A DNA stretch of 64,000 bases, taken from positions 1,612,001 to 1,676,000 of the forward strand of contig NZ_JAWDIC010000001.1 in assembly GCF_032464895.1 (NCBI RefSeq), read 5' to 3'. Of this stretch, positions 1 through 64,000 are shown piece by piece. The first letter of the stretch is position 1. Each line of letters starts with the position of its first letter. A program made the translations under genes and the position numbers. The notes beneath the pieces were generated by a model. That model saw nothing but the letters and a program-made list of their open reading frames with translations, was not told where the DNA came from and did not search any database. The DNA is from Phycicoccus sp. M110.8 (lineage in GTDB: Bacteria > Actinomycetota > Actinomycetes > Actinomycetales > Dermatophilaceae).

Positions 1-263
1 ATGCCCCCGGTGTCGCCGAGCTCGATCTCCTCGATCCGGTCGACGGCGGCGTCGACGCGTTCCGCCGGCAGCAGCGCCTCCACCACGCCCCGGGCGGGCA
101 CGCCGTGGAAGCCGGCCAGCCGCCGCGGGTCCACGCCCATCTCGCCCGCCCACTGCACCCACGAGCGGATGACCACCGGGATCGAGTCGATCAGCGTCCC
201 GTCCATGTCGAACAGCACGGCCGCGAAGTCGCGGCCCTCGAGGGGGCGTGGGCTCGGCGGCAT
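1..263 (-). CDS. HAD-family phosphatase, N-terminal part (cut by window edge)
   Basis: The first 87 residues of a haloacid dehalogenase-like hydrolase read leftwards out of the window. Motif I, with the nucleophilic aspartate, is visible as VLFDMDGTLIDS around residues 15-26, followed by the helical cap region (VIRSWVQWAGEMG). This is the beta-phosphoglucomutase/phosphoglycolate phosphatase style of HAD, which removes phosphate from small metabolites in the cytoplasm; the substrate cannot be told. The ATG at 263 follows the short divergent gap to the metallophosphoesterase. The remaining motifs lie outside the window, so function beyond the family is unproven. Confidence 0.85.
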   Translation of the reverse strand, partial: MPPSPRPLEGRDFAAVLFDMDGTLIDSIPVVIRSWVQWAGEMGVDPRRLAGFHGVPARGVVEALLPAERVDAAVDRIEEIELGDTGG

Positions 264-322
264 ACCGGCAACCCTAGGTGCCGTCCCCGGTGCCCGCCGG
301 GAGAGCCGGTTACGGTGGTCGG

Positions 323-1993
323 GTGGGCACGCCGGCAGGAAGCGCGCGACGCGGCACCGGTGTGCTCCGCTGGGTCGTCCGTGCCGCGGCGGTGCTCGTC
401 CTGTTCGTGGCCTGCAACACCGGTGGCGTGGCGGCGACCACCCTGTTCCCGGTGCACGCTGGCACCCTCAACTACGACGCGACGCTGCGGCTGTCGCTCG
501 ACCCCGGCGACATCTCGACCATCACGGCACCGACGACGTTCGGCAACATCCGGCTGAAGTTCGGGGGCATCGTGCCTGCGCCGGGCGTCCGCGCCGAGGT
601 GCAGGTCAAGGAGCGGATCACCGAGCTGCTCTCCCGGCCCAACATCTCGGTCCGCTCGCTGCAACCGGGGCCGCTGGAGCTCGAGCGCGCCGCCCGCGAC
701 GCCGCGACCGGGCTCGCCCTGCGGTTCGCCCTCGGCGCGCTGCTCGTGGCCGCCGTGCTGCTCGGCGGGTATGCCGTGTGGCGCCGGCAGCGGGCCCGCC
801 CTGACGGGCGCGGCCACGCCCTGCGCCTGGTGCAGTGGGGGACGGTCCTGACCTGGACGACGTCGTGCCTGGCGACGTTCGCCGTCGTGGTGTGGACGTA
901 CCAGCCGGCGCGGCTGGCGACGTTCTCCACCACGGGGATCCTGAGCGCGGTGCAGCGCAACGCCGACCTCCTCGAGGGCGTCGAGACCCGGGCCGAGCAG
1001 ACCACGCCGTACCTCAAGAACCTGCTGGCGCTGTCGTCCGCGCTGCAGGACAAGTACGCGCCGCAGAACCTCAGCAGCCCGGTGGCGGCCCGGTTCCTGC
1101 TCGTCTCCGACATCCACGGCGGCAACCAGTACCCGCTGATGCGCACGATCGTGCAGCAGGAACGCGTCGACGCCGTCATCGACTCCGGCGACCTGGTCAA
1201 CTTCGGCACGGCGACCGAGGCCGAGGCGGCCGGGGTCTTCAAGGGCATCGCGTCGCTCGGGGTCCCCTACCTGTTCGTCAAGGGCAACCACGACGCGCGC
1301 TCGGACGTCGACCGCGAGCTGCTCGACCGGCTCGCGAAGGTCCCCAACGTGGTGCTGCTGCAGCCCGACGACACGACCTACCGGGTCGAGTCGATCGGCG
1401 GCGTGCGGATCGCGGGCTTCAATGACCCGCGCTGGTTCGGCGACGACAACAAGGAGAACGCCGCCAAGCAGAAGCCGGCCGCCGAGCGGTTCATCGCGGC
1501 CATGGCCGACCAGCCCTCCCCCGACATCCTGGTCTCGCACGAGCCGGCCGCCGTCGAGGACGTGAAGCGGGCCGGCATACGCGTCAACGGGCACATGCAC
1601 ACGGCGGCGCTGGAGGGGAACCGGATCCAGGTCGGCACCTTCACCGGCGGCGGCCCGTTCAGCCACTTCGTCGCCGAGGGCGGCAACGGCGAGGAGCTCA
1701 CCGGGCAGCCGTCGGCGTTCGACATCGCCGCCTTCGGGGACGACTGCCGGCTCGCCTCCCTGACGCGCTACCAGTTCCGCAACGTCGTGGAGGGCAGGCC
1801 GGCGTACGACGACGTGACGCTCATCAACGGCTCGCGGATCGAGTCCGCCGCACCGCCGCTGCCAGGCGCCACCCGGTCGACCGGCACCGCGACGGCGAGC
1901 AAGGGCGCGTCCCCCGCGCGCACGTGCTCCCCGGAGCTCGGCCGCACGACCGAGCGCATCACCGCCACGACGCCCGTGTCGCCGGGCCCCTGA
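323..1993 (+). CDS. Membrane-anchored metallophosphoesterase
   Basis: A calcineurin-like metallophosphoesterase of about 556 residues behind a membrane region. Hydrophobic segments near residues 15-37 (VVRAAAVLVLF...), 135-155 (LALRFALGALLVAAVLLGG) and 173-195 (WGTVLTWTTSCLATFAVVVW) precede the catalytic domain. The metal-binding series is complete: SDIHGG at about residue 262, DSGDLVNFG, KGNHD near 321, VSHEPA and NGHMHT near 423. It presumably hydrolyses a phosphoester at the membrane; the substrate is unknown. A GTG at 278 is an alternative in-frame start giving a Gly/Arg-rich extension; 323 was preferred because the hydrophobic segment then begins near the N-terminus. It is divergent from the HAD gene. 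Confidence 0.85.
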   Translation: MGTPAGSARRGTGVLRWVVRAAAVLVLFVACNTGGVAATTLFPVHAGTLNYDATLRLSLDPGDISTITAPTTFGNIRLKFGGIVPAPGVRAEVQVKERITELLSRPNISVRSLQPGPLELERAARDAATGLALRFALGALLVAAVLLGGYAVWRRQRARPDGRGHALRLVQWGTVLTWTTSCLATFAVVVWTYQPARLATFSTTGILSAVQRNADLLEGVETRAEQTTPYLKNLLALSSALQDKYAPQNLSSPVAARFLLVSDIHGGNQYPLMRTIVQQERVDAVIDSGDLVNFGTATEAEAAGVFKGIASLGVPYLFVKGNHDARSDVDRELLDRLAKVPNVVLLQPDDTTYRVESIGGVRIAGFNDPRWFGDDNKENAAKQKPAAERFIAAMADQPSPDILVSHEPAAVEDVKRAGIRVNGHMHTAALEGNRIQVGTFTGGGPFSHFVAEGGNGEELTGQPSAFDIAAFGDDCRLASLTRYQFRNVVEGRPAYDDVTLINGSRIESAAPPLPGATRSTGTATASKGASPARTCSPELGRTTERITATTPVSPGP

Positions 1994-2020
1994 CCCGCGG
2001 CGCCCGCGTCGGGGTCCGGG

Positions 2021-2413
2021 TCAGGTGCGGGTCAGTCGGCGCAGGGCCTCGAAGCCGTCGTCCGTGCCGCGCCAGCGCCGGCGGCACTCCTCGACGCCGA
2101 CCCGGCGCAGGACCGACCGCAGCGTCCAGAGCACGACCACGACGTCGTCGGCGTACCCGACCACGGGGATGAAGTCCGGCACCAGGTCGAACGGCAGGGC
2201 GAGGTAACCCGCCAGGGCGACGAGGCGCCACCGGACCGACGGCGGTTGCGACCGGTCGGTCACGAGGTCCTTGACCAGGCGGACGAGGTCGGGCAGGAGC
2301 CGCAGGGACTCGGTCAGCGCGCTCCCGCGAGGACGTGCCACGAGCAGCGCGACGACGAGCGCCACCCAGGCCACGGCCAGGGCGACCACGAGCGACACGA
2401 CCACCTCACGCAC
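2021..2413 (-). CDS. DUF1232 (YkvA-type) small membrane protein
   Basis: A 130-residue protein with an N-terminal hydrophobic helix (VVVSLVVALAVAWVALVVALL) and the DUF1232 core, whose hallmark is visible as LPFDLVPDFIPVVGYADD around residues 73-90. Members are small membrane-associated proteins of unknown function. It starts at GTG 2413 and is read in the same direction as the preceding sucrase/ferredoxin-like gene, 78 bases away, so it may be a trailing gene of that operon. It converges with the metallophosphoesterase with only 27 bases between the two stop codons. Confidence 0.8.
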   Translation of the reverse strand: MREVVVSLVVALAVAWVALVVALLVARPRGSALTESLRLLPDLVRLVKDLVTDRSQPPSVRWRLVALAGYLALPFDLVPDFIPVVGYADDVVVVLWTLRSVLRRVGVEECRRRWRGTDDGFEALRRLTRT

Positions 2414-2491
2414 GCGGCCATCCTCCCAGCGGCGGCTTGCCGGCCAGCGACGCGTCCACGGAGCGCGGGTGTGGCGCGCGTTCCCCTGCGG

Positions 2492-3406
2492 TCATCGGGT
2501 GCGGGGCACGGCGGCATACGTGTATGCCACGGCCTCACCCGGCGCCCGGCAGGTGAGGCGCGTCGCGGGCTGGGTGCCGCGGCGCACGTCGACGAGCGTG
2601 TGCGCGGGCACCCCCGCGGCACCGAGGACCTCGACCTCCCACGTGTCGGGGCCGGTGGCGGTGACCGCGCCGGACCGGACGTCGCGCGGGCCCCCGCCGT
2701 GGTCGCGCAGGACGGCGGCGAGGGCGGCCTGGACGGGCGGCGGGGCCGTCGAGAACCCGCGCAGGTGCTCGAGGTCGACCCGGCCGGACAGGTGCTGCTC
2801 CACCACGGCGACGGCGGAGTCGGGGTCGAGGCCGCCGTACGTGGTGCCGTCCGGCACGACCAGCAGGTTCGCGGCGAACCGGTCGCCGCCGATGTGCGAG
2901 CACTCCCACGTCGACTCCGGCCACCGGGCAGCCACGGCGGCGGCGACGGGCCTGCCGCGGACGGCGCAGCAGACGTCGTGCCGACCATGGGTGCACACGA
3001 GCAGCTGCGGGCCCGGATCACCCGGATCGCCAAGGCCGCCGGCGGGGCCGGAGCCGCTGCCCGGGTCCGGCCCGTCGCGCAGGGCTGCCACGGCGGCCTC
3101 GAGGTCCTCGGCGCCGGACCAGGTGGCCCACTGCTGGGGCCCGTCGGTGTCCACGACGCCCCAGTGGCGGGGCGCACCCGCAGGGCGGCGGCCGGGTCGG
3201 CGGACGAGGACGGCGCGGCCGCCGACGGCGAGCGCGGTGCGGTGCAGGGTCGCCCCGACCCCGGTCGGCAGGCCCGGGCTGTCGAACGCAGCGGGCAGCC
3301 AGCCTCCCGGATGCTCGAGGAGCAGCCAGCGGGTGGCCGGTGCAGCCGTGCCGAGCATGGGGTCGCCGCGACGCCGGGCCGACGTCGCGCAGCGGGGCGT
3401 GGTCAC
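2492..3406 (-). CDS. Sucrase/ferredoxin-like (thioredoxin-like 2Fe-2S) protein
   Basis: A 304-residue member of the sucrase/ferredoxin-like family, which has a thioredoxin-fold [2Fe-2S] ferredoxin-like core. It shows the N-terminal Cys region ending in a GTAAPATRWLLLEHPG motif, the central CTHGRHDVCCAVRG cysteine cluster, and the downstream WECSHIGGDRFAANLLVVP signature. GTG 3406 was chosen because it places the family's N-terminal cysteine (PRCATSARRRG) just after the start. It lies 46 bases after the cupin oxygenase stop in the same direction. Its role is unknown; as a redox protein it could serve the neighbouring iron oxygenase, but that is inference from gene order only. Confidence 0.8.
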   Translation of the reverse strand: MTTPRCATSARRRGDPMLGTAAPATRWLLLEHPGGWLPAAFDSPGLPTGVGATLHRTALAVGGRAVLVRRPGRRPAGAPRHWGVVDTDGPQQWATWSGAEDLEAAVAALRDGPDPGSGSGPAGGLGDPGDPGPQLLVCTHGRHDVCCAVRGRPVAAAVAARWPESTWECSHIGGDRFAANLLVVPDGTTYGGLDPDSAVAVVEQHLSGRVDLEHLRGFSTAPPPVQAALAAVLRDHGGGPRDVRSGAVTATGPDTWEVEVLGAAGVPAHTLVDVRRGTQPATRLTCRAPGEAVAYTYAAVPRTR

Positions 3407-3452
3407 CGGAACGCCGTCGGTGGCGCGCCCCCGGTGCCCCACAGGACGCCGG

Positions 3453-4727
3453 TCATGCCGGGACGACGACACCCGTGCGCAGCAGCGTGCGCGCGAGCTC
3501 GACCCCCAGGGCAGCAGCGGTCGCCTGCCCGTCCGCGAGGAGCGCCTCGACCGCGGCGAGGTCGCCGCCCGCCACGGGCAGGGCGCCCACGCGGCTGCGC
3601 AGCACCGTGCCGCCCGCGCCGCCGGGGGCGGGCTCGAGCGTGGCCTCGACGTGGTCGCGGACGCGGACGCGCGTCGACTCGTCGGCGTGCGCGGCCGCCT
3701 CCGCCTGCGCGAGCGGGGAGAGCGGGGCGGGCCGCTGGGCGGCGCGGGCCGCACCGGCCAGGCCGGCTGCGAGCTCGCTGGCGTCGACCTCGGCGATGGC
3801 GTCGAGCAGGGCCCGGCGGACCGCCTCGACGTCGTCGCGGCCCGGGCCGGTGCCGACGAGGTCGGTGCCGACGGCCAGGGCGGTGCGCAGGTCGGGGCCG
3901 CGGGACGCGCGGGCCACGGCGGCCCGCACGAGCTGGTCGGCGACGTGACGCCGCGTCCAGGCGTGCACCCCGATCGTGAGGTGGATGCTCGTGCCGCCGA
4001 GCGCCGTGGCCGAGTGCAGGTAGCCGCGCGGCAGGTAGAGGCAGTCGCCGGGGCGGAAGGTCGTCTCGATCAGGGGTTCGGCGCCCTCGGCCGCCTGCTC
4101 GACGGCGGCGCGGTGGTCCGTCCACGGCTCGTCGCGCAGGGGCAGCGGGTGCACGGGCGGCCGGATGCGCCAGCGCTTCTCACCGGCGACCTGCAGGACG
4201 AAGACGTCGTGGACGTCGTAGTGGTCGCTGAACCCGGTGTTCTGCGGCGGGGTCACGTAGGCGTTCACCTGCACGGGGTGGCCCAGTGCGGCGGCGAGGG
4301 ACTGGGAGAACCGGACCACCGGCTCCCACGTCCGGTGCAGGCCCTGCAGGACGAGGGTCGCGCCGTCGGCGAAGTGCGACAGGACGGCGTCGTCGCTGGC
4401 CTGGTCGGCGATGGCCGCGCCGATGCCGCCGCCGCGGGTGAAGCTGCGCTCGGGCAGCGTCGTGCCGTTCTGCGCCATGCGCAGGAACGGCGTGCGCAGG
4501 CCGCGGGTCGAGACGAGCTCGTCCACCGCCGCCGCCGAGAACAAGTCGTCGAAGGGCAGCGGCAGGTCGGCCGCCCGGGTCAGCAGCGGCTCGCGGGACC
4601 AGTAGCGGCCCGCGAACTCCTCGGGCCCGACCCCCACCAGGCGCGACAGCACCGGGAGCCCGCCCGACTGGACGTGCTCCCGGTGCTGGTCGGTCGTCGT
4701 CACGACGGTCGGCTCAGGAGCGCTCAC
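3453..4727 (-). CDS. JmjC-type cupin oxygenase (ROXA/YcfD-like)
   Basis: A 424-residue cupin of the JmjC-like 2-oxoglutarate/Fe(II) oxygenase group that includes ribosomal oxygenases. The iron facial triad is visible: HYD (H169, D171) within GFSDHYDVHDVFVLQVAG and the distal H238 in GDCLYLPRGYLHSA. A helical C-terminal region follows, as in ROXA proteins. Characterised relatives hydroxylate Arg or His of ribosomal proteins. Here the GTG start at 4727 overlaps the stop of the Asp/Gly/His-rich repeat peptide gene in a GTGA arrangement, so the two are translationally coupled, which makes that peptide a candidate substrate. The ribosomal alternative (hydroxylation of uL16 or bL27) remains open. 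Confidence 0.85.
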   Translation of the reverse strand: MSAPEPTVVTTTDQHREHVQSGGLPVLSRLVGVGPEEFAGRYWSREPLLTRAADLPLPFDDLFSAAAVDELVSTRGLRTPFLRMAQNGTTLPERSFTRGGGIGAAIADQASDDAVLSHFADGATLVLQGLHRTWEPVVRFSQSLAAALGHPVQVNAYVTPPQNTGFSDHYDVHDVFVLQVAGEKRWRIRPPVHPLPLRDEPWTDHRAAVEQAAEGAEPLIETTFRPGDCLYLPRGYLHSATALGGTSIHLTIGVHAWTRRHVADQLVRAAVARASRGPDLRTALAVGTDLVGTGPGRDDVEAVRRALLDAIAEVDASELAAGLAGAARAAQRPAPLSPLAQAEAAAHADESTRVRVRDHVEATLEPAPGGAGGTVLRSRVGALPVAGGDLAAVEALLADGQATAAALGVELARTLLRTGVVVPA

Positions 4728-5122
4728 AGACCCCGGTCGGTCGCGTCCGCGCCACCGTCGGCACCGCCGTCGTGACCGCCCGGGTTCGCCCCACCGTCTG
4801 CCGGGCCCTCGCCACCGGCACCACCGTCGGCACCGCCTTCCGCACCACCGTCCGCACCACCGTCGGCGCCGCCATCCGCGCCGCCGTCGTGGCCACCGGG
4901 GTTCGCCCCGCCGTCGGCCGGACCCTCGCCACCGGCACCACCGTCCGCGCCACCGTCCGCACCGCCGTCGTGGCCACCGAGGTTGGCGCCGCCGTCGGCC
5001 GGGCCCTCGGCACCGGCGCCGCCGTCGGCACCGCCGTCGTGGCCGCCTGCGTTCGCGCCGCCGTCAGCCGGGCCCTCGCTCGTGCCCATCGTGTCGTCGT
5101 CGTTCATGGGGGTCTCGCTCAT
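4724..5122 (-). CDS. Asp/Gly/Ala repeat peptide, candidate modified precursor
   Basis: A 132-residue low-complexity peptide with no Cys, Lys, Phe, Tyr or Trp. After a short acidic leader (MSETPMNDDDTMG) it consists of four copies of a block beginning EGPADGGAN, then x-GGHDGGADGG, with variable numbers of inserted ADGG/AEGG tetrapeptides. The ATG at 5122 follows a strong ribosome binding site (AGGGAGAAG), so this is a real, well-expressed gene and not a frame artefact. Its TGA stop overlaps the GTG start of the JmjC oxygenase. I do not recognise a named family. Asp, Asn and His in regular repeats are the kind of residues that FIH-like oxygenases hydroxylate. It could instead be a metal-binding or structural protein. 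Confidence 0.8.
   Translation of the reverse strand: MSETPMNDDDTMGTSEGPADGGANAGGHDGGADGGAGAEGPADGGANLGGHDGGADGGADGGAGGEGPADGGANPGGHDGGADGGADGGADGGAEGGADGGAGGEGPADGGANPGGHDGGADGGADATDRGL
4735..5085. repeat. Imperfect tandem repeats inside the repeat-peptide gene
   Basis: The DNA consists of 12-base steps (coding ADGG, HDGG or AEGG on the minus strand) grouped into four larger blocks, each opened by the EGPADGGAN segment. Blocks 1 to 4 differ in the number of 12-base steps, with the third block longest. This is the pattern expected if the gene grows and shrinks by in-frame slippage or unequal exchange. Confidence 0.85.
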
Positions 5123-5364
5123 GGCTCTTCTCCCTGGGTTCGGCGACGCCCGTGCGCCGCCCGTCCTTCCTATGCCCTCGCCGCGCGGGCCGCCACTCGA
5201 GCGGACGGCGTCTCCGCAGGTCAGGGCCGGGTCGCGGCGCGAGGTCGCGGGCCGGCCTGCGGATGGTCAGGACTTGGCAAGGGTCCGCCCTCGACCCTCC
5301 CGCCGCGAGCGGGCACCGCCCTAGGGTGCGGACCACCGACCCACTGGACCGCAGGGAGACCTCA

Positions 5365-6423
5365 ATGGCGAGAACCCGCACGTTCGGCGCGCTCGCGGCA
5401 CTCGGTGTCGCGACGGCCCTGACCGTCACCGCAGCACCCGCATCGGCGGCGAGCTCCTACGTCGCGCTCGGCGACTCGTACTCCTCCGGTGTGGGGACCC
5501 GCACGTACATCAACGACGGCACCTCGTGCCAGCGGTCGGTCTACGCGTACCCCTCGCTCATCGCGGCGAACAAGGGACTGGCGCTGAACTTCCGGGCCTG
5601 CTCCGGTGCCAAGGTCGCCGACGTCACCAACACCCAGCTGTCGGCCCTCGGCTCCGGCACGACCTACGTGTCGATCTCGGTGGGCGGCAACGACGCCGGG
5701 TTCGCCGACGTCCTCACCGAGTGCGCCCAGCCGGGCTGGATGAGCGACTGCAACGGCGCCATCGACGACGCGCAGTACATCATCAACAACGTGCTCCCGG
5801 GCCGGCTCTCGACCCTCTACTCCTCGATCCGGGCCAAGGCGCCAAACGCACGGGTCACCGTCGTCGGCTACCCGCGCATCTTCAACGGCGAGGACTGCAA
5901 CGCGTTCACGTGGTTCTCCCCCACCGAGGAGTCGCGCCTCAACTCGACCGCCGACCTGCTCAACAGCAAGCTGTCGGCGCAGGCCTCGGCCAAGGGCTTC
6001 TCCTTCGCCAACCCGACGAGCCGCTTCACCGGCCACGCCGTCTGCGACAGCACCGAGTGGCTCAACGGCCTGTCCAACCCGGTGAGCGAGAGCTACCACC
6101 CGAACGTCGCCGGACACCGAGACGGCTACGCGCCGCTCGTCAGCACACCGCTCACCGGCTCGGCACTGACCGTCACCGCAGCCACCCTGCGGGTCGCGGC
6201 CGACTCCAGCACGACCCTGGCGACGCAGCAGCGCCGGTATGCCGCCGCCGACCGCACGATCGTGCCCGAGCAGTTCCGCGCGCCCGACCTCACGACCGCG
6301 CGCGCGAGGGCTGCGGCGAAGCGGGCCGGCGTGGACCTGTCGAGCCGGGCGAGCATCGACGCGGCCGACCGCCTGTGGTCCCAGCGCCAGGACCGCGCCT
6401 GGTCCGCCGCCCACCCCCACTGA
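5365..6423 (+). CDS. Secreted SGNH/GDSL esterase-lipase
   Basis: A 352-residue SGNH hydrolase with a Sec signal peptide (hydrophobic stretch then APASAASS, cleavage near residue 29). Block I is YVALGDSYSSGVG with the nucleophilic Ser near residue 40; the Gly and Asn of the oxyanion hole lie in SVGGNDAGF, and the catalytic His is in SESYHPNVAGH near residue 243. Paired cysteines suggest disulfides, as in Streptomyces secreted lipases. A C-terminal extension of about 90 residues after the hydrolase fold is Arg/Ala-rich with no family I recognise. The ATG at 5365 follows CAGGGAGACC. It is divergent from the repeat-peptide operon and ends at a long hairpin. Confidence 0.85.
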   Translation: MARTRTFGALAALGVATALTVTAAPASAASSYVALGDSYSSGVGTRTYINDGTSCQRSVYAYPSLIAANKGLALNFRACSGAKVADVTNTQLSALGSGTTYVSISVGGNDAGFADVLTECAQPGWMSDCNGAIDDAQYIINNVLPGRLSTLYSSIRAKAPNARVTVVGYPRIFNGEDCNAFTWFSPTEESRLNSTADLLNSKLSAQASAKGFSFANPTSRFTGHAVCDSTEWLNGLSNPVSESYHPNVAGHRDGYAPLVSTPLTGSALTVTAATLRVAADSSTTLATQQRRYAAADRTIVPEQFRAPDLTTARARAAAKRAGVDLSSRASIDAADRLWSQRQDRAWSAAHPH

Positions 6424-6469
6424 CCCGAGCCGCCTGGCCCGACCGACCCCGCTCGCCAGTCCCCCTCGG

Positions 6470-6538
6470 GCAAGACAACGGTTGTCCGGCTTTCCGCGGG
6501 TTCTCGTCCCGCGGTTTGCCGGGCAACCGTTGTCTTGC
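6470..6538. terminator. Long palindromic terminator between convergent genes
   Basis: A near-continuous inverted repeat of about 31-base arms. The outer 15 bases (GCAAGACAACGGTTG against CAACCGTTGTCTTGC) are perfect, and the inner CCGCGGG/CCCGCGG pair closes a 7-base loop. It lies between the stops of the SGNH esterase and the GH3 enzyme and would act in both directions. Confidence 0.75.
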
Positions 6539-6580
6539 GGTGGCAGGGGTGGGGGTGCGCGTATGCCGGGAGGCGGCGGC

Positions 6581-8437
6581 TCAGTCGGGGCGCGACGGCA
6601 GGCCGAGGCCGTGGCCGAAGGCGAAGAGCGGGTCGTCGTACCCGGGGACGTCCTCGCCGTGCTGCCGCACCTGCTCCATCGACCGCGGCAGGTCGAACGG
6701 CAGCCGGCCGACGGGCTCGACGACCCCGGTGAGGGCGTCCACGAGCGCGGAGTCGTTGCTGCCGTAGCTGCCGACCACCGCGCTCGCGAACGGCAGCAGC
6801 GGCGTCAGCACCGCCGGACGGTCGAGCACCACGTCCAGGACGAGGGGGCACGACCGGGCGATGCGTTCGAGCCGCGACACGAGCCCGGGGGCGAAGTCGA
6901 GCGACCCCTGGTGGAACCACGACTCGAGGAACAGGTCCGACCGCGGCTCGAACGGCGCGTGCAGGCGCACGACCGCCACGTCGGCGTCCTCGGGCCGCTG
7001 CACCACCTCACCGAGAGCCGCAGCCGCCTCCGCGGACAGGTTCTCGACGTAGACGCGGCGGCCCCCGCGCCCCAGCGGCAGCACCGGCGCGCGGTGCTCC
7101 GTGCCGTTCTGGAGGACCGTCACCGACGCCGCCTGCGCGGCATACCCGGCGTCGCGGAAGTCCTTGCGCCCCACGGTGACCGCCGCCGCGTCCTCGTCCA
7201 CGTAGGGGTCGTCGAAGAGGCCGAGCCGGAACTTCACCGCGAGCAGCCGGGCGGCGGACTCGTCGATGCGCGCCTCGCTGACCCGGCCGTCGCGGACGAG
7301 GTCGAGCAGCACCTCGACGCACTCCTCGCCGCCGAACTGGTCCGCACCCGCCTCGAGGATGAGCTCCATCCGGCCGTGCGGGTCGAGGTGCTCGACGCCC
7401 CAGGACCGCGCCGGGAGCACCTGGTCGCCGACGTGGTTGTCGTTGACGAGCTCCCAGTCGGTGAGGACGACCCCGTCGTAGCCGAGCTTCTCGCGCAGCA
7501 GGCCGGTCACGACCTGCCTGTTGTAGCCGAAGCCGACCTCCTCGATCTTCTCGCCGTCGATCTCGAGCCCGACCGGCATGCCGTAGTAGGGCATGATCGC
7601 CGCGGTCCCGGCCTCGATGACCGCCGGGAACGGCTTGAGGTGGTCCGCGAACCGCCCACCGGGGTAGACCTGCTCGCGGCCGTAGGGGAAGTGGGCGTCC
7701 TCTCCGTCCTTCTGCGGGCCGCCGCCGGGGAAGTGCTTGCTCACGCAGGCCACGCTGTCCGGGCCGAGGGCGTCCTGCTGGAAGCCCTTGAGGTACGCCA
7801 CGCCCAGCCGGGTCACGAGGTCGGGGTCCTGGCCGAACGTCCCTGACTGCCGCGCCCACCGCGGTTCGGTGGCGAGGTCGAGGGTCGGGTGCAGGGCCAT
7901 CCGGATGCCGACCGCGACGTACTCCTGCCGGGCGACGTCGCCGAACCGGCGCACGAGGTCCTCGTCGCGCAGCGCGGCCAGGCCCAACGCCTCGGGCCAC
8001 TGCGAGAACGCCTTGGCTGCGAACGAGGCGCCGGCGTTCTCGATGAAGGCGTGCCGGGGGTCCGTCGACACCGTGACCGGTATGCCGTGCGGCGCCTGCT
8101 CGGCGATGGCCTGGAGGGCGTTGTGCCAGCGGGCCGCCATGCGGGCGTCGTCGAGGGCGTGCACGTTGAAGTGGGTGAGGTGCTTGCGGAGCACGACCTC
8201 GCTCGTCGGCGACTTGCTGATCGCCCCCGGCGCCTCCTTGACCGTGCCGTCCGCGCCGGCCTCGATGACGGTGTGGAACATCAGGCCGGCCTTCTCCTCG
8301 AGGGAGAGCCGTGGCAGCAGGTCGGCGACGCGCTCCTCCACGGACAGGCGGGGATCCTCGAACGGGTCCATCCGGCCGTTGCGGTTGAGGTCGCGGTACT
8401 CGACTCCGTCCGGTGAGGTCTTCCTCACGGGCTCCAT
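6581..8437 (-). CDS. Glycoside hydrolase family 3, beta-glucosidase-like
   Basis: A 618-residue GH3 enzyme without signal peptide, so probably cytoplasmic. The family is shown by the N-terminal SVEERVADLLPRLSLEEKAG segment, the substrate-binding KHFPGGGPQKDGEDAHFPYG (K234, H235) and the nucleophile segment GVVLTDWELVND with Asp327. The alpha/beta sandwich domain follows; no fibronectin III domain is evident. It would split beta-linked glucose disaccharides or oligosaccharides delivered by the adjacent transporter. ATG 8437 lies 106 bases after the GH144-like gene, with a hairpin between them, so it is either transcribed by read-through or from its own promoter. Confidence 0.85.
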   Translation of the reverse strand: MEPVRKTSPDGVEYRDLNRNGRMDPFEDPRLSVEERVADLLPRLSLEEKAGLMFHTVIEAGADGTVKEAPGAISKSPTSEVVLRKHLTHFNVHALDDARMAARWHNALQAIAEQAPHGIPVTVSTDPRHAFIENAGASFAAKAFSQWPEALGLAALRDEDLVRRFGDVARQEYVAVGIRMALHPTLDLATEPRWARQSGTFGQDPDLVTRLGVAYLKGFQQDALGPDSVACVSKHFPGGGPQKDGEDAHFPYGREQVYPGGRFADHLKPFPAVIEAGTAAIMPYYGMPVGLEIDGEKIEEVGFGYNRQVVTGLLREKLGYDGVVLTDWELVNDNHVGDQVLPARSWGVEHLDPHGRMELILEAGADQFGGEECVEVLLDLVRDGRVSEARIDESAARLLAVKFRLGLFDDPYVDEDAAAVTVGRKDFRDAGYAAQAASVTVLQNGTEHRAPVLPLGRGGRRVYVENLSAEAAAALGEVVQRPEDADVAVVRLHAPFEPRSDLFLESWFHQGSLDFAPGLVSRLERIARSCPLVLDVVLDRPAVLTPLLPFASAVVGSYGSNDSALVDALTGVVEPVGRLPFDLPRSMEQVRQHGEDVPGYDDPLFAFGHGLGLPSRPD

Positions 8438-8497
8438 GCGTGCCTTTCGTCGTGGGGACGTGCGGTGCCCGTCGCCTCCGCGACGGGTCGGGTGGAG

Positions 8498-8541
8498 CCC
8501 GTGGACGCGTCCCCGTCAGGGGGTGGGGACGCGCCCACGGG
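8498..8541 (-). terminator. Hairpin downstream of the GH144-like gene
   Basis: Inverted repeat CCCGTGG-A-CGCGTCCCC / GGGGACGCG-C-CCACGGG with a 10-base loop, starting two bases beyond the stop codon of the GH144-like gene. It could attenuate transcription into the GH3 gene. There is no T-run, as is usual in this high-GC sequence. Confidence 0.6.
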
Positions 8542-8543
8542 GG

Positions 8544-10208
8544 TCAGGCGGGTCCGGCCCCGAACTCTTCCACACCGAGGACGGGGCGCAGGGCGCGCTC
8601 GACGTCACGGGTGCTGAACGCGCGACGGATCACGTTGTCCGCCAACACGTTCCCGATCGAACCCATCACCATCGCCTGGTCCAGCGACAGGTAGCGGCGC
8701 GCCACCGTGCCGGACCGGACGGCGACGGCGTCGAAGAAGCCGCCCCTGCCGTAGGCCCCGAGCTCGTCCTGGATCCTCGCGAGGTTGGCGGCGGCCTGCT
8801 GCGGCTCGTGCATCATCGCCAGGAACGACGCGTGCGGGGTGACCACGCCGTCGCCGAAGCTGGGGTGCGGGTTCGTCCCCTCCCGGCAGTCGCCGAAGCC
8901 GGCGTCGACGTTGGTCTTCTCCTGGTCGGAGAAGTAGCCGTCGGGGTTCATGCCGAGCTGGTCCACGCCGTACTCGCGGTAGCCGCCGGCGGGGTTGCTC
9001 GACGGTGAGAAGCCCCAGTAGCCGTAACCGGCCTCGAGCAGCCCGTGCTCGCGCTGGGCCCGTACGTGCAGCAGGTGGTTGAGCCCCCACGACCGCGGCG
9101 CCCAGCTCGACTCGGGGACGAACATGTCGGGCATGAGCTCTTCGAACATGCTGCCGCCCCAGCCCGGGACGATCCGCATGCCGCGGTAGGTGTACGCCCC
9201 CTCGAAGACCTCGATGCCGTCGTAGGTGCGGGCCTCGCCGACCGGCTGCGTCTCCGGCCAGGCCCAGTCGCAGCTCGCCGGGAAGGTGCGCCACATCGCG
9301 TAGTACTGCTTCCCGGGGATCTGGCCGGTCAGGATGCCGAGGTAGCTGGTGATGCGCGTCTCGGACACGGTGGTGTCGTAGTGGTGGTTGGTGTACCAGA
9401 CGTCCGGGCCGACCCCGATGTGGTTGCCGGTGTAGCCGGAGAACCCGGGCGGCGGCGGTGCGTCGTAGAAGCCCCCGTGGATGAGCCCGCCGGGACGGAC
9501 GCCAGGGTGGGAGGTGTCGGCGTCGTAGAACATGTCCCAGCGCATCCGCCCGAAGATCCGGCGAGCCAGCGGGGCCGCACCGGGGTCGGCGCTCATGACG
9601 ACCCGCAGGGCTGCGCCCAGCCAGCCGTTGTCGACGCTCGACAGGAACGGGTAGACGCGGTTGCCGTCGTCGGGCCAGGTCGTGAGCACCTCGCCGGTCG
9701 CCTCGTCGTACCAGTTGTAGAACATGCCGCTCGGGGTGTGGTGCTCCAGCCGGTCGACCGTGCGGAGGGTGCGCAGGAGGCGGCTCGTGCACTCGCCGCG
9801 GCTGATGATCCCGAGGTCCCGCGCGACGACGGTCGACCACAGCAGGCCGCCGATGTTGGTCGGCGACGTGTAGCCCGAACGGTCCTGCGCCGCAAGGGAC
9901 TCCGGGATGTTGTCGGCCGGCAGGCCGGTCCCCGGGTCGGTCATCGCCACGAGGCTGCGCCACGTGTCGGCCGCCCAGGTGCGAATGCGCGCGGCGTCGA
10001 CGGTGCCCGAGTCGCCGCGGAGGTGTGCCGGGGCGCCGGCCGCGCGCGCCGGCGCACCGGCATACGTCGAGGCACTCGCCCTGGGGGCGGTGAGGCCGAC
10101 GGCGGCCGCGGCGGTGGCACCGACGAGCAGCTGGCGGCGCGTGGGGGTCGGCAGGGACGGAGCGGGCAGGGAGAGGGTGGGACGGGAGTCGGGCGAAGGG
10201 GTGGCCAT
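8544..10208 (-). CDS. Tat-exported glucoamylase-like (GH144-type) glucanase
   Basis: A 554-residue exported protein with a twin-arginine signal (TRRQLLVGATAAAAVGL, then APRASAS). The mature part resembles the glucoamylase-like family (Pfam PF10091) that contains GH144 endo-beta-1,2-glucanases: segments TSPTNIGGLLWSTVVARDLG, SGMFYNWYD, DNGWLGAALRV, GWGGSMFEELMPDMFVP and YWGFSPSSNP follow each other in family order. It would cut a polysaccharide outside the cell for uptake by the transporter encoded just upstream. An in-frame ATG at 10241 overlapping the permease stop is an alternative start; 10208 has the better upstream purine run. Substrate beta-1,2-glucan is inferred from family and GH3 partner. 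Confidence 0.7.
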   Translation of the reverse strand: MATPSPDSRPTLSLPAPSLPTPTRRQLLVGATAAAAVGLTAPRASASTYAGAPARAAGAPAHLRGDSGTVDAARIRTWAADTWRSLVAMTDPGTGLPADNIPESLAAQDRSGYTSPTNIGGLLWSTVVARDLGIISRGECTSRLLRTLRTVDRLEHHTPSGMFYNWYDEATGEVLTTWPDDGNRVYPFLSSVDNGWLGAALRVVMSADPGAAPLARRIFGRMRWDMFYDADTSHPGVRPGGLIHGGFYDAPPPPGFSGYTGNHIGVGPDVWYTNHHYDTTVSETRITSYLGILTGQIPGKQYYAMWRTFPASCDWAWPETQPVGEARTYDGIEVFEGAYTYRGMRIVPGWGGSMFEELMPDMFVPESSWAPRSWGLNHLLHVRAQREHGLLEAGYGYWGFSPSSNPAGGYREYGVDQLGMNPDGYFSDQEKTNVDAGFGDCREGTNPHPSFGDGVVTPHASFLAMMHEPQQAAANLARIQDELGAYGRGGFFDAVAVRSGTVARRYLSLDQAMVMGSIGNVLADNVIRRAFSTRDVERALRPVLGVEEFGAGPA

Positions 10209-10240
10209 GACGGTTCCGATCTTCAGGGGGTGGGGGGACA

Positions 10241-11062
10241 TCACTTGATGCCGGTGGTGGCGATTCCCTCGATGAAGCGGCGCTGGAAGGCGAGGAAGAT
10301 CGCGAGGACGGGGATGACGACGACGGTGGCCCCGGCGAGGAGCAGGCCGTACTGCGTCGAGTTCTGGCCCTTGGAGTAGAGCGCGAGGGCGACGGGGAGG
10401 GTGTACCTGCTCTCCTCCTGCGCGACGACGAGCGGCCACAGGAAGTTGTTCCACGAGCCGAGGAAGGTGAGGATCCCCAGGGTCGCGAGTGCGGGTCCGC
10501 ACAGCGGCAGGAACACCCGCGCGAAGATCCGCAGCTCGCCGGCGCCGTCGACCCTCCCGGCGTCGAGCAGGTCCCGCGGCAGGCCGCTGATGTACTGCCG
10601 CATCAGGAAGACGCCGAACGGGCTCACGAGGAACGGCAGGATCAGGCCCGGCAGGCTGTTGGCCAGGCCGACGTTCGTCACCAGGACGAACAGCGGCACG
10701 AAGGTGACCACGCCGGGGATGAGCAGCGTGCCCATGACGACGAGGAACAGCGCCCGGCGGCCGGGGAAGTCGAGCATCGCCAGGGCGTATCCGACCATCG
10801 AGCAGAACAGCAGGTTGCCCGCGGTCACGCACACGGCCACCACGGTCGAGTTGAGGAAGTACTGCGAGAAGTTCAACCGGGAGAACAGCCGCGTGTAGTT
10901 GTCGAGCGTCGCCGTCTGCGGCCACCAGGTCGGCGGGTTGGACAGCAGCTCGCCCTGGGTCTTGAAGCTGCCGAGCACCATCCAGACGAACGGGGCGATG
11001 ACGGCGAGCAGCACCAGGGTCAGGACGACGTAGAGCCACCACTGGGATCGGGTCCGGGTCAT
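10241..11062 (-). CDS. Sugar ABC transporter permease (MalG type)
   Basis: A 273-residue integral membrane protein with six hydrophobic segments. It carries the EAA-loop region that docks the ATPase (SGLPRDLLDAGRVDGAGELRIF, residues about 165-186) and ends in FIEGIATTGIK, a typical MalG tail. It is the second permease of a CUT1-type importer. ATG 11062 lies seven bases from the preceding permease stop, and its TGA overlaps an upstream in-frame ATG of the GH144-like gene, so the operon is tightly packed. No ATP-binding subunit is present here. Confidence 0.9.
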   Translation of the reverse strand: MTRTRSQWWLYVVLTLVLLAVIAPFVWMVLGSFKTQGELLSNPPTWWPQTATLDNYTRLFSRLNFSQYFLNSTVVAVCVTAGNLLFCSMVGYALAMLDFPGRRALFLVVMGTLLIPGVVTFVPLFVLVTNVGLANSLPGLILPFLVSPFGVFLMRQYISGLPRDLLDAGRVDGAGELRIFARVFLPLCGPALATLGILTFLGSWNNFLWPLVVAQEESRYTLPVALALYSKGQNSTQYGLLLAGATVVVIPVLAIFLAFQRRFIEGIATTGIK

Positions 11063-11069
11063 GGCGTCC

Positions 11070-12029
11070 TCACGTGTTCTCGCGCAGCAGCCGGAACTGC
11101 ACGGCGGTGACGACGGCGACGATGACGAAGATGAGGTAGCTCATCGCCGCGGCGAGGCCGTAGTTGCCGAACCCGAACTGCCGGTACGTGTACATGGACA
11201 TGGAGATGGTGCTGTTGAGCGGGCCGCCGTTGGTCATGACGAACGGCTCCTCGAAGAACTGCAGGTAGCCGATGCCGGTCGTCACCGAGACGAACAGCAG
11301 GGTCGGCCGCAGCAGCGGAAGGGTGATGTGGCGGAACCGGCGCCAGGCACCGGCCCCGTCGATGGCCGCGGCCTCGTGCAGCATCCACGGGACGGCCTGC
11401 AACCCGGCGAGGAAGATGATCATGCCGGTGCCGAAGTTGCGCCAGGACGCCATGAGGATGAGGCCCGGCATGGCCCAGTGCGGGTCGCCGAGCCAGTTCG
11501 GCCCGTCGATGCCGACCCACCCGAGCACGGTGTTGATGAGCCCGTAGTTGCGCTCGAGCAGGAACCGCCACACGACGGCCACGGCGACGATCGAGGTGAT
11601 GACCGGCGTGTAGAACCCCAGCCGGAACAGGCCGCGCAGCCGGCTGATGCCACGGTCGAGGGCGACGGCGGCGGCGAGCGCCAGCACCATCGTGAGCGGG
11701 ACGCCGACCACCACGAAGTAGGCGGTGTTGAGCATCGACTGGCGGAAGATCGGGTCGGAGAGCGCCTTGGCGTAGTTCTCGATCCCCACGACGTCGACCG
11801 CGAACGGGGTCCGCAGGTCCCGGGCCCGGGTGTCCGTGAAGCTCATGCAGAGCGACTGGAGGACCGGCCACGCCGTGAAGACGAGGAACAGCAGGCAGAA
11901 CGGCAGGGCGAGGACCCAGGCCGCGATCCCCTGGCGCCGGCGCGCGGCTCCGGCCACGCCGCCCCCGCGGGGGGACGGACGGGTCTCGTCCGTCCCCTCG
12001 CGCGGTGCGGTCACCGTGGTGGCACCCAT
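11070..12029 (-). CDS. Sugar ABC transporter permease (MalF type)
   Basis: A 319-residue CUT1 permease with six predicted membrane helices. The N-terminal helix IAAWVLALPFCLLFLVFTAW is followed by the periplasmic loop containing DVVGIENYAKALSDP, typical of UgpA/MalF-like subunits. The EAA loop is AVPWMLHEAAAIDGAGAWRRF. ATG 12029 is two bases after the stop of the binding-protein gene, consistent with coupled translation. It pairs with the next permease to form the pore of the importer. Confidence 0.9.
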   Translation of the reverse strand: MGATTVTAPREGTDETRPSPRGGGVAGAARRRQGIAAWVLALPFCLLFLVFTAWPVLQSLCMSFTDTRARDLRTPFAVDVVGIENYAKALSDPIFRQSMLNTAYFVVVGVPLTMVLALAAAVALDRGISRLRGLFRLGFYTPVITSIVAVAVVWRFLLERNYGLINTVLGWVGIDGPNWLGDPHWAMPGLILMASWRNFGTGMIIFLAGLQAVPWMLHEAAAIDGAGAWRRFRHITLPLLRPTLLFVSVTTGIGYLQFFEEPFVMTNGGPLNSTISMSMYTYRQFGFGNYGLAAAMSYLIFVIVAVVTAVQFRLLRENT

Positions 12030-12031
12030 GG

Positions 12032-13306
12032 TTACCGGCCGGTGCCGATCGACTCGGCCTGCTGCTGGGTGGCCTTGAGCGCGGCCTCCGGGTCGGCGCC
12101 GGTCTTCATGACCTTCTCCATCTCGGTGTCGAAGGCGGTCGCGACCTGCTCCCACGACGGGAAGCTCGGCGGGGCCTGGGCGGTCTCGAGCTGCTTGCCG
12201 AACTTCGCCAGCTTGGGGTCACCGGAGATCGAGGGGTCGTCCCACGCCGACTTCACCGAGGGCAGGTCGGTCGACATGCCGTACCACTTGGCCTGCACCT
12301 TGGGGTCGGACAGCCACTTCACGAGCTTCCAGGCGCTGTCCCGGTTCTTCGACTTCTTGAAGACCGCGAAGTTCGAGCCGCCGACGAACGAGGAGGACTT
12401 CTCCTTCGCGGGCACCTGCATGACGTCGTACTGGTCCTTGCTCACGCCGACCTTCTCGACGGCGGACATCATCCAGGGACCGGAGATGAACATCGGGACG
12501 CGGCCGGACTTGAAGTCGGGCTCGGTGGTCGGGGTGTTCGGGGCGGCCTTGTCGGAGATCCCGTCGGTGAAGTAGCTCTGGTAGTACTTCACGGCCTCCA
12601 GGATCTTCGGGTCGTCGAAGTTGTAGGCCTTGCCGCCGTCCTTGGTGAGGTCGGCGCCGTTCGACCACGCGAACGGCATGATCGACTGCCACGACCCCTG
12701 GCCACCGGCCTGGAAGCCCATGCCGTACTTCGCGCCGGCCTTGGTCTGCATGGCCTTGGCCATCGACTTCAGGCCGTCCCAGTCGGTGGGGGGCGTCGTG
12801 ATGCCGGCCTTCTTCGCCAGGTCGGTCCGGTAGAACACGAGCCGGGTCTCGACGTACCAGGGGATCCCGTAGTTCGTGCCGTCGACCTCGTTGGTCTTCT
12901 GCGCGCCCTCGAAGAACGAGCTGGTGTCGATCGACGGCGGCACCGGGTCGAGCGCGCCGAGGCCGGCGAACTCACCCATCCACGTGCTGCCGACCATCGC
13001 CGCGTCGGGCGTGGTGCCGGCCGTGATGGCGGTCGTGAACTTGTCGTGGGCGGAGTCCCACGGGATGGCGGTCACGTTGACCTTGACGCCGGGGTTGGCC
13101 GCCTCGAAGTCCTTGAGCAGGTCGGGCAGCTTGTCGCCCTCGGCGCCCATCGCCCAGACGGTGAGCGTGCCGGTCGCCTTTCCGGAGCTGATGTCCTTGG
13201 CCTTCTCGGCGCCACCGCCGGCCGCGGCGTTGTCACGGCCGCAGGCACTCAGGGCCAGCGCGGCGGCGGTCAGCGTCGCGACCGCGATCGCGGGTGTGCG
13301 TCTCAT
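12032..13306 (-). CDS. Sugar ABC transporter substrate-binding lipoprotein
   Basis: A 424-residue family 1 extracellular binding protein. The lipobox LALSAC (Cys at about residue 23) anchors it to the membrane; the mature part begins with a Gly/Ala linker. TGTLTVWAMGAEGDKLPDLL is the first beta strand and helix of the periplasmic-binding fold, and NGADLTKDGGKAYNF and SGPWMMSAVEKV match the sugar-binding group. It would deliver oligosaccharides to the two permeases. ATG 13306 follows AAAGAGGAACCCC. It is the first structural gene after the LacI regulator. Confidence 0.9.
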   Translation of the reverse strand: MRRTPAIAVATLTAAALALSACGRDNAAAGGGAEKAKDISSGKATGTLTVWAMGAEGDKLPDLLKDFEAANPGVKVNVTAIPWDSAHDKFTTAITAGTTPDAAMVGSTWMGEFAGLGALDPVPPSIDTSSFFEGAQKTNEVDGTNYGIPWYVETRLVFYRTDLAKKAGITTPPTDWDGLKSMAKAMQTKAGAKYGMGFQAGGQGSWQSIMPFAWSNGADLTKDGGKAYNFDDPKILEAVKYYQSYFTDGISDKAAPNTPTTEPDFKSGRVPMFISGPWMMSAVEKVGVSKDQYDVMQVPAKEKSSSFVGGSNFAVFKKSKNRDSAWKLVKWLSDPKVQAKWYGMSTDLPSVKSAWDDPSISGDPKLAKFGKQLETAQAPPSFPSWEQVATAFDTEMEKVMKTGADPEAALKATQQQAESIGTGR

Positions 13307-13356
13307 CGGGGTTCCTCTTTCCTGGGGGGTGCGGACGGAACGGTGTCGGGGACGTG

Positions 13357-13395
13357 GTGGAGGTGTTCGGGGGACTGAGCGTGGAGGTGTTCGGG
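13357..13395. repeat. Pair of 15-base direct repeats upstream of the binding-protein gene
   Basis: GTGGAGGTGTTCGGG occurs at 13357-13371 and again at 13381-13395, 24 bases apart, in the 146-base gap between the LacI gene and the binding-protein gene. Being in the leader of the transport operon they may be regulator sites, but they do not resemble the LacI operator at 14504. Confidence 0.55.
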
Positions 13396-13452
13396 CAGCG
13401 TGCGTGGAGCGGGGAACGGCGGGGAGGGGACTGGCCGGCGCGGCAGCGGTCG

Positions 13453-14484
13453 TCAGCGCCGTGGCACCGGCTCGGCGGCGCAGCCGCACGAGGACCGGAT
13501 GACGAGCTCGGTGGGGATGATCCGGGTGTCGCGCAGCACCGGCGCACCGGTGATGCGCTCGTGCAGGCGGTCGGCGGCGAAGGCGCCCAGCTCGCGCACC
13601 GGCTGGCGGACCGTGGTCAGGCCCGGGACCACGTACCGGGCAGTCATCACGTCGTCCCAGCCGGTGACCGCGACGTCGTCGGGCACGGACAGGCCGCCCT
13701 CGCGCAGCCGCTTCATGACGGCGAGGGCGATCTCGTCGTTGGCGCAGACGAGCGCGTCCGCCCTGACGGCGCCTGCGAGCAGGCGGTCCGCGAGCTCGCT
13801 TCCGGCGCTCTCGCGCAGCGCGACCCGCTCCGGCTGAGCGGCCACGAGGCCGGCCTCCTCGTGGGCGGCGACGAAGCCGGCATACCGCTCGCGCACGTCG
13901 GGGCCGGAGTCCGGGTCACCCACGAAGACGACCCGCGACCGGCCGTGGCCGAGGACGTGCACCGTCATGGCGTGCGCGCTGCCGGTGTTCTCGGAGGTGA
14001 CGGCGTCGATCTCGGGCCTGGCCTCGCCGGCGATGAGCACCACGGGCTTGCTGCCGCGCAGTGCCGTGACTGCCGCGTCGGGGATGGCCGAGGAGCCCAG
14101 CATGGCCACGCCGTCGACGCGGGTCGCGAGCTTGCGCACCGCCGCGGCGACGTCGCGCTTGCCCTCGGCCAGCATGAGGACGACGCTCTGGCCGAGCTCG
14201 CCCGCGCGCGACTCGAACCCCATGAGCAGCTCGGAGTAGTACGGACCGGAGAGCTCCGGCAGCAGCAGCCCGTGTGCCTCGTGGTGCCGGACGGCCAGGC
14301 TGCGGGCCGCACCGAGCGGCACGTACCGGAGCTCGTCGGCGGCCTCGAGCACCCGCCGGCGGGTCGTCTCCGAGACGGCGCTGGAGCCCTGGAGGACCCG
14401 CGAGACGGTGGCGATGGAGACACCTGCGCGCTCGGCGACGGAGTAGATCGTCGCTCCTGCGCGGGGACCGGGGGAAGTCGCCAC
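13453..14484 (-). CDS. LacI-family transcriptional regulator
   Basis: A 343-residue LacI/GalR regulator. The helix-turn-helix is at residues 12-32 (TIYSVAERAGVSIATVSRVL) with the hinge LRYVPLGAARSLAV, followed by the sugar-binding domain (SGPYYSELLMGFE, VCANDEIALAVMKRL, VTGWDDVMTARYVVPGLTTV). It probably represses the glucan import and hydrolysis genes downstream and is released by an oligosaccharide. The GTG start at 14484 follows AGAGGCGG. An exact match to the LacI/CcpA operator consensus lies 20 bases upstream of it, which predicts autoregulation. Confidence 0.9.
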   Translation of the reverse strand: MATSPGPRAGATIYSVAERAGVSIATVSRVLQGSSAVSETTRRRVLEAADELRYVPLGAARSLAVRHHEAHGLLLPELSGPYYSELLMGFESRAGELGQSVVLMLAEGKRDVAAAVRKLATRVDGVAMLGSSAIPDAAVTALRGSKPVVLIAGEARPEIDAVTSENTGSAHAMTVHVLGHGRSRVVFVGDPDSGPDVRERYAGFVAAHEEAGLVAAQPERVALRESAGSELADRLLAGAVRADALVCANDEIALAVMKRLREGGLSVPDDVAVTGWDDVMTARYVVPGLTTVRQPVRELGAFAADRLHERITGAPVLRDTRIIPTELVIRSSCGCAAEPVPRR

Positions 14485-14503
14485 GTCGTCCGCCTCTCAT
14501 CGT

Positions 14504-14517
14504 TGAAAGCGCTTACA
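14504..14517. promoter_or_regulatory. LacI-type operator (cre-like)
   Basis: TGAAAGCGCTTACA fits the TGWNANCGNTNWCA operator consensus of LacI/CcpA-type regulators at every position, with the central CG. It sits just upstream of the LacI-family gene and 44 bases from the stop of the SorC gene, so the most direct reading is autorepression of the regulator and perhaps its whole downstream operon. Confidence 0.8.
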
Positions 14518-14561
14518 TGGGTGACTTTCCCACAGACGCCCAGGACCTGGCAAGGGGTCCC

Positions 14562-15503
14562 TCAGTCGGCGAGCAGCGCCTCGGCGAGCCCGGTGTCGAC
14601 CACCAGCCCCTGCACGAGCGCGCCGCCGAGGGCGGCCCGGACGGCGGGCGCCTTGGCATGACCCGAGGCCACCGCGATGACCTCGGGTATGCCGGCGAGC
14701 ACGTCGGCGTCGATGGTCACGAAGCGCGCAGCGACCTTGGGGCGCAACGGTTTTCCGTTCGAGTCGAAGAAGACCCCGGCCAGCTCCCCGACGACGCCAG
14801 CCCGGGCCAGCTCCGCGCGCTCGGCCTCGTCGAGGAGGTCGTGGATGGTGGACTGGCCCTCGGCCCAGCGGCCGATCCCGACGACCGCCTTGGTGACCCG
14901 GGCAGCCGCCTGCATCCCGTCGGCGACGGCCGGCTGGCGGCGAAGCGCGTCGGCGCTCGCCTTGCTGTCGAGGACGAACGGCGCGTAGAAGACGCGGGCC
15001 GGGCCACCGGCCAGCCGGGCCGCCCGCCGGACGATGTCGACCGCACTGCTGTCGAAGTCCGGCAGGGCGATCGCGCCCGTGAGCTGGACGACCTCGACGG
15101 GGGGCAGCGAGGTCAGCGCCCCCACCATGGCGTGCACCATCCGCGACCAGGGCAGACCCAGGACGTCGCCGGGCTCGAGCACCTCGGCGAGCAGCTCGGC
15201 GGCCGCGCGGCCGAGCTGGTGCCGCACGGACCCGGGGTCGTGGTCGGCCGGCTCCACGACGACGGCGTGGCGCAGGCCGTAGCGCTCCTGCAGCCGGGCC
15301 GACGCGTCGACGTCGAGCGCCCCCTGGCGGACGATCTCGATCCGGACGAGGCCGCGCTCGCGGGCGGACTCGAGCAGCCGGGCGACCTTGAACCGGCTGA
15401 TCCCGAGCTCCTCGGCGATCTCCACCTTGGACTGGTTCTGCAGGTAGTGCCGCCGTGCCACCGCTGCGAGCAGGACGAGCTCGGCGGGTCCGTCGTCGCT
15501 CAC
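14562..15503 (-). CDS. SorC/DeoR-type sugar-responsive regulator
   Basis: A 313-residue regulator with an N-terminal helix-turn-helix (VEIAEELGISRFKVARLLESA, residues about 26-46) and a C-terminal SorC sugar-phosphate-binding domain (GDVLGLPWSRMVHAMVGAL, VVGIGRW, GVVGELAGVFFD, IAVASGHAKAPAVRAAL). GTG 15503 was chosen because GGGGAGGATGGAGCC precedes it. The frame stays open further upstream through an 18-base tandem repeat, which I regard as non-coding. Divergent to the polyol operon, it should control it in response to a phosphorylated or free sugar intermediate. Confidence 0.85.
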   Translation of the reverse strand: MSDDGPAELVLLAAVARRHYLQNQSKVEIAEELGISRFKVARLLESARERGLVRIEIVRQGALDVDASARLQERYGLRHAVVVEPADHDPGSVRHQLGRAAAELLAEVLEPGDVLGLPWSRMVHAMVGALTSLPPVEVVQLTGAIALPDFDSSAVDIVRRAARLAGGPARVFYAPFVLDSKASADALRRQPAVADGMQAAARVTKAVVGIGRWAEGQSTIHDLLDEAERAELARAGVVGELAGVFFDSNGKPLRPKVAARFVTIDADVLAGIPEVIAVASGHAKAPAVRAALGGALVQGLVVDTGLAEALLAD

Positions 15504-15572
15504 GGCTCCATCCTCCCCGTTGACAGCGTCCCCCGGCGCGGTTTTACTCGGGTTACTCGTTTGCGCATCATC

Positions 15573-15588
15573 GCGCTCATCTGAGCGC
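15573..15588. promoter_or_regulatory. Candidate SorC operator palindrome
   Basis: GCGCTCA-TC-TGAGCGC is a perfect 7-base-arm palindrome in the divergent promoter region between the SorC gene and the polyol operon. TTGCGC (15561) and GCGCAA (15585) form a second, wider symmetric pair around it. Position and symmetry suit an operator. Confidence 0.55.
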
Positions 15589-15595
15589 AAGGCAA

Positions 15596-15667
15596 GCCGT
15601 TCCATCAGGGCACGTCGTTCCATCAGGGCACGTCGTTCCATCACGGCGAGCCGTTCCATCAGGGAGC
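15596..15667. repeat. Four 18-base tandem repeats upstream of the polyol operon
   Basis: Four consecutive 18-base units, each holding CGTTCCATCA followed by GGG or CGG (15596-15613, 15614-15631, 15632-15649, 15650-15667). They end 25 bases before the GTG of the polyol binding-protein gene, so they lie in its promoter or leader. Serial binding of the SorC regulator or slippage-prone leader DNA are both possible. Confidence 0.8.
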
Positions 15668-15692
15668 CGTCGACGGTGACGGAGGAGGACGC

Positions 15693-17057
15693 GTGCGGAT
15701 CCGGATCTCACGAGCAGCGGTGGTGGCTGCGGTCACGGCGACGGCCCTGGGCCTGTCGGCCTGCGCCGGCTGGGGCGGCGGCGGAGGGGGCGGCGGCGGC
15801 AAGGACAGCATCAACGTCCTCATGGTCAACAACCCGCAGATGGTCGACCTGCAGAAGCTGACCGCCGCGAACTTCACCAAGCAGACCGGCATCAGGGTGA
15901 ACTTCACCGTGCTGCCGGAGAACGACGTGCGCGACAAGATCAGCCAGGAGTTCTCCAGCCAGGCCGGGCAGTACGACGTGGCGTCCCTGTCGAACTTCGA
16001 GATCCCCATCTACGCCAAGGCCAAGTGGATCGCCCCGCTGGACGGCTACATCGCCAAGGACCCCTCGTTCGACCAGCAGGACATCCTGAAGCCGATGCGG
16101 ACCTCGCTGTCCAGCAACGGCAAGGTCTACGGGGAGCCGTTCTACGGCGAGTCCTCGTTCCTCATGTACCGCAAGGACATCCTGCAGGCGAAGGGGATCA
16201 CGATGCCGCAGAGGCCGACCTGGCAGCAGGTCGCCGACATCGCAGCGAAGGTCGACGGCGCCAGGCCCGGCATGCGCGGGATCTGCCTGCGCGGGCAGCC
16301 CGGCTGGGGGCAGCTCTTCGCACCGCTGACCACCGTCGTGAACACCTTCGGTGGCACGTGGTTCGAGAAGGACTGGACCCCGAAGGTGAACGCGCCGGAG
16401 TTCACCCAGGCAGTCCAGTTCTACGTCGACCTGGTCCGGGCCCACGGTGAGAAGGGCGCACCGCAGGCCGGCTTCACCGAGTGCCTCAACAACCTCGTCC
16501 AGGGCAACGTCGCCATGTGGTACGACGCCACGTCCGCGGCCGGCTCGCTCGAGGCCGACAACTCACCGACCAAGGGCAAGTTCGGCTACGCCCCGGCCCC
16601 CGTGGTGAAGACCGACTCCTCGGGCTGGCTCTACGCCTGGTCGTGGTCGATCCAGCAGGCCAGCACCAAGAAGGACAACGCCTGGAAGTACATCTCCTGG
16701 GCCAGCGGCAAGGACTACGAGAAGCTCGTCGGCACCCAGCTCGGCTGGGCCAAGGTGCCGGCGGGCAAGCGCGCCTCGACCTACGAGAACCCCGAGTACC
16801 TCAAGGTGGCGTCCGCCTTCGCCGGGCCGACCAAGGCCGCCATCGAGGCCGCCGACCCGGAGAACCCGGGCGTGCAGCCGCGGCCGGCGATCGGCATCCA
16901 GTTCGTCGACATCCCCGAGTTCCCCGACCTCGGTACCCAGGTCAGCCAGGACGTGAGCTCGGCCATCGCGGGCAAGACGTCGGTGAAGGACGCGCTCGAC
17001 AAGGGACAACAGCTCGCCGACGACGTCGCCGAGCGCTACCAGGCAAGGGGGCAGTGA
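15693..17057 (+). CDS. Polyol ABC transporter substrate-binding lipoprotein
   Basis: A 454-residue extracellular binding protein. The lipobox GLSAC puts the lipidated Cys near residue 24; an unusual run of nine glycines after it forms a flexible tether. INVLMVNNPQMVDLQKLTAANF and GIRVNFTVLPENDVRDKI resemble sorbitol/mannitol (SmoE/MtlE)-type binding proteins. It would bind a sugar alcohol for the two permeases. GTG 15693 follows GGAGGAGG. The stop overlaps the next gene's ATG (TGATG). Confidence 0.88.
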   Translation: MRIRISRAAVVAAVTATALGLSACAGWGGGGGGGGGKDSINVLMVNNPQMVDLQKLTAANFTKQTGIRVNFTVLPENDVRDKISQEFSSQAGQYDVASLSNFEIPIYAKAKWIAPLDGYIAKDPSFDQQDILKPMRTSLSSNGKVYGEPFYGESSFLMYRKDILQAKGITMPQRPTWQQVADIAAKVDGARPGMRGICLRGQPGWGQLFAPLTTVVNTFGGTWFEKDWTPKVNAPEFTQAVQFYVDLVRAHGEKGAPQAGFTECLNNLVQGNVAMWYDATSAAGSLEADNSPTKGKFGYAPAPVVKTDSSGWLYAWSWSIQQASTKKDNAWKYISWASGKDYEKLVGTQLGWAKVPAGKRASTYENPEYLKVASAFAGPTKAAIEAADPENPGVQPRPAIGIQFVDIPEFPDLGTQVSQDVSSAIAGKTSVKDALDKGQQLADDVAERYQARGQ

Positions 17058-17998
17058 TGGCGACCGCGACGACGGCCCGCACCGGGCGGGACCAGCTGGA
17101 CGCACCGAGCCGGGCCCTGCAGAAGTCGGGCGCCTGGGCGCGCCGGGCGCCCCTGCTGCCGGCGCTCGCCTTCATCATCGTCATGACCCAGGTGCCGTTC
17201 CTCGCGACCCTGGTCATCTCGTTCATGAACTGGAACGCGTACTACCCGGACGAGCGGGGGTTCGCCGGCTTCGACAACTTCGCCCGCGTGTTCACCGACA
17301 CCAACACCCGCTCGGCCGTGCTCGTCACGATCCTTCTGACCGTCAGCGTGGTCGTCGTCAGCCTCGTCTTGGGCCTGGCGATCGCCCTGCTCCTCGACCG
17401 CAAATTCGCCGGTCGTGGTGCGGTCCGCACCCTGATGATCACCCCGTTCCTCGTGGTGCCGGTCGCGGCGGCGCTGCTGTGGAAGCACGCGCTCTACAAC
17501 CCCGAGTACGGCCTGCTCAACGGGCTGCTCAAGGCGGTGTTCGGCGACAACGCGCCCCAGCCGGACTGGATCACGAACAACCCGCTGATCGCGATCATCG
17601 CCGCCCTGGTGTGGCAGTGGACGCCGTTCATGATGCTGATCCTGCTGGCGGGCCTGCAGAGCCGGCCGCTCGACGTCGTCGAGGCGGCCCGCATCGACGG
17701 GGCCAGCTCGTGGCAGATCTTCCGCAGCATGACCTTGCCGCACCTGCGCCAGTACATCGAGCTCTCGGCGCTGCTCGGCGCGATCTACGTGGTGCAGAAC
17801 TTCGACCACGTCTTCACGATCACGTCCGGCGGCCTCGGCACCGCGAACCTGCCCTACTTCATCTACCAGACCTTCTACACCGCACAGGACTACGGCCGGG
17901 CGTCCGCCGCCGGGGTGGTCGTCGTGATCGGCACCATCCTCATCGCGACCGCCGCGCTGCGCACCGCCTTCAGCCTGTTCAAGGAGGAGACCCGATGA
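17057..17998 (+). CDS. Polyol ABC transporter permease (MalF type)
   Basis: A 313-residue permease with six membrane helices, beginning with PLLPALAFIIVMTQVPFLATL and the characteristic loop ERGFAGFDNFARVFTDTN of mannitol/sorbitol importers (SmoF/MtlF). The EAA loop is SRPLDVVEAARIDGASSWQIF. The ATG at 17057 shares its A with the preceding stop codon, and the end overlaps a 20-codon reading frame by ATGA. It forms the channel with the next permease; no ATPase gene accompanies them. Confidence 0.9.
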   Translation: MATATTARTGRDQLDAPSRALQKSGAWARRAPLLPALAFIIVMTQVPFLATLVISFMNWNAYYPDERGFAGFDNFARVFTDTNTRSAVLVTILLTVSVVVVSLVLGLAIALLLDRKFAGRGAVRTLMITPFLVVPVAAALLWKHALYNPEYGLLNGLLKAVFGDNAPQPDWITNNPLIAIIAALVWQWTPFMMLILLAGLQSRPLDVVEAARIDGASSWQIFRSMTLPHLRQYIELSALLGAIYVVQNFDHVFTITSGGLGTANLPYFIYQTFYTAQDYGRASAAGVVVVIGTILIATAALRTAFSLFKEETR

Positions 17999-18057
17999 CC
18001 GCCCCACACAGTTCTCCGCTCCTTCGTCGCTCCGACACTGCGCGGGGACCCCGATGA
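17995..18057 (+). CDS. 20-residue linking reading frame between the two permeases
   Basis: An open frame of 20 codons (starts MTAPHSSPLLRR) that overlaps the upstream permease stop by ATGA and the downstream permease start by ATGA. The best ribosome binding site of the junction, AAGGAGGAG, stands before this small frame, while no clear one precedes the downstream permease. The frame may therefore carry ribosomes across the gap. Whether the peptide itself has a function cannot be told. Confidence 0.45.
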   Translation: MTAPHSSPLLRRSDTARGPR

Positions 18058-18971
18058 GCACCGCTGCCGAGCCGGAGACCACCGCGACACCGACCGGGGA
18101 GGCTCGCCGGTCCGGCACCGTCCCGGGATCGGGCCCGCGCCAGGACATCCGGTATGCCCGTGCGCCCCGCAGCGGGATGCTCCTCACTGCTGCCGCGTGG
18201 GTGGTGGGGATCCTGTTCGCGCTTCCGGTGCTGTGGATGATCCTCACGTCGTTCCACAAGGAGACCGACGCCGCGAAGAACCCGCCCGACGTGTTCGCAC
18301 CGCTGTCGCTCGACGGCTACCGCACCTTCTTCGACGCGGGCCCGTGGCCGCCGCTGCTCAACTCCCTCACCGCGAGCATCCTGTCGACGGTGCTGGTGCT
18401 GCTGCTGGCCTTCCCGGCCGCCTACGCCCTGTCGATCCGCCCGGTGAAGAAGTGGACCGACGTCCTGTTCTTCTTCCTGTCGACCAAGATGCTGCCGATC
18501 GTGGCGGGCATCCTGCCGCTGTACCTCTTCGCCCAGAAGGTGGGGCTGCTCGACAACATCTGGTGGCTGATCCTGCTCTACACCTCGATGAACCTGCCGA
18601 TCGCCGTCTGGATGCTGCGCTCGTTCCTGGCCGAGGTGCCGGTCGAGATGCTCGAGGCCGCGTCGGTCGACGGCGCGAGCCTCACCCGCACCCTCAAGGA
18701 CATCGTGGCGCCGGTCGTCATGCCGGGGATCGCCTCGGCCGCCCTGATCTGCTTCATCTTCAGCTGGAACGAGCTGCTGCTGGCGCGGGTGCTGACCGGC
18801 ACGGTGGCAGGGACGGCGCCGGTGTTCCTCACCGGCTTCGTCACCAGCCAGGGGCTCTTCCTCGCCAAGGTCTGCGCGGCCTCGTTCGTCGTGTCGCTGC
18901 CCGTCCTGGCAGCCGGTTTCGCCGCCCAGGACAAGCTGGTCCAGGGCCTGTCGATGGGAGCCGTCAAGTGA
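18054..18971 (+). CDS. Polyol ABC transporter permease (MalG type)
   Basis: A 305-residue permease of the SmoG/MtlG kind with a long Pro/Thr-rich N-terminal tail, then six helices. The EAA loop reads AEVPVEMLEAASVDGASLTRTL, and FFFLSTKMLPIVAGILPLYL is typical of polyol importers. Its ATG overlaps the small linking frame and its stop overlaps the dehydrogenase GTG (GTGA), so the operon is translated as a coupled chain. Confidence 0.9.
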   Translation: MSTAAEPETTATPTGEARRSGTVPGSGPRQDIRYARAPRSGMLLTAAAWVVGILFALPVLWMILTSFHKETDAAKNPPDVFAPLSLDGYRTFFDAGPWPPLLNSLTASILSTVLVLLLAFPAAYALSIRPVKKWTDVLFFFLSTKMLPIVAGILPLYLFAQKVGLLDNIWWLILLYTSMNLPIAVWMLRSFLAEVPVEMLEAASVDGASLTRTLKDIVAPVVMPGIASAALICFIFSWNELLLARVLTGTVAGTAPVFLTGFVTSQGLFLAKVCAASFVVSLPVLAAGFAAQDKLVQGLSMGAVK

Positions 18972-20545
18972 CCGGAGCAGCAGCACCCGACCAGGGAGGC
19001 GAAGCTCCGGGCACCACGCCTGTCCCGTTGTCGGACAAGACCGTCGGCGACCTCGACCCGCGCGTTGCCGTCCCGGCATACGACCGGTCGCGGGTGACCG
19101 CGAGCATCGTCCACTTCGGCGTCGGCGGGTTCCACCGCGCGCACCAGGCGATGTACCTCGACGCGCTCATGAACGACGGCGAGGCGCTCGAGTGGGGCCT
19201 GTGCGGGGTCGGGGCGCTGCCGCACGACCGGCGGATCATCGACACGCTGCGGGCGCAGGACGGCCTCTACACGCTCGTCGTCAAGCACCCTGACGGGCAC
19301 CGCGAGCCGCGCGTGATCGGCAGCATCGTCGACCTGCTCTTCGCCCCCGACGACCCCGGCGCGGTCGTGGACCGTCTCGCCGACGAGCGCACCCGCATCG
19401 TGTCGACGACGATCACCGAGGGCGGCTACCTCGTCAACCAGGTCACCGGCGAGTTCGACGCGCAGGACCCGTCGATCCAGGGCGACCTCGCCGCCGACTT
19501 CGCCGCGGGTGACGCACCGACGACGGTGTTCGGCTTCATCACCGCGGGGCTGGACCGCCGGCGCCGGGAGGGACGGGCGCCGTTCACCGTGATGAGCTGC
19601 GACAACCTGCCCGACAACGGCGACGTCGCCCGGCGGATGATCACCGCGTTCGCCCGCCTCAAGGACCCCGAGCTCGCCGACTGGATGGACCGCGAGGTGG
19701 CGTTCCCCAACTGCATGGTCGACCGCATCACCCCGGTCACCGCGCCGGAGGACATCGAGCGGCTCGCCGAGGAGTTCGGGGTCCGCGACGGGTGGCCGGT
19801 CGTCTGCGAGCCGTTCACCCAGTGGGTGCTCGAGGACTCGTTCGGCAGGCAGGGGCGTCCGCCGTTCGAGGACGCCGGGGTGCAGGTGGTGGACGACGTC
19901 GTGCCGTACGAGCTGATGAAGCTGCGGCTGCTCAACGCCAGCCACCAGGCCCTGTGCTACCTCGGCTTCCTCTCCGGGTACCGGTACGCGCACGAGGTCT
20001 GCCAGGACCCGCTCTTCCGCCGGTTCCTGCTGGCCTACATGGAGCGCGAGGGCAGCCCGACCCTGCCGGAGGTGCCGGGGGTCGACCTCGACGCGTACCG
20101 GCACGAGCTCGTCGAGCGGTTCGCCAACCCCGAGGTGCGCGACACCCTCGCCCGGCTGTGCGCCGAGTCCTCCGACCGCATCCCGAAGTGGCTGGTCCCG
20201 GTGATCCGGGAGAACCTGCGCAGCGGCGGCGAGGTCGAGCTCTCCGCGCTCGTCGTCGCCTCGTGGGCCCGGTATGCCGAGGGGCGCGACGAGCAGGGCG
20301 AGCCCATCGAGGTGGTGGACCGGCTCCGGGACCGGGTCATGGCCGCCGCGGCGCGCCAGGGCGAGGACCCGCTCGCCTTCGTCCGCGACCGTGACCTCTT
20401 CGGAGACCTCGCCGACGACGAGCGGTTCGCCGCGGCATACACCTCGGCCCTGGACCGGCTGCACACCGTCGGTGCGCGGGCGACGCTCGAGGCGTGGGAC
20501 GCCGCGCACCGGGCGGCCGAGGTGCCGGGCAGCGGGGCAGACTGA
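18968..20545 (+). CDS. Mannitol/arabinitol-type polyol dehydrogenase
   Basis: A 525-residue member of the long-chain polyol-specific NAD-dependent dehydrogenases (mannitol 2-dehydrogenase, D-arabinitol 4-dehydrogenase, fructuronate reductase). The Rossmann motif is IVHFGVGGFHRAHQA near residues 47-61; NCMVDRITP and the catalytic-lysine segment YELMKLRLLNASHQ (Lys near 318) are family signatures. It oxidises an imported sugar alcohol to a ketose. With xylulokinase in the same operon, D-arabinitol to D-xylulose is the best guess; mannitol to fructose is the alternative. Confidence 0.88.
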   Translation: MTGAAAPDQGGEAPGTTPVPLSDKTVGDLDPRVAVPAYDRSRVTASIVHFGVGGFHRAHQAMYLDALMNDGEALEWGLCGVGALPHDRRIIDTLRAQDGLYTLVVKHPDGHREPRVIGSIVDLLFAPDDPGAVVDRLADERTRIVSTTITEGGYLVNQVTGEFDAQDPSIQGDLAADFAAGDAPTTVFGFITAGLDRRRREGRAPFTVMSCDNLPDNGDVARRMITAFARLKDPELADWMDREVAFPNCMVDRITPVTAPEDIERLAEEFGVRDGWPVVCEPFTQWVLEDSFGRQGRPPFEDAGVQVVDDVVPYELMKLRLLNASHQALCYLGFLSGYRYAHEVCQDPLFRRFLLAYMEREGSPTLPEVPGVDLDAYRHELVERFANPEVRDTLARLCAESSDRIPKWLVPVIRENLRSGGEVELSALVVASWARYAEGRDEQGEPIEVVDRLRDRVMAAAARQGEDPLAFVRDRDLFGDLADDERFAAAYTSALDRLHTVGARATLEAWDAAHRAAEVPGSGAD

Positions 20546-20549
20546 CCGC

Positions 20550-21572
20550 ATGCGCGTCGCAGTCCTGACCTCGCCCGGCGTCGTCGAGCTCCACGAGCGC
20601 CCCGACCCGGTGCCCGCCCGCGACGAGGTGCTCGTGCGCGTCCGGGCCGTCGGCGTGTGCGGCTCCGACACCCACTACTTCGACCACGGCCGCATCGGGC
20701 GGTTCATCGTCGAGTCGCCGCTCGTCCTCGGCCACGAGGCAGCCGGGGTCGTCGAGGCAGTGGGCGAGGACGTCGACCCCGCGCGGGTCGGACAGCGGGT
20801 GTCGGTCGAGCCCGGCGTGCCGTGCCGGTCGTGCGAGCAGTGCCTCGCCGGGCGGTACAACCTGTGCCCCGACATGGTGTTCCACGCGACCCCGCCGGTC
20901 GACGGCTCGCTCGCCGAGCTGGTCGCGATCCACCACGCGTTCGCCCACCCCGTGCCCGACTCGGTCAGCGACCTCGAGGCCGCGCTGTGCGAGCCGCTGT
21001 CCGTGGGCGTCTGGGCCTGCCGCAAGGGCTCCGTCGGGCCCGGGTCGCGGGTGCTGGTCACCGGCGCGGGCCCGATCGGGCTGGTGTGCGTGCAGGTCGC
21101 CCGGGCGGCGGGGGCCAGCGAGGTCGTCGTCGCCGACATCAACCCCGACCGGCTCGCGGTGGCACGTGAGCTCGGCGCGACTGGCACCGTCGACTCCGGC
21201 GAGCAGGCGCTCGCCGAGGCGTATGCCGGTGGGCCGGCTCCCGAGGTGCTGCTCGAGTGCTCAGGGCACCCGGGGGCGACGGTGGACGGCATCCGCGCGC
21301 TCGCGCCGGCCGGTCGCGCGGTGCTCGTCGGCATGGGCGGTGACGAGCTGCCCCTGCCCCTGTCCGTGGTGCAGGAGCGCGAGCTGGTCGTCACCGGCAC
21401 GTTCCGGTACGCCGGGACCTGGCCCACCGCGATCGCCCTCGTCGCCTCGGGGCAGGTCGACCTCGAGCGGCTGGTGACCGGCCGGTTCCCCCTGGCCGAC
21501 ACCGCCGCCGCCCTCACCGCCGCCCGGGACACTCCCGGGTCGGTCAAGTCCGTCATCGAGCCGCAGTCATGA
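20550..21572 (+). CDS. Zinc-dependent polyol (sorbitol/xylitol-type) dehydrogenase
   Basis: A 340-residue medium-chain zinc alcohol dehydrogenase. Catalytic zinc ligands appear in VCGSDTHYF and LGHEAAG; the four structural-zinc cysteines are in [16 protein letters not shown]; the cofactor motif is [15 protein letters not shown]. Sequence style is that of L-iditol 2-dehydrogenase/xylitol dehydrogenase, which turn polyols into ketoses. It starts five bases after the preceding dehydrogenase, and its stop overlaps the next ATG (ATGA). Confidence 0.85.
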
Positions 21573-22624
21573 GCCTGCCGGCGACCATGCGGGGCGTGCG
21601 GCTGCCCGGCGACAGCACCGTCGAGCACGTGACGGTCGACGTGCCCACGCCCGGTCACGGCCAGGTGCTGCTGCGGATGCGCGCGTCCTCGATCTGCGGC
21701 AGCGACATCCGCGCCATCTACCGCGAGCACCTCGGCCACGGCGCCGAGGCGTACCAGGGCGTCGTCGCCGGTCACGAGCCGTGCGGTGAGGTGGTCGAGG
21801 TCGGGCCCGGAGGGCGGAGCCTGGCCGTCGGCGACCGCGTGGTCGTCTACCACATCGCCGGGTGCGGGATGTGCGACGAGTGCCGTCGTGGGTATGCCGT
21901 GGGCTGCCTCTCGCCGTTCCGCGCCGCGCACGGTTGGCAGCGCGACGGCGGCCACGCGGAGTACCTCCTCGCCGAGGAGGCGTCCTGCCTGCAGCTGCCG
22001 GAGCCGCTGACCTTCGTCGACGGGGCGCTGGTGTCCTGCGGGTTCGGCACGGCGTACGAGGGGCTGCTGCGGGCGGGCGTGTCCGGTCGCGACCGGCTGC
22101 TCGTCACGGGTCTGGGCCCGGTCGGGCTGGCCGCGGCGATGCTCGGCAGGGCGCTGGGGGCGACGACGGTCGTCGGGACCGACACCTCCCCGGAGCGGGT
22201 CGCGCTGGCGGCGGGGCTCGGGCTGGTCGACGTGGCCGTGACCGCGGACGAGGTCGACGAGGCCGTGGCGGCCGCCACCGGCGGGGAGGGCTGCGAGGTC
22301 GCCGTCGACTGCTCCGGCGCCGCGCCGGCTCGCGTGGCCGCGCTGCGCAACACCCGCCGCTGGGGCCGGTGCGTGTTCGTCGGCGAAGGAGGACGCGTGG
22401 ACTTCGCCGTGTCGGACCTGCTGATCCACAAGCAGGTCACGCTGCACGGCTCCTGGGTGACGTCGCTGCAGCACATGGACGAGCTGCTCCACCTGCTCGT
22501 GCGCACCGGCCTGCACCCCGAGGTGGTCGTGACGCACCGGTACTCGCTCGCGGAGGCGGGCACGGCATACGAGGTCGCGGACGCCGGCTCCGCCGGCAAG
22601 GTCTGCATCGTGATGGAGGACTGA
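21569..22624 (+). CDS. Zinc-dependent alcohol dehydrogenase, second copy
   Basis: A 351-residue medium-chain dehydrogenase, clearly a different paralogue from the gene before it. Zinc ligands are in [23 protein letters not shown] and [16 protein letters not shown]; the nucleotide-binding motif is [12 protein letters not shown]. It may act on a second polyol or interconvert intermediates; threonine-dehydrogenase-like and galactitol-type enzymes share this layout. Coupled to the xylulokinase gene, whose GTG directly follows its TGA. Confidence 0.82.
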
Positions 22625-24055
22625 GTGGGCACCAGCACCGACCCGACCGCACCGACGCTCGTCGCCGGGGTCGACTCCTCGACCCAGTCCTGCAAGGTGG
22701 TCGTCTGCGACGCGGCGACGGGCCGGGTGGTCCGGACCGGGCGGGCGCCCCACCCCGACGGCACCCAGGTGCACCCCGAGCGGTGGTGGGAGGCCTACCT
22801 CGCCGCCACCGCCGACGGCCTGCTCGAGGGCGTGTCGGCGATCGCGGTCGGCGGCCAGCAGCACGGTCTCGTGGCGCTCGACGAGGACGACGAGGTGCTG
22901 CGGGAGGCGATGCTGTGGAACGACACGAGCTCCGCGCAGGCCTCCCGCGACCTGATTGAGGAGCTGGGCGGCGCAGCCGAGTGGGTCGACCGGACCGGCC
23001 TGGTGCCGGTGCCGAGCTTCACCGTCACCAAGGTGCGCTGGCTGGCCGAGCACGAACCGCAGCACGCCGAGCGGTTGGCGAGGGTCGTCCTCCCGCACGA
23101 CTGGCTGACCTCACGGATCCTGAAGCAGGGCAACGGGTTCCGAGAGCACGTGACGGACCGCGGCGACGCGTCCGGCACCGGGTACTTCTCGGCCGTCGAC
23201 GACGCCTACCTGCCCGACCTGCAGCGGCTGGCGCTCGGGCGCGAGTTCGGGACGCCGCGCGTGCTGGGGCCGGCCCAGGAGGCAGGCCGGACCGAGTCCG
23301 GGATGGTCGTCGGGCCGGGGACCGGGGACAACGCCGGGGCCGCCCTCGGCCTGGGGCTGCGGCGCGGCGACGTCGTGGTGTCCCTGGGCACGAGCGGGGC
23401 GGTGTTCGCCGACGCCGCGAGCCCGGTGCGGGACGCGAGCGGCGACGTGGCCGGGTTCGCGAGCGCGAGCGGCGGCTTCCTGCCCCTGATGTGCACCCTC
23501 AACGCCGCCCGGGTGCTGACGGCGGCGGCGCAGCTCGCGGGGACCGACCTCGCCGGCCTCGACCGGCTCGCCCTCGCGGCGGAGCCCGGCGCCGGCGGGC
23601 TGAGCCTGCTGCCCTACCTCGACGGCGAGCGGACCCCCAACCTGCCGCACGCGACCGGCACCCTCGGTGGCCTGACCCGCACGAACGCCACCCCGGAGAA
23701 CCTCGCCCGCGCCGCCGTCGAGGGCATGCTCGCCAACCTGGTCGCGGGGGTCGAGGCCCTGCGGGCGCTGGGCACGCCGGTCGAGCGCGTGCTGCTCATC
23801 GGTGGGGCTTCGGCGTCGGCAGCGGTCCGCGAGGTGGCCCGGTCGCTGTTCGGCGTGCCGGTCGCGGTGCCCGAGCCCGGCGAGTACGTCGGGCTCGGGG
23901 CAGCGCGCCAGGCCGCGTGGGTGCTGTCGGGATCGGCGGGGCCGCCGGCGTGGCAGGTGCGGGTCGAGGAGACCCTCGACCCGGCGGACGACGGCTCGTC
24001 CGCCGAGGTCCTGGGCCGGTATGCCGCGCTGCTCGCCACCGTCCACGACCGCTGA
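22625..24055 (+). CDS. xylB: Xylulokinase
   Basis: A 476-residue FGGY-family sugar kinase. The N-terminal phosphate-binding segment is AGVDSSTQSCKVVVCD, followed by IAVGGQQHGLVALD and DTSSAQ, typical of xylulokinases; the C-terminal domain has SLGTSGAVFA and LIGGASASAAVREVA. It phosphorylates D-xylulose to D-xylulose 5-phosphate for the pentose phosphate pathway, completing the route from the polyol dehydrogenases. It is the last gene of the operon, ending 34 bases before a convergent MFS gene. Confidence 0.9.
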   Translation: MGTSTDPTAPTLVAGVDSSTQSCKVVVCDAATGRVVRTGRAPHPDGTQVHPERWWEAYLAATADGLLEGVSAIAVGGQQHGLVALDEDDEVLREAMLWNDTSSAQASRDLIEELGGAAEWVDRTGLVPVPSFTVTKVRWLAEHEPQHAERLARVVLPHDWLTSRILKQGNGFREHVTDRGDASGTGYFSAVDDAYLPDLQRLALGREFGTPRVLGPAQEAGRTESGMVVGPGTGDNAGAALGLGLRRGDVVVSLGTSGAVFADAASPVRDASGDVAGFASASGGFLPLMCTLNAARVLTAAAQLAGTDLAGLDRLALAAEPGAGGLSLLPYLDGERTPNLPHATGTLGGLTRTNATPENLARAAVEGMLANLVAGVEALRALGTPVERVLLIGGASASAAVREVARSLFGVPVAVPEPGEYVGLGAARQAAWVLSGSAGPPAWQVRVEETLDPADDGSSAEVLGRYAALLATVHDR

Positions 24056-24089
24056 CCGCGGGTCCCGTGGAAGCGCCGGCTCGCCGGGG

Positions 24090-25316
24090 TCAGGCGGAAA
24101 CGGTGTGCCGCTCCGTGGCCGCGTCGGCCGGGGCAGCGCTGCCGGTACCCGGCTCCGCGACCGCGCGGCGCGACCGACGGGCCAGCTGGTCCGCGACGAC
24201 CAGCACCACGAGGGCGCCGAGGCTCAGGCCCGCCCCGTCCCACAACGTGGAGGCGTAGCCGAGGCCGGCCGAGATCGTCAGGCCGCCGAGCCACGCCCCC
24301 GCCGCGTTGCCCACGTTGAACGCCGCGATGTTGGCACCGCTGGCCAGGGTCGGTGCCGACCCGGCATACGCCATGATCCGCATCTGCAGCCCCGGCACGG
24401 TGGCGAAACCGAACGCGCCCATGAGGACGAGCGAGACGACGGCCAGGACGGGCGAGGAGGCGGTGAGCGCGAAGACCGCCATGACGACCGTGAGCGCGGC
24501 GAGGACCACGGCCAGGGTGACGGGGACGGAACGGTCCGCCGCCCGACCTCCGGCCCAGTTGCCGGCGAACAGGCCCACGCCGAAGAGGACGAGCAGCCAC
24601 GGCACGGTCGTCGCGGCGAACCCGGAGACCGACGTCAGCGTGTAGGCGATGTAGGTGAACGCCCCGAACATGCCGCCGAAGCCGAGCACGGTGACGAGCA
24701 GGGACAGCCACACCTGGCCGGACCGGAACGCGCCGAGCTCCCCGCGCAGGCCCGCTGCGCCGCGCTCGGCCGGCTGCGACGGGACGAGGGTGGCCATGCC
24801 GGCGAGCGCGAGCACGCCGATGACCGTGATCGCCCAGAACGTCGAGCGCCAGCCGAGCTGCTGCCCGAGCAGCGTGCCGAGCGGGACGCCGAGGACGTTG
24901 GCGGTCGTGAGCCCGGCGAACATCATCGCGATGGCGCCGGCCTTCTTCTCCGGCGCGACCAGCGAGGCCGCGACGACCGAGCCGATGCCGAAGAAGGCGC
25001 CGTGGGTGAGGGCCGCGAGCACGCGACCGAGCAGCATGACCTCGTAGGTGGGCGCCACGGCGGAGACGAGGTTCCCGGCGATGAACAGCACCATGAGGGC
25101 GGTCAGGACGTGCTTGCGGTTGAAGCGGGTGACGGCGGCGGTGAGGCCGACCGCACCCACGGCGACGCTCAGTGCGTAGCCGGAGATGAGCCAGCCGGCG
25201 GCGGCCTCGTCGACGTGGAAGTCGGCGGCCACCTCGGGGAGCAGCCCGGCGATGACGAACTCGGTGAGTCCGATGCCGAAGCCCCCGATGGCGAGGGCGA
25301 GCAGGGCGAGGGGCAT
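24090..25316 (-). CDS. MFS exporter, DHA1 (arabinose/chloramphenicol efflux) type
   Basis: A 408-residue transporter with about twelve hydrophobic helices. It begins LALLALAIGGFGIGLTEFVI and carries GLLPEVAADFHV and GRVLAALTHGAFFGIGSVVAA, the marks of the AraJ/YdhP/Cmr drug efflux branch of the major facilitator superfamily. Substrate unknown. ATG 25316 follows GGAGGACCCC. It is divergent from a MarR-type regulator, and a good promoter (TTGCAA, 17 bases, TATCTT) overlaps the operator between them, so MarR repression is likely. Confidence 0.88.
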   Translation of the reverse strand: MPLALLALAIGGFGIGLTEFVIAGLLPEVAADFHVDEAAAGWLISGYALSVAVGAVGLTAAVTRFNRKHVLTALMVLFIAGNLVSAVAPTYEVMLLGRVLAALTHGAFFGIGSVVAASLVAPEKKAGAIAMMFAGLTTANVLGVPLGTLLGQQLGWRSTFWAITVIGVLALAGMATLVPSQPAERGAAGLRGELGAFRSGQVWLSLLVTVLGFGGMFGAFTYIAYTLTSVSGFAATTVPWLLVLFGVGLFAGNWAGGRAADRSVPVTLAVVLAALTVVMAVFALTASSPVLAVVSLVLMGAFGFATVPGLQMRIMAYAGSAPTLASGANIAAFNVGNAAGAWLGGLTISAGLGYASTLWDGAGLSLGALVVLVVADQLARRSRRAVAEPGTGSAAPADAATERHTVSA

Positions 25317-25422
25317 GACAGGGGTCCTCCAGGGTCGGGAGATGGGTCCGGGCGCGGCACGGAGCGCGCCCCGCGGCCGGCGCCGGTCCTCGTCGACCCA
25401 CCGTGCCGCGTGCCGGTATGCC

Positions 25423-25466
25423 GCGTGTGCAACTACCGGCGTCGACAGCAAGATAGTTGCACACGC
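25423..25466. promoter_or_regulatory. MarR-type operator: 13-base inverted repeat
   Basis: GCGTGTGCAACTA at 25423-25435 and its exact reverse complement at 25454-25466 flank an 18-base centre, with a further TTGCAA half-site at 25473. The pair lies between the divergent MFS exporter and MarR genes and covers the exporter's predicted -10 element. Confidence 0.75.
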
Positions 25467-25478
25467 GCTATGTTGCAA
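25450..25478 (-). promoter_or_regulatory. Predicted promoter of the MFS exporter
   Basis: Read on the minus strand: -35 TTGCAA (25478-25473), a 17-base spacer, and -10 TATCTT (25455-25450). The inverted-repeat half-site lies in the spacer and touches the -10, a standard position for repression. Confidence 0.6.
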
Positions 25479-25556
25479 AAGCGCGTTAGACTGGTGGCAA
25501 CGACGACGCTGACGAACCGCGCCCCCGGCGCGGCGCACCACCCAGGAGGAGGAGCC

Positions 25557-26006
25557 ATGGGCATCGCCGACGACGCGGTCGAGGTCCGCGCCCAGGGGTG
25601 GCGCACCCTGGCGGCGCTGCACGGGCTCCTCGAGGCGGCCCTCGAGCGCGAGCTCACCAGCGCCCACGACCTCTCCGTCGTCGAGTACACCGTGCTCGAC
25701 GCCCTCTCCCGGCAGGACGGCTGGCACCTGCGCATGTCCCAGCTCGCCCGGGCCGCCGCCCTGTCGAGCTCGGCGACCACGCGCCTCGTGACGCGGCTCG
25801 AGGACCGCAAGCTGCTCAAGCGGATCCTGTGCGAGGACGACCGGCGCGGGATCTACACCGAGCTCACCCCGGCGGGTTCGCGACTGCTGGCCGCGGCTCG
25901 CCCGACCCACGACCGGGTGCTCGAGCAGGCGCTGGAGCAGGCGGTGCAGACGCCCGAGCTCGCCCCGCTCGTCGACGCCCTGCACCGCCTGCCCGCCCCG
26001 GCCTGA
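25557..26006 (+). CDS. MarR-family transcriptional regulator
   Basis: A 149-residue winged-helix regulator. The recognition region LRMSQLARAAALSSSATTRLVTRL (residues about 61-84) and the wing KRILCEDDRRGIYTELTPAG match the MarR family. It probably represses its own gene and the divergent MFS exporter and responds to a small toxic compound. ATG 25557 follows CAGGAGGAGGAGCC, a very strong ribosome binding site. Confidence 0.9.
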   Translation: MGIADDAVEVRAQGWRTLAALHGLLEAALERELTSAHDLSVVEYTVLDALSRQDGWHLRMSQLARAAALSSSATTRLVTRLEDRKLLKRILCEDDRRGIYTELTPAGSRLLAAARPTHDRVLEQALEQAVQTPELAPLVDALHRLPAPA

Positions 26007-26045
26007 CCCCCACCTCAGCCGCCCCCCACCGGCCGTTGTCCCCGG

Positions 26046-26093
26046 GTCCTTGAAGGGTTTCCCGCCCCCTGGGGTGGAGAACCCTTCAAGGAC
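26046..26093. terminator. Bidirectional terminator hairpin
   Basis: GTCCTTGAAGGGTT / AACCCTTCAAGGAC, perfect 14-base arms around a 20-base loop, between the convergent MarR and SpoIID-like genes. Confidence 0.75.
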
Positions 26094-26131
26094 TGCCGGG
26101 TGGGGTGGCGTCGGTGGGGTGAGCCGGCGCC

Positions 26132-27091
26132 TCAGCTGACGCGGGCGTCCCGGTAGTAGTGCCGCAGGATGGTGGCGTAGCCGGCGCCGTTCCGCGCCAG
26201 GTCGGCCGAGCCGTACTGCGAGAGCCAGTTGCCGTCGACCCACGCGCCGCAGGCGGTCGTGGTGGAGCAGTAGTGCGCCTGCAGGACGTTGCCGCTGCGG
26301 CTGAGGCGGGACCCCCACGTGGCGTCGACCGCCGCGCTGGTCGCCGGGAGCGCCGATCCGGGCTTGTAGACCTGGTCGCCGGTGTCGTCCCGGACGTCGT
26401 AGCAGTGCCCGGCAGGGGTCTTCCGGGTCGAGTGCAGCGCCCAGTACCAGGCGTAGCTCTTGGTCGACATCGCGCCGGCCTTGAGCGACTCGCGCGGCCA
26501 GCTCGGGATCCACTCGTTCGGCAGGACGTTCTTGACGTAGGTCCTGAAGTCGACGCGGTCGACCCGGCCGAGCTTCACCCGGTAGACGAGGATCGTCGAG
26601 GGCAGGCGGGTCTCGGTGCCGTCGGTCCGGCAGCCGGTGGGGACGGTGCCCGAGCGCAGGAACTGGTGCGAGGCGTTCTCGTTCTTCAGCGCCGCGCGGA
26701 GGTTGGCCCTCGCCCCAGGCCTGATGTCCTGGTAGGCGCCGGCGAAGTTGCTGTTGTAGTAGACGCGGACCGTCTTGCCGGTGCGGTTCCAGACCGAGGC
26801 CGCGTGGTTCTTGACGCACAGCCCGCGACCGGCGCCTCGGCCCTTGAACTCGTAGCACGACGGCTGCGTGGCGCCGTAGTCGTCGACCGACCCGGTGAAG
26901 TCGGAGACCGACCCCTGCTCGTCGCTGTTGTAGTAGTAGCAGAACTCGCCGGTGGTGCAGCTGCCGTCGCGCGAGGCGGCCTGCGCCGGTGCGACCACCA
27001 ACGCCGGCGCCGCGGCCGCGGCGAGCAGCCCCACCACCGTCAACACCTTGCCGAGCCTGCTTCTCGGCAGTCGCCGTGCCAGTCGTCCCAT
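26132..27091 (-). CDS. Secreted protein with I36 inhibitor-like and SpoIID-like domains
   Basis: A 319-residue secreted protein. A Sec signal (hydrophobic core then VAPAQAAS) precedes a cysteine-rich segment of the peptidase-inhibitor I36 type (CTTGEFCYYYNSDEQGS ... VRVYYNSNFAGAYQDI, residues about 44-135). The second half is a SpoIID/LytB-like domain: TYVKNVLPNEW, ESLKAGAMSTKSYAWYWAL and the final WLSQYGSADLARNGAGY ... ILRHYY. SpoIID proteins cut or help cut glycan strands of peptidoglycan; no sporulation genes are nearby, so a cell-wall role in growth is more likely. ATG 27091 follows TGGAGGGGC. Confidence 0.8.
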   Translation of the reverse strand: MGRLARRLPRSRLGKVLTVVGLLAAAAAPALVVAPAQAASRDGSCTTGEFCYYYNSDEQGSVSDFTGSVDDYGATQPSCYEFKGRGAGRGLCVKNHAASVWNRTGKTVRVYYNSNFAGAYQDIRPGARANLRAALKNENASHQFLRSGTVPTGCRTDGTETRLPSTILVYRVKLGRVDRVDFRTYVKNVLPNEWIPSWPRESLKAGAMSTKSYAWYWALHSTRKTPAGHCYDVRDDTGDQVYKPGSALPATSAAVDATWGSRLSRSGNVLQAHYCSTTTACGAWVDGNWLSQYGSADLARNGAGYATILRHYYRDARVS

Positions 27092-27166
27092 CGTATGCCC
27101 CTCCAGATCCGTTGTGCCCGTGTGGTTTCCGAGCCGACACTGGATCGGGTACCGGGCACCGGCAAT

Positions 27167-27207
27167 GGGGAGGACTCCCCCGGAGCACGAGGGGAGGACT
27201 CCCCCGG
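27167..27207. repeat. Two identical palindromic repeats in a divergent promoter region
   Basis: GGGGAGGACTCCCCCGG occurs at 27167-27183 and 27191-27207; each contains the palindrome GGGGAG-GA-CTCCCC. They lie 24 bases apart between the divergent SpoIID-like and cupin genes, so a dimeric regulator could bind both. Confidence 0.65.
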
Positions 27208-27279
27208 GCCGTGCCGTCGCACCGGCGGGCCTCCTCAAAACCGCGTGACCCCTCCCGCCTCCGCGGGCACGATGGCGCC

Positions 27280-27768
27280 ATGAGCTATCCCCCACCGATC
27301 TACGACGGCGAGACGGGCGAGGTGAGCGCGCGGGCGAGGCTGGCCGGCGGCGAGCCGGACCTGGTGTACCCCAACGGGAACCGCGTCCACTACCTCACGA
27401 CCGGCCAGGGCAGCGGCGGCACCTACGGGCTCTACCGCTGGGAGTTCGCCGGCCCGCGCAGCGGTCCCGACGCCCACTTCCACCGGACCATCACCGAGTC
27501 GTTCTTCGTCCTCGAGGGCGAGGTCTCGATCTTCGACGGGAAGGCGTGGAACGCCATGCGCCCCGGCGACTTCGTGCACGTGCCCGCCGGCGGCCTGCAC
27601 GGCTTCCGCAACGAGTCGGGCCCGGCGTCGATGCTGCTGCACTTCGCTCCGGGCGCGCCGAGGGAGGCCTACTTCGAGGGGCTCGCGCGGCTGGGTGCCG
27701 GGGAGACCATGACCGACGCCGAGCGTGACGAGTTCATGCGCTACCACGACAACCACTGGGTGGACTGA
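27280..27768 (+). CDS. Small cupin-domain protein
   Basis: A 162-residue single-domain cupin. Metal-binding motif 1 is visible as PDAHFHRTITESFFVLEGE (two His and a Glu) and motif 2 as PAGGLHGFRNES. Such proteins are dioxygenases, isomerases or sugar-binding sensors; nothing here decides between them. ATG 27280 is the only plausible start after the divergent promoter region. It converges with the PucR gene, 36 bases away. Confidence 0.85.
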   Translation: MSYPPPIYDGETGEVSARARLAGGEPDLVYPNGNRVHYLTTGQGSGGTYGLYRWEFAGPRSGPDAHFHRTITESFFVLEGEVSIFDGKAWNAMRPGDFVHVPAGGLHGFRNESGPASMLLHFAPGAPREAYFEGLARLGAGETMTDAERDEFMRYHDNHWVD

Positions 27769-27804
27769 CAGCGCACCTCGCCGACGGAAATCGCGGCCGC
27801 ACGG

Positions 27805-29328
27805 CTAGGCCGTCGGCGCACCCTCCAGCGCCGCGAGCTGCAGGCGTACGGCCAGCCGCACGGCCGGGTCGTCGAGGTCGAGCCCGGCCAGGTCGGCGAC
27901 CCGGTTCATCCGGTAGCGCATCGTGTTGGGGTGCACGTGGATCGCTCGGGCGGCCGCGCTCGGCGCACCGGGGTGGTCCAGCCAGGCCGCGAGGGTCCGC
28001 AGGTGGTCGGTGGCGTGCACCGCGTCGTGCTCCTGCAGCAGGCGCAGCGGACCCAGCGCCTCCTCGGGGAGGGCTGCCGCCGCGCGCGCGATGGTCACCT
28101 GCGCCCAGACGTCCTCGTGGCGCGCGACGGCCTCGGCAGACGGCGTGACCCGGTCCGCCTCCTGCGCCTCGCTGCGCGAGCGCTCCAGAGCGGCCGGCTG
28201 GTGGGCCGGCCGACCCGCCCGGACCACCAGGTCGAGCCCCTCGCGCCGCGCCCGCTCGACCACGGCGCACAGCCAGGGCCACGAGCCCGGCGCGGCGTCG
28301 TCGGTGTCGCGCACCACGGCATACACCCGGCCGTCGAGCTCGGCGATGAGCGGCGAGTTCCACGCCTGGCGCCGCAGCACCGACTCCCACACGTCGAGGG
28401 TGCGGCCGGCGTCACCCGCGGCCCCCAGGGCGGCGACCCGCCACGGCCCCGGCGGGAGCCACTCGTCGGCTCCCGCGGTGCTGCCGGACAGCACACCGCG
28501 GAGCCGGTCGGCGGCCACGCGCCGCGACAGGTCGCTCTGCGCCCGCAGGCGCAGCAGGTGGAGCGCGACAACGGCCGACGTCTGCACGAGCTCGGCCACG
28601 AGCGCCGCCGGTGGGCGCTGCTCGACGACGACCCAGATCGAGCCGAGCCACTCCCCGCCGGCGCGCACCGGGACCACGAGGCGCGGCTTGGTGCCACCGG
28701 ACGCGGGCACGTACACCGGCTCGCTCGAGCGGGCGAGGCGCCGGAAGACTCCCTGGGCACGCAGGGTGGCCAGCACCTCGTCGGGGACACGTCGCCCGAC
28801 GATCGTCGACACGCGGGCGGGGTCGGTGAGGTCCTGGCGGGAGGAGTACGCGAGCACGCGTGACTGGGCGTCCTCGATGGTGACGGGGGCGTCGACCAGG
28901 CCGGCCGCCGCGTCCGCGAGCGCGAACAGGTCGTCCTGCACGGGCGCGTCCTCGCGACGGCCGGGGCCGACCGCCGCACGGTCAAGGACTCCACGCAGGA
29001 GCCAGACGAGGTGCGCCCACGAGGCCTGGTCGGCCAGCTCGACGAGCGCGATGCCGTCCCGCCGCGCGCGGCTCCGCACGTCGCGGCGCCGGCCGAGGGA
29101 CCGGCGCAGGACCACGCCGCCCGCGCCGGCCGCGGCCGCGTCGGCGACCACGGTGAGGGCACCCTGCGGGCCGTCGACGCCGACGCCGAGCACGAGGTCG
29201 CCGGGCTGGCCGACGACGCCGTGGGCCGGTTCGGCGATGGTGAGGTCGTCGACCTCGGCCCCCTCGTGCGGCACGGCGAGGGTGAGCAGGCCCGAGAGGG
29301 TGCCCACGAGGTCGGTCACGGCCAGCAC
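27805..29328 (-). CDS. PucR-type transcriptional regulator
   Basis: About 507 residues. The N-terminal half carries the PucR domain (GDLVLGVGVDGPQGAL, ASWAHLVWLLRGVLD), the middle a GGDEF-like/GAF region, and the C-terminus the PucR/CdaR helix-turn-helix (AIHVHPNTMRYRMNRVADLAG). Relatives activate purine or amino-acid catabolism genes. It is divergent from a D-amino-acid-dehydrogenase-like gene, its likely target. GTG 29328 was chosen; a GTG at 29364 would add twelve residues but lies inside a palindrome that looks like an operator. Confidence 0.85.
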   Translation of the reverse strand: MLAVTDLVGTLSGLLTLAVPHEGAEVDDLTIAEPAHGVVGQPGDLVLGVGVDGPQGALTVVADAAAAGAGGVVLRRSLGRRRDVRSRARRDGIALVELADQASWAHLVWLLRGVLDRAAVGPGRREDAPVQDDLFALADAAAGLVDAPVTIEDAQSRVLAYSSRQDLTDPARVSTIVGRRVPDEVLATLRAQGVFRRLARSSEPVYVPASGGTKPRLVVPVRAGGEWLGSIWVVVEQRPPAALVAELVQTSAVVALHLLRLRAQSDLSRRVAADRLRGVLSGSTAGADEWLPPGPWRVAALGAAGDAGRTLDVWESVLRRQAWNSPLIAELDGRVYAVVRDTDDAAPGSWPWLCAVVERARREGLDLVVRAGRPAHQPAALERSRSEAQEADRVTPSAEAVARHEDVWAQVTIARAAAALPEEALGPLRLLQEHDAVHATDHLRTLAAWLDHPGAPSAAARAIHVHPNTMRYRMNRVADLAGLDLDDPAVRLAVRLQLAALEGAPTA

Positions 29329-29346
29329 GGACCCAGTGTCGGTCAG

Positions 29347-29365
29347 GTTGTGCTGCGGGCACAAC
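29347..29365. promoter_or_regulatory. Operator-like palindrome between PucR and oxidoreductase genes
   Basis: GTTGTGC-TGCGG-GCACAAC, perfect 7-base arms with a 5-base centre, midway between the divergent start codons. The length suits a dimeric regulator such as the adjacent PucR protein. Confidence 0.5.
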
Positions 29366-29431
29366 TGGCTTGCTTGGATTCATGCTGCGGCACCAAGGCG
29401 GCGGCGTTGGCCTCCTGTCACGCTCGAGGAC

Positions 29432-30709
29432 ATGACCTCCTCCCCCGCCGTCACCGCTGCCGGTCTCCCCGCCCCCCGTCGTGTTGCCGTCGTCGGCGCC
29501 GGCATGGTGGGCCTGTCCACCGCCTGGTTCCTCCAGGAGCACGGCGTCGAGGTCGTCGTGCTCGACCGCGAGGGCGTGGCCGCCGGGTCGTCGTGGGGCA
29601 ACGCCGGCTGGCTGACGCCGGGCATCGCGACGCCCCTGCCCGAGCCCGCGGTCCTCAAGTACGGCATCCGCGCCGTCCTGTCGCCGTCGTCGCCGGTCTA
29701 CGTGCCGCCGAGCGCGAACCCGGACTTCCTGCGCTTCGTCACCGGCTTCACCCGGCACTCGACGATGAAGGCCTGGAAGAAGGCCATGGGCTCGCTCGTG
29801 CCGGTGAACGACCTGTCGCTGGAGAGCTTCGACCTGCTCAAGGCGGGCGGGGTGCAGGCCGACACGGTCGAGGCGAGGTCGTTCCTCGCGTCGTACCGCA
29901 CCGAGGCCGAGCGCCGCACGCTGCTCGAGGAGATCGAGCACATCCACGCCGCGGGTCAGGCGATCGAGTTCGAGGCGCTCACGGGCGACCAGGCGCGGGC
30001 GATCGAGCCGAGCCTGTCCGACGAGATCGGCGCGGCGATCCTGCTCAAGGGCCAGCGGTTCATCAACCCCGGCGCCTACGTCCACGCCCTCGCCGACTCG
30101 GTGCGCGCCCGGGGCGGCAAGATCGTCGACGGCGCCACGGTGTCCGACATCCGCGACACCGGTCGCGGCGTCGCCGTCACCACCGCCGAGGGCGCGGTCG
30201 AGGAGTTCGACGCCGCCGTCCTCGCGACGGGCGCCTGGCTCGGGAAGCTGGCGCGGCAGTTCGGCGTCCGGAACGTCGTCCAGGCCGGCCGCGGCTACTC
30301 GTTCTCGGTCGCGATCGACCACGTCCCGAACGGCCCCGTCTACTTCCCCGCCCAGCGGGTCGCCTGCACGCCGATCGGCGACCGGCTGCGCGTCGCCGGG
30401 ATGATGGAGTTCCGCAAGCCCGAGGCGGCCCTCGACCAGCGCCGCATCTCCGCCATCGCCGAGGCCGCCCGCCCGCTGCTGCGCGGCGCCGACCTCGACG
30501 CCCGCCAGGACGAGTGGGTGGGCTCGCGCCCCTGCACGGTCGACGGCCTGCCGCTCATCGGTGCCACCAAGAGCCCCCGGGTGTATGCCGCGGGTGGCCA
30601 CGGCATGTGGGGGATCACCCTCGGCCCGGTCACCGGCCGCCTGCTCGCCCAGACCATGGTCACCGGCAAGCAGGTCGAGCAGCTCAAGCCCTTCAACCCC
30701 CTGCGCTGA
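29432..30709 (+). CDS. FAD-dependent D-amino acid dehydrogenase-like oxidoreductase
   Basis: A 425-residue DAO-family flavoprotein. The FAD-binding motif is VAVVGAGMVGLSTAWFLQEHG at residues about 18-38, with SSWGNAGWLTPG, a DadA hallmark, just after. The C-terminal FAD contact is YAAGGHGMWGITLGPVTGRL. DadA-type enzymes oxidise D-amino acids to keto acids at the membrane; other members act on glycine betaine derivatives or sarcosine. ATG 29432 follows CTCGAGGAC. Control by the divergent PucR regulator is inferred. It ends before a 16-base-arm hairpin. Confidence 0.85.
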   Translation: MTSSPAVTAAGLPAPRRVAVVGAGMVGLSTAWFLQEHGVEVVVLDREGVAAGSSWGNAGWLTPGIATPLPEPAVLKYGIRAVLSPSSPVYVPPSANPDFLRFVTGFTRHSTMKAWKKAMGSLVPVNDLSLESFDLLKAGGVQADTVEARSFLASYRTEAERRTLLEEIEHIHAAGQAIEFEALTGDQARAIEPSLSDEIGAAILLKGQRFINPGAYVHALADSVRARGGKIVDGATVSDIRDTGRGVAVTTAEGAVEEFDAAVLATGAWLGKLARQFGVRNVVQAGRGYSFSVAIDHVPNGPVYFPAQRVACTPIGDRLRVAGMMEFRKPEAALDQRRISAIAEAARPLLRGADLDARQDEWVGSRPCTVDGLPLIGATKSPRVYAAGGHGMWGITLGPVTGRLLAQTMVTGKQVEQLKPFNPLR

Positions 30710-30755
30710 CCCTCCGCCGGGGCGCCCGCGCCCGGCATACACCGCACCGTCCCTC

Positions 30756-30826
30756 GCAAAACGGCAGTTGCGGACGTGAAACGGCAGTCCTGAAGACCCG
30801 TCTCATGTCAGCAACTGCCGTTTTGC
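30756..30826. terminator. Nested inverted repeat, copy 1 of a recurring element
   Basis: Outer arms GCAAAACGGCAGTTGC / GCAACTGCCGTTTTGC are perfect over 16 bases; inside is a second, imperfect pair containing GTGAAACGG. It lies after the oxidoreductase gene and before csoR. The same design and nearly the same sequence recur at 52618-52690. Confidence 0.8.
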
Positions 30827-30856
30827 TGTCTCCACCCGACCTGCCCCTCGCCCGGA

Positions 30857-30877
30857 AATACGGGCGGGGGGTATGAT
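30857..30877 (+). promoter_or_regulatory. csoR promoter with G-rich operator
   Basis: AATACGGGCGGGGGGTATGAT holds a near-consensus -10 (TATGAT, 30872-30877) preceded by a G-tract flanked by ATAC and GTAT, the general build of CsoR/RcnR operators. The expected transcription start is about 30884, the A of the csoR ATG, so the mRNA may have no leader. Confidence 0.55.
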
Positions 30878-30883
30878 GTTGGC

Positions 30884-31192
30884 ATGGCCATGAGCGAGAC
30901 AGAGTCCCCGGTGCACGGGTACACCCCGATGAAGGACAGCCACCTCAAGCGGCTGCGTCGCATCGAGGGGCAGGTGCGCGGCCTGCAGCGGATGGTCGAC
31001 GAGGACAAGTACTGCATCGACATCCTCACCCAGGTCGCCGCCGCCACCAAGGCGCTGCAGTCCTTCTCGCTCGAGCTGCTCGAGGAGCACCTCGAGCACT
31101 GCGTCGTCGACGCCGCCCGCAGCGGCGGCCCCGAGGCGCAGGAGAAGGTCCGCGAGGCCAGCGACGCGATCGCCCGCCTCGTCCGCTCCTGA
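30884..31192 (+). CDS. csoR: Copper-sensing repressor CsoR
   Basis: A 102-residue all-helical CsoR/RcnR-family repressor. The copper ligands are in place: Cys44 in KYCIDIL, His69 and Cys73 in EEHLEHCVVD. HLKRLRRIEGQVRGLQRM is the DNA-contact helix. Without Cu(I) it would repress the csoR-copZ-copA operon. The start at 30884 gives MAMSETE; an ATG six bases later is the alternative. copZ follows after 44 bases. Confidence 0.9.
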   Translation: MAMSETESPVHGYTPMKDSHLKRLRRIEGQVRGLQRMVDEDKYCIDILTQVAAATKALQSFSLELLEEHLEHCVVDAARSGGPEAQEKVREASDAIARLVRS

Positions 31193-31236
31193 GCCCGGAC
31201 CTGACCACGACCGACCGAACCCCTGAGGAGAACCCC

Positions 31237-31455
31237 ATGAGCACCCAGACCTTCGACGTCGTCGGCATGACCTGCGGCCACTGCGCGAGCGCCGTGACCG
31301 AGGAGCTCACCGCCCTCGACGGTGTCAGCGACGTCCAGGTCGACCTCGTGGCCGGCGGCACGTCCGCCGTGACCGTGCAGGCCGACCGCGAGCTCACCCC
31401 GGCCGAGGTGTCCGCCGCGCTCGACGAGGCGGGCAACTACAGCCTGGCGCAGTGA
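31237..31455 (+). CDS. copZ: Copper chaperone, heavy-metal-associated domain
   Basis: A 72-residue HMA-domain protein with the metal site [11 protein letters not shown] at residues about 10-20. It binds Cu(I) in the cytoplasm and hands it to the efflux ATPase. The stop overlaps the ATPase GTG (GTGA at 31452), so the two are made in a coupled fashion. ATG 31237 follows TGAGGAGAACCCC. Confidence 0.9.
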
Positions 31456-33737
31456 CCACGACCGGGCCTGCGGGCACCACCGCCACCCGGGACGTCGAGC
31501 TCGTCATCGGGGGGATGACCTGCGCGTCCTGTGCCGCCCGGATCGAGAAGAAGCTCAACAAGCTCGAGGGCGTCACGGCGTCGGTCAACTACGCGACCGA
31601 GAAGGCCCGCGTGACGTTTCCCGACACCCTCACGCCCGCCGACCTCGTGCAGACGGTCGAGCAGACCGGCTACACCGCGCAGGTCCCCGCACCCCGGGAG
31701 CCCGCAGCGACCGCCGCCGGGTCCGGGGAGGACGAGGCCGACACCGCGCTGCAGGCCCTGCGCCACCGGTTCCTCGTCTCGGCCGCCCTCGCCGCCCCGG
31801 TCATCGTCCTCGCGATGGTGCCGGCGTGGCAGTTCCGCTACTGGCAGTGGGCCTCCCTCGTCCTTGCCGCACCCGTCGTCGTGTGGGGCGGCTGGCAGTT
31901 CCACCGCGCCGCCTGGACCAACCTGCGGCACGGGCAGTCGACCATGGACACGCTCGTGTCGGTCGGCACGCTCGCCGCGCTCGGGTGGTCGCTGTACGCC
32001 CTCTTCCTCGGCACGGCCGGCGAACCGGGCATGGTCCACCCGTTCCGCCTCACCCTCGAGCGCACCGACGGTGCGGGCAACATCTACCTCGAGGCGGCGG
32101 CGGGCGTGACCGCGTTCCTCCTCGCCGGCCGGTATGCCGAGGCGCGGGCCAAGCGCGCGTCCGGCGCCGCGCTGCGTGCGCTGCTCGAGATGGGCGCCAA
32201 GGAGGTCAGCGTCCTGCGGGGCGAGGGTGACTCGGCCCGTGAGGAGCGCGTGCCGGTCTCCGAGCTGGCCGTCGGCACGCGGTTCGTCGTGCGGCCCGGT
32301 GAGAAGATCGCGACCGATGGTGAGGTCGAGCAGGGCACCAGCGCCGTCGACGCCTCGATGGTGACGGGTGAGTCCGTGCCGGTCGAGGTCGGCCCGGGCG
32401 ACGCCGTCATCGGCGCGACCGTGAACGCCGGCGGACGCCTGGTCGTGCGGGCCACCCGCGTCGGGGCGGACACCCAGCTCGCGCAGATGGCACAGCTCGT
32501 CGAGGACGCCCAGAACGGCAAGGCCCAGGTGCAGCGGCTGGCCGACCGGGTGTCGGCCGTGTTCGTGCCGGTCGTGATCGTGCTGGCCGTCGCCACGCTC
32601 GGCTTCTGGGCCGGCGCGGGGGCCGGGTGGACGGCTGCGTTCACCGCGTCGGTCGCCGTCCTCATCGTCGCCTGTCCCTGCGCCCTCGGCCTGGCCACCC
32701 CGACCGCGCTCATGGTGGGGACCGGGCGCGGCGCGCAGCTGGGGCTCATCATCCGCGGGCCCGAGGTGCTCGAGTCCACCCGCCGCGTCGACACCGTCGT
32801 GCTCGACAAGACGGGCACCGTGACCACGGGCCGGATGACGGTGCAGGACGTCGTGCCCGCGCCCGGGGAGGACGCGGCCGAGGTGCTGCGGCTGGCCGGG
32901 GCGGTCGAGGCGGCCTCCGAGCACCCGGTGGCCGCGGCCATCACGGCGCGCGCCGCCGAGGCCTCCGAGGCCGGCGACCTGCCGCCGGTGGCGGACTTCG
33001 CCTCGACCGCGGGCCTCGGCGTCCAGGGCGTGGTCGAGGGCCGGGCGCTCGTCGTCGGACGCCCGCAGCTGATGGCCGACTGGTCGGTGACCGTGCCCGA
33101 GGAGCTCGCGGCCGCGCTCGACACCGCGCGGGGTCGCGGCGCGACCGCCGTCGTCGTCGCGTGGGACGGCCGGGCTCGCGGCGTCGTCGCGGTCGCCGAC
33201 ACGGTCAAGGACACCTCGGCCGAGGCCGTCCGCCGGCTGCGGGACCTCGGGCTGCGCCCTGTCCTGCTGACCGGCGACCACGAGGCCGCGGCCCACGAGG
33301 TCGCCCAGGCCGTGGGCATCGACGAGGTCGTCGCCGACGTCCTGCCGCAGGACAAGGTCGACGTGGTGCGGCGCCTGCAGGACGAGGGCCGGGTCGTCGC
33401 GATGGTCGGCGACGGCGTCAACGACGCGGCTGCCCTGGCCCAGGCCGACCTCGGGCTCGCGATGGGCACCGGGAGCGACGTCGCCATCGAGGCCAGCGAC
33501 CTGACACTCGTGCGGGGCGACCTGCGCGCGGCGCCGGACGCGATCCGGCTGGCGCGACGCACCCTGGGCACGATCCGCGGCAACCTGTTCTGGGCGTTCG
33601 CCTACAACGTGGCTGCGATCCCCTTGGCGGCGTCGGGGCTGCTGAGCCCGATGATCGCCGGCGCCGCGATGGCACTGTCGTCGGTGTTCGTCGTGACGAA
33701 CAGCCTGCGGCTGCGCGGCTTCCAGCCCACCCGCTGA
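31452..33737 (+). CDS. copA: Copper-translocating P-type ATPase
   Basis: A 761-residue P1B-type ATPase. One N-terminal HMA domain ([14 protein letters not shown], residues about 20-33), the membrane metal site CPC near residue 408 ([13 protein letters not shown]), the phosphorylation site DKTGTVTTG near 451, the HP motif SEHPVAAAI and the hinge [12 protein letters not shown] near 654 are all present. It pumps Cu(I) out of the cytoplasm. GTG start at 31452 is coupled to copZ. Confidence 0.93.
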
Positions 33738-33785
33738 CCCGGGCTCCCCTCGCCGTCGCGACCGCTGCGGCCGACCCCTCCCGGC

Positions 33786-33837
33786 GGGTTCGGGGGTGCA
33801 GACGTGGCGTATCCGTCACCCCTGCACCCCCAAACCC
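33786..33837. terminator. Hairpin between convergent copA and DksA-like genes
   Basis: GGGTTCGGGGGTGCAG / CTGCACCCCCAAACCC, 16-base arms with one mismatch around a 20-base loop. It serves as a bidirectional end signal. Confidence 0.7.
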
Positions 33838-33869
33838 GGGCCGAGGCCGGGGCAGGGCCGACCACGCCG

Positions 33870-34265
33870 TCAGACGGCGCAGGCCACGTGGGTCGTCGCC
33901 GTCGGCCGGGCCTCGAGCCGCTCGGGCGGGATGGGTCGCCCGCACACGGTGCACACGCCGTAGCTCCCGTCCTCGACCCGGCGCAGCGCCGCCGCGACCT
34001 CCTCGAGGTGGGCCAGCGCGTGCCGGGCGAGGGCGTCGACCTGGGCCCGCTCGAAGGCGATCGTCGCGCCCTCCGGGTCGTGCTCGTCGTCGGCGTTCGA
34101 CCCCTCCGACGCCGCGACCATCGCGGCGACGTCGGCCTCGCGGTCCGCGAGCGCCGCGAGCGTCCGCTCCCGCTCCTGCCCGAGCCGGGTCCGGGCCCAC
34201 GCCAGCAGCTCGGCGTGCGACCCCTCCGGGGTGAGGTCGTCCTGCGGTGTCGGGTCGGGCGTCAC
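33870..34265 (-). CDS. DksA/TraR-type zinc-finger protein
   Basis: A 131-residue protein with a coiled-coil first half (LLAWARTRLGQERERTLAAL and ALAHLEEVAAALRRVEDG) and a C-terminal zinc finger CTVCGRPIPPERLEARP ... THVACAV. The third ligand position is His instead of the usual Cys, giving a C-C-H-C set. DksA relatives enter the RNA polymerase secondary channel; the acidic coiled-coil tip needed for that is not obvious here. GTG start at 34265. Confidence 0.82.
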   Translation of the reverse strand: MTPDPTPQDDLTPEGSHAELLAWARTRLGQERERTLAALADREADVAAMVAASEGSNADDEHDPEGATIAFERAQVDALARHALAHLEEVAAALRRVEDGSYGVCTVCGRPIPPERLEARPTATTHVACAV

Positions 34266-34274
34266 CCGACGAGC

Positions 34275-35387
34275 CTAGGCAGGCAGTGCCGGGACGGGGC
34301 GACGCCGCAGCGACCAGGCGAGCATCGACAGCCCGCCCACCGGGATCTCCGCACCGAAGACGAACCCGCGGTACAGCAGCACCCCGGCAGCGGCGAGCGC
34401 CGGCTGCACCCCGAACGCCACGAGCACCCCCACCATCCCGAGCTCCACGATCCCCGACGCCCCGGGCGTGATCGCGGCCATCGTCAGGATCCGCTCCACC
34501 GCGAACGCCGCGGCCACGACCGCCGGGTGCACGTCGGCGCCGATCATCCGCAGCCCGGCCCAGAGCAGCAGCGCCTGCAGCGCGGCATACGCGAGCTTGG
34601 CGCCGACCATCCGGCCCCAGCCGGCGGCGACCAGGCCGGCGCTCTCGCGGCGGAACGACGCGGCCCGCTCGGCATACCCCTCCTCGGCGCGGGGCAGGAA
34701 CCGCACCCGCGCCACGACCCGGTCGGCGCACCGGCCGAGCCAGCGCACCGCTCGGTCGTCGCGGGCGACGAGCCACACCACGAGGACGCTCGCGGTGAGC
34801 AGCCCGAGCCCCACGTATGCCGCGGTGCTGACGCTGCTCGACACCTCCACCCCGGCGACGCCGAGCCACAGGAGCGCGAGGCCGGGCAGGACGAACTTCA
34901 GCAGGGTGTCGACGAGGTTGGTGATGACGGCCCAGCGGCCGAACGCGGCGGTGGTGAACCCCCACGACCGGGCCATCCGCCAGTTGGCAACGGTGCCGGC
35001 GGCGCCGCCGAGCGGCAGCAGGTTGGAGACGAACGAGCCGGTGAGGTTGAGCAGCAGGGCACGGCGGTGCGACAGGCCCGGCATCGCCGCGGTGAGGGCC
35101 GGGGTCTGGGCCCACAACCCGGCGAGCCACACGACCGTGAGCACGGCGACCTGCAGCAGGCTGAGCCCGCCGAGGACGGCCGCGATCTGCGACCAGCCGG
35201 CGCCCGCCACCTTGGGCAGTGCGAGGGCGAGGATGCCCACCGCCAGGCCGCCGGACAGCAGCAGCTTGGCGGCCCTCCCCCCGCCGCGACCCCCCGGTAC
35301 GCGGCGGGCGAGCCGGTGCCGTGCGGCCGGACGACGCAGGGCTGCGGTCGTCGCCGTCGACGGTCTCGGCTCGGTGTGGAGGGCCAT
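34275..35387 (-). CDS. Lysylphosphatidylglycerol synthase-like membrane protein
   Basis: A 370-residue polytopic protein of the LPG synthase transmembrane (UPF0104) family, with about eight hydrophobic helices after an Arg-rich N-terminus. LNLTGSFVSNLLPLGGAAGTVANWRMA and ERILTMAAITPGASGIVELGM are the two family hallmarks. In MprF such domains flip aminoacyl lipids; stand-alone members are thought to move lipids or glycolipid precursors. ATG 35387 was chosen as the start nearest the first hydrophobic segment. The DksA-like gene follows after nine bases. Confidence 0.82.
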   Translation of the reverse strand: MALHTEPRPSTATTAALRRPAARHRLARRVPGGRGGGRAAKLLLSGGLAVGILALALPKVAGAGWSQIAAVLGGLSLLQVAVLTVVWLAGLWAQTPALTAAMPGLSHRRALLLNLTGSFVSNLLPLGGAAGTVANWRMARSWGFTTAAFGRWAVITNLVDTLLKFVLPGLALLWLGVAGVEVSSSVSTAAYVGLGLLTASVLVVWLVARDDRAVRWLGRCADRVVARVRFLPRAEEGYAERAASFRRESAGLVAAGWGRMVGAKLAYAALQALLLWAGLRMIGADVHPAVVAAAFAVERILTMAAITPGASGIVELGMVGVLVAFGVQPALAAAGVLLYRGFVFGAEIPVGGLSMLAWSLRRRPVPALPA

Positions 35388-35465
35388 GGCCCCACGGTGA
35401 CGTCCGTGGGGGTCCCGGCGCATCCGGCTTTCTACCCATCTCGACCCCCATGCCGGACTAGTCCC

Positions 35466-35483
35466 CTCAGGGTCGACCCTGAG
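35466..35483. promoter_or_regulatory. Perfect 18-base palindrome upstream of the LPG-synthase-like gene
   Basis: CTCAGGGTCGACCCTGAG is identical to its reverse complement. It lies 79 bases upstream of the LPG-synthase-like start and 86 bases beyond the UBP zinc-finger stop. An operator for a dimeric regulator is the simplest reading. Confidence 0.5.
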
Positions 35484-35568
35484 CCGCTGGAGGTGCGAGT
35501 AGGGGTTTGCCGGCTGGTGGCGCGGCCGACGTGGCGACCCGGCCGCGGCGGATGGGGCTTGCCGCGGC

Positions 35569-35946
35569 TCAGTGCAGGTGGTCGCGCCAGTCCGCGGGCA
35601 CGGCCCCCGCCGGACCCGGGACGGGCTGGTCGACCGGGTGGCTCTGGGGGTCGGCGAGCCTCGGGCCGAGGAACCCCTGCCCGCTCGGGAAGTCCCAGAA
35701 CCAGTCCTCGCCCGGCTCGAAGCTGGTGATGACCGGGTGGCCGGTCTCGCGGTGGTGGGCCGTCGCGTGCTGGGAGGGCGAGGTGTCACAGCACCCGATG
35801 TGGCCGCACTGGGCGCACCGGCGCAGGTGGACCCACCAGCCCCCCGCCTCGAGGCACTCGACGCACCCGGCGCCGCTCGGCGGGACGTCCGGGTCGATCC
35901 CCTCCCGGGACGTGTCGGCCTGCTGCTCGCTGGTCGGGTCTGGCAT
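35569..35946 (-). CDS. UBP-type zinc-finger protein
   Basis: A 125-residue protein made almost wholly of a ubiquitin-hydrolase-type zinc finger: GCVECLEAGGWWVHLRRC, then CGHIGCCDTSPSQHATAHH and TGHPVITSFEPGEDWFWDF. In eukaryotes this fold reads free ubiquitin C-termini. Bacterial stand-alone members are common in actinomycetes and have no known role; C-terminal-tail recognition is a guess. ATG 35946. Confidence 0.85.
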   Translation of the reverse strand: MPDPTSEQQADTSREGIDPDVPPSGAGCVECLEAGGWWVHLRRCAQCGHIGCCDTSPSQHATAHHRETGHPVITSFEPGEDWFWDFPSGQGFLGPRLADPQSHPVDQPVPGPAGAVPADWRDHLH

Positions 35947-36015
35947 CGGACCACCTCCGGACCCCACCGTAGGACGCAACCGGCGCGATCGCCCGCGACG
36001 ACCTACCGTGGCGCC

Positions 36016-36513
36016 ATGCGCCGCCCCACGCCGCTGCCCCCGGGACCGGGGCAGAAGTCCGTCTGGGACTACCCCCGCCCGCCGCGCGTCGAGCCCAGCA
36101 GCCAGCACGTCGAGGTGTGGCTGGGAGGCGTCCGGGTGGCCGACACGACCCGCTCCTGGCGGGTCCTGGAGACCAGCCACCCGCCGACGTACTACCTGCC
36201 CGCCGACGCGTTCGCCCCCGGCGCGCTGCGACCCGCCGAGGGCTCGTCGTGGTGCGAGTGGAAGGGCCGCGCGGCCTACCTCGACCTCGTGGCCGGCGAC
36301 GTCGTGGCGGCCCGTGCCGTGTGGACCTACCCCGAGCCCACCCGCGGGTTCGAGGTCCTGGCAGGGACGTATGCCGTGATGCCGGGCCTCGTCGACCGCT
36401 GCGTCGTCGACGGGGAGACGGTGCGTCCGCAGGAGGGCGGCTTCTACGGCGGCTGGGTCACCGACGCGGTGGTCGGCCCGTTCAAGGGCGGTCCCGGCAC
36501 CCACGGCTGGTGA
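36016..36513 (+). CDS. DUF427 protein
   Basis: A 165-residue DUF427-family protein. The fold signature runs as SVWDYPRPPRVEP, VRVADTTRSWRVLETSHPPTYYLP, SSWCEWKGRAAYLDL and ARAVWTYPEP. Function unknown across the family. ATG 36016 is preceded by a short gap divergent from the UBP zinc-finger gene. It converges with the coiled-coil gene with 12 bases between. Confidence 0.85.
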   Translation: MRRPTPLPPGPGQKSVWDYPRPPRVEPSSQHVEVWLGGVRVADTTRSWRVLETSHPPTYYLPADAFAPGALRPAEGSSWCEWKGRAAYLDLVAGDVVAARAVWTYPEPTRGFEVLAGTYAVMPGLVDRCVVDGETVRPQEGGFYGGWVTDAVVGPFKGGPGTHGW

Positions 36514-36525
36514 CGCGCGGCTGGC

Positions 36526-37440
36526 TCAGTCGGGTTCGCCGAGCGCCTTGCGCGCCTCGTCCCGCGCCGCCTGGGCCTGCTTGCGGTCGCGGACGGCGTC
36601 GGTGACCGCCTCCAGCGCGCGCTCGTCGGCCTCCCGGGCCTTGGCCAGCTGCCGCTCGACCACGGCGAGCCGCTCGCGGGTCTCCTCGGCGCGCTCCCGG
36701 GCGGCGGCGACCGCGCGCTCGGCGTCGGCCAGCCGGCGCTCCGCCTCGGCCAGCTCGGCCTCACGCTCTGCGCGCCGCTCGGCCACCTCGTCGCCGGCCG
36801 GCTCGTGCCCGGGCTCGTCGCCGACCGGCTCGTCCCCAGCCTCGTCGCCGGCTGCCTTCCCGCCACCTCCGGATCGACCCGCCGGCCCCGGCCCCCGGCC
36901 CCCGGGCACCACCGTGAGGATCGCGCCGCCGGTGGTCCGCGCCAGGGCCTCGGCAAGGTCGACCTCGCCGAACCCGCTGTAGGACAGCGAGCGCGTCAGC
37001 TGCCCCGACGTCACGGCAGCAGACGCCTGCTCGTCGGCGAGCGCCGCGATCGCGGTCGCCCGCACCTCCTGCTGCGCGGCCGGGCTGAGGGACCGGCCCG
37101 CGTCGGAGACCGCCCGCGTCGCAGCCCGCACGTACACCTCGACGGTGGCGTCCCGCTCCTTGCGCATGCCGGTCAGCGCGGCCGCGTCGAGCCGCGACTG
37201 GGCCGACCGCATCCGCTCCCCCAGGTCTACGAGGTCGGCCACGACGTCCTCGGCCTCCCGGGCCGTGAGGTTCACCGCCCACGCGGCGAGGCTCGGCTTG
37301 CGCAGCCTGCCGATCTCGGTCGCCGCCTCCTTGTCCGAGGCCGCCTTCGCGTCGGCGACCAGGCGCGAACGGGTCGCCATGAACTCGTCCGGCTCCACGG
37401 CATACAGGTCCTGCATGGCCTCGGCGACGCGGTCAGCCAC
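36526..37440 (-). CDS. Coiled-coil protein of unknown function
   Basis: A 304-residue cytoplasmic protein. The first half is helical with a motif common in actinobacterial homologues (KEAATEIGRLRKPSLAAWAV); a Gly/Asp/Glu-rich hinge (residues about 185-215) then leads to a long charged coiled coil (ERRAEREAELAEAERRLADA onwards) reaching the C-terminus. No catalytic motif is visible. The GTG at 37440 overlaps the end of the amidohydrolase gene by eight bases, so the two are probably co-translated. Confidence 0.75.
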   Translation of the reverse strand: MADRVAEAMQDLYAVEPDEFMATRSRLVADAKAASDKEAATEIGRLRKPSLAAWAVNLTAREAEDVVADLVDLGERMRSAQSRLDAAALTGMRKERDATVEVYVRAATRAVSDAGRSLSPAAQQEVRATAIAALADEQASAAVTSGQLTRSLSYSGFGEVDLAEALARTTGGAILTVVPGGRGPGPAGRSGGGGKAAGDEAGDEPVGDEPGHEPAGDEVAERRAEREAELAEAERRLADAERAVAAARERAEETRERLAVVERQLAKAREADERALEAVTDAVRDRKQAQAARDEARKALGEPD

Positions 37441-38431
37441 CGCGCACCTCCGACCCGGTCCCCTCCGATGCCGCCCCCGATCCGGCCACCCCCGCGGAGT
37501 CCCCTTCGTCCAAGCCCAGGAGGCGGGCACCGTTGTGCCACAGCACCTTCCGCAGCCAGTCGTCACCGAGGCCGAGCCGGTGCAGCGCCTCGAGCTGGTG
37601 GGCGTAGGGGTAGGGGATGTTGGGGAAGTCCGAGCCCAGGACGACCCGGTCGGCCAGGCCGGCCAGCCGCTCGACGTACGCCGGCGGCATGGGCGCGAAG
37701 GCGTTCGCGTAGTCGGTGCCGGCCATGGTCGTGTCGAGGTGCACGCGCGGGTACCGCTCGGCGAGGTCGGCGAACGCGTCGTACTCGCCCATGCCGAGGT
37801 GGGCGATGACCAGCACGAGCTCGGGGAACCGCTCGAGCACCGCCGCGACCGGCCGCGGACCCGTGTGCTCACCGTCCTTGGGTGCGGAGCCGGCGTGCAG
37901 GACGACCGGCACCCCGGCCGCCTCGAGGGCCGCCCAGCCGGGGTCGAGCAGCGGGTCGTCGGGGGCGTAGCGGCCGACCTGCACGTGCATCTTGAACAGC
38001 CGCGCACCGTCGGCCAGCGCCCGCTCGACGAGGTCGCCGACCCCTGGCTCGGGGTAGAGCGTGGCGCTGTGGACGGCGTCGGGCACGCGGGCGGCGAAGT
38101 CGGCGCACCAGTCGTTGAGCCACTGCACCATGCCCGGCTTGTGCGGGTACGTCAGGGACGGGATCGCCCGCACCCCCAGCGCCCGCAGCGTCGCCAGCCG
38201 CGTGGGCTCGTCGTCGCGGTAGTGGATCGGCCACGGCTGCCCGTAGTGCTGCGCCGCCTCGTCGAAGTAGGCCCACACCCTGTCCAGCATCCGCTCGGGC
38301 AGGAAGTGCACGTGGATGTCGGCGAGCCCGGGGAGCCCGAGGCCGCGCCAGTATGCCGGGACCTCGGCGTCGGTCCGCGGCCCACCACCGGGCGCCGGGT
38401 CCGGCCGCGGGGCGGGTGGTGACGGGCGCAC
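37433..38431 (-). CDS. Amidohydrolase family 2 metal-dependent hydrolase
   Basis: A 332-residue TIM-barrel amidohydrolase. The metal-binding strand-1 motif is LADIHVHFLP near residues 37-46; VVLHAGSAP, VIAHLGMGEYD and VLGSDFPNIPYPY supply the later His/Asp ligands. This is the ACMS decarboxylase/TIM-barrel amidohydrolase group that acts on ring acids or lactones; the substrate is unknown. GTG 38431 start. It is followed by the coiled-coil gene in overlap. Confidence 0.85.
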   Translation of the reverse strand: MRPSPPAPRPDPAPGGGPRTDAEVPAYWRGLGLPGLADIHVHFLPERMLDRVWAYFDEAAQHYGQPWPIHYRDDEPTRLATLRALGVRAIPSLTYPHKPGMVQWLNDWCADFAARVPDAVHSATLYPEPGVGDLVERALADGARLFKMHVQVGRYAPDDPLLDPGWAALEAAGVPVVLHAGSAPKDGEHTGPRPVAAVLERFPELVLVIAHLGMGEYDAFADLAERYPRVHLDTTMAGTDYANAFAPMPPAYVERLAGLADRVVLGSDFPNIPYPYAHQLEALHRLGLGDDWLRKVLWHNGARLLGLDEGDSAGVAGSGAASEGTGSEVRGG

Positions 38432-38485
38432 GGTGGCGACGCTACGGCATATCCGGGCCTGCGCCCACGGACACCGCGGCGGGCG

Positions 38486-38917
38486 CTACGGGGCGCCCAG
38501 CTCGCGCTGGATGCCCTCCACCGTCTCGTCGCCGAGCTTCTCGAAGACCCGCTGCATCAGCGGCTCGGCCAGCTTGGCGATCCCGTTGAACTCGATGTGC
38601 GCGTGGTAGGTCACCGTGCTGCCGGTCGGCGACGCCACCACGCGGATGTCGTCGGTCGAGGTGGCGGTCTTGTTCGTGCCGCGCAGGACGACGTGGTCGC
38701 TGTCCATCGTCACCAGCCGGTAGTCCAGCTCGGTCTCGCGCCCCAGCACCTTCGAGACGTTGCGCCACTGCGAGCCGACCTGCACGGGTCCGTCGTCGAC
38801 GCGTTCGCAGCGCACCGTGCCGGGGTCCCAGGCCACGGCGTTGGAGAAGTCGGCGAGGTAGGCGACCACCTCGGCGGGCGGGCGGCTGACAGGGAAGGAG
38901 CGGACGACGTCGACCAT
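38486..38917 (-). CDS. SRPBCC (polyketide-cyclase/START-like) protein
   Basis: A 143-residue helix-grip protein. VVRSFPVSRPPAEVVAYLADFSNAVAWDPGTV is the strand-helix opening of the SRPBCC fold, cut short here in quotation of its role only; STVTYHAHIEFNGIAKLAEP and the final long helix close the pocket. Members bind hydrophobic ligands or act as cyclases. The ATG at 38917 was taken as start. It sits upstream of, and in the same direction as, the amidohydrolase gene, 54 bases away. Confidence 0.8.
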   Translation of the reverse strand: MVDVVRSFPVSRPPAEVVAYLADFSNAVAWDPGTVRCERVDDGPVQVGSQWRNVSKVLGRETELDYRLVTMDSDHVVLRGTNKTATSTDDIRVVASPTGSTVTYHAHIEFNGIAKLAEPLMQRVFEKLGDETVEGIQRELGAP

Positions 38918-39189
38918 GGGCACGACGCTAACCCGGCGGCGCCGCACCCGCCCGGTGACGCGGAGCGCGGCAGGGCGGGCGGGAGGTAGGCCCCGATCGG
39001 GAGGTCGGCCGGGTGAGCGGGGGGCCAGCCGTCCGGTAACCGGCCGTCCAAAAAGAGGGGGCGCACTGTCGGGGGCCGGTACTAGCCTCGGTCGAGGGGG
39101 GCGTCGCAGGGTCGCGCACCACTCAGCCACCGCCTCGCGGCTTCGCCGTGGGCACACGTCCGAACCTGTCACCGTCCGAAGAGGTACCC

Positions 39190-40821
39190 GTGTCTGCACC
39201 AGCCACGACTCCTGTGAAGTACCCCGAGAACATCGACGCGGCCGTCCTCAAGGTCGCCGGCGTGGTCGTCCTCGGGGCGATCATGTCGATCCTCGACATC
39301 ACCGTCGTCAACGTCGCCCTGCGCACCTTCCAGACCGCGTTCGGCGGCGAGCCGCTGGCCTACTCCACCGTCGCGTGGACCGTCACCGGCTACACCCTCG
39401 CCCTCGCCACCGTCATCCCGATGTCGGGCTGGGCCGCCGACCGCTTCGGCACCAAGCGCCTGTACATGATGGCGATCCTGCTGTTCACCCTCGGCTCGGT
39501 GCTGTGCGCGACCGCGAGCTCGATCGGCATGCTCATCGGCTTCCGCGTCCTGCAGGGCCTCGGCGGCGGCATGCTCATGCCGCTCGGCATGACGATCATG
39601 ACCCGCGCCGCCGGCCCGAAGCGGATGGGCCGCCTCATGGCGATCCTCGGCATCCCGATGCTGCTCGGCCCGATCTTCGGCCCGATCCTCGGCGGCTGGC
39701 TGATCGACCACTTCACGTGGCACTGGATCTTCCTGATCAACGCGCCGATCGGCCTCGTGGCCCTCGTCTACGCGTTCTTCGCCCTGCCCAAGGACAACCC
39801 GCAGCCCTCCGAGTCCTTCGACTTCGTCGGCATGCTCATGATGAGCCCGGGCCTGGCCCTGTTCCTGTACGGCGTCTCCTCGATCCCGGGCGAGGGCGGC
39901 ATCGGCCACACCAAGGTCCTGCTGCCCGGCCTGGTCGGCCTCGCCCTGATGGTCGCGTTCGTCCTCTACAGCTTCAAGCCGAAGCACCCGCTGCTCGACC
40001 TGCGCCTGTTCAGCAACCGCAACCTCACGGTCTCGATCATCACGATGTTCATCTTCGCCGCGTCGTTCTTCGGCGGCCTGCTGCTGATCCCGCAGTTCCT
40101 GCAGCAGGTCCAGCACGAGACGCCGCTCACCGCGGGCTGGCTCGTAGCACCCCAGGGTGTCGGGGCCATGCTCACCATGCCGATCGCGGGCGCCCTCGCC
40201 GACCGCTTCCCGGTGGGCCGGATCGTCCCGGTCGGGCTCGTCCTCATCATCGGCGGCATGTTCACGCTCACCCAGATCGAGGCCGACTCCTCGCACTGGG
40301 GCTTCCTCATCCCCGTGCTGTTCGTCATGGGCCTGGGCATGGGCGGCACGATGATGCCGATCATGACGTCGGCGCTGAAGACGCTGACCCACCACGACGT
40401 CGCCCGCGGGTCCACCCTGCTCAACATCACCCAGCAGATCGCCAGCTCGGTCGGGGTCGCGACCTTCTCGGTCGTCCTGACCAACCAGATCAACAGCAGG
40501 CCGCTCGCGGCCCAGGGCGGCCAGTACCTCGAGGTCGCCGCCACGCAGGGCCCGCAGGCGGCACAGGCTGCCGCGGCGAAGCTCCCGCTCGTCGGGCAGT
40601 TCTTCGCCGCGCACGGGGGCAGTCCGGCGGCAGCGGCCCAGGCCCTGGCCGACGAGGTCGCCAAGCTCGCGGCCGAGGCGTACGCCAACACCTTCTGGGT
40701 GGCCGCCTCGCTCGTGAGCCTGTCGCTCGTCGCGGCACTCTTCCTGCCGCGCAAGCACGAGGAGTCGCACCTGCTCGACGACGCGGACGCCGAGGGCGCG
40801 CCGCCGGTGATGGTCCACTGA
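39190..40821 (+). CDS. MFS multidrug exporter, DHA2 (EmrB/QacA) type
   Basis: A 543-residue transporter with about fourteen hydrophobic helices. LDITVVNVALRTFQTAF (motif D1), WTVTGYTLALATVIPMSGWAADR (motif A region), GFRVLQGLGGGMLMPLGM (motif B) and GIPMLLGPIFGPILGG (motif C) are classic DHA2 drug/proton antiporter marks. GTG 39190 was chosen after GAAGAGGTACCC; a GTG at 39148 would add 14 residues. Its stop overlaps a CTG that probably starts the next gene. Confidence 0.9.
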   Translation: MSAPATTPVKYPENIDAAVLKVAGVVVLGAIMSILDITVVNVALRTFQTAFGGEPLAYSTVAWTVTGYTLALATVIPMSGWAADRFGTKRLYMMAILLFTLGSVLCATASSIGMLIGFRVLQGLGGGMLMPLGMTIMTRAAGPKRMGRLMAILGIPMLLGPIFGPILGGWLIDHFTWHWIFLINAPIGLVALVYAFFALPKDNPQPSESFDFVGMLMMSPGLALFLYGVSSIPGEGGIGHTKVLLPGLVGLALMVAFVLYSFKPKHPLLDLRLFSNRNLTVSIITMFIFAASFFGGLLLIPQFLQQVQHETPLTAGWLVAPQGVGAMLTMPIAGALADRFPVGRIVPVGLVLIIGGMFTLTQIEADSSHWGFLIPVLFVMGLGMGGTMMPIMTSALKTLTHHDVARGSTLLNITQQIASSVGVATFSVVLTNQINSRPLAAQGGQYLEVAATQGPQAAQAAAAKLPLVGQFFAAHGGSPAAAAQALADEVAKLAAEAYANTFWVAASLVSLSLVAALFLPRKHEESHLLDDADAEGAPPVMVH

Positions 40822-41999
40822 CCCGCGACCTCCTGCGCCGGGTCCGCGAGGAGTTCGGCGTCGAGCTCGTCGGCGTCCACCCCGTCGGGGTGGGCGCCGA
40901 CGCGCGCGCGGACCTGCTCCGTGGCGAGACGAGCGACGGCCGTGCGTATGCCGTCAAGACCAGCACCGGGCCGCAGCCGGGCATCGTGGTGGCGGGCCAC
41001 CTGGCGAGGGCGGGCGTCCCCGGCGTCCCGGCACCGCTGCCCTCGCTCGAGGACGGGTGGGCGTCCGAGCGCGACGGCGTGCGGCTGAGCGTCGTGCCGT
41101 GGGTCTCGGACCGGCGTGGCCTCGACGTGGGGCTCGCACCGGGCCACTGGCGCTCGCTCGGCGCCCTGCTCTCCGCCCTGCACCGGGTGCCGGCCGACGC
41201 CCCCGGACTGCGCGGGCTGCCGACGGCCGGCCGGGACCCGGAGCCGCTCCTCGCACGACTGCACGCGCTCGACGACCGCCTGGCGACGTCGCGGGCACCG
41301 CGGCCCGGGGCAGGCGCGACTGCTGACGCAGGTACCGGGGCGGCCGCGAGCGTGGACGCACGCACCGGGACGGACGCACGCACCGGGGCGGGCGCTGGGC
41401 GCGGGGCAGGCGCTGGGCGCGGGGCGGACGCTGGGCGCGGGGCGGACGCTGGGCGCGGAGACGACGCGCACGTCGGCGAGCTGCTGCGGTTGTGGGCCGA
41501 GGGCGGGCGCGAGCGACTCCTCGCGGTCGGCGAGCTGGCCCGCAGGGCGGCGTCCGACCCGCACGCGTGGGCCGACGCGCCGTGGGTGGTGGCGCACACC
41601 GACCCGCACCCGGGCAACGTGCTCCTGGCCGGCGAGGGCGCCGACGACGGCGCCGACGGCGTCTGGCTGGTCGACTGGGACGACGCTGCGCGCGCGACCC
41701 CGGAGTGGGACCTCATGTTCGTGGTGGGGGGTGTGCTCGCGACGCCGACAGCGGCCGACCAGGCGGCGTTCGCCGAGGGCTACGGGCAGGTGCGGCTCGA
41801 CCCGGTCCGGCTGCGGTACGCGCAGGCGACCCGGGCCCTGCACGACTTTCTCGACTTCGCGGACGACGTGCTGGCGACGGACCGGCTGCCGGACGCGGAC
41901 CGCCGGTGGTCGGTCGAGGTCCTCGCCGGGCAACTGTCGCCCGACGGGCTCGTGGCGTTCGCCCTCGGCGAGCGCGGATCCGACAGACTCGGGCCATGA
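40818..41999 (+). CDS. Aminoglycoside-phosphotransferase-like kinase (CTG start)
   Basis: A 393-residue kinase of the APH fold. The catalytic loop VVAHTDPHPGNVLL is near residue 259 and the metal-binding WLVDWDDAARATPEWDL near 286. No ATG or GTG fits the expected N-terminus; CTG at 40818 overlaps the exporter stop as CTGA and gives (M)TRDLLRRVREEFGVEL, which looks like a normal family start. An Ala/Gly/Asp/Arg tandem-repeat loop of about 50 residues interrupts the middle of the protein. Its substrate may be a small molecule related to the exported compound; resistance is not shown. The stop overlaps the SDR ATG. Confidence 0.78.
   Translation: MTRDLLRRVREEFGVELVGVHPVGVGADARADLLRGETSDGRAYAVKTSTGPQPGIVVAGHLARAGVPGVPAPLPSLEDGWASERDGVRLSVVPWVSDRRGLDVGLAPGHWRSLGALLSALHRVPADAPGLRGLPTAGRDPEPLLARLHALDDRLATSRAPRPGAGATADAGTGAAASVDARTGTDARTGAGAGRGAGAGRGADAGRGADAGRGDDAHVGELLRLWAEGGRERLLAVGELARRAASDPHAWADAPWVVAHTDPHPGNVLLAGEGADDGADGVWLVDWDDAARATPEWDLMFVVGGVLATPTAADQAAFAEGYGQVRLDPVRLRYAQATRALHDFLDFADDVLATDRLPDADRRWSVEVLAGQLSPDGLVAFALGERGSDRLGP
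41383..41460. repeat. 18-base tandem repeats inside the kinase gene
   Basis: About four units of GCGGGGC[A/G]G[G/A]CGCTGGGC-type sequence, coding GAGAGR or GADAGR hexapeptides. Related 18-base units (coding DARTGT/DARTGA) lie just upstream to about 41350. All steps are multiples of three, so length changes keep the frame. Confidence 0.8.
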
Positions 42000-42811
42000 C
42001 CTCCCCCGCGACGCCCGCCCTCGCCCGGTTCGCCGGCCGCACCGCCCTCGTGACCGGCGCCGCCCACGGCATCGGCCGCGCCGTCGCGACGCGCCTGCAC
42101 GCGGAAGGGGCGAACGTCGCGCTCGCCGACCTCGACCCGGCCGCGGCGAAGGACGCCGCCGCCACCCTCGGCGACCGAGCCGTGGCCGTGGAGTGCGACG
42201 TCACCGACGCGGAGGCACTGGAGCGCGCGGTGACCGCCGTCGTGGAGCAGTTCGGCGCGCTCGACGTGCTGGTGTGCAACGTAGGGGTCGCCACCGGCGA
42301 GGGGTTCGACGCGCTGGACGACGCGGCGTGGACGTTCCAGCTCGAGCCGACCCTGCACGGCACGGTGCGGACCATCCAGGCCGCCCTGCCCCAGCTGCTC
42401 ACCTCCGCGTGGGGCGGGGCCGTGGTCATGACCGGGTCGGTGAACGGGCTCGCCGCCTTCGGCAACGTCGGCTACTCGCTGGCCAAGGCGGCCCTGCCGA
42501 ACCTGGCGCAGAACCTCGCGGTCGAGTACTCCGCCACCCGCGTGGGCGAGGGTCAGCGGCCGGTGCGGTTCAACGTCGTCGCGCCGGGCACGGTCCGCAC
42601 CCGGGTCTGGGACGACCAGGACCCGGACGCGCTCGTCCCGCTCTACCCGATGGGCCGCGTCGGCGAGCCGGAGGACATCGCGGCGGCGGTCGCGTTCCTC
42701 GCCTCCGACGACGCCTCCTGGGTCACCGGCATCACGCTGCCGGTGGACGGCGGCATCCTGGCCGGTCCGGCGCTCGCGTTCCAGGAGCGCAACCGCGGCC
42801 CGGTCGACTGA
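41996..42811 (+). CDS. Short-chain dehydrogenase/reductase
   Basis: A 271-residue classical SDR. TALVTGAAHGIGRAVA is the cofactor loop, VLVCNVGVATGEG replaces the usual NNAG, and the catalytic set is Ser in MTGSVNGLAAF with YSLAK (Tyr-x-x-x-Lys). The C-terminal VTGITLPVDGGILAG is typical. It is an NAD(P)-dependent oxidoreductase of unknown substrate. The ATG overlaps the kinase stop (ATGA), joining exporter, kinase and SDR in one coupled operon. Confidence 0.88.
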   Translation: MTSPATPALARFAGRTALVTGAAHGIGRAVATRLHAEGANVALADLDPAAAKDAAATLGDRAVAVECDVTDAEALERAVTAVVEQFGALDVLVCNVGVATGEGFDALDDAAWTFQLEPTLHGTVRTIQAALPQLLTSAWGGAVVMTGSVNGLAAFGNVGYSLAKAALPNLAQNLAVEYSATRVGEGQRPVRFNVVAPGTVRTRVWDDQDPDALVPLYPMGRVGEPEDIAAAVAFLASDDASWVTGITLPVDGGILAGPALAFQERNRGPVD

Positions 42812-42879
42812 CGACCCTGTCCGCAGGCGGCCGGGGCCGGCAGGTCGGCCTGCGCCCAGTCGCCCCCCGGGCGCCCCGG

Positions 42880-43308
42880 TCAGCCCTGCGCGGCCGCGGG
42901 GGAGTGGTCGCCGGCGATGTTGACCATCCAGTCCACGCCGAACCGGTCGGTGCACATGCCGAACTCGTCGCCCCAGGGCTGCTTGTCCATGGGGACCGAG
43001 ACGCTGCCGCCCTCGGACAGCTTGTCCCAGAAGCGGCGGAGCTCGTCGTCGTCCCCCGAGAGGCTGACCGAGATGCGGCTGCCCTCGCGGTACTCCATGC
43101 CGGGCGGGGTGTCGGCCACCATGAGCGTGAAGCCCTGGGGCGTCTCGAGCTGGCCGTGCATGATGCCGTCGGCGAAGGGCTGGTCGGCGTGCCCGAACTC
43201 GCCGAAGGTGCTCATCGTGAGGTCGCCGCCGAAGACCTCCTGGTAGAACGTGAGCGCATCGCGCGCGGTGTCCTTGAACCCGATGTAGGGGTTGAGCCGT
43301 GACGTCAT
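42880..43308 (-). CDS. PhnB-like VOC-fold protein
   Basis: A 142-residue glyoxalase/bleomycin-resistance fold protein of the PhnB (3-demethylubiquinone-9-like) group: NPYIGFKDTARDALTFYQEVFGG at the start, DDELRRFWDKLSEGGSV in the middle, and WGDEFGMCTDRFGVDWMVN at the end. Function not established for the group. ATG 43308 follows AGGAGGACGACG. It converges with the SDR gene; a weak GC-rich hairpin lies in the 68-base gap. Confidence 0.85.
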   Translation of the reverse strand: MTSRLNPYIGFKDTARDALTFYQEVFGGDLTMSTFGEFGHADQPFADGIMHGQLETPQGFTLMVADTPPGMEYREGSRISVSLSGDDDELRRFWDKLSEGGSVSVPMDKQPWGDEFGMCTDRFGVDWMVNIAGDHSPAAAQG

Positions 43309-43421
43309 CGTCGTCCTCCTGACGGTGGTGGGGTTGTCCTCCCGAGGCTAGGAGGCACCACCGACGACGGCGAGGGTCCGATGACGTAGACGGTCGCGCG
43401 AGCGGCCGGGGTCCCGGGCGG

Positions 43422-43934
43422 TCAGCCCACGAGCCAGGCCCGGCGGAGCTCCGGGTCCCAGCGCCGCACGGCCGTGGCGACGGCCGCGGACGGGATCGGC
43501 AACGACGCGGCATACGCGAGCGCAGCCGTGGCCACGTCGTCGGGCAGCCTGCGTGCCAGCGTGATGTGCGGTCGCCACGGCAGCTCGTCCACCATCCCCA
43601 CGGTCTCGACGAGAGCCGAGCGCACGTGCCGGTGCAAGGCGTCGAGGGCTGCGTCCGGCGCCACCGGCAGGACGAGCGCCGGGCGCCGCTCCCCCAGCAG
43701 CGCCGGGCCGGTGAGCTCGAGCCGCATCGGCAGCCGAGCCGCGAGTGGCACCAGCGCCTGCTCCGCCGCCGCCGTCACGAGGGGCACCGCCGCGAGGGTC
43801 ACGTGGGGCGCGTTCGTCGGGCCCTGGTGGTCTGCCTGGCTCGGCAGGCCGGCCTGCGCCAGTGCCGCCCACAGCCCGCGCACCGCCTCGTCCGTCACGG
43901 CGTCGAGCACGAGCTCGACGGACTGCAGCGGCAC
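43422..43934 (-). CDS. 2'-5' RNA ligase / cyclic phosphodiesterase-like (LigT) protein
   Basis: A 170-residue 2H-phosphoesterase. Both HxT motifs are present: APHVTLAAVP and RPHITLARRLP. Such proteins hydrolyse or form 2'-5' or cyclic phosphodiester bonds in RNA or nucleotides. GTG 43934 was chosen as start; a CTG at 43952 overlapping the previous stop (CTGA) would add six residues. It is last in the minus-strand run after the protease and aspartoacylase-like genes. Confidence 0.82.
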   Translation of the reverse strand: MPLQSVELVLDAVTDEAVRGLWAALAQAGLPSQADHQGPTNAPHVTLAAVPLVTAAAEQALVPLAARLPMRLELTGPALLGERRPALVLPVAPDAALDALHRHVRSALVETVGMVDELPWRPHITLARRLPDDVATAALAYAASLPIPSAAVATAVRRWDPELRRAWLVG

Positions 43935-43948
43935 GGGCAGGTCCCGGC

Positions 43949-44896
43949 TCAGGCCGACGCGATGTGAACGAGCGCGTCGCCGCGGTTGACCAGCGGCGCC
44001 CGGCTGTGGCCGATGACGATGCCGTCGCGGTCGGCCCGCACCAGCCGCAGCGTCCGGCCGAACGAGTCCGAGAGGGCGCCGAGCCGCTCCCCCTGCGCGA
44101 CCCGACGGCCGAGACCGACCTCGAGGTGCAGGATGCCGGTGGCGCGCGCGCGGACCCAGCCGCTCGTGCGGCAGGCGAGGCTCGGCTCCTCGGCGAGGTC
44201 CACGGGATCGGTCATGCCCAGGGCAGCCAGCACGCGGCGTACCCCCACGACCCCCGCGGTGATCGCCCACTCGTCGAACCGCCACGGCTCCCCGGCCTCG
44301 TAGAGCAGGACGGTCGCACCCATCTCCCGGGCGGCCGAGCGCAGCGAGCCGTCGCGCAGCTTGGCGTGCAGCATGACCGGCGCCCCGAACGCCTCGGCGA
44401 GCGCGACGGTCTTGGGGTCGTCGAGGTCGGCGCGCACCTGCGGCAGGTTGGTGCGCCCGTCGGAGCCGGTGTGCAGGTCGATGCCGACCTCGCAGGGCGC
44501 GACCACCTCGGTCATCATCAGGTGCGCGAGCCGCCCGGCCAGCGACCCGCGCGAGGAGCCGGGGAACGAGCGGTTGAGGTCGCGGCGGTCAGGCAGGTAG
44601 CGGTCGCCCGCCATGAAGCCGTGGACGTTGACGATGGGGACGGCGATGAGCGTGCCGCGCAGGGTCTTCGGGGACAGCCCGGCGAGCACGCGCCGCACGA
44701 CCTCGACCCCGACGACCTCGTCGCCGTGGATGGCCGCGTTGACCCACACGGTCGGGCCGTCCTCGCGGCCGTGGATGACCTGCACCGGGAGGCTGAGCTC
44801 GGCGCCGGTGACCAGGCGCGTGATCGGCAGGCCGACGTCCTGCTTGCTGCCGGCGCGGACCCGCACCGGGCCGATCGCGAACGAGGGGCGGGCCAT
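43949..44896 (-). CDS. Succinylglutamate desuccinylase/aspartoacylase-family hydrolase
   Basis: A 315-residue M14-like zinc carboxypeptidase-type hydrolase. Zinc-binding NAAIHGDEVVGVEVV (HxxE) near residue 56 and IDLHTG near 139, with ELSLPVQVIHGREDGP before them, are family marks; a Gly-rich swivel domain closes the C-terminus. Relatives cut N-acyl groups from Glu or Asp. Its ATG overlaps the RimB-like stop (TGATG), so it belongs functionally with the RimK system, where it could trim glutamyl or acyl tails; that role is inferred. Confidence 0.85.
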   Translation of the reverse strand: MARPSFAIGPVRVRAGSKQDVGLPITRLVTGAELSLPVQVIHGREDGPTVWVNAAIHGDEVVGVEVVRRVLAGLSPKTLRGTLIAVPIVNVHGFMAGDRYLPDRRDLNRSFPGSSRGSLAGRLAHLMMTEVVAPCEVGIDLHTGSDGRTNLPQVRADLDDPKTVALAEAFGAPVMLHAKLRDGSLRSAAREMGATVLLYEAGEPWRFDEWAITAGVVGVRRVLAALGMTDPVDLAEEPSLACRTSGWVRARATGILHLEVGLGRRVAQGERLGALSDSFGRTLRLVRADRDGIVIGHSRAPLVNRGDALVHIASA

Positions 44897-45372
44897 CAGC
44901 GACCCCGGTTCTGGCGCCGCACCGACAGCGGCGGGCGCCCACCGAGGTAGGACCGCGAGGAGTCGACGAGGAAGCCCTGGCGCAGCACCTCGCGGCCGAC
45001 GAGCATCCGGAAGCCCATCGCGTCGCGGTTGGTGAGCGTGACCTCCGCGGTCACGGGCCGGCCGACCAGCGAGAGCTCGAGCTGCACGACCAACCGGTCC
45101 TCGAGGTGCCCCGACGAGCTGCGCACCGACCGGCGGTCGTGCACCGGGCGCTCGACCGTGACGGCGTCCTGGGGCGAGCGCTGCCACGGGTGCACGGAGA
45201 ACCGCACCCAGTCCTCGCCGTCCCGGTCCTGCTCCTCGACGTCGAACGCGTGCAGGGCCGAGGTGCGCGCCCCGGTGTCGAGCTTGGCCTTGAGCCACGG
45301 GACACCAACTCCGGGCAGGCTCACCCACTCGCGCCACCCGACGGGGGTGCTTAGATGGTTCGGCTTCGACAC
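44896..45372 (-). CDS. RimB-like retropepsin-type protease
   Basis: A 158-residue protein of the family once called ATP-dependent zinc protease and now compared with retropepsins. The active-site motif is LKAKLDTGARTSALHAFDV at residues about 30-48; the second half has LTNRDAMGFRMLVGREVLRQGFLVD. In Pseudomonas, RimB acts with RimK on ribosomal protein S6 glutamylation. GTG 45372 was chosen; it lies 26 bases from the divergent RimK start. Confidence 0.82.
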   Translation of the reverse strand: MSKPNHLSTPVGWREWVSLPGVGVPWLKAKLDTGARTSALHAFDVEEQDRDGEDWVRFSVHPWQRSPQDAVTVERPVHDRRSVRSSSGHLEDRLVVQLELSLVGRPVTAEVTLTNRDAMGFRMLVGREVLRQGFLVDSSRSYLGGRPPLSVRRQNRGR

Positions 45373-45398
45373 CGGTCCATCTTGGCAGGGACGTCCCC

Positions 45399-46589
45399 GT
45401 GAAACTGGCAATCCTCTCGCGTGCCCCCCGCACGTACTCCACCCAGCGCCTGCGCACCGCGGCCCTCGACCGCGGCCACGACGTCAAGGTGCTCAACACG
45501 CTTCGCTTCGCGATCGACCTGTCCGGTCCCGAGCCGGACCTGCAGTTCCGTGGCCGGCCCCTGTCCGACTACGACGCTGTCGTCCCGCGCATCGGCAACT
45601 CGATCACGTACTTCGGCACCGCCGTCGTGCGCCAGTTCGAGCAGATGGACGTCTACACGCCCAACACCGCCAACGGGATCGCCAACTCCCGCGACAAGCT
45701 GCGCGCCACCCAGATCCTCTCGCGGCACAACATCGGTATGCCGGCCACGACGTTCGTGCGCAACCGCGCCGACGTGAACGCCGCCATCAACCGCGTGGGC
45801 GGGGCACCGGTCGTCATCAAGCTGCTCGAGGGGACCCAGGGCATCGGCGTCATCCTCGCCCCTGAGATCAAGGTCGCCGAGGCCATCATCGAGACGCTGC
45901 AGAGCACGCAGCAGAACGTGCTGATCCAGGCGTTCGTCACCGAGAGCCGCGGCCGCGACATCCGCGCCCTGGTCGTCGGCGACCGCGTGGTCGCGGCCAT
46001 GCGGCGCACCGCGCAGGGCGGGGAGTTCCGGTCCAACGTGCACCGCGGCGGCACGGTCGAGGGCGTCGAGCTGACCCCGGAGTACGAGCAGACGGCGGTC
46101 CGGGCGGCCCAGATCATGGGGCTGCGGGTCGCGGGCGTGGACATGCTCGAGGGCAACGAGGGTCCGCTCGTCATGGAGGTCAACTCCTCGCCCGGGCTGC
46201 AGGGCATCGAGACCGCGACCAAGCTCGACGTCGCCGGCGCGATCATCGACTACGTCTCGAACCAGGTCGCCTTCCCCGAGATCGACGTCCGCCAGCGGCT
46301 CACGGTGTCGACGGGGTACGGCGTGGCCGAGCTCGTCGTGCACTCGGCGTCCGACCTCGTCGGTCAGCCGCTGCGCGACTCGGGCCTGACCGACCGTGAC
46401 ATCACGGTGCTGACGCTGCACCGGGGCACGCAGGTCGTCCCCAACCCCAAGCCCGGCCAGCTGCTCGAGGCCGAGGACCGGCTGCTGTGCTTCGGCAAGC
46501 TGGAGGAGATGCGCTCGATGATCCCCGAGCGGCGTCGCCGGCGGGCCAAGGTCCGCAAGCTGCCCAAGCAGCCCATCCACGAGGGCTGA
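45399..46589 (+). CDS. rimK: RimK-type ATP-grasp ligase with C-terminal RCK_C domain
   Basis: A 396-residue protein. Residues 1-300 are RimK: MKLAILSRAPRTYSTQRL, the loop KLLEGTQGIGVILAPE and the metal/ATP site VMEVNSSPGLQGIE of ATP-grasp ligases that add glutamate to a protein C-terminus (S6 in E. coli). Residues about 310-380 form a TrkA_C/RCK_C domain (VAELVVHSASDLVGQPLRD ... LLEAEDRLLCFG), normally a ligand sensor of transport proteins. The E. coli enzyme is 300 residues and lacks it. GTG 45399 follows GGCAGGGACG. Divergent from the RimB-like gene. Confidence 0.88.
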   Translation: MKLAILSRAPRTYSTQRLRTAALDRGHDVKVLNTLRFAIDLSGPEPDLQFRGRPLSDYDAVVPRIGNSITYFGTAVVRQFEQMDVYTPNTANGIANSRDKLRATQILSRHNIGMPATTFVRNRADVNAAINRVGGAPVVIKLLEGTQGIGVILAPEIKVAEAIIETLQSTQQNVLIQAFVTESRGRDIRALVVGDRVVAAMRRTAQGGEFRSNVHRGGTVEGVELTPEYEQTAVRAAQIMGLRVAGVDMLEGNEGPLVMEVNSSPGLQGIETATKLDVAGAIIDYVSNQVAFPEIDVRQRLTVSTGYGVAELVVHSASDLVGQPLRDSGLTDRDITVLTLHRGTQVVPNPKPGQLLEAEDRLLCFGKLEEMRSMIPERRRRRAKVRKLPKQPIHEG

Positions 46590-46613
46590 GCCACCGGCAC
46601 ACCCGCACTCCGG

Positions 46614-46663
46614 GGTCTTTGAGCGGTACCGGCGGTGATGACCGCCGCGATCGCTCAAAGACC
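46614..46663. terminator. Bidirectional hairpin, GTCTTTGAGCG family, copy 1
   Basis: GGTCTTTGAGCG / CGCTCAAAGACC (12 perfect bases) with an inner GGCGGT-GATG-ACCGCC hairpin, between convergent rimK and the DUF4232 gene. The outer arm is nearly the same as at 49905-49952. Confidence 0.75.
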
Positions 46664-46700
46664 TCGCGCGTGGGTCGAGCGGTCGGTGGGTGACGACGGG

Positions 46701-48110
46701 TCAACCGGCGTCGGGGTACTGCCACGGGCCGAGGTCCATGGCGGCGCCCTCGACGACGTCGATGCGCGGCGCAGCGCCGTCGAGGCGCAGCAGCAGCGGG
46801 GCTGTCGCTCCGGGCAGGGACACCGACAGCAGCTGCGGGCTCCGCGCGTCGGCCATGGCGCGGTAGCCCTTCCACGACAGCGCGGCGGCTGCCTCCCCAC
46901 CTCGGGGAGGCAGTCCAACCCGTCCGCGCCGCGCGACCGCCCCGTATGCCGTCGTCGTCGACCGGCGCACGTCGACGTCGAGGTCGCGTCCGCCCTGGGC
47001 GATCCGCACGGTCGGGAACCCCTGCACCCAGCAGGCACTGGTGCTGCCGTTGGTGACGACCAGCGTGACGGCCGACGTGCCCATCGCCGAGTCCCAGCCC
47101 CGCGCGGACAGGGTGAGGTCGCCGGGGGCGCACGCCCGCCCCGCCGGCACGGTCCGGGGCCCACGGGGCGGCGCGGGTGACGGGGACTGCGCGGTCGGGA
47201 CCGGCTCCGGCGCGGGCTCCGCGACCGGCGGCCCGGCCGGGGGTGCGGCGAGCGCCGGCGGGTACAGGTCGCGCTGCAGGCCGCCCAGGGCCTCCCGCCC
47301 CGGCGGGCTGGCGGCAACCACCAGGGCGGCCAGGACGACGACCACCCACGCGGCGGTCGCGGCGACGCGCAGACCCCGCCGGTCGAGGCGCACGAGGGGC
47401 GCGACCGCCGCCGCCGTCCCGAGGGCGGCACCGACGACCAGGCCTCCCAGGAGCCAGCCCCACGAGTCGCCACCGGGCCGCCCCGAGGACCAGTGCACCG
47501 TCGCTGCCACCACCACGGTGGAGGCCACCACCGCCGATACCCCCGCCAGCCCCGCCCCGAGCAGGGCGCCGAGGCCACCCGCCCGCCCCGACATGCGCAG
47601 GCGCAGGTCGACCAGCCACGCGAGGACGACCACGGCCACCACGCCGGTCGCCAGCAGCAGGGCGGACCCCCCGAAGAGCCAGAACGGCGCGGCAGCCAGC
47701 ACGCCCACGGCCACGGCCGCTGCCCGGGCGGCGGCGGAGAGCGCCACCCGCCACGTCGTGACCGAGACCGGGACCGCGGGTCCGGCGTCGAGGGACGCGG
47801 AGGGTTGCGTGGTCGCTGTGGTCGCCGTGCCTGCAGCCGCGCCATCCCGTCCGGCGGCCCTGGGGGCCAGACCCCGGCGAACCAGCGTGGCGAGGAGGCC
47901 GGCGACCAGGAGGAGGCCGCACGCGGCATACCACCACCAGAGCTGCCGCTGGGCGGCGACGTTCGCGACCTCGTCGCACAGCGCCCGGTCCCGCTCGCAG
48001 GGAGTGTCGCCCCAGACGGTCTGGTACCGGCCGTGGGACCACCCCACGAGGAGCAGCCCGACGAGCCCGCCCACGACGAGCAGCCTGCTCCCCCAACGCC
48101 CCCACGCCAC
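46701..48110 (-). CDS. Membrane protein with C-terminal DUF4232 domain
   Basis: A 469-residue protein. Two N-terminal helices flank an outside loop with a Cys pair (DTPCERDRALCDEV); a cluster of further helices spans residues about 120-265. A Pro-rich linker then leads to an exposed DUF4232 domain (CAPGDLTLSARGWDSAMGTS, TNGSTSACWVQGFPTVRI), a beta-sandwich of unknown role common in actinomycete envelope proteins. GTG 48110 start. Convergent with rimK. Confidence 0.78.
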   Translation of the reverse strand: MAWGRWGSRLLVVGGLVGLLLVGWSHGRYQTVWGDTPCERDRALCDEVANVAAQRQLWWWYAACGLLLVAGLLATLVRRGLAPRAAGRDGAAAGTATTATTQPSASLDAGPAVPVSVTTWRVALSAAARAAAVAVGVLAAAPFWLFGGSALLLATGVVAVVVLAWLVDLRLRMSGRAGGLGALLGAGLAGVSAVVASTVVVAATVHWSSGRPGGDSWGWLLGGLVVGAALGTAAAVAPLVRLDRRGLRVAATAAWVVVVLAALVVAASPPGREALGGLQRDLYPPALAAPPAGPPVAEPAPEPVPTAQSPSPAPPRGPRTVPAGRACAPGDLTLSARGWDSAMGTSAVTLVVTNGSTSACWVQGFPTVRIAQGGRDLDVDVRRSTTTAYGAVARRGRVGLPPRGGEAAAALSWKGYRAMADARSPQLLSVSLPGATAPLLLRLDGAAPRIDVVEGAAMDLGPWQYPDAG

Positions 48111-48149
48111 CGGTCCACCCTAGGCGACGGGGCGCGCGGCCCCGAGGTG

Positions 48150-48824
48150 TCAGGCCGGCTGCAGCGACTGGGCGAGCAGCGAGTACCCGAGCCACTCGGG
48201 GACCTCGCGCCGGACCGACGCGGGCCCCTCGAGGACGACCTCGCCGGAGCGCAGCGCCTGCGGCCAGACCAGCTCGCCACGCCAGATGCGGGTCAGGGTG
48301 CGCAGGCTGGTCTCGAGCGTCGCGGTGACCTCGTGGCCGGGGTCGTAGTCGCACAGGTCCACCTCGCCGTGGGCCACGACGAGCCACCAGTGCGAGACCG
48401 GGCGGGCGACGTCGTCGAAGGAGATGCGCAGGACGGTCCGCGACCGGGGCCAGCGGTCGACCGGGATCGAGCGGCGCACGTCCCACAGCAGCAGGTGCGG
48501 GTCGTAGTCCTCCTCGCCGAGGTCGCCGATCCAGCGAAGTCCCCACTGCCCCAACGTGTTCACGACCGGCTCGAGCTCGCGTCCGCACTCGGTGAGCTCG
48601 TAGACGACCCGCTGGCCCCGGACCGACCGGGCCACGATCCCGGCCCGCTCCAGCGACCGCAGCCGCTTGCTCAGCAGCGCGGGCGACATCTTCGGGACGC
48701 CGCGGCGCAGCTCGTTGAAGTGGGTGCTCCCCATGAGCAGCTCCCGGACGACGAGCAGGGTCCACCGCTCGTCGAGGACCTCCATGGCCTTGGCCACCGG
48801 GCAGAACTGGCCGTACGACGTCAT
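48150..48824 (-). CDS. HxlR-type winged-helix regulator
   Basis: A 224-residue regulator. The N-terminal HxlR domain shows FCPVAKAMEVLDERWTLLVV with the redox-type Cys, then HFNELRRGVPKMSPALLSKRL and the wing. The C-terminal hundred residues (ISFDDVARPVSHWWLVV, TRIWRGELVWPQALRSGEV) look like an SCP2-type lipid or ligand pocket. It probably controls the divergent methyltransferase gene. ATG 48824; a further upstream frame is open but has no start with a ribosome site. Confidence 0.85.
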   Translation of the reverse strand: MTSYGQFCPVAKAMEVLDERWTLLVVRELLMGSTHFNELRRGVPKMSPALLSKRLRSLERAGIVARSVRGQRVVYELTECGRELEPVVNTLGQWGLRWIGDLGEEDYDPHLLLWDVRRSIPVDRWPRSRTVLRISFDDVARPVSHWWLVVAHGEVDLCDYDPGHEVTATLETSLRTLTRIWRGELVWPQALRSGEVVLEGPASVRREVPEWLGYSLLAQSLQPA

Positions 48825-48854
48825 CGCGCACACTCCCTCGGCTCGTGCCCACCA

Positions 48855-48924
48855 GTACACGCCCGGCAGTGGTGCGGCGGCTAGTACAGATCCAGAACCG
48901 CTCCCGGTACACATCCGGCACTGG
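48855..48924. promoter_or_regulatory. Direct repeats between HxlR and methyltransferase genes
   Basis: GTACACGCCCGGCAGTGG at 48855-48872 and GTACACATCCGGCACTGG at 48907-48924 agree at 15 of 18 positions and lie 52 bases, about five helical turns, apart. Another GTACA lies at 48884 between them. Likely regulator sites. Confidence 0.55.
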
Positions 48925-48984
48925 AGCGCCCGACCACCCGGGTCGCACGCTGGTCCGGCAGGACGGACCAGCGAGGAGCACACC

Positions 48985-49887
48985 ATGACTGCACAGACCG
49001 GCACCGCCGGCGCCACCACCAGCACCACGACCACCAGCACCACGACCACCAGCACCACGACCACCGGCACCACCACCGCCACCCCGGAGGACACGGCGCT
49101 CAAGGCCGCCCACCGCGCGCTGTGGGCGCTCGGCGACTACCCGGCCGTCGCCTCGGAGGTCATCGCGGCGCTCGGGCACCGGCTCGTCGCCGCCGCCGGC
49201 ATCGGGCCGGGCCACCGGGTGCTCGACGTCGCCGCCGGCTCGGGCAACGTCGCGATCCCCGCTGCCGCGGCCGGGGCCGACGTCGTCGCCAGCGACCTGA
49301 CGCCCGAGCTGCTCGAGGCCGGCCGCTCCGCCGCGCGCGACGCGGGGATCGAGCTCACCTGGGAGGTCGGCGACGCCGAGCGGCTGCCCTACGACGACGC
49401 CACGTTCGACGCGGTCACCTCGTGCGTCGGCGTGATGTTCGCGCCGCACCACCAGCCCGCGGCCGACGAGCTGCTGCGGGTCACCCGCCCCGGTGGCACG
49501 GTGGCGCTGGTCAGCTGGACGCCGGCGGGCTTCATCGGCCAGATGTTCGCGACGATGAAGCCGTATGCCGCGCCGCCGCCCCCCGGCGCGCAGCCGCCGC
49601 CGCTGTGGGGCGACGAGGACCATGTGCGGGCGCTGTTCGGCGACCGCGTCACGAGCCTGGAAGCGGTCCGCGAGGAGCTGCCGGTGGACCGGTTCGCCGA
49701 CGGCAGCGAGTTCCGCGACTTCTTCAAGGCCTACTACGGCCCGACCATCGCGACCTACCGCCGCATCGCCGACGACGCCGCGCAGGTCACGGCGCTCGAC
49801 GCCGCCCTGGCCGAGCTCGGCGACCGGCACCTCGACGGCGGCGTCATGCCGTGGGAGTACCTGCTGGTGACGGCCACCCGCCGCTGA
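48985..49887 (+). CDS. SAM-dependent class I methyltransferase
   Basis: A 300-residue UbiE/Methyltransf_11-type enzyme. The SAM-binding motif I is VLDVAAGSGNVAIPAAAAG near residues 82-100, followed by DLTPELLEAGR, WEVGDAERLPYDDATFDAV and LLRVTRPGGTVALVSW. The first 36 residues are an unusual Thr/Ser-rich tail from a 15-base tandem repeat. Substrate unknown. ATG 48985 follows GCGAGGAGCACACC. Confidence 0.87.
   Translation: MTAQTGTAGATTSTTTTSTTTTSTTTTGTTTATPEDTALKAAHRALWALGDYPAVASEVIAALGHRLVAAAGIGPGHRVLDVAAGSGNVAIPAAAAGADVVASDLTPELLEAGRSAARDAGIELTWEVGDAERLPYDDATFDAVTSCVGVMFAPHHQPAADELLRVTRPGGTVALVSWTPAGFIGQMFATMKPYAAPPPPGAQPPPLWGDEDHVRALFGDRVTSLEAVREELPVDRFADGSEFRDFFKAYYGPTIATYRRIADDAAQVTALDAALAELGDRHLDGGVMPWEYLLVTATRR
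49021..49065. repeat. Three perfect 15-base repeats at the methyltransferase N-terminus
   Basis: AGCACCACGACCACC is repeated three times without change, coding STTTT; a degenerate fourth unit follows. The number of copies can change without breaking the frame. Confidence 0.85.
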
Positions 49888-49904
49888 GGGGGCGGCAGCA
49901 CCGC

Positions 49905-49952
49905 GTCCTTGAGCGATCGCAGCGGTCCTGGTCGCCGTGATCGCTCAAAGAC
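49905..49952. terminator. Bidirectional hairpin, GTCTTTGAGCG family, copy 2
   Basis: GTCCTTGAGCGATC / GATCGCTCAAAGAC, 14-base arms with one mismatch, between the convergent methyltransferase and synthetase genes. Confidence 0.75.
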
Positions 49953-50013
49953 CGCCGGTGGGGGCGGCGCTGAGGGGGCGGCGCTGAGGGGTCAGCGCTG
50001 AGGGGGCAGCGGG

Positions 50014-51006
50014 TCAGGCGCGGAGCTTCTCCAGCCTGGCCCGCAGCGCCGCCTCGCGGTGGGCGTTGCCGTGCAGGCCGATGTAGCGCTGCCCGAAGAC
50101 CGCGAGCAGCGCGTCGTCGAGCCGGCGGACGGCGGCCGGGGCGTGCCGGTAGCCCATCCGCGCGGTGATGCCGTCGACGTCGATCGAGCGCAGCAGCCCG
50201 GCGAGCTCGTCGAGCGAGGTGATCCCCAGCTCGAGCAGCAGGCCGGAGATCCACGCGTAGTGGTCGGTGCGCGACCAGCGTGCCCCCTGGAACTGCCCGG
50301 CGAGGAAGGTGGCGAGGTCGGCGGCGCCGATCCTGGGGTCCTCCTGGCCCGCCGGCACCTGCTGGCCCTCCATGCTCGCCTGCAGCCGGTCGCGGATCTC
50401 GGAGAACTCCCGGTCGGCGAGCTCGAGCAGCCCGGCGGCCAGCGTGAAACGTCGGTCGAGGTCGGGTACGTGCTCCTGCGGCACCGTGCCCTTGTAGCGG
50501 ATGTCGTGCTCGAACTCCGCCCACGCGTGCTGCAGGATCGTGCGCACCTGAACCGAGGCGGTGCGCCCCTTGAGCCCCTCGTATGCCGGGGGCAGCGCCT
50601 TGAGGGGGTCCGGCGCCACGAGCAGGTGCCGGCTGGCGTACCCGAACCGGCCCTGCTGGGCGGTCTCACGCCCCATGTCGCGGTCGTCGAACACACTGAA
50701 CTGGTCGGCGAGGACGTCGGCCACGGCCGCGACGTCGCCGCGCAGGTAGGTCACGACCCGCACGCCGATCTGGTCGGTGACGTCCTTGAGCGGGTCGGCG
50801 TAGACGGGGTGGCCGTCGACGGTCCGCGAGGCCTTGGCGGCGAAGGACTCCACGCTCTTGGTGCGCCCGGTGACGCTGAGGTAGTTGATGCCGGCGTCGT
50901 CGAGCAGCTCGCGGACGAGCGCCGTGAAGCCCTCGGTGACCCCGACCAGCTCGGGCCGCAGCGCGGCATACCGCTGGACCGGGTCGTCTCGCTGCTCGTC
51001 GCTCAC
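50014..51006 (-). CDS. RelA/SpoT-domain (p)ppGpp synthetase, small type
   Basis: A 330-residue single-domain synthetase. The RelA_SpoT core is shown by VTGRTKSVESFAAKASR (G-loop), DQIGVRVVTYL (metal site) and SVQVRTILQHAWAEFEHDIRYK. The hydrolase HD domain and the TGS/ACT regulatory tail are absent, so it should make but not break alarmone. A C-terminal helical extension of about 110 residues (residues 220-330) is unlike the short tails of RelP/RelQ. It may be a housekeeping small synthetase or a toxin-type relative; no obvious antitoxin adjoins it. Confidence 0.82.
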   Translation of the reverse strand: MSDEQRDDPVQRYAALRPELVGVTEGFTALVRELLDDAGINYLSVTGRTKSVESFAAKASRTVDGHPVYADPLKDVTDQIGVRVVTYLRGDVAAVADVLADQFSVFDDRDMGRETAQQGRFGYASRHLLVAPDPLKALPPAYEGLKGRTASVQVRTILQHAWAEFEHDIRYKGTVPQEHVPDLDRRFTLAAGLLELADREFSEIRDRLQASMEGQQVPAGQEDPRIGAADLATFLAGQFQGARWSRTDHYAWISGLLLELGITSLDELAGLLRSIDVDGITARMGYRHAPAAVRRLDDALLAVFGQRYIGLHGNAHREAALRARLEKLRA

Positions 51007-51015
51007 CCGGACAGG

Positions 51016-51576
51016 CTATTGGCCGGTGCGCCCGTCGATCCGCTCCCGGATGAGGTCGGCGTGGCCGCAGTGGCGGGCGTACTCCTCGATGAGGTGCACG
51101 AGCAGCTCGCGCAGGGTGATCGGGTCGCGGGTGGGGTGCAGGCTGACGAGCTCGAGGCTCTGCGCGCGGTCGACGAACTCCTCGGCGTGGGCGACCTCGC
51201 GGCGCCACGCCTCCCAGGCCTCGGCCACGACCGCGTCGTCCGCGACGGCGCCGTCGAAGTCGGCCTCCCGGTCCTGGTCCTTGCCCCACAGCCGCGGGAT
51301 CTCGTTGCCCTCCATGGTGATCCGGAACCACACCTGCTCGACGTGGGCGAGGTGCCGCAGGAGCCCGAGCAGCGACATCGTCGACGGCTCGACCGACCGG
51401 CGGGCCATCTGCTCGGCGTCGAGTCCCTGGCACTTGAGCTCGAAGGTCATCCGGAAGTGCCGCAGGTAGTCGAGCAGCACGCTGCGCTCGTCGGTCGCGG
51501 AGCTGCCGGCCGCCGCCCTGGGGTCCTCGTCGGGGTCGAGCCAGAGGTCTGGGAACTTCTTCGCCTGGGAAGCCAT
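51016..51576 (-). CDS. DinB/DUF664-family protein
   Basis: A 186-residue four-helix DinB-like protein. The first metal-type His is in LLGLLRHLAHVEQVWFR, and the last helix LRELLVHLIEEYARHCGHADLIRERIDG is typical of DUF664. Relatives include mycothiol-dependent enzymes (MST/maleylpyruvate isomerase group), fitting an actinomycete. ATG 51576. The gene follows, in the same direction, the serine-hydrolase-like gene and runs into the synthetase gene's promoter region; their order suggests separate units. Confidence 0.82.
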   Translation of the reverse strand: MASQAKKFPDLWLDPDEDPRAAAGSSATDERSVLLDYLRHFRMTFELKCQGLDAEQMARRSVEPSTMSLLGLLRHLAHVEQVWFRITMEGNEIPRLWGKDQDREADFDGAVADDAVVAEAWEAWRREVAHAEEFVDRAQSLELVSLHPTRDPITLRELLVHLIEEYARHCGHADLIRERIDGRTGQ

Positions 51577-51656
51577 GGGCGGCATCCTCGCGGGTCCGGC
51601 CCCTGGGTCCCAACTCGGTTTCGCGGCCACCACCGGCCGAGGTGGCCTGCGGCGGC

Positions 51657-52565
51657 TCAGCGCAGGCGGGTGGCCAGGAGGGCGGCGAGGCGGTCCATCT
51701 GCTGCACGTGGGCCGAGTCGCCGTCGGTCTGCAGGACGGCCGGGCCGTCGCCCGCGGTGATGATGGCCACGGCATACCCGCCGACGATCCCCATCTGGCG
51801 GGTCTCGGTGTCGGCACGCAGCCAGCCGCCCTTGAACGCGCCGGCCCCGATCCGCCCGAGCCCCCACCGGTGCGCGGCGATGGGGTGCATCTGGCCGAGG
51901 AGGAAGGCGCTGGCCTCCGGGGAGACGACCCGGCCGGAGTGCAGGGCGGCCATGAAGCGCAGCTGCTGGCGGACTTTCCACTGCATCGAGCCCTGCGAGG
52001 TGTCGGGGGCGGAGGTCGTGGTGTCGCCGATGCTGCGCAGGACGCGGTCGATGGCGGGGCCGGGCCGGCCGGGGATCTCGTTCCGGATCGCGACGACGGC
52101 GTCGCCGTCTGAAGCGGTGAGGGCGGCCTTGATCCAGCCGCGCTCCCTGGCCGGGATGCGGCTCGGGTCGCCGTCGACGACGGTGTCGAGGTAGGCCGCC
52201 ACGACGAGGACCTTCGACGTCGACCAGGCGCGGTAGCTCGGGACCGAGCCCTCGACGTGCACGTCGGCGGGGTTCGAGAGCGGCGCCCAGGCGATCGCGT
52301 TGCGGGTGTCGCCGCGCAGGCTGGTCAGGCCGGTGGCGGAGGGCCTGGGGGTCGTCGGGCGCGGGGTGGGCTTCACGTTGGGCGCGGGCTTCGGCTTCGT
52401 GGTCGTCGGCGTCGTCGTGCCGGTCGTCGTCGTGGGGCGGGTCGTCGCGCTGGCCGTGCCGTCCGTGGTCGGCGCGGCGGCCGTCGTGCGGGGTGTGCGC
52501 TCGGTCGCCTGGGCGCACCCCGTCACCAGGACGAGGACCAGCCCGAACCAGAGCGTGCGACGCAT
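51657..52565 (-). CDS. Lipoprotein with class A beta-lactamase-like serine hydrolase domain
   Basis: A 302-residue lipoprotein (lipobox LVTGC, Cys17) with a Thr/Pro-rich tether to about residue 78. The penicillin-recognising fold is suggested by AWSTSKVLVVAAYLD (SxxK, Ser115/Lys118), ASDGDAVVAI in the place of SDN, and GAFKGGW in the place of the KTG strand. It may act on peptidoglycan peptides or be a hydrolase of other amides. Identity as a true beta-lactamase is not supported, as the SDN and KTG motifs deviate. ATG 52565. Confidence 0.72.
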   Translation of the reverse strand: MRRTLWFGLVLVLVTGCAQATERTPRTTAAAPTTDGTASATTRPTTTTGTTTPTTTKPKPAPNVKPTPRPTTPRPSATGLTSLRGDTRNAIAWAPLSNPADVHVEGSVPSYRAWSTSKVLVVAAYLDTVVDGDPSRIPARERGWIKAALTASDGDAVVAIRNEIPGRPGPAIDRVLRSIGDTTTSAPDTSQGSMQWKVRQQLRFMAALHSGRVVSPEASAFLLGQMHPIAAHRWGLGRIGAGAFKGGWLRADTETRQMGIVGGYAVAIITAGDGPAVLQTDGDSAHVQQMDRLAALLATRLR

Positions 52566-52617
52566 CCGACGACGATAGACGCCCGCCGTCCCGCGCGGGG
52601 CGCCCGGCCCCCGCGCG

Positions 52618-52690
52618 CGCGAAACGGCAGTTGCGTGCGTGAAACGGGACTCCGGGACCGCCGTTTCACGTCAGCAACTGCCGTTTCGCG
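52618..52690. terminator. Nested inverted repeat, copy 2 of a recurring element
   Basis: Outer arms CGCGAAACGGCAGTTGC / GCAACTGCCGTTTCGCG (17 perfect bases) enclose a second perfect pair CGTGAAACGG / CCGTTTCACG. It lies downstream of the dienelactone-hydrolase gene and upstream of the lipoprotein gene. It shares design and most sequence with 30756-30826. Confidence 0.8.
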
Positions 52691-52741
52691 GGGAGCAGCG
52701 GGGAGCCGCGGGTGGCTGGGGCGTGTGCCGGGTGCTCGCGC

Positions 52742-53491
52742 TCAAATCGCCTTGAGGGTGCGGGCGAACAGCGCCTCGAGCTCGGTGAACATCCGCTCGG
52801 TGGCGGCCTCGTCGTACATCGACGTGTCGTCCATCGAGTAGCCGTGCGCGGCACCGGGGTAGATCTGGTTGCGCGCGACGAGGCCGGCCGCGTCGAGCGC
52901 CGCCCCGAGGCGGGCGACCTGCTCCGGCGGCATCGAGCCGTCGTTGTCCGCGTGCCCGAAGACGTACTCGGCGCGAGCCGTCGCGAGCGACAGGTGCGGG
53001 CTGTCCGGCGCGTCAGTCGCCAGGGCGCCGCCGTGGAAGCCGCCGACCGCGGCATACCGCTGGTCCAGGCCCGACGCACGGATGGCGAGCCGCGCCCCCA
53101 TGCAGAAGCCCACCGTGCCGAACGGGCCCTCCGGGTCCACGCCCTCGAGCCCGGCCAGGGTGTCGGTCCAGACCCGGATGTCGGCCTCGGCCCGGGGAGC
53201 GGTGATCGCCTCGATGCGCGGTCCCGTGTGGGCGAAGAAGGCCTCCCGCGCGCCCGGCTGGCGCAGGTCGGTGGTGGGGCTCGTCTCGGCGGCGGTGCCG
53301 CTGCGATAGAGCACGTTGGGGGCGAGCACGACGTAGCCCCAGGAGGCGATGCGGTCGGCCATCTCGGCGATCCGGGGCCGCAGCCCGATCGCGTCGATGA
53401 AGAAGAGCACGCCGGGGCCGCTGCCGCTGTCGGGGCGGGCGACGTACGCCTCGGCCGGTCCGTCGGGGGCGTCGATGGTGACGAGGTCCAT
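52742..53491 (-). CDS. Dienelactone hydrolase-family protein
   Basis: A 249-residue alpha/beta hydrolase of the dienelactone group. The nucleophile elbow is VGFCMGARLA with Cys in place of Ser, as in carboxymethylenebutenolidase; the acid is expected in FGHADNDGSMPP and the His in YPGAAHGYSM. It opens lactone rings in chloro-aromatic breakdown or related reactions. ATG 53491 was chosen ahead of the fold's first strand VTIDAPDGPAEAYVARP. Confidence 0.87.
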   Translation of the reverse strand: MDLVTIDAPDGPAEAYVARPDSGSGPGVLFFIDAIGLRPRIAEMADRIASWGYVVLAPNVLYRSGTAAETSPTTDLRQPGAREAFFAHTGPRIEAITAPRAEADIRVWTDTLAGLEGVDPEGPFGTVGFCMGARLAIRASGLDQRYAAVGGFHGGALATDAPDSPHLSLATARAEYVFGHADNDGSMPPEQVARLGAALDAAGLVARNQIYPGAAHGYSMDDTSMYDEAATERMFTELEALFARTLKAI

Positions 53492-53582
53492 GGCTCGCAC
53501 GCTAACCCGCGACGTCGCGGCCCGCCGATCGGGGCCCCGGCGCAGCCGGCTCGGCCCGTGGGCCGGCCTGTCCCAGCCTCGC

Positions 53583-54536
53583 TCAGGCCACCGGCGAGCC
53601 GAACCGGGCGACGTGGTGCCAGACCTTCTTGAGGTCCTGCGGGTCCTCGTCGCCGGCGCGGACGGCGTCCCAGACCACCGCCGCGTCGAGGACCCCGTCG
53701 CGTGCGACGCGGCGGCCGACCTCGACGACGTGCGGCCCGCGGAAGTCCGGGTGCCGCTCGAGCTCGTCGACCGCGAGGCGCCGCCCCTCGTGCCACTCCA
53801 CGGGTATGCCGAGCGCCTCCGCCTGCGCCTGCGTCGCCGTCCCGCGGTGGGCCGGGTCGAGGACGAGCGCCTCGACGTCGGTCGCGAGCGCCAGGGTGCC
53901 GTGCACGTGCGCCTCGACGTAGTCGTCGAGCACCCCGCCCTCACTGAGCTCGATGGCATCGGTGAGCGGCCGCGCGTCGAAGTCGTCGGCGAGGCGCACC
54001 AGGTCGAACCGCCTCGCCGTCCCGAAGGCGACGGGCTCGAAGACCGAGTCGGGGAAGCAGAAGGTCGTCCGGTCCAGCACGTGCTCGGCAAGCCGCAGGT
54101 GGGCCGAGCCGAACCGCAGCGAGCCGCCGGTGCCGCGCCGGCGGTGGTTGAGCGCGCCGTAGCGCGGGCGCTCGGAGGCGGGGGCGTCGTCGTACGCGTG
54201 CCCGAAGATCCGCTGCTCCCAGCGCCACCGGTCGCCACCGGGGTGCGCGGTGAGGCCGCCGTTGCTGGTGCCGGTCTCGAACTGCGACCGGTAGACCCCG
54301 TCGCGCGCCAGGTGCTCGAGCACGGTCAGCCCGTGGGACACGCGGTCGGGGTGGAAGTTCACCGTCACCCGCAGGCTCCGGTCGAGGGGCGGACCCTGCG
54401 CCAGGCCGTCCACGTGGGCGACCGCCGCCTCGGCCCACCGGCTCGCGCCCGCGGCGCGTCGGCTCGCGCCCGAAGCGCCCGGCGCGGACCGTGCGGCGAC
54501 CCCGGGCACGACCTGCGGCGCCTCCCCCTGCGTCAT
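53583..54536 (-). CDS. DUF3626 protein
   Basis: A 317-residue member of the DUF3626 family, known by LRVTVNFHPDR, YRSQFETGTSNGGLTAHPGG, RPRYGALNHRR and CFPDSVFEPVAFGTA. No function is known for the family; the conserved His, Arg, Glu and Asn suggest an enzyme. An Ala/Ser-rich N-terminal extension precedes the fold. ATG 54536. It is divergent from the pyridoxamine-oxidase-fold gene across five 10-base repeats. Confidence 0.82.
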   Translation of the reverse strand: MTQGEAPQVVPGVAARSAPGASGASRRAAGASRWAEAAVAHVDGLAQGPPLDRSLRVTVNFHPDRVSHGLTVLEHLARDGVYRSQFETGTSNGGLTAHPGGDRWRWEQRIFGHAYDDAPASERPRYGALNHRRRGTGGSLRFGSAHLRLAEHVLDRTTFCFPDSVFEPVAFGTARRFDLVRLADDFDARPLTDAIELSEGGVLDDYVEAHVHGTLALATDVEALVLDPAHRGTATQAQAEALGIPVEWHEGRRLAVDELERHPDFRGPHVVEVGRRVARDGVLDAAVVWDAVRAGDEDPQDLKKVWHHVARFGSPVA

Positions 54537-54560
54537 GCGGGCATTGTGGCGCACCGCCCC

Positions 54561-54610
54561 GGCACCGCCCGGCATTGCCCGGCACCACAGGGCACCGTGT
54601 GGCACCGTGG
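54561..54610. repeat. Five 10-base direct repeats between divergent genes
   Basis: GGCACCGCCC, GGCATTGCCC, GGCACCACAG, GGCACCGTGT and GGCACCGTGG follow one another without gaps, ending four bases before the GTG of the oxidase-fold gene. Ten-base spacing would put all on nearly one face of the helix. Confidence 0.75.
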
Positions 54611-54614
54611 CCGG

Positions 54615-55052
54615 GTGAGCACCGACGACCAGCCGCTGTGGGACCTGCTCGGCACGACCCGGCGCGCGGTCCTCGCCACCATCCGGGGCAACGGACGCCC
54701 CCAGCTGTCCAACGTGGGCTACCTCTGGGACGCCTCGGCCCGCACCGCCCTCGTCTCGGTCACCGACGACCGGGCCAAGACGCGAAACCTGCGCCGGGAC
54801 CCCCGCGCCAGCCTCATGGTCACGACACCGGACCTCGGGGCGTATGCCGTGGCCGAGGCCACCGCCGAGCTGGGCCCGGTGGCTGCGGCCCCGGACGACG
54901 AGGCGGTCGACGCCCTGGTCGAGCACTACCGCGCCCTCAACGGCGAGCACCCGGACTGGGCCGACTTCCGGGCCGCCATGGTCCGCGAGCGCCGGCTGCT
55001 GGTCACCCTGCGCGTCGAGCGCGTCTACGGCTGGGCACCGATCGCCGGCTGA
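54615..55052 (+). CDS. PPOX-class (F420-dependent type) oxidoreductase
   Basis: A 145-residue split-barrel flavin/F420-binding protein. LLGTTRRAVLATIRGNGRPQ and the SVTDDRAKTRNLRRDPRASL segment are marks of the PPOX class F420-dependent enzymes found in actinomycetes. It likely reduces a small substrate with F420H2 or FMN. GTG 54615 start. Tandem repeats lie on both sides of the gene. Confidence 0.85.
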   Translation: MSTDDQPLWDLLGTTRRAVLATIRGNGRPQLSNVGYLWDASARTALVSVTDDRAKTRNLRRDPRASLMVTTPDLGAYAVAEATAELGPVAAAPDDEAVDALVEHYRALNGEHPDWADFRAAMVRERRLLVTLRVERVYGWAPIAG

Positions 55053-55056
55053 CCTG

Positions 55057-55121
55057 CGACGTCGCCGTCCGACGTCGCGGTCCGACGTCGCGGTCCGACG
55101 TCGCCGTCCGACGTCGCGGTC
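55057..55121. repeat. Five 13-base tandem repeats downstream of the oxidase-fold gene
   Basis: CGACGTCGCGGTC, or the variant CGACGTCGCCGTC, is repeated five times in a row from four bases after the stop to 35 bases before the next start. Each unit contains the palindrome GACGTC. The array is non-coding in this reading. Confidence 0.85.
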
Positions 55122-55156
55122 CGGCCGCCGGTGCCGGGCACGACACAATGCCGGGC

Positions 55157-56047
55157 ATGACCGACCCCGCCGACGAGGCCCGACAGCTCCTGCTCGCCAA
55201 CGCCGACCGCACCGTCTCCGGGCGGCTCGACGACCCGGCGGTGTTCGCAGCGGTGGTCGGCGTCGAGCGGCTGGTCGTCGCGACCGGCTCGACCGACCCC
55301 GAGGTGCTGCGCGCAGCGCTGGAGGGGAACCTGCCCGAGCACCCCCACGGCTCGGACGTGGCCAACCTCGTCGCCGAGGGCGAGCGGCACGTGGCCGCGG
55401 GGCTGGTGCGGCGGGCCAACCGGCAGGCGGTCGACGCTGCGGTGGTGAACCCCGACGCCGGCGCCTACGAGGTGACGACGGACGCCACGCTCGTGCGGGC
55501 CGCCGTCCGGGCGGCGCAGCGCTCCCTCGACGCCATGCCGTACTACGGGATCCGCTACGGCGAGCGGGGGTCCCGCTTCGCCAGCACCGACTCGGCGTGG
55601 CTCATCTCGCTCGCCCACCTGGGCGAGGAGCGCGCCACCCGCCAGGTCGCCTGGCTGTGCCGGGTGCTCGCCGGCCGGGGCATGCCGTCCTGGCTCATGG
55701 AGCTGCACCTCGAGGAGCTCGTCGCAGAAGTGCGGTCGGTCGCGGGCGAGGAGGCCGTGGGCGCGCTGCCGGCCGCGGCGGCGGCCGTCACCGCTGCGCG
55801 CCGCCGCCACGTCGACGACGACCTCATGGTCCTGGCCGACGGCTGGGCCGACGACGCCCTCGCGGCCGAGCTCCCCGTGCCGCGCACCGGGGCGCTGCTC
55901 GCCGCCGCCACGGCCGACGCGTTGTCGGGGGTGACCCACGACGACCACGTCCTGGTCGACTGGCTCACCGACCCCGCCCGGGTGCGTCCCGAGGTCGCCG
56001 ACACGATCCACTGGGTGCGCCAGCAGGTCCGCGACTCCGCCCGCTGA
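55157..56047 (+). CDS. Conserved-looking protein of unknown function (DUF4192-like at most)
   Basis: A 296-residue soluble protein I do not recognise with confidence. It is mostly helical, with repeated segments such as RYGERGSRFASTDSAWLISLAHLGEERATRQ and WLMELHLEELVAEVRSV. The composition and codon use match a real gene. DUF4192 proteins share the helical second half, but the first half does not show that family's marks. ATG 55157 (or 55148, three codons earlier). It ends at a strong hairpin before a convergent gene. Confidence 0.6.
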   Translation: MTDPADEARQLLLANADRTVSGRLDDPAVFAAVVGVERLVVATGSTDPEVLRAALEGNLPEHPHGSDVANLVAEGERHVAAGLVRRANRQAVDAAVVNPDAGAYEVTTDATLVRAAVRAAQRSLDAMPYYGIRYGERGSRFASTDSAWLISLAHLGEERATRQVAWLCRVLAGRGMPSWLMELHLEELVAEVRSVAGEEAVGALPAAAAAVTAARRRHVDDDLMVLADGWADDALAAELPVPRTGALLAAATADALSGVTHDDHVLVDWLTDPARVRPEVADTIHWVRQQVRDSAR

Positions 56048-56088
56048 CCCGCCGCGACCACCCCTCGAGTGCGCGTTCCGGTGGGCGC

Positions 56089-56126
56089 GGACAGGGGCGG
56101 CGCCGTGGCTCGACGCCGCCCCTGTC
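56089..56126. terminator. Strong bidirectional terminator hairpin
   Basis: GGACAGGGGCGGCG / CGCCGCCCCTGTCC, perfect 14-base arms around a 10-base loop, between two convergent genes. Confidence 0.8.
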
Positions 56127-56190
56127 CCACCCGGTCCGGTGGAGGTGTCGCGGACCGGGAGCCCCGGCGGGCGCGGGTGGTCCCGTCCGG

Positions 56191-58992
56191 TTACCGCCCG
56201 TCCTCGGTGCGCAGGTAGGCGCCCGGGACGTCGTTCGGCGCGTACACCGTCGGGTCACCCGGGTAGGGCACCGCGAAGCCGTGCGCCTGGTACCAGGTGA
56301 AGCGGTTCATCTGCTCCGGCCCGGCCGAGTCCGGGACCGCGTTGGGACCGCTGAAGGCCTGGTCCTTGCGCCAGTGCTCCCACTGGGCGGCGACCCCCTT
56401 CATCGACGGCGGGACGGCCGTGGCGCTGGGCTGCGCCGACGGTGCCGCGGTCGCCGCACCCGCGGGGGTGTCGACGCCGCACTCGGGTGCCGGGGTGACG
56501 CCCTCGGTGAGCGGGATCCGGTTCGCCACCTGGGTGAACGGTGTCAGGTCGGGCTTGGCCTGGAACGCGTCGAACATCGGCGTCGCCGCGGCCAGCTTCT
56601 GGTTCAGCGGCTGCGCGCCGAGGATCTGCTGGATGGTCCGCACCATGTTGATCTGCGAGTAGTACGTGCTCACGACCTTGCCGTGCACGGCATACGGGCT
56701 GATGACCTGCACCGGCGCCCGGTGGCCGTCGACGTGGTCCGCACCGTCCTGGCTGTCGTCCTCGACCACGAAGATCGCGGAGTCCTTCCACCACTTGCTG
56801 TGCGAGATCTGGTCGACGACGCGACCGACGGCGAGGTCCCCGTCGGCCACCTGGGCACGGGCGTCCGGCGCCCCGCCGGTGTGGTCGCTGGACAGCCACA
56901 GCATGTTGAGGTTCGCCGGGCCCTTCTTCTCGAAGTCCTGCTTCCACACCTGGTACCGGTACGTGTCCGGGATGTTGACGTCGAACTTCGGGTAGTCGTG
57001 CACGGTGATCGCGTTGAGCGACGGGATCGGCGACTCGGTGTCGGACTTCACGCTCGGGTCGGTGAGGGCGCTCGGGTCCGCGCCGCCCTCGACGGCCTTG
57101 GTGGTGCAGTAGTACTGCTGCCACGTGGCGCCTGCCGGCTTGGTGAGGAACTGCGTGAACTCGCCGTAGTTGAGCGCGCTGCGGTGGGCCGACTCGACCG
57201 ACGTCCACAGGAAGCCGGACCGCTGGTGCCCCAGCACGTCGTCCTCGGTGTCGTAGCTGCGGACGTACTCGCCGGCACTGGACTCGGTGTACTCCGGGTC
57301 GTCGCCCTGCATCAGCCAGTTGTGGCCCTCGGCGGAGTTGGTGCCGATGTCGTAGACGTTGTCGTACAGGCCGAACTGCTTCGCGAGCGCGTGCTGGTTC
57401 GGCGTGACGTCCTTGCCGAACTGGGCGAGCGAGGCGTCACCGTTGCCGCGGGTGTCGTCGCCGTAGACCTGGTCGTAGGTGCGGTTCTCCTTGACCAGCA
57501 CGAACACGTGCTTGATGGTCGACGGGTCGCCGATGCGACGCGGGACCGGCACGGCCGCGACGCTCGAGCCCTGGGACTGCTGGACGTCGGCCCGTCCCCA
57601 AGCGTTCTGGTGGAACACCTCGCTGGTGTAGCGGCCGAGGCTGGAGTCCGCGGGCATGGCGAAGGTGGTGAGCGAGGCGGTCGTGCTGTGCGTGTCGTGG
57701 CCGCTCACCACCGGGACGCCGTACCCCTTGTCGGTGGTGATGGCCGGACCCCGCGCGTCGATGCCGCGCGTGTTGGTCACCACGACCTGGTCGCCGATCG
57801 TGGCGACGTCCTCGGGGTAGTAGTCGGTGGGCAGCAAACCGCGGTAGCCCACCGGGTCCTGCGGGTCGCCCGACCAGCTGTACACGGCGAGGGCGTTGGC
57901 GCGGCCGAGGCTGACGAGCAGCCGCCCGGACTTCGTCAGCGCGATCCCGGTGGGGGCGTAGCCGACCGAGGACCCGCTGTAGGGCTGGGTCGCGATGGTC
58001 TGCACGACGGCGCCCTTGCGGGTGTCGACGACGGAGACGGTGTCGCTGCCCGTGTTGGCCACGAACAGGGCCGACCCCGCGGCATACAGTGCAGTGGGGT
58101 GCAGGCCCACGGCGATCGAGCCGACGGATGCGGACGCGCTGCTCGGGTCGATGACGCTGAGGGTGCCGGTGGTGGCGGTCCCGAGGTAGGTGTCGGCGGG
58201 CACGTCGGTGCCGTAGGAGTTCATCGTCGGCTCACCCGGCCGGGCCGGCCGACCACCCTCGTTGCTCACGTAGAGCCGTCCGCCGACGAGGTGCAGGGCG
58301 CGGGGTGCGGTGCCGACCTTCCACGTCTGGCGCACGACGCCGGTCGCGGGGTCCAGGGCGAGCACGGAGTTCTGCCCGTTGGCCGCGACCCACAGGGTCG
58401 ACCCGTCCGGGGAGTAGAGCGAACCCGCGGGCAGCGCCGAGTTGCCCGCCACCTTCGGCAGGGCGAAGCGGGTGGCCGCGCCGAGCGTCCCGTCGGCGTT
58501 GACCGGGAAGCGGGTCATGGCGTCGCGCTGCGGGAGCCAGAGGAACTTCCCGTCGGGTGAGTACGTCGGGCCCTCCTGCCCCACCGTGCCGTCGGAGAGC
58601 ACCTGGTCGACGCCCTTGGCCTTGCCGACCCGGTAGACGAGCTTGCGGGTGGACAGGTCGAAGACCTGCAGGGCCACGCCCTTGTCCATGCTGCTCGCGG
58701 CGAGGAACCGGTGGTCGGGCCTCAGGGTCGAGCCCATGAACTTGCCGTACTCGGTCATGAGCCGGTCACCGATCGGCTTGATGACCTGGTTGTCGGAGAC
58801 CTGGAGCCCGTCGGCGTACTGCGTGCCCACGGTGCGGGTGCCGAAGACGCCGGTGTCGGCGTGGGCGATCGCCCCGCCGACCACGGTGAGCGCCGCGGTG
58901 CCGGCGACGGCGAACCGCAGCCGGCGGGTCCCCCGCCCGAGGAGGGCGGAGGGCGCGCCGGCGGACTGCCGGCGCTGTCGAGTGACCTGCAT
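56191..58992 (-). CDS. Secreted YncE-like propeller fused to phosphoesterase
   Basis: A 933-residue exported protein with a long basic N-region and hydrophobic core (FAVAGTAALTVVGGAIAHA). Residues about 80-450 hold YncE/40-residue beta-propeller repeats (LWVAANGQNSVLALDPATGVV, LFVANTGSDTVSVVD). Residues about 490-800 form a phospholipase C/phosphoesterase domain (FVLVKENRTYDQVYGD, EGHNWLMQGDDPEY, FVVEDDSQDGADHVDGHRAP). It would cleave phosphoesters outside the cell. ATG 58992 was preferred to the ATG six bases upstream because GAAAGGA is then correctly spaced. Third gene of the ABC operon. Confidence 0.88.
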   Translation of the reverse strand: MQVTRQRRQSAGAPSALLGRGTRRLRFAVAGTAALTVVGGAIAHADTGVFGTRTVGTQYADGLQVSDNQVIKPIGDRLMTEYGKFMGSTLRPDHRFLAASSMDKGVALQVFDLSTRKLVYRVGKAKGVDQVLSDGTVGQEGPTYSPDGKFLWLPQRDAMTRFPVNADGTLGAATRFALPKVAGNSALPAGSLYSPDGSTLWVAANGQNSVLALDPATGVVRQTWKVGTAPRALHLVGGRLYVSNEGGRPARPGEPTMNSYGTDVPADTYLGTATTGTLSVIDPSSASASVGSIAVGLHPTALYAAGSALFVANTGSDTVSVVDTRKGAVVQTIATQPYSGSSVGYAPTGIALTKSGRLLVSLGRANALAVYSWSGDPQDPVGYRGLLPTDYYPEDVATIGDQVVVTNTRGIDARGPAITTDKGYGVPVVSGHDTHSTTASLTTFAMPADSSLGRYTSEVFHQNAWGRADVQQSQGSSVAAVPVPRRIGDPSTIKHVFVLVKENRTYDQVYGDDTRGNGDASLAQFGKDVTPNQHALAKQFGLYDNVYDIGTNSAEGHNWLMQGDDPEYTESSAGEYVRSYDTEDDVLGHQRSGFLWTSVESAHRSALNYGEFTQFLTKPAGATWQQYYCTTKAVEGGADPSALTDPSVKSDTESPIPSLNAITVHDYPKFDVNIPDTYRYQVWKQDFEKKGPANLNMLWLSSDHTGGAPDARAQVADGDLAVGRVVDQISHSKWWKDSAIFVVEDDSQDGADHVDGHRAPVQVISPYAVHGKVVSTYYSQINMVRTIQQILGAQPLNQKLAAATPMFDAFQAKPDLTPFTQVANRIPLTEGVTPAPECGVDTPAGAATAAPSAQPSATAVPPSMKGVAAQWEHWRKDQAFSGPNAVPDSAGPEQMNRFTWYQAHGFAVPYPGDPTVYAPNDVPGAYLRTEDGR

Positions 58993-58994
58993 GA

Positions 58995-60473
58995 TCATCC
59001 TTTCGAGGGGGGTGGAGCCATGAGGTCGACGAGGCCGTCGACCTGCCAGAGGGGGTTGGCCTGGTCCCCGTGAGGGGTGCGGACGGTGAAGTAGCCGTTG
59101 ACCTCCTTGGGGCCGTCGCCGTCCGCGACGAACCGCCCGTCGGCCGCGACGTCGAGCTGGTAGACGGCCGAGCCGACCGCCTGCGCCCCGGGGAGGTGCC
59201 ACGTCACGACGCAGCGCCAGTCGCTCCCCGGCCCCCGCGCGGCATACCTGCCCCCGGCGCGGTCGCACGTCGCCCCGGTGGCCAGCTGCTGCTCGGTCAC
59301 GGACGGCCGGTGCAGCTCGTCGGTCTGCAGCCGGTACAGGTGGGCGAACGAGGTCGCCACGGCGCGCTCGACCTGCGCCCGTTCGATGCCTGTGCCGCTG
59401 GCCGGCGTGGCGACCGCGACGACGACGGTGGAGGCAACGAGGACCCCGACGAGGGGTGCCACGCCCAGCAGGAGGGCACTGCGACCGGTGCCGTCGTCGG
59501 TCGGGTTCGCGAAGTCGCGGCGGACGAACAGGACGTATGCCGCCGCGGTCGCCACCGCCGTCCAGGCCAGCGCCGTGGCGAGGCCGGCGAGCAGGGGGCC
59601 GGTCTGGGCGGGTGCGGTGAACAGGCCGCGCCAGCCGAGCAGGACCTGGCTGGGCAGGGCGAGCCGGACGACCGCCGGCAGGGGGAAGAGCTGGGCGCCC
59701 TGGAGGACGACAGCGAGCAGCGCGGGCGCCGCGAGACCCATGGGCGAACGGCCGAGCGCGACCGAACCGAGCAGGCCGACCGCGGCGTAGGCGAGGGCAC
59801 CGACCAGTGCGCACCCCCATGCCAGCAGGACGAGGCCCGCGGCGCGGCCGGCCGGAAGGGGCTGGCCGGACAGCCCGACGAGGTCGTGCCCGGTGCCCCC
59901 CAGCAGACCGCCGGCGATGCTCGACGCGGTCAACCCCACGACCATGAGGCCCACGACGGCGGTCGACGAGAGCGCCTTGGCCGCGAAGATCCGGCGCGGC
60001 GAGCGCACGACGAGGAGCAGGTGGCGCCACGTGCCGAGCCGGTCCTCGACCGCGAAGGCGTCGCCCGCCACGAGCGCGGTGAGCAGGGGCAGCGCCCACG
60101 TGCAGCAGAAGCCCAGCACCACCAGTGACCCGGCCCAGCCGCTCGCGTGCATCCACCGCCCGAACACCGTGTCGGCAGGCAGCTGGGTCTGCTGGCCGAC
60201 CGCCACGACGAAGGCTGCGGGCACGAGCCAGCAGGCGGCGAGCGCGACACGCACCCGCCACTGGGCGAGCAGCTTGACCAGCTCGAAGTGCAGGGTGCGA
60301 CGCCACGGCGCCGCGCCCGGTGCGGGCTGGCTCGGGGCGGGGGCCCCGGCCAGCACCACGTGGGCGGTCGTGGGGTCGGCTGCCGACGCGGCGGCTGGGG
60401 TGGCGGCTGGGGTGGCGGCAGCCGGCACGCTTGCGGCGGTCCCGGCGTGGGCGGGGAAGCCGGTGGTCGCCAC
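58995..60473 (-). CDS. ABC transporter permease with external C-terminal domain
   Basis: A 492-residue membrane protein. After a Pro/Ala-rich N-tail and LHFELVKLLAQWRVRVALA, about six hydrophobic helices follow (SLVVLGFCCTWALPLLTALVAG, LMVVGLTASSIAGGLLGG and others), as in ABC-2 permeases. The last 120 residues are soluble, with one Cys pair (ATCDRAGGRYAARG ... WRCVVTWHLPG), and should lie outside. It starts one base after the ATPase stop and ends two bases before the phosphoesterase start. Confidence 0.83.
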   Translation of the reverse strand: MATTGFPAHAGTAASVPAAATPAATPAAASAADPTTAHVVLAGAPAPSQPAPGAAPWRRTLHFELVKLLAQWRVRVALAACWLVPAAFVVAVGQQTQLPADTVFGRWMHASGWAGSLVVLGFCCTWALPLLTALVAGDAFAVEDRLGTWRHLLLVVRSPRRIFAAKALSSTAVVGLMVVGLTASSIAGGLLGGTGHDLVGLSGQPLPAGRAAGLVLLAWGCALVGALAYAAVGLLGSVALGRSPMGLAAPALLAVVLQGAQLFPLPAVVRLALPSQVLLGWRGLFTAPAQTGPLLAGLATALAWTAVATAAAYVLFVRRDFANPTDDGTGRSALLLGVAPLVGVLVASTVVVAVATPASGTGIERAQVERAVATSFAHLYRLQTDELHRPSVTEQQLATGATCDRAGGRYAARGPGSDWRCVVTWHLPGAQAVGSAVYQLDVAADGRFVADGDGPKEVNGYFTVRTPHGDQANPLWQVDGLVDLMAPPPSKG

Positions 60474-60474
60474 G

Positions 60475-61425
60475 TCAGGCCACCTCGGCCGTCCGGGGGG
60501 CGTCGTCCTCCGTGAGGGCGAGGAAGGCCGCCTCGAGCGGAGGCGTGACCGGCGTCAGCTCGCGGATCGCGATGCCGGCCCGCACCAACCTGGCGACCAG
60601 CTCGTCCATCATGGCCACGGAGCCACCCACGACCAGCTCGCCCGGTGGCGGCCGGTGGGTGCCACCCTCGGCCGCGACCCACACGCCGCGGACCCCCAGG
60701 GCGAGGCGCCGCGCGGCCTGCGCGTCGGAGGTGACGAGCCGGTGCTCGAGCCACTTCGCCCTCGACGCGAGCTCGGCGACCGGCCCGCTCAACACGACCT
60801 GCCCGGCCGACAGGATCGTGACCTCGTCGCACAGGGTCGCGAGGTCGCCCATGTTGTGGCTCGACACCACGACGGTCGCGCCGTCGGCAGCGAGGCGGGT
60901 GAGGATGCGCCGGATGCCACGACGTCCGGCCGGGTCGAGGCCGTTGGTGGGCTCGTCGAGGACGAGCAGCCGGGGTCGGCCGAGCAGGGCGGCGGCGAGG
61001 CCGAGCCGCTGCCGCATCCCCAGTGAGAACCCCCGCAGCCGGTCGTGGGCGACGTCGGTGAGCCCGACCTCGGCGAGCACCCCCTCGACCTCGGCCGCTG
61101 CACCGGCTCCGCGCAGCGTGGCGACTGCGGTGAGGTTCTGGTGGGCGGTGAGCGAGGGGTAGAGGGCCGGCGCGTCGACGAAGCCGGTCACGCCGGTGGG
61201 GACGCCGAGAGTGCGCGACACCGGGACGCCGAGGACCTCGAGCTCGCCGCGGTCCGGGACGGACAGGCCGAGCAGGGAGCCGAGCAGGGTGCTCTTGCCC
61301 GCGCCGTTGGGCCCGACAAGGCCGTGGACCCGGCCCTGCGGGATGTCCAGGTCCACCCCGTCGAGGGCCACGACGTCGCCATAGCTGGTCGTGACCCCGC
61401 GCGCGCGGACCGCAACGGCAGTCAC
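60475..61425 (-). CDS. ABC transporter ATP-binding protein
   Basis: A 316-residue ATPase. Walker A GPNGAGKSTLLGSLLG, signature FSLGMRQRLGLAAALLG, Walker B LLVLDEPTNGLDP and the switch His in VSSHNMGDL are all intact. The domain order and C-terminal tail match CcmA/bacitracin-type (DrrA-like) ATPases that power export or lipid handling with an ABC-2 permease. GTG 61425. It heads the three-gene operon. Confidence 0.92.
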   Translation of the reverse strand: MTAVAVRARGVTTSYGDVVALDGVDLDIPQGRVHGLVGPNGAGKSTLLGSLLGLSVPDRGELEVLGVPVSRTLGVPTGVTGFVDAPALYPSLTAHQNLTAVATLRGAGAAAEVEGVLAEVGLTDVAHDRLRGFSLGMRQRLGLAAALLGRPRLLVLDEPTNGLDPAGRRGIRRILTRLAADGATVVVSSHNMGDLATLCDEVTILSAGQVVLSGPVAELASRAKWLEHRLVTSDAQAARRLALGVRGVWVAAEGGTHRPPPGELVVGGSVAMMDELVARLVRAGIAIRELTPVTPPLEAAFLALTEDDAPRTAEVA

Positions 61426-61660
61426 CGGAAAGCCTTCTGCCTCATCACCTCCGCGACGGTAGGCAGCGCCCGTCGCACCTGAGCGTCACCGGGGCGAACG
61501 CCCGGCGAACGTTGGGCCGGCCGTTGTTCACCGAGCTCGGCCGAGGTCCACCCAGAACAGCGGCGCCGGGTGCGATCCGCGTCGTCCAGTCGACCCGCAA
61601 CGGCGACGAGGACACCGCCGGGCGGCCGGCCCGACACCGGTCGTGCGGCCTACGAGCGCG

Positions 61661-62350
61661 TCAGGCCGGGGACGACCAGTGCGCCCGTCGCAGGCGCTCG
61701 ATCCCGCCGAGGAGCACGTCGAGGGCGAAGTCGAACTCGAAGTCCTCGTCGCAGCCCGTGGCGTCGGGCCGGCGCGCCCGGGCGTCCGTCGCGATGGCGA
61801 TGATCGCCGGGTAGTCCGCCGGGTCCGGCTCGGGCGCCCTGCCCCGTCCGGCCTTGGCCGGGGAACCACCGGTGTCCGGTGCGTCGGTGAACAGCTCCGG
61901 GCTGAACCCCCAGATCCGGTTCCCCAGCAGGTGCATGACGTGGTGCGTCTGGTCCGGCGTGAACCCGCCCGCGAGGAAGAGCGCGCTGACCCGCTCCATG
62001 TGGCCGAGGACGGCCGGTGTGCGCACGGTCCTGGACTCGATCGCCCGCCGGGCCCACGGGTGGGCTCCCACCACCCGGCGTGCACCGTGCAGCGCCTCCC
62101 GCACGCCGTCGCGCCACCGCGTGGGCGAGGACGGGGGCGGCACGGCCATCTCCGCGACGAGGACGTCGACCATGCCGGCGAGGAGGTCGTCCTTGTCCGC
62201 GACGTGCTTGTAGAGCGCCATCGGCACGACGCCGAGGGCGTCCGCGAGCCGCCGCATCGTCACTGCGTCGAGGCCGTCGGTGTCCGCGAGCTCGACCGCA
62301 GCGCGGAGGACCCTGGCGCGGGTGAGGGACTCCCGGCCGCCACGCGGCAT
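61661..62350 (-). CDS. TetR-family regulator
   Basis: A 229-residue repressor. The DNA-binding helix-turn-helix is at residues about 25-50 (LDAVTMRRLADALGVVPMALYKHV), and the C-terminal TetR_C-type ligand domain follows (GVREALHGARRVVGAHPWARR). It should bind the twin 17-base palindromes in the intergenic region and control itself and the divergent DUF4386 gene. ATG 62350 start. Confidence 0.9.
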   Translation of the reverse strand: MPRGGRESLTRARVLRAAVELADTDGLDAVTMRRLADALGVVPMALYKHVADKDDLLAGMVDVLVAEMAVPPPSSPTRWRDGVREALHGARRVVGAHPWARRAIESRTVRTPAVLGHMERVSALFLAGGFTPDQTHHVMHLLGNRIWGFSPELFTDAPDTGGSPAKAGRGRAPEPDPADYPAIIAIATDARARRPDATGCDEDFEFDFALDVLLGGIERLRRAHWSSPA

Positions 62351-62373
62351 ACCGACTCCTGGAGATGGGGGGC

Positions 62374-62403
62374 TTGACTTGGTGTACAGCGTACACCTAC
62401 CGT
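62374..62403 (+). promoter_or_regulatory. Predicted promoter of the DUF4386 gene
   Basis: -35 TTGACT (62374-62379), an 18-base spacer and -10 TACCGT (62398-62403). The first TetR palindrome fills the spacer. Confidence 0.5.
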
Positions 62404-62432
62404 CTCAACCATCGAGGTGTACGTCGTACACC
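62381..62432. promoter_or_regulatory. Twin TetR operators
   Basis: GGTGTACAGCGTACACC (62381-62397) and GGTGTACGTCGTACACC (62416-62432) have identical 7-base arms and centres 35 bases apart. They lie between the divergent TetR and DUF4386 genes. Confidence 0.85.
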
Positions 62433-62453
62433 TCTGGCCCTGCTGGAGGAACC

Positions 62454-63152
62454 ATGACCGCACCCCGTCGCCTCGCCCTCGGCGCCGCCGCGCTGTACCT
62501 CGTCACCTGGGTGACCTCGGTCGCAGCCGTGCCGCTCTACGGCGGCTCGGCGTTCGACGCCGGCGCGCCCCTCGCCGACCGCGGGTCCGTGCTGACCGCC
62601 GGGCTGCTCGAGGTCGTCCTCGCGCTCGCCGTCGTGGGCACCGCGCTCGCCCTGTACCCGCTGCTGCGCCCGCACGGGCCCGGCGCCGCGTTGGGGTATG
62701 CCGTGCTGCGCGCCCTCGAGGCGACGGTCATCCTCACCGGCGTGGTCGCCATCCTCCCCGCCGTGGCACGGCCCGCCTCGACGGCGGCACCGGGCCTGGA
62801 CCCGGGTGTCGTCGCGGGCCTCCACCTCGTGCACGACTGGACGTTCCTGGTCGGTCCGGGGCTGGTCAACCCGGTGAATGCCGTCGTGCTGGCCGTCCTG
62901 CTGCTGCGCCGGCGACTCGTACCGCGGTTCGTGCCGGCGCTCGGCATCGTCGGCGCCGTCCTCGTCGCGGCGATGAACGTGGAGGTGATGTTCGGCCTCA
63001 CCAGCCCCCAGCCCCTGCTGGCCGTGCCGCTCTTCGCCTGGGAGATCTGCCTCGCCTCGGTCCTGGCACTGAGGGGCATCCGCCCGGCCGACGGCGAGCT
63101 CCCCGCGCCGGCCGCCCGACCGGCGACCACCGCCGCCGCGTCCCCGGCCTGA
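62454..63152 (+). CDS. DUF4386 membrane protein
   Basis: A 232-residue protein with six to seven hydrophobic helices, of the DUF4386 family: LALGAAALYLVTWVTSVAAVPLY at the start, HDWTFLVGPGLVNPVNAVVLAVLLLRRRLVPR in the middle, and FAWEICLASVLALRG at the end. Function unknown. ATG 62454 follows CTGGAGGAACC. Probably repressed by the divergent TetR protein. Confidence 0.85.
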   Translation: MTAPRRLALGAAALYLVTWVTSVAAVPLYGGSAFDAGAPLADRGSVLTAGLLEVVLALAVVGTALALYPLLRPHGPGAALGYAVLRALEATVILTGVVAILPAVARPASTAAPGLDPGVVAGLHLVHDWTFLVGPGLVNPVNAVVLAVLLLRRRLVPRFVPALGIVGAVLVAAMNVEVMFGLTSPQPLLAVPLFAWEICLASVLALRGIRPADGELPAPAARPATTAAASPA

Positions 63153-63246
63153 GGTCCGACGCCCCGGACCGGTCGGCAAGGGCCATCGGACCCTTCCTTC
63201 GCGGCGTCGGCGGCTGAAGACTGGCGGCACGAGCAAGGAGGACCCG

Positions 63247-63609
63247 ATGGGCAACCTGGCGACCCCCAACCTGCCGTCGCGCGACTTCGACGCGACGACG
63301 GAGTTCTACGCGGCGCTCGGGTTCGAGCCTGCGTACCGCGACGAGGGCTGGCTGATCCTCACGGGCCACGACGTCACGGTGGAGTTCTTCCTGTACCCGA
63401 CCCTCGACCCCGCGACGAGCTCGTTCAGCTGCTGCCTGCGGCTCGACGACGTCGACGGCTTCTACGAGACCTGCCGCGCGACCGGCATCCCGGAGACGGA
63501 TCGCGGGTGGCCGCGCCTGCACCCACCGCGGCTCGAGCACTCGGGCCTGCGGATCGGCTACCTCGTCGACCCCGACGGCACCCTGCTCCGGCTGGTGCAG
63601 AACGCCTGA
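63247..63609 (+). CDS. VOC-fold (glyoxalase/bleomycin resistance-like) protein
   Basis: A 120-residue single VOC domain: NLPSRDFDATTEFYAALGFEP at the start, DVTVEFFLYP in the middle and IGYLVDPDGTLLRLVQN at the end. It resembles bleomycin-binding proteins in length and layout, but the role is unproven. ATG 63247 follows AGCAAGGAGGACCCG. Confidence 0.88.
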   Translation: MGNLATPNLPSRDFDATTEFYAALGFEPAYRDEGWLILTGHDVTVEFFLYPTLDPATSSFSCCLRLDDVDGFYETCRATGIPETDRGWPRLHPPRLEHSGLRIGYLVDPDGTLLRLVQNA

Positions 63610-63672
63610 CCTCGGCCGCGGGTACGGCGCCGGCACGAGGACGCGGCACCGGCGGGATGGCACGCTGACCCC

Positions 63673-64000
63673 GTGACGCGGATCCTCGACGCCGACTACC
63701 TCGTGGTGGGGGCCGGCGCGATGGGGATGGCGTTCACCGACGCGCTCGTCGACCACGACGACCGGGCACGCGTCGTCATGGTCGACCGGCGGCACGGCGT
63801 CGGCGGGCACTGGCTGGAGGCCTACCCCTTCGTGCGGCTGCACCAGTCGTCCAGCTTCTACGGCGTCGCCTCCACCCGGCTCGGGGGCGGCCGGCTGCAG
63901 CAGCGCGGACCTGAGCAGGGCCTGCAGGAGCGCGCCTCGCAGCCCGAGATCTGCGGGTACTACGCCGAGGTGCTCGAACGGCTCCTCGGCACCGGCAGGG
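63673..64000 (+). CDS. NAD(P)/FAD-dependent oxidoreductase, N-terminal part
   Basis: The first 109 residues of a flavoprotein running out of the window. The FAD-binding Rossmann motif is DYLVVGAGAMGMAFTDALVDH at residues 8-28; MVDRRHGVGGHWLEAYPFVRLHQSS follows, as in flavin-containing monooxygenases and related halogenase-like enzymes. GTG 63673 start. The catalytic part is not included. Confidence 0.82.
   Translation, partial: MTRILDADYLVVGAGAMGMAFTDALVDHDDRARVVMVDRRHGVGGHWLEAYPFVRLHQSSSFYGVASTRLGGGRLQQRGPEQGLQERASQPEICGYYAEVLERLLGTGR

Follow-up and report, generated by a model that had tools for sequence, protein, structure and literature searches.

The known substrates of the JmjC ribosomal oxygenases NO66, MINA53 and YcfD are ribosomal proteins; NO66 is also named a histone demethylase in some entries. 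A JmjC enzyme can act on a peptide as well: BipG hydroxylates ornithine in the biphenomycin RiPP, as described in a passage of PMC12707348. RRE-like domains fused to JmjC domains of the PF08007 family are described in a passage of PMC12710340, and a 2Cys-2His site is described for yeast Apd1 in part of PMC11126956. Here, we describe a comparative analysis of a locus in which a gene for a JmjC oxygenase of the ribosomal-oxygenase type is coupled to a gene for a repetitive acidic peptide. The analysis points to a RiPP-like system that has not been described before, with the peptide as substrate of the oxygenase and the Asp of its Asp-Gly motifs as the site of hydroxylation, a reading to which we assign a probability of roughly 0.6.

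The window, the whole stretch of 64,000 nucleotides from Phycicoccus sp. M110.8 that was analysed (contig NZ_JAWDIC010000001.1, positions 1,612,001 to 1,676,000), carries the locus on its minus strand. The peptide gene (4724-5122, minus strand, ATG start) encodes a putative precursor or substrate of 132 residues, comprising an N-terminus of about 15 residues, a series of D-G-G repeats, and TDRGL at the C-terminus. The repeat unit EGPADGGANxGGHDGGADGGA is present in four copies on the minus strand, at 5015-5077 (EGPADGGANAGGHDGGADGGA), 4946-5008 (EGPADGGANLGGHDGGADGGA), 4865-4927 (EGPADGGANPGGHDGGADGGA) and 4748-4810 (EGPADGGANPGGHDGGADGGA), and these units differ from one another by 0-2 nonsynonymous versus 7-11 synonymous changes. 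A ribosome-binding site, AGGGAG (5130-5135, minus strand), lies in the upstream sequence 7 nt 5' of the peptide ATG, and a Shine-Dalgarno core of at least 4 nt precedes 97 of 136 homologous peptide starts, a count made without a control. A possible -10 region, CATAGGAAGG (5165-5174, minus strand), is also found upstream of the peptide gene and may function in its transcription; among the upstream regions of nine listed peptides, eight were placed by script, of which seven contain ATAGGAA and one CTAGGAA. Searches of Pfam and NCBIfam with the window peptide gave no match at E values up to 1, and eight more peptides, covering three peptide types, had no NCBIfam match.

The stop codon of the peptide gene overlaps the GTG start of the oxygenase gene (3453-4727, minus strand), whose 424-residue product is assigned to PF08007, a family of Fe(II)/2-oxoglutarate oxygenases, by profile match (E 3e-27), HxD...H site and fold. 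The iron ligands H169 (4221-4223), D171 (4215-4217) and H238 (4014-4016), all within 4014-4223 of the minus strand, are identical in 64 of 64 aligned homologues. The model of the protein has a winged-helix-like C-terminal domain, and its fold is nearest to those of NO66, MINA53 and YcfD, which are protein side-chain hydroxylases. Plasmid records contained 140 remote homologues of the oxygenase, none covering 80% of it. The third gene (2492-3406, minus strand) encodes a Suc_Fer-like [2Fe-2S] protein of 304 residues; its start is best set at the GTG at 3406 because relatives also start there. Assignment of this protein to PF06999 is based on a profile match (E 1e-16, run on a shorter reading of the gene), a thioredoxin-like ferredoxin fold, and the conserved residues C6, C138, C146, C147, H171 and C286. 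Its AlphaFold2 model (pLDDT 93) resembles the thioredoxin-like [2Fe-2S] ferredoxins 1f37 (Foldseek E 3e-3) and 5abr (E 4e-3), both with probability 1.0. Thus, the repeat peptide, the GTGA overlap, the intact iron site and the thioredoxin-fold 2Fe-2S protein encoded after the oxygenase, all proposed in an earlier note on this DNA, are confirmed; the ribosome site that it called strong is present, and its strength is fair rather than perfect.

The earlier note proposed that the peptide is the substrate, and held that this would be contradicted if homologous oxygenases were usually found without such a peptide. The outcome favours the proposal: among 179 distinct orthologous loci for which upstream DNA was available, 169 encode a peptide of D[GS]G repeats in the same place upstream of the enzyme. 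Five control windows contained none: antisense and inside the enzyme gene (0/179 each), downstream on both strands (0/176), and farther upstream (0/174). An earlier count restricted to intact frames placed the peptide at 142 of 150 loci; it had set aside 47 of 279 on technical grounds, through a filter that the 179-locus count does not use. At those 142 loci the spacing between peptide and enzyme genes is an exact 4-nt overlap in 40 cases and lies between -40 and +60 nt in 133. Loci of named genomes, which include Pedococcus, Terrabacter, Nocardioides, Kocuria, Arthrobacter, Streptomyces and Nakamurella, have the peptide in 77 of 80 cases, and the remaining three start at a contig end or at most 35 nt from it. 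Four of the ten orthologous loci without the repeat, all from a single genus, have a non-repeat acidic peptide there instead; two have ndk upstream, one has masked sequence, and the others are L103, L109 and L158. The peptide and the oxygenase are therefore strongly supported as a gene pair conserved in many actinobacteria, and the arrangement that marks a RiPP, a short precursor gene kept as a unit beside the gene for its modifying enzyme, is that of the 169 loci. Because the pairing is kept so well, the enzyme probably decorates the peptide; we infer this substrate link from comparative evidence and not from one gene order alone.

The two genes also occur together at the level of whole genomes, where the earlier note had suggested looking. 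The pattern DGGADGGA was found in 86 of 98 family genomes with the enzyme versus 1 of 51 without it (Fisher p 7e-27), and in 83 of 98 (p 7e-25) when three genomes with matches away from the enzyme are subtracted. Across 340 genomes of the class, 32 have at least three same-strand matches, and all 32 carry an orthologue of the enzyme. The stricter pattern HDGGADGG gave eight matches in 396 genomes of the phylum, five of them chance matches in shadow frames and three real, and all three real matches adjoin a JmjC gene; this pattern is insensitive, since two genomes with chance matches (G188 and G500) have a real, unmatched peptide elsewhere. Orthologous loci are related and so are not independent trials. 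When peptide types, labelled from the peptide only, are placed on the enzyme tree, 15 changes are required versus 41.0 for shuffled labels. Purifying selection also acts on the peptide: pN/pS is 0.037-0.131 in Streptomyces (10 pairs) and 0.023-0.096 in another family, f7 (3 pairs), or 0.02-0.13 over these 13 pairs, and is 0.000, 0.283 and 0.312 (0-0.31) in three Terrabacter-like pairs. Selection at the protein level on the precursor, a further mark of a RiPP, is thus observed.

These comparisons bear on whether the oxygenase, like NO66 or YcfD, acts on a ribosomal protein, with the peptide, coupled to it in translation, serving to regulate, inhibit or chaperone the enzyme. The oxygenase is closest in both fold and sequence to the ribosomal oxygenases, and mimicry of RNA or of a substrate by an acidic repeat is conceivable. 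The patchy occurrence of the enzyme, which is present in 98 of 149 family genomes, is however a poor fit to a universal ribosomal target. Furthermore, peptide length ranges from 53 to 290 residues following repeat number (with starts picked by a rule), which would be expected if it were a substrate with many sites rather than an inhibitor, and enzyme clade and peptide type change together. We regard a ribosomal target as improbable.

The residues that are constant in the repeats suggest where the peptide would be modified. In 143 peptides of the DGG type, the variable position of the motif A-x-GGA is Asp at 985 of 999 sites, and Gly is as constant as Asp. The earlier note expected Asp, Asn and His to be hydroxylated. 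Its expectation fits Asp, which is constant, and is not supported as a general rule for the other two: His is absent from 28 of the 143 peptides and Asn beyond residue 20 is found in only 44, and on these grounds of conservation both were rejected as the general target. A different residue or reaction on the same substrate, such as His hydroxylation of the NO66/MINA53 kind, oxidation of Gly or the backbone, or a cross-link, nevertheless deserves consideration. The nearest solved relatives of the oxygenase hydroxylate His, His is present in 115 of the 143 peptides, HDGGA accounts for 253 of 1437 xDGGA sites, and Gly is no less constant than Asp. Set against these points are the 28 peptides without His, the 20 of 143 in which both His and Asn are missing after residue 12, and the DGTD repeats of other peptides, which do not share the Ala of the DGG repeats. 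On balance, this alternative appears unlikely.

The DGTD repeats belong to more distant JmjC genes, many of which follow other peptides, consisting either of DGTDSDGTD repeats or of short precursor-like peptides with DSDGTD. An Asp-Gly peptide of some kind occupies the same place at 27 of 43 remote loci, and none was detected by the motif used at 16, so remote homologues too are usually accompanied by such a peptide. Asp-Gly is the feature common to all peptide types. A leader motif that links two of the clades, picked after viewing the sequences, is carried by all 13 peptides of the DGTD type and by only 20 of the 143 of the DGG type, against means of 0.06 and 0.31 after shuffling; leaders vary between clades, and most DGG-type leaders are clade-specific.

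The Suc_Fer-like protein is encoded at 103 of 151 enzyme loci and absent from 48. It is an auxiliary partner, optional rather than obligatory, and the co-occurrence of three families envisaged in the earlier note holds for peptide and oxygenase and not for the third gene as an obligatory member. The peptide might instead be an unmodified acidic polypeptide with a structural or metal-binding role, the oxygenase acting on the Suc_Fer-like protein or on a small molecule. Strict gene order is no proof of substrate status, and the Suc_Fer-like protein is co-encoded at most loci; the peptide, however, is kept at 169 of 179 loci, whereas 48 of 151 that keep the enzyme dispense with Suc_Fer. The peptide is therefore the more constant partner, and we consider the unmodified-peptide explanation very unlikely.

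If the peptide is the substrate, it and the JmjC enzyme would form a translationally coupled substrate-enzyme pair, in which the enzyme would hydroxylate the peptide many times in succession, most likely at the beta-carbon of Asp in every Asp-Gly motif, to give a polypeptide rich in beta-hydroxyaspartate. The modelled C-terminal domain, a leader segment, or both may hold the peptide as its repeats traverse the active site, and the Suc_Fer-like [2Fe-2S] protein could be an optional redox partner that possibly keeps the oxygenase iron reduced. Within 5 kb of the pair at the 80 named loci, where a crude gene caller recovered the enzyme itself in 58, no family besides the enzyme and Suc_Fer was found at more than 12 loci, an antisense shadow ORF excepted, and no exporter, protease or regulator was conserved beside the pair. 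Because neither an exporter nor a protease emerged from this survey as conserved, the product probably remains intracellular, and metal binding would be its likeliest use. A more ambitious proposal, which we put forward as speculative and rather unlikely, is that actinobacteria make a genetically encoded, ribosomally synthesized poly-beta-hydroxyaspartate, a repetitive intracellular metal binder and ribosomal counterpart of siderophore hydroxyaspartate groups, served by a dedicated [2Fe-2S] protein, and that ribosomal-oxygenase-type JmjC enzymes are the maturases of a RiPP-like superfamily with DGG, DGTD and short DSDGTD members. Should the peptide prove to be the substrate, the pair would be a minimal system for peptide modification, widespread in bacteria that have been studied heavily (Streptomyces, Arthrobacter, Nocardioides and others). 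It would also provide bacterial JmjC enzymes with a native substrate outside the ribosome and work on processive hydroxylation with a repetitive one.

The string DGGADGG occurred in no paper of the literature searched, and no description of the peptide-JmjC pair was found among the literature matches listed, most subscription journals lying outside the search. In the biphenomycin system, as far as the passages of its report describe it, BipG and PbsQ are JmjC or cupin-like hydroxylases that act on a co-encoded precursor peptide, as proposed here. That system modifies one Orn in a short core and employs a multi-enzyme cluster (MNIO, arginase, B12-radical SAM, protease), whereas the system in the window has many near-identical repeats and no further conserved modifying enzyme. 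The passage on RRE-PF08007 fusions in PMC12710340 leaves the bacterial homologues unspecified and itself makes no mention of a repeat peptide, an Asp-Gly motif or a Suc_Fer partner. The Suc_Fer-like protein shares a thioredoxin-like ferredoxin fold with Apd1-type [2Fe-2S] proteins, and its conserved C138, C146/C147 and H171 resemble the yeast Apd1 site as given in part of PMC11126956; it differs in the additional, nearly invariant C6 and C286 and in its linkage to a JmjC gene. Finally, the JmjC oxygenase resembles NO66 in sequence (phmmer E 6e-21), and its model matches NO66, MINA53 and YcfD (Foldseek E values of 1.7e-23, 8e-22 and 3e-17 across some 430-460 columns) with a loose whole-chain fit (best TM 0.65, rmsd 6 Å). 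It has the HxD...H iron site in common with all three, and in the alignment with NO66 its K184 is matched by a Lys. The substrates of those enzymes, according to PDB titles, are sites in ribosomal proteins, whereas the oxygenase of the window is instead co-encoded with a multi-repeat peptide.

On the minus strand, positions 5122 to 2492 of the window hold three genes: a DGG-repeat peptide of 132 aa (4724-5122), a JmjC oxygenase (PF08007) of 424 aa with a GTG start that overlaps the peptide stop as GTGA (3453-4727), and a Suc_Fer-like protein (PF06999) of 304 aa (2492-3406), whose best start, GTG 3406, provides an N-terminal Cys common to its relatives. A GDSL lipase gene is the divergent upstream neighbor, and genes for a DUF1232 protein and a metallophosphoesterase lie beyond the third gene; the lipase recurs in 4/80 and the phosphoesterase in 7/80 loci from genomes with organism names (named loci), each in few relatives only. 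Upstream of the peptide gene lies CATAGGAAGG (5165-5174, minus strand), perhaps a promoter element; when the upstream regions of eight near relatives are aligned, seven retain its ATAGGAA core.

We consider it probable, at roughly 0.8, that the repeat peptide is the substrate of the JmjC oxygenase. The coupling of the two genes, on which the earlier note had relied, is upheld across loci sampled with the enzyme as sole selection criterion (160 regions and 80 named loci, duplicates being removed because some named loci come from the same genomes as other loci). There were 189 distinct orthologous loci scoring at least 220 bits against the window enzyme; setting aside 10 with less than 300 nt upstream left 179. 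A repeat peptide, scored when a single open frame at the enzyme gene start contained three or more D[GS]G[AGTS] motifs, was found at 169 of these, and the same criterion found none in the antisense direction (0/179), inside the enzyme gene (0/179), downstream on either strand (0/176) or farther upstream (0/174). Limiting the count to intact enzyme frames gives 142/150, and the named set gives 77/80, the remaining three loci starting at a contig end or at most 35 nt from one. Within the source genus the enzyme occurs in 9/11 genomes, with the repeat peptide directly upstream in 9/9.

A search for the pattern DGGADGGA, run independently of the enzyme, yields the reciprocal result. The enzyme is present in 98 of 149 genomes of the family, and the pattern occurs in 86 of these 98 versus 1 of the 51 enzyme-less genomes (Fisher p 7e-27), the sole exception being one isolated 23-nt match; a reversed control pattern occurs singly in each of 7/149 genomes. 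Three of the 86 genomes (G016, G069, G072) have 1-2 matches that are not, or probably not, at the enzyme, and moving them out of the positives gives p 7e-25. The 12 enzyme-bearing genomes lacking the pattern comprise three with the DGTD type (remoter loci with DGTDSDGTD-like repeats), four of a genus with an acidic non-repeat peptide, and one each with ndk, a contig end, masked sequence, a remote paralogue and a DHGADGG variant. At class level, 102 of 340 genomes have at least one match, single matches often being chance, and all 32 genomes with at least three same-strand matches carry an orthologue (counted by eye; orthologue set of 56 genomes, E up to 2.1e-68). The reversed pattern reaches at least three same-strand matches in 1 of the 340.

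The other ten of the 179 orthologous loci keep the enzyme and depart from the repeat. In one genus (L082, L083, L090, L095) it is replaced by a non-repeat acidic peptide that, where its frame was read, terminates in GRGPTIEPGA; this may be a substrate that has degenerated or an alternative one. At L109 and L158 the repeats give way to different sorts of acidic peptide, and at L103 to a Thr/Pro/Glu peptide; ndk lies upstream of the enzyme, without a repeat peptide, at L068 and L108, and masked sequence at L084.

Judged from its pattern of substitution, the repeat peptide is a real, selected gene. Within the window peptide, pairwise comparison of the repeat units shows 7-11 synonymous versus 0-2 nonsynonymous changes. 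Between species, pN/pS is 0.037-0.131 in 10 pairs of named Streptomyces, 0.023-0.096 in three pairs of family f7, and 0.000, 0.283 and 0.312 in three Terrabacter-like pairs, the higher two of which share one possibly out-of-register row; 3/14 rows, without an intact enzyme frame, were left out. A Shine-Dalgarno core of at least 4 nt precedes 97/136 peptide starts, in a count made without a control. The f7 peptides (L138, L140, L142, L144, L146-L152, L155, L160) have a leader, e.g. MALDDDDITTSG, ahead of 2-3 GEGPADGGSNPEGHDGGADGTA-like units.

The enzyme retains HxD...H in 194/194 frames tested, and H169, D171, H238, K184, N155, Y157 and R83 are invariant in 64 aligned homologues. Its predicted model (pLDDT 93.3) matches NO66, MINA53, YcfD and YxbC, and FIH more weakly; from the predicted strands and helices, we read residues 353-423 as a winged-helix-like domain.

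If the peptide is the substrate, Asp is the likely site of modification. The 143 DGG-type peptides with an intact enzyme frame are composed largely of G (36%), A (18%) and D (16%), and Asp fills position x of A-x-GGA in 985 of 999 instances. The proposal that Asn and His are also general targets does not generalize: His is absent from 28/143 peptides, including all four from named Nocardioides loci (L195, L213, L227, L240), and Asn occurs past residue 20 in 44/143. Cys is found in two peptides and Trp in none. Metal binding seems an improbable purpose for the peptide.

The DGG type and the peptide types at remoter loci have in common an Asp adjoining Gly or another small residue. Thirteen weaker homologues (33-39% identity) are preceded by Asp-repeat peptides such as DGTDSDGTD or DADSTDADAD, with Suc_Fer downstream in 12/13, and still remoter enzymes are often preceded by short precursor-like peptides, e.g. 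ending AGGDSDGTDSSSDFI or containing SDSDGSDG. An Asp-Gly motif, picked after the sequences had been seen, marks a peptide at 27/43 remote loci (L161-L164, L245-L264, L266-L284; 28/45 with two nearer loci added) and in neither of two control windows per locus; one positive, L277, looks accidental. A quick tree of 85 enzymes, several of whose branches are long, groups the DGG-type loci in a supported 44-row clade, 7 rows of which have no repeat, and places the DGTD type in a 10-row clade including one row without (support 94, not starred). Peptide-only labels require 15 changes versus 41.0 when shuffled, and peptide-less loci are scattered (13 changes). A DDDITT-like leader motif is present in 13/13 DGTD-type peptides (mean of 0.06 on shuffling) and in 20/143 of the DGG type (0.31 on shuffling); having been picked after reading the sequences, it is a lead only.

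Two further layouts were observed. In family f93 a remote JmjC gene has a short precursor-like peptide (MDPIEVEVEDLAEVTSRD...DSDGTDSSSDFI) immediately ahead of it (L252, L254, L258, L261, L281, L283, L284). At two of these loci, L258 and L283, the peptide is itself preceded by a gene for a prolyl-oligopeptidase of family S9 (Pfam E 7e-31 and 2e-36), so that the layout is closer to that of a classical RiPP. At L264, L273, L274 and L275 another short peptide type (...DRYDAERADPDGSDG, ...DRFDTEHSDSDGSDG) is upstream of JmjC, and a Suc_Fer-like match occurs at a distance of 0.6-2.6 kb in the opposite orientation.

The third gene is a frequent helper outside the minimal peptide-enzyme pair. Of 151 DGG-clade loci whose enzyme frame is intact and whose downstream DNA spans 1.2 kb or more, 103 have a same-strand Suc_Fer gene no more than 700 nt beyond the enzyme; the gene is absent from 5/5 named Terrabacter loci. 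Its predicted model (pLDDT 93.1) matches thioredoxin-like [2Fe-2S] ferredoxins (probability 1.0, E-value modest). C6 is kept in 139/139 rows, and C138, C146, C147, H171 and C286 in 138; C6 and C286 are two nearly invariant extra cysteines of this JmjC-linked family, outside the ferredoxin core.

The peptide-JmjC pair is a candidate RiPP-like family; it comes without a recognized protease or exporter and is therefore not classed as a proven RiPP. JmjC/cupin-like hydroxylases do have a published precedent in RiPPs, the Orn hydroxylase BipG/PbsQ (PMC12707348 for BipG), and a second report describes the closest bacterial homologues of its RRE-bearing JmjC proteins as appearing in RiPP-like contexts (PMC12710340).
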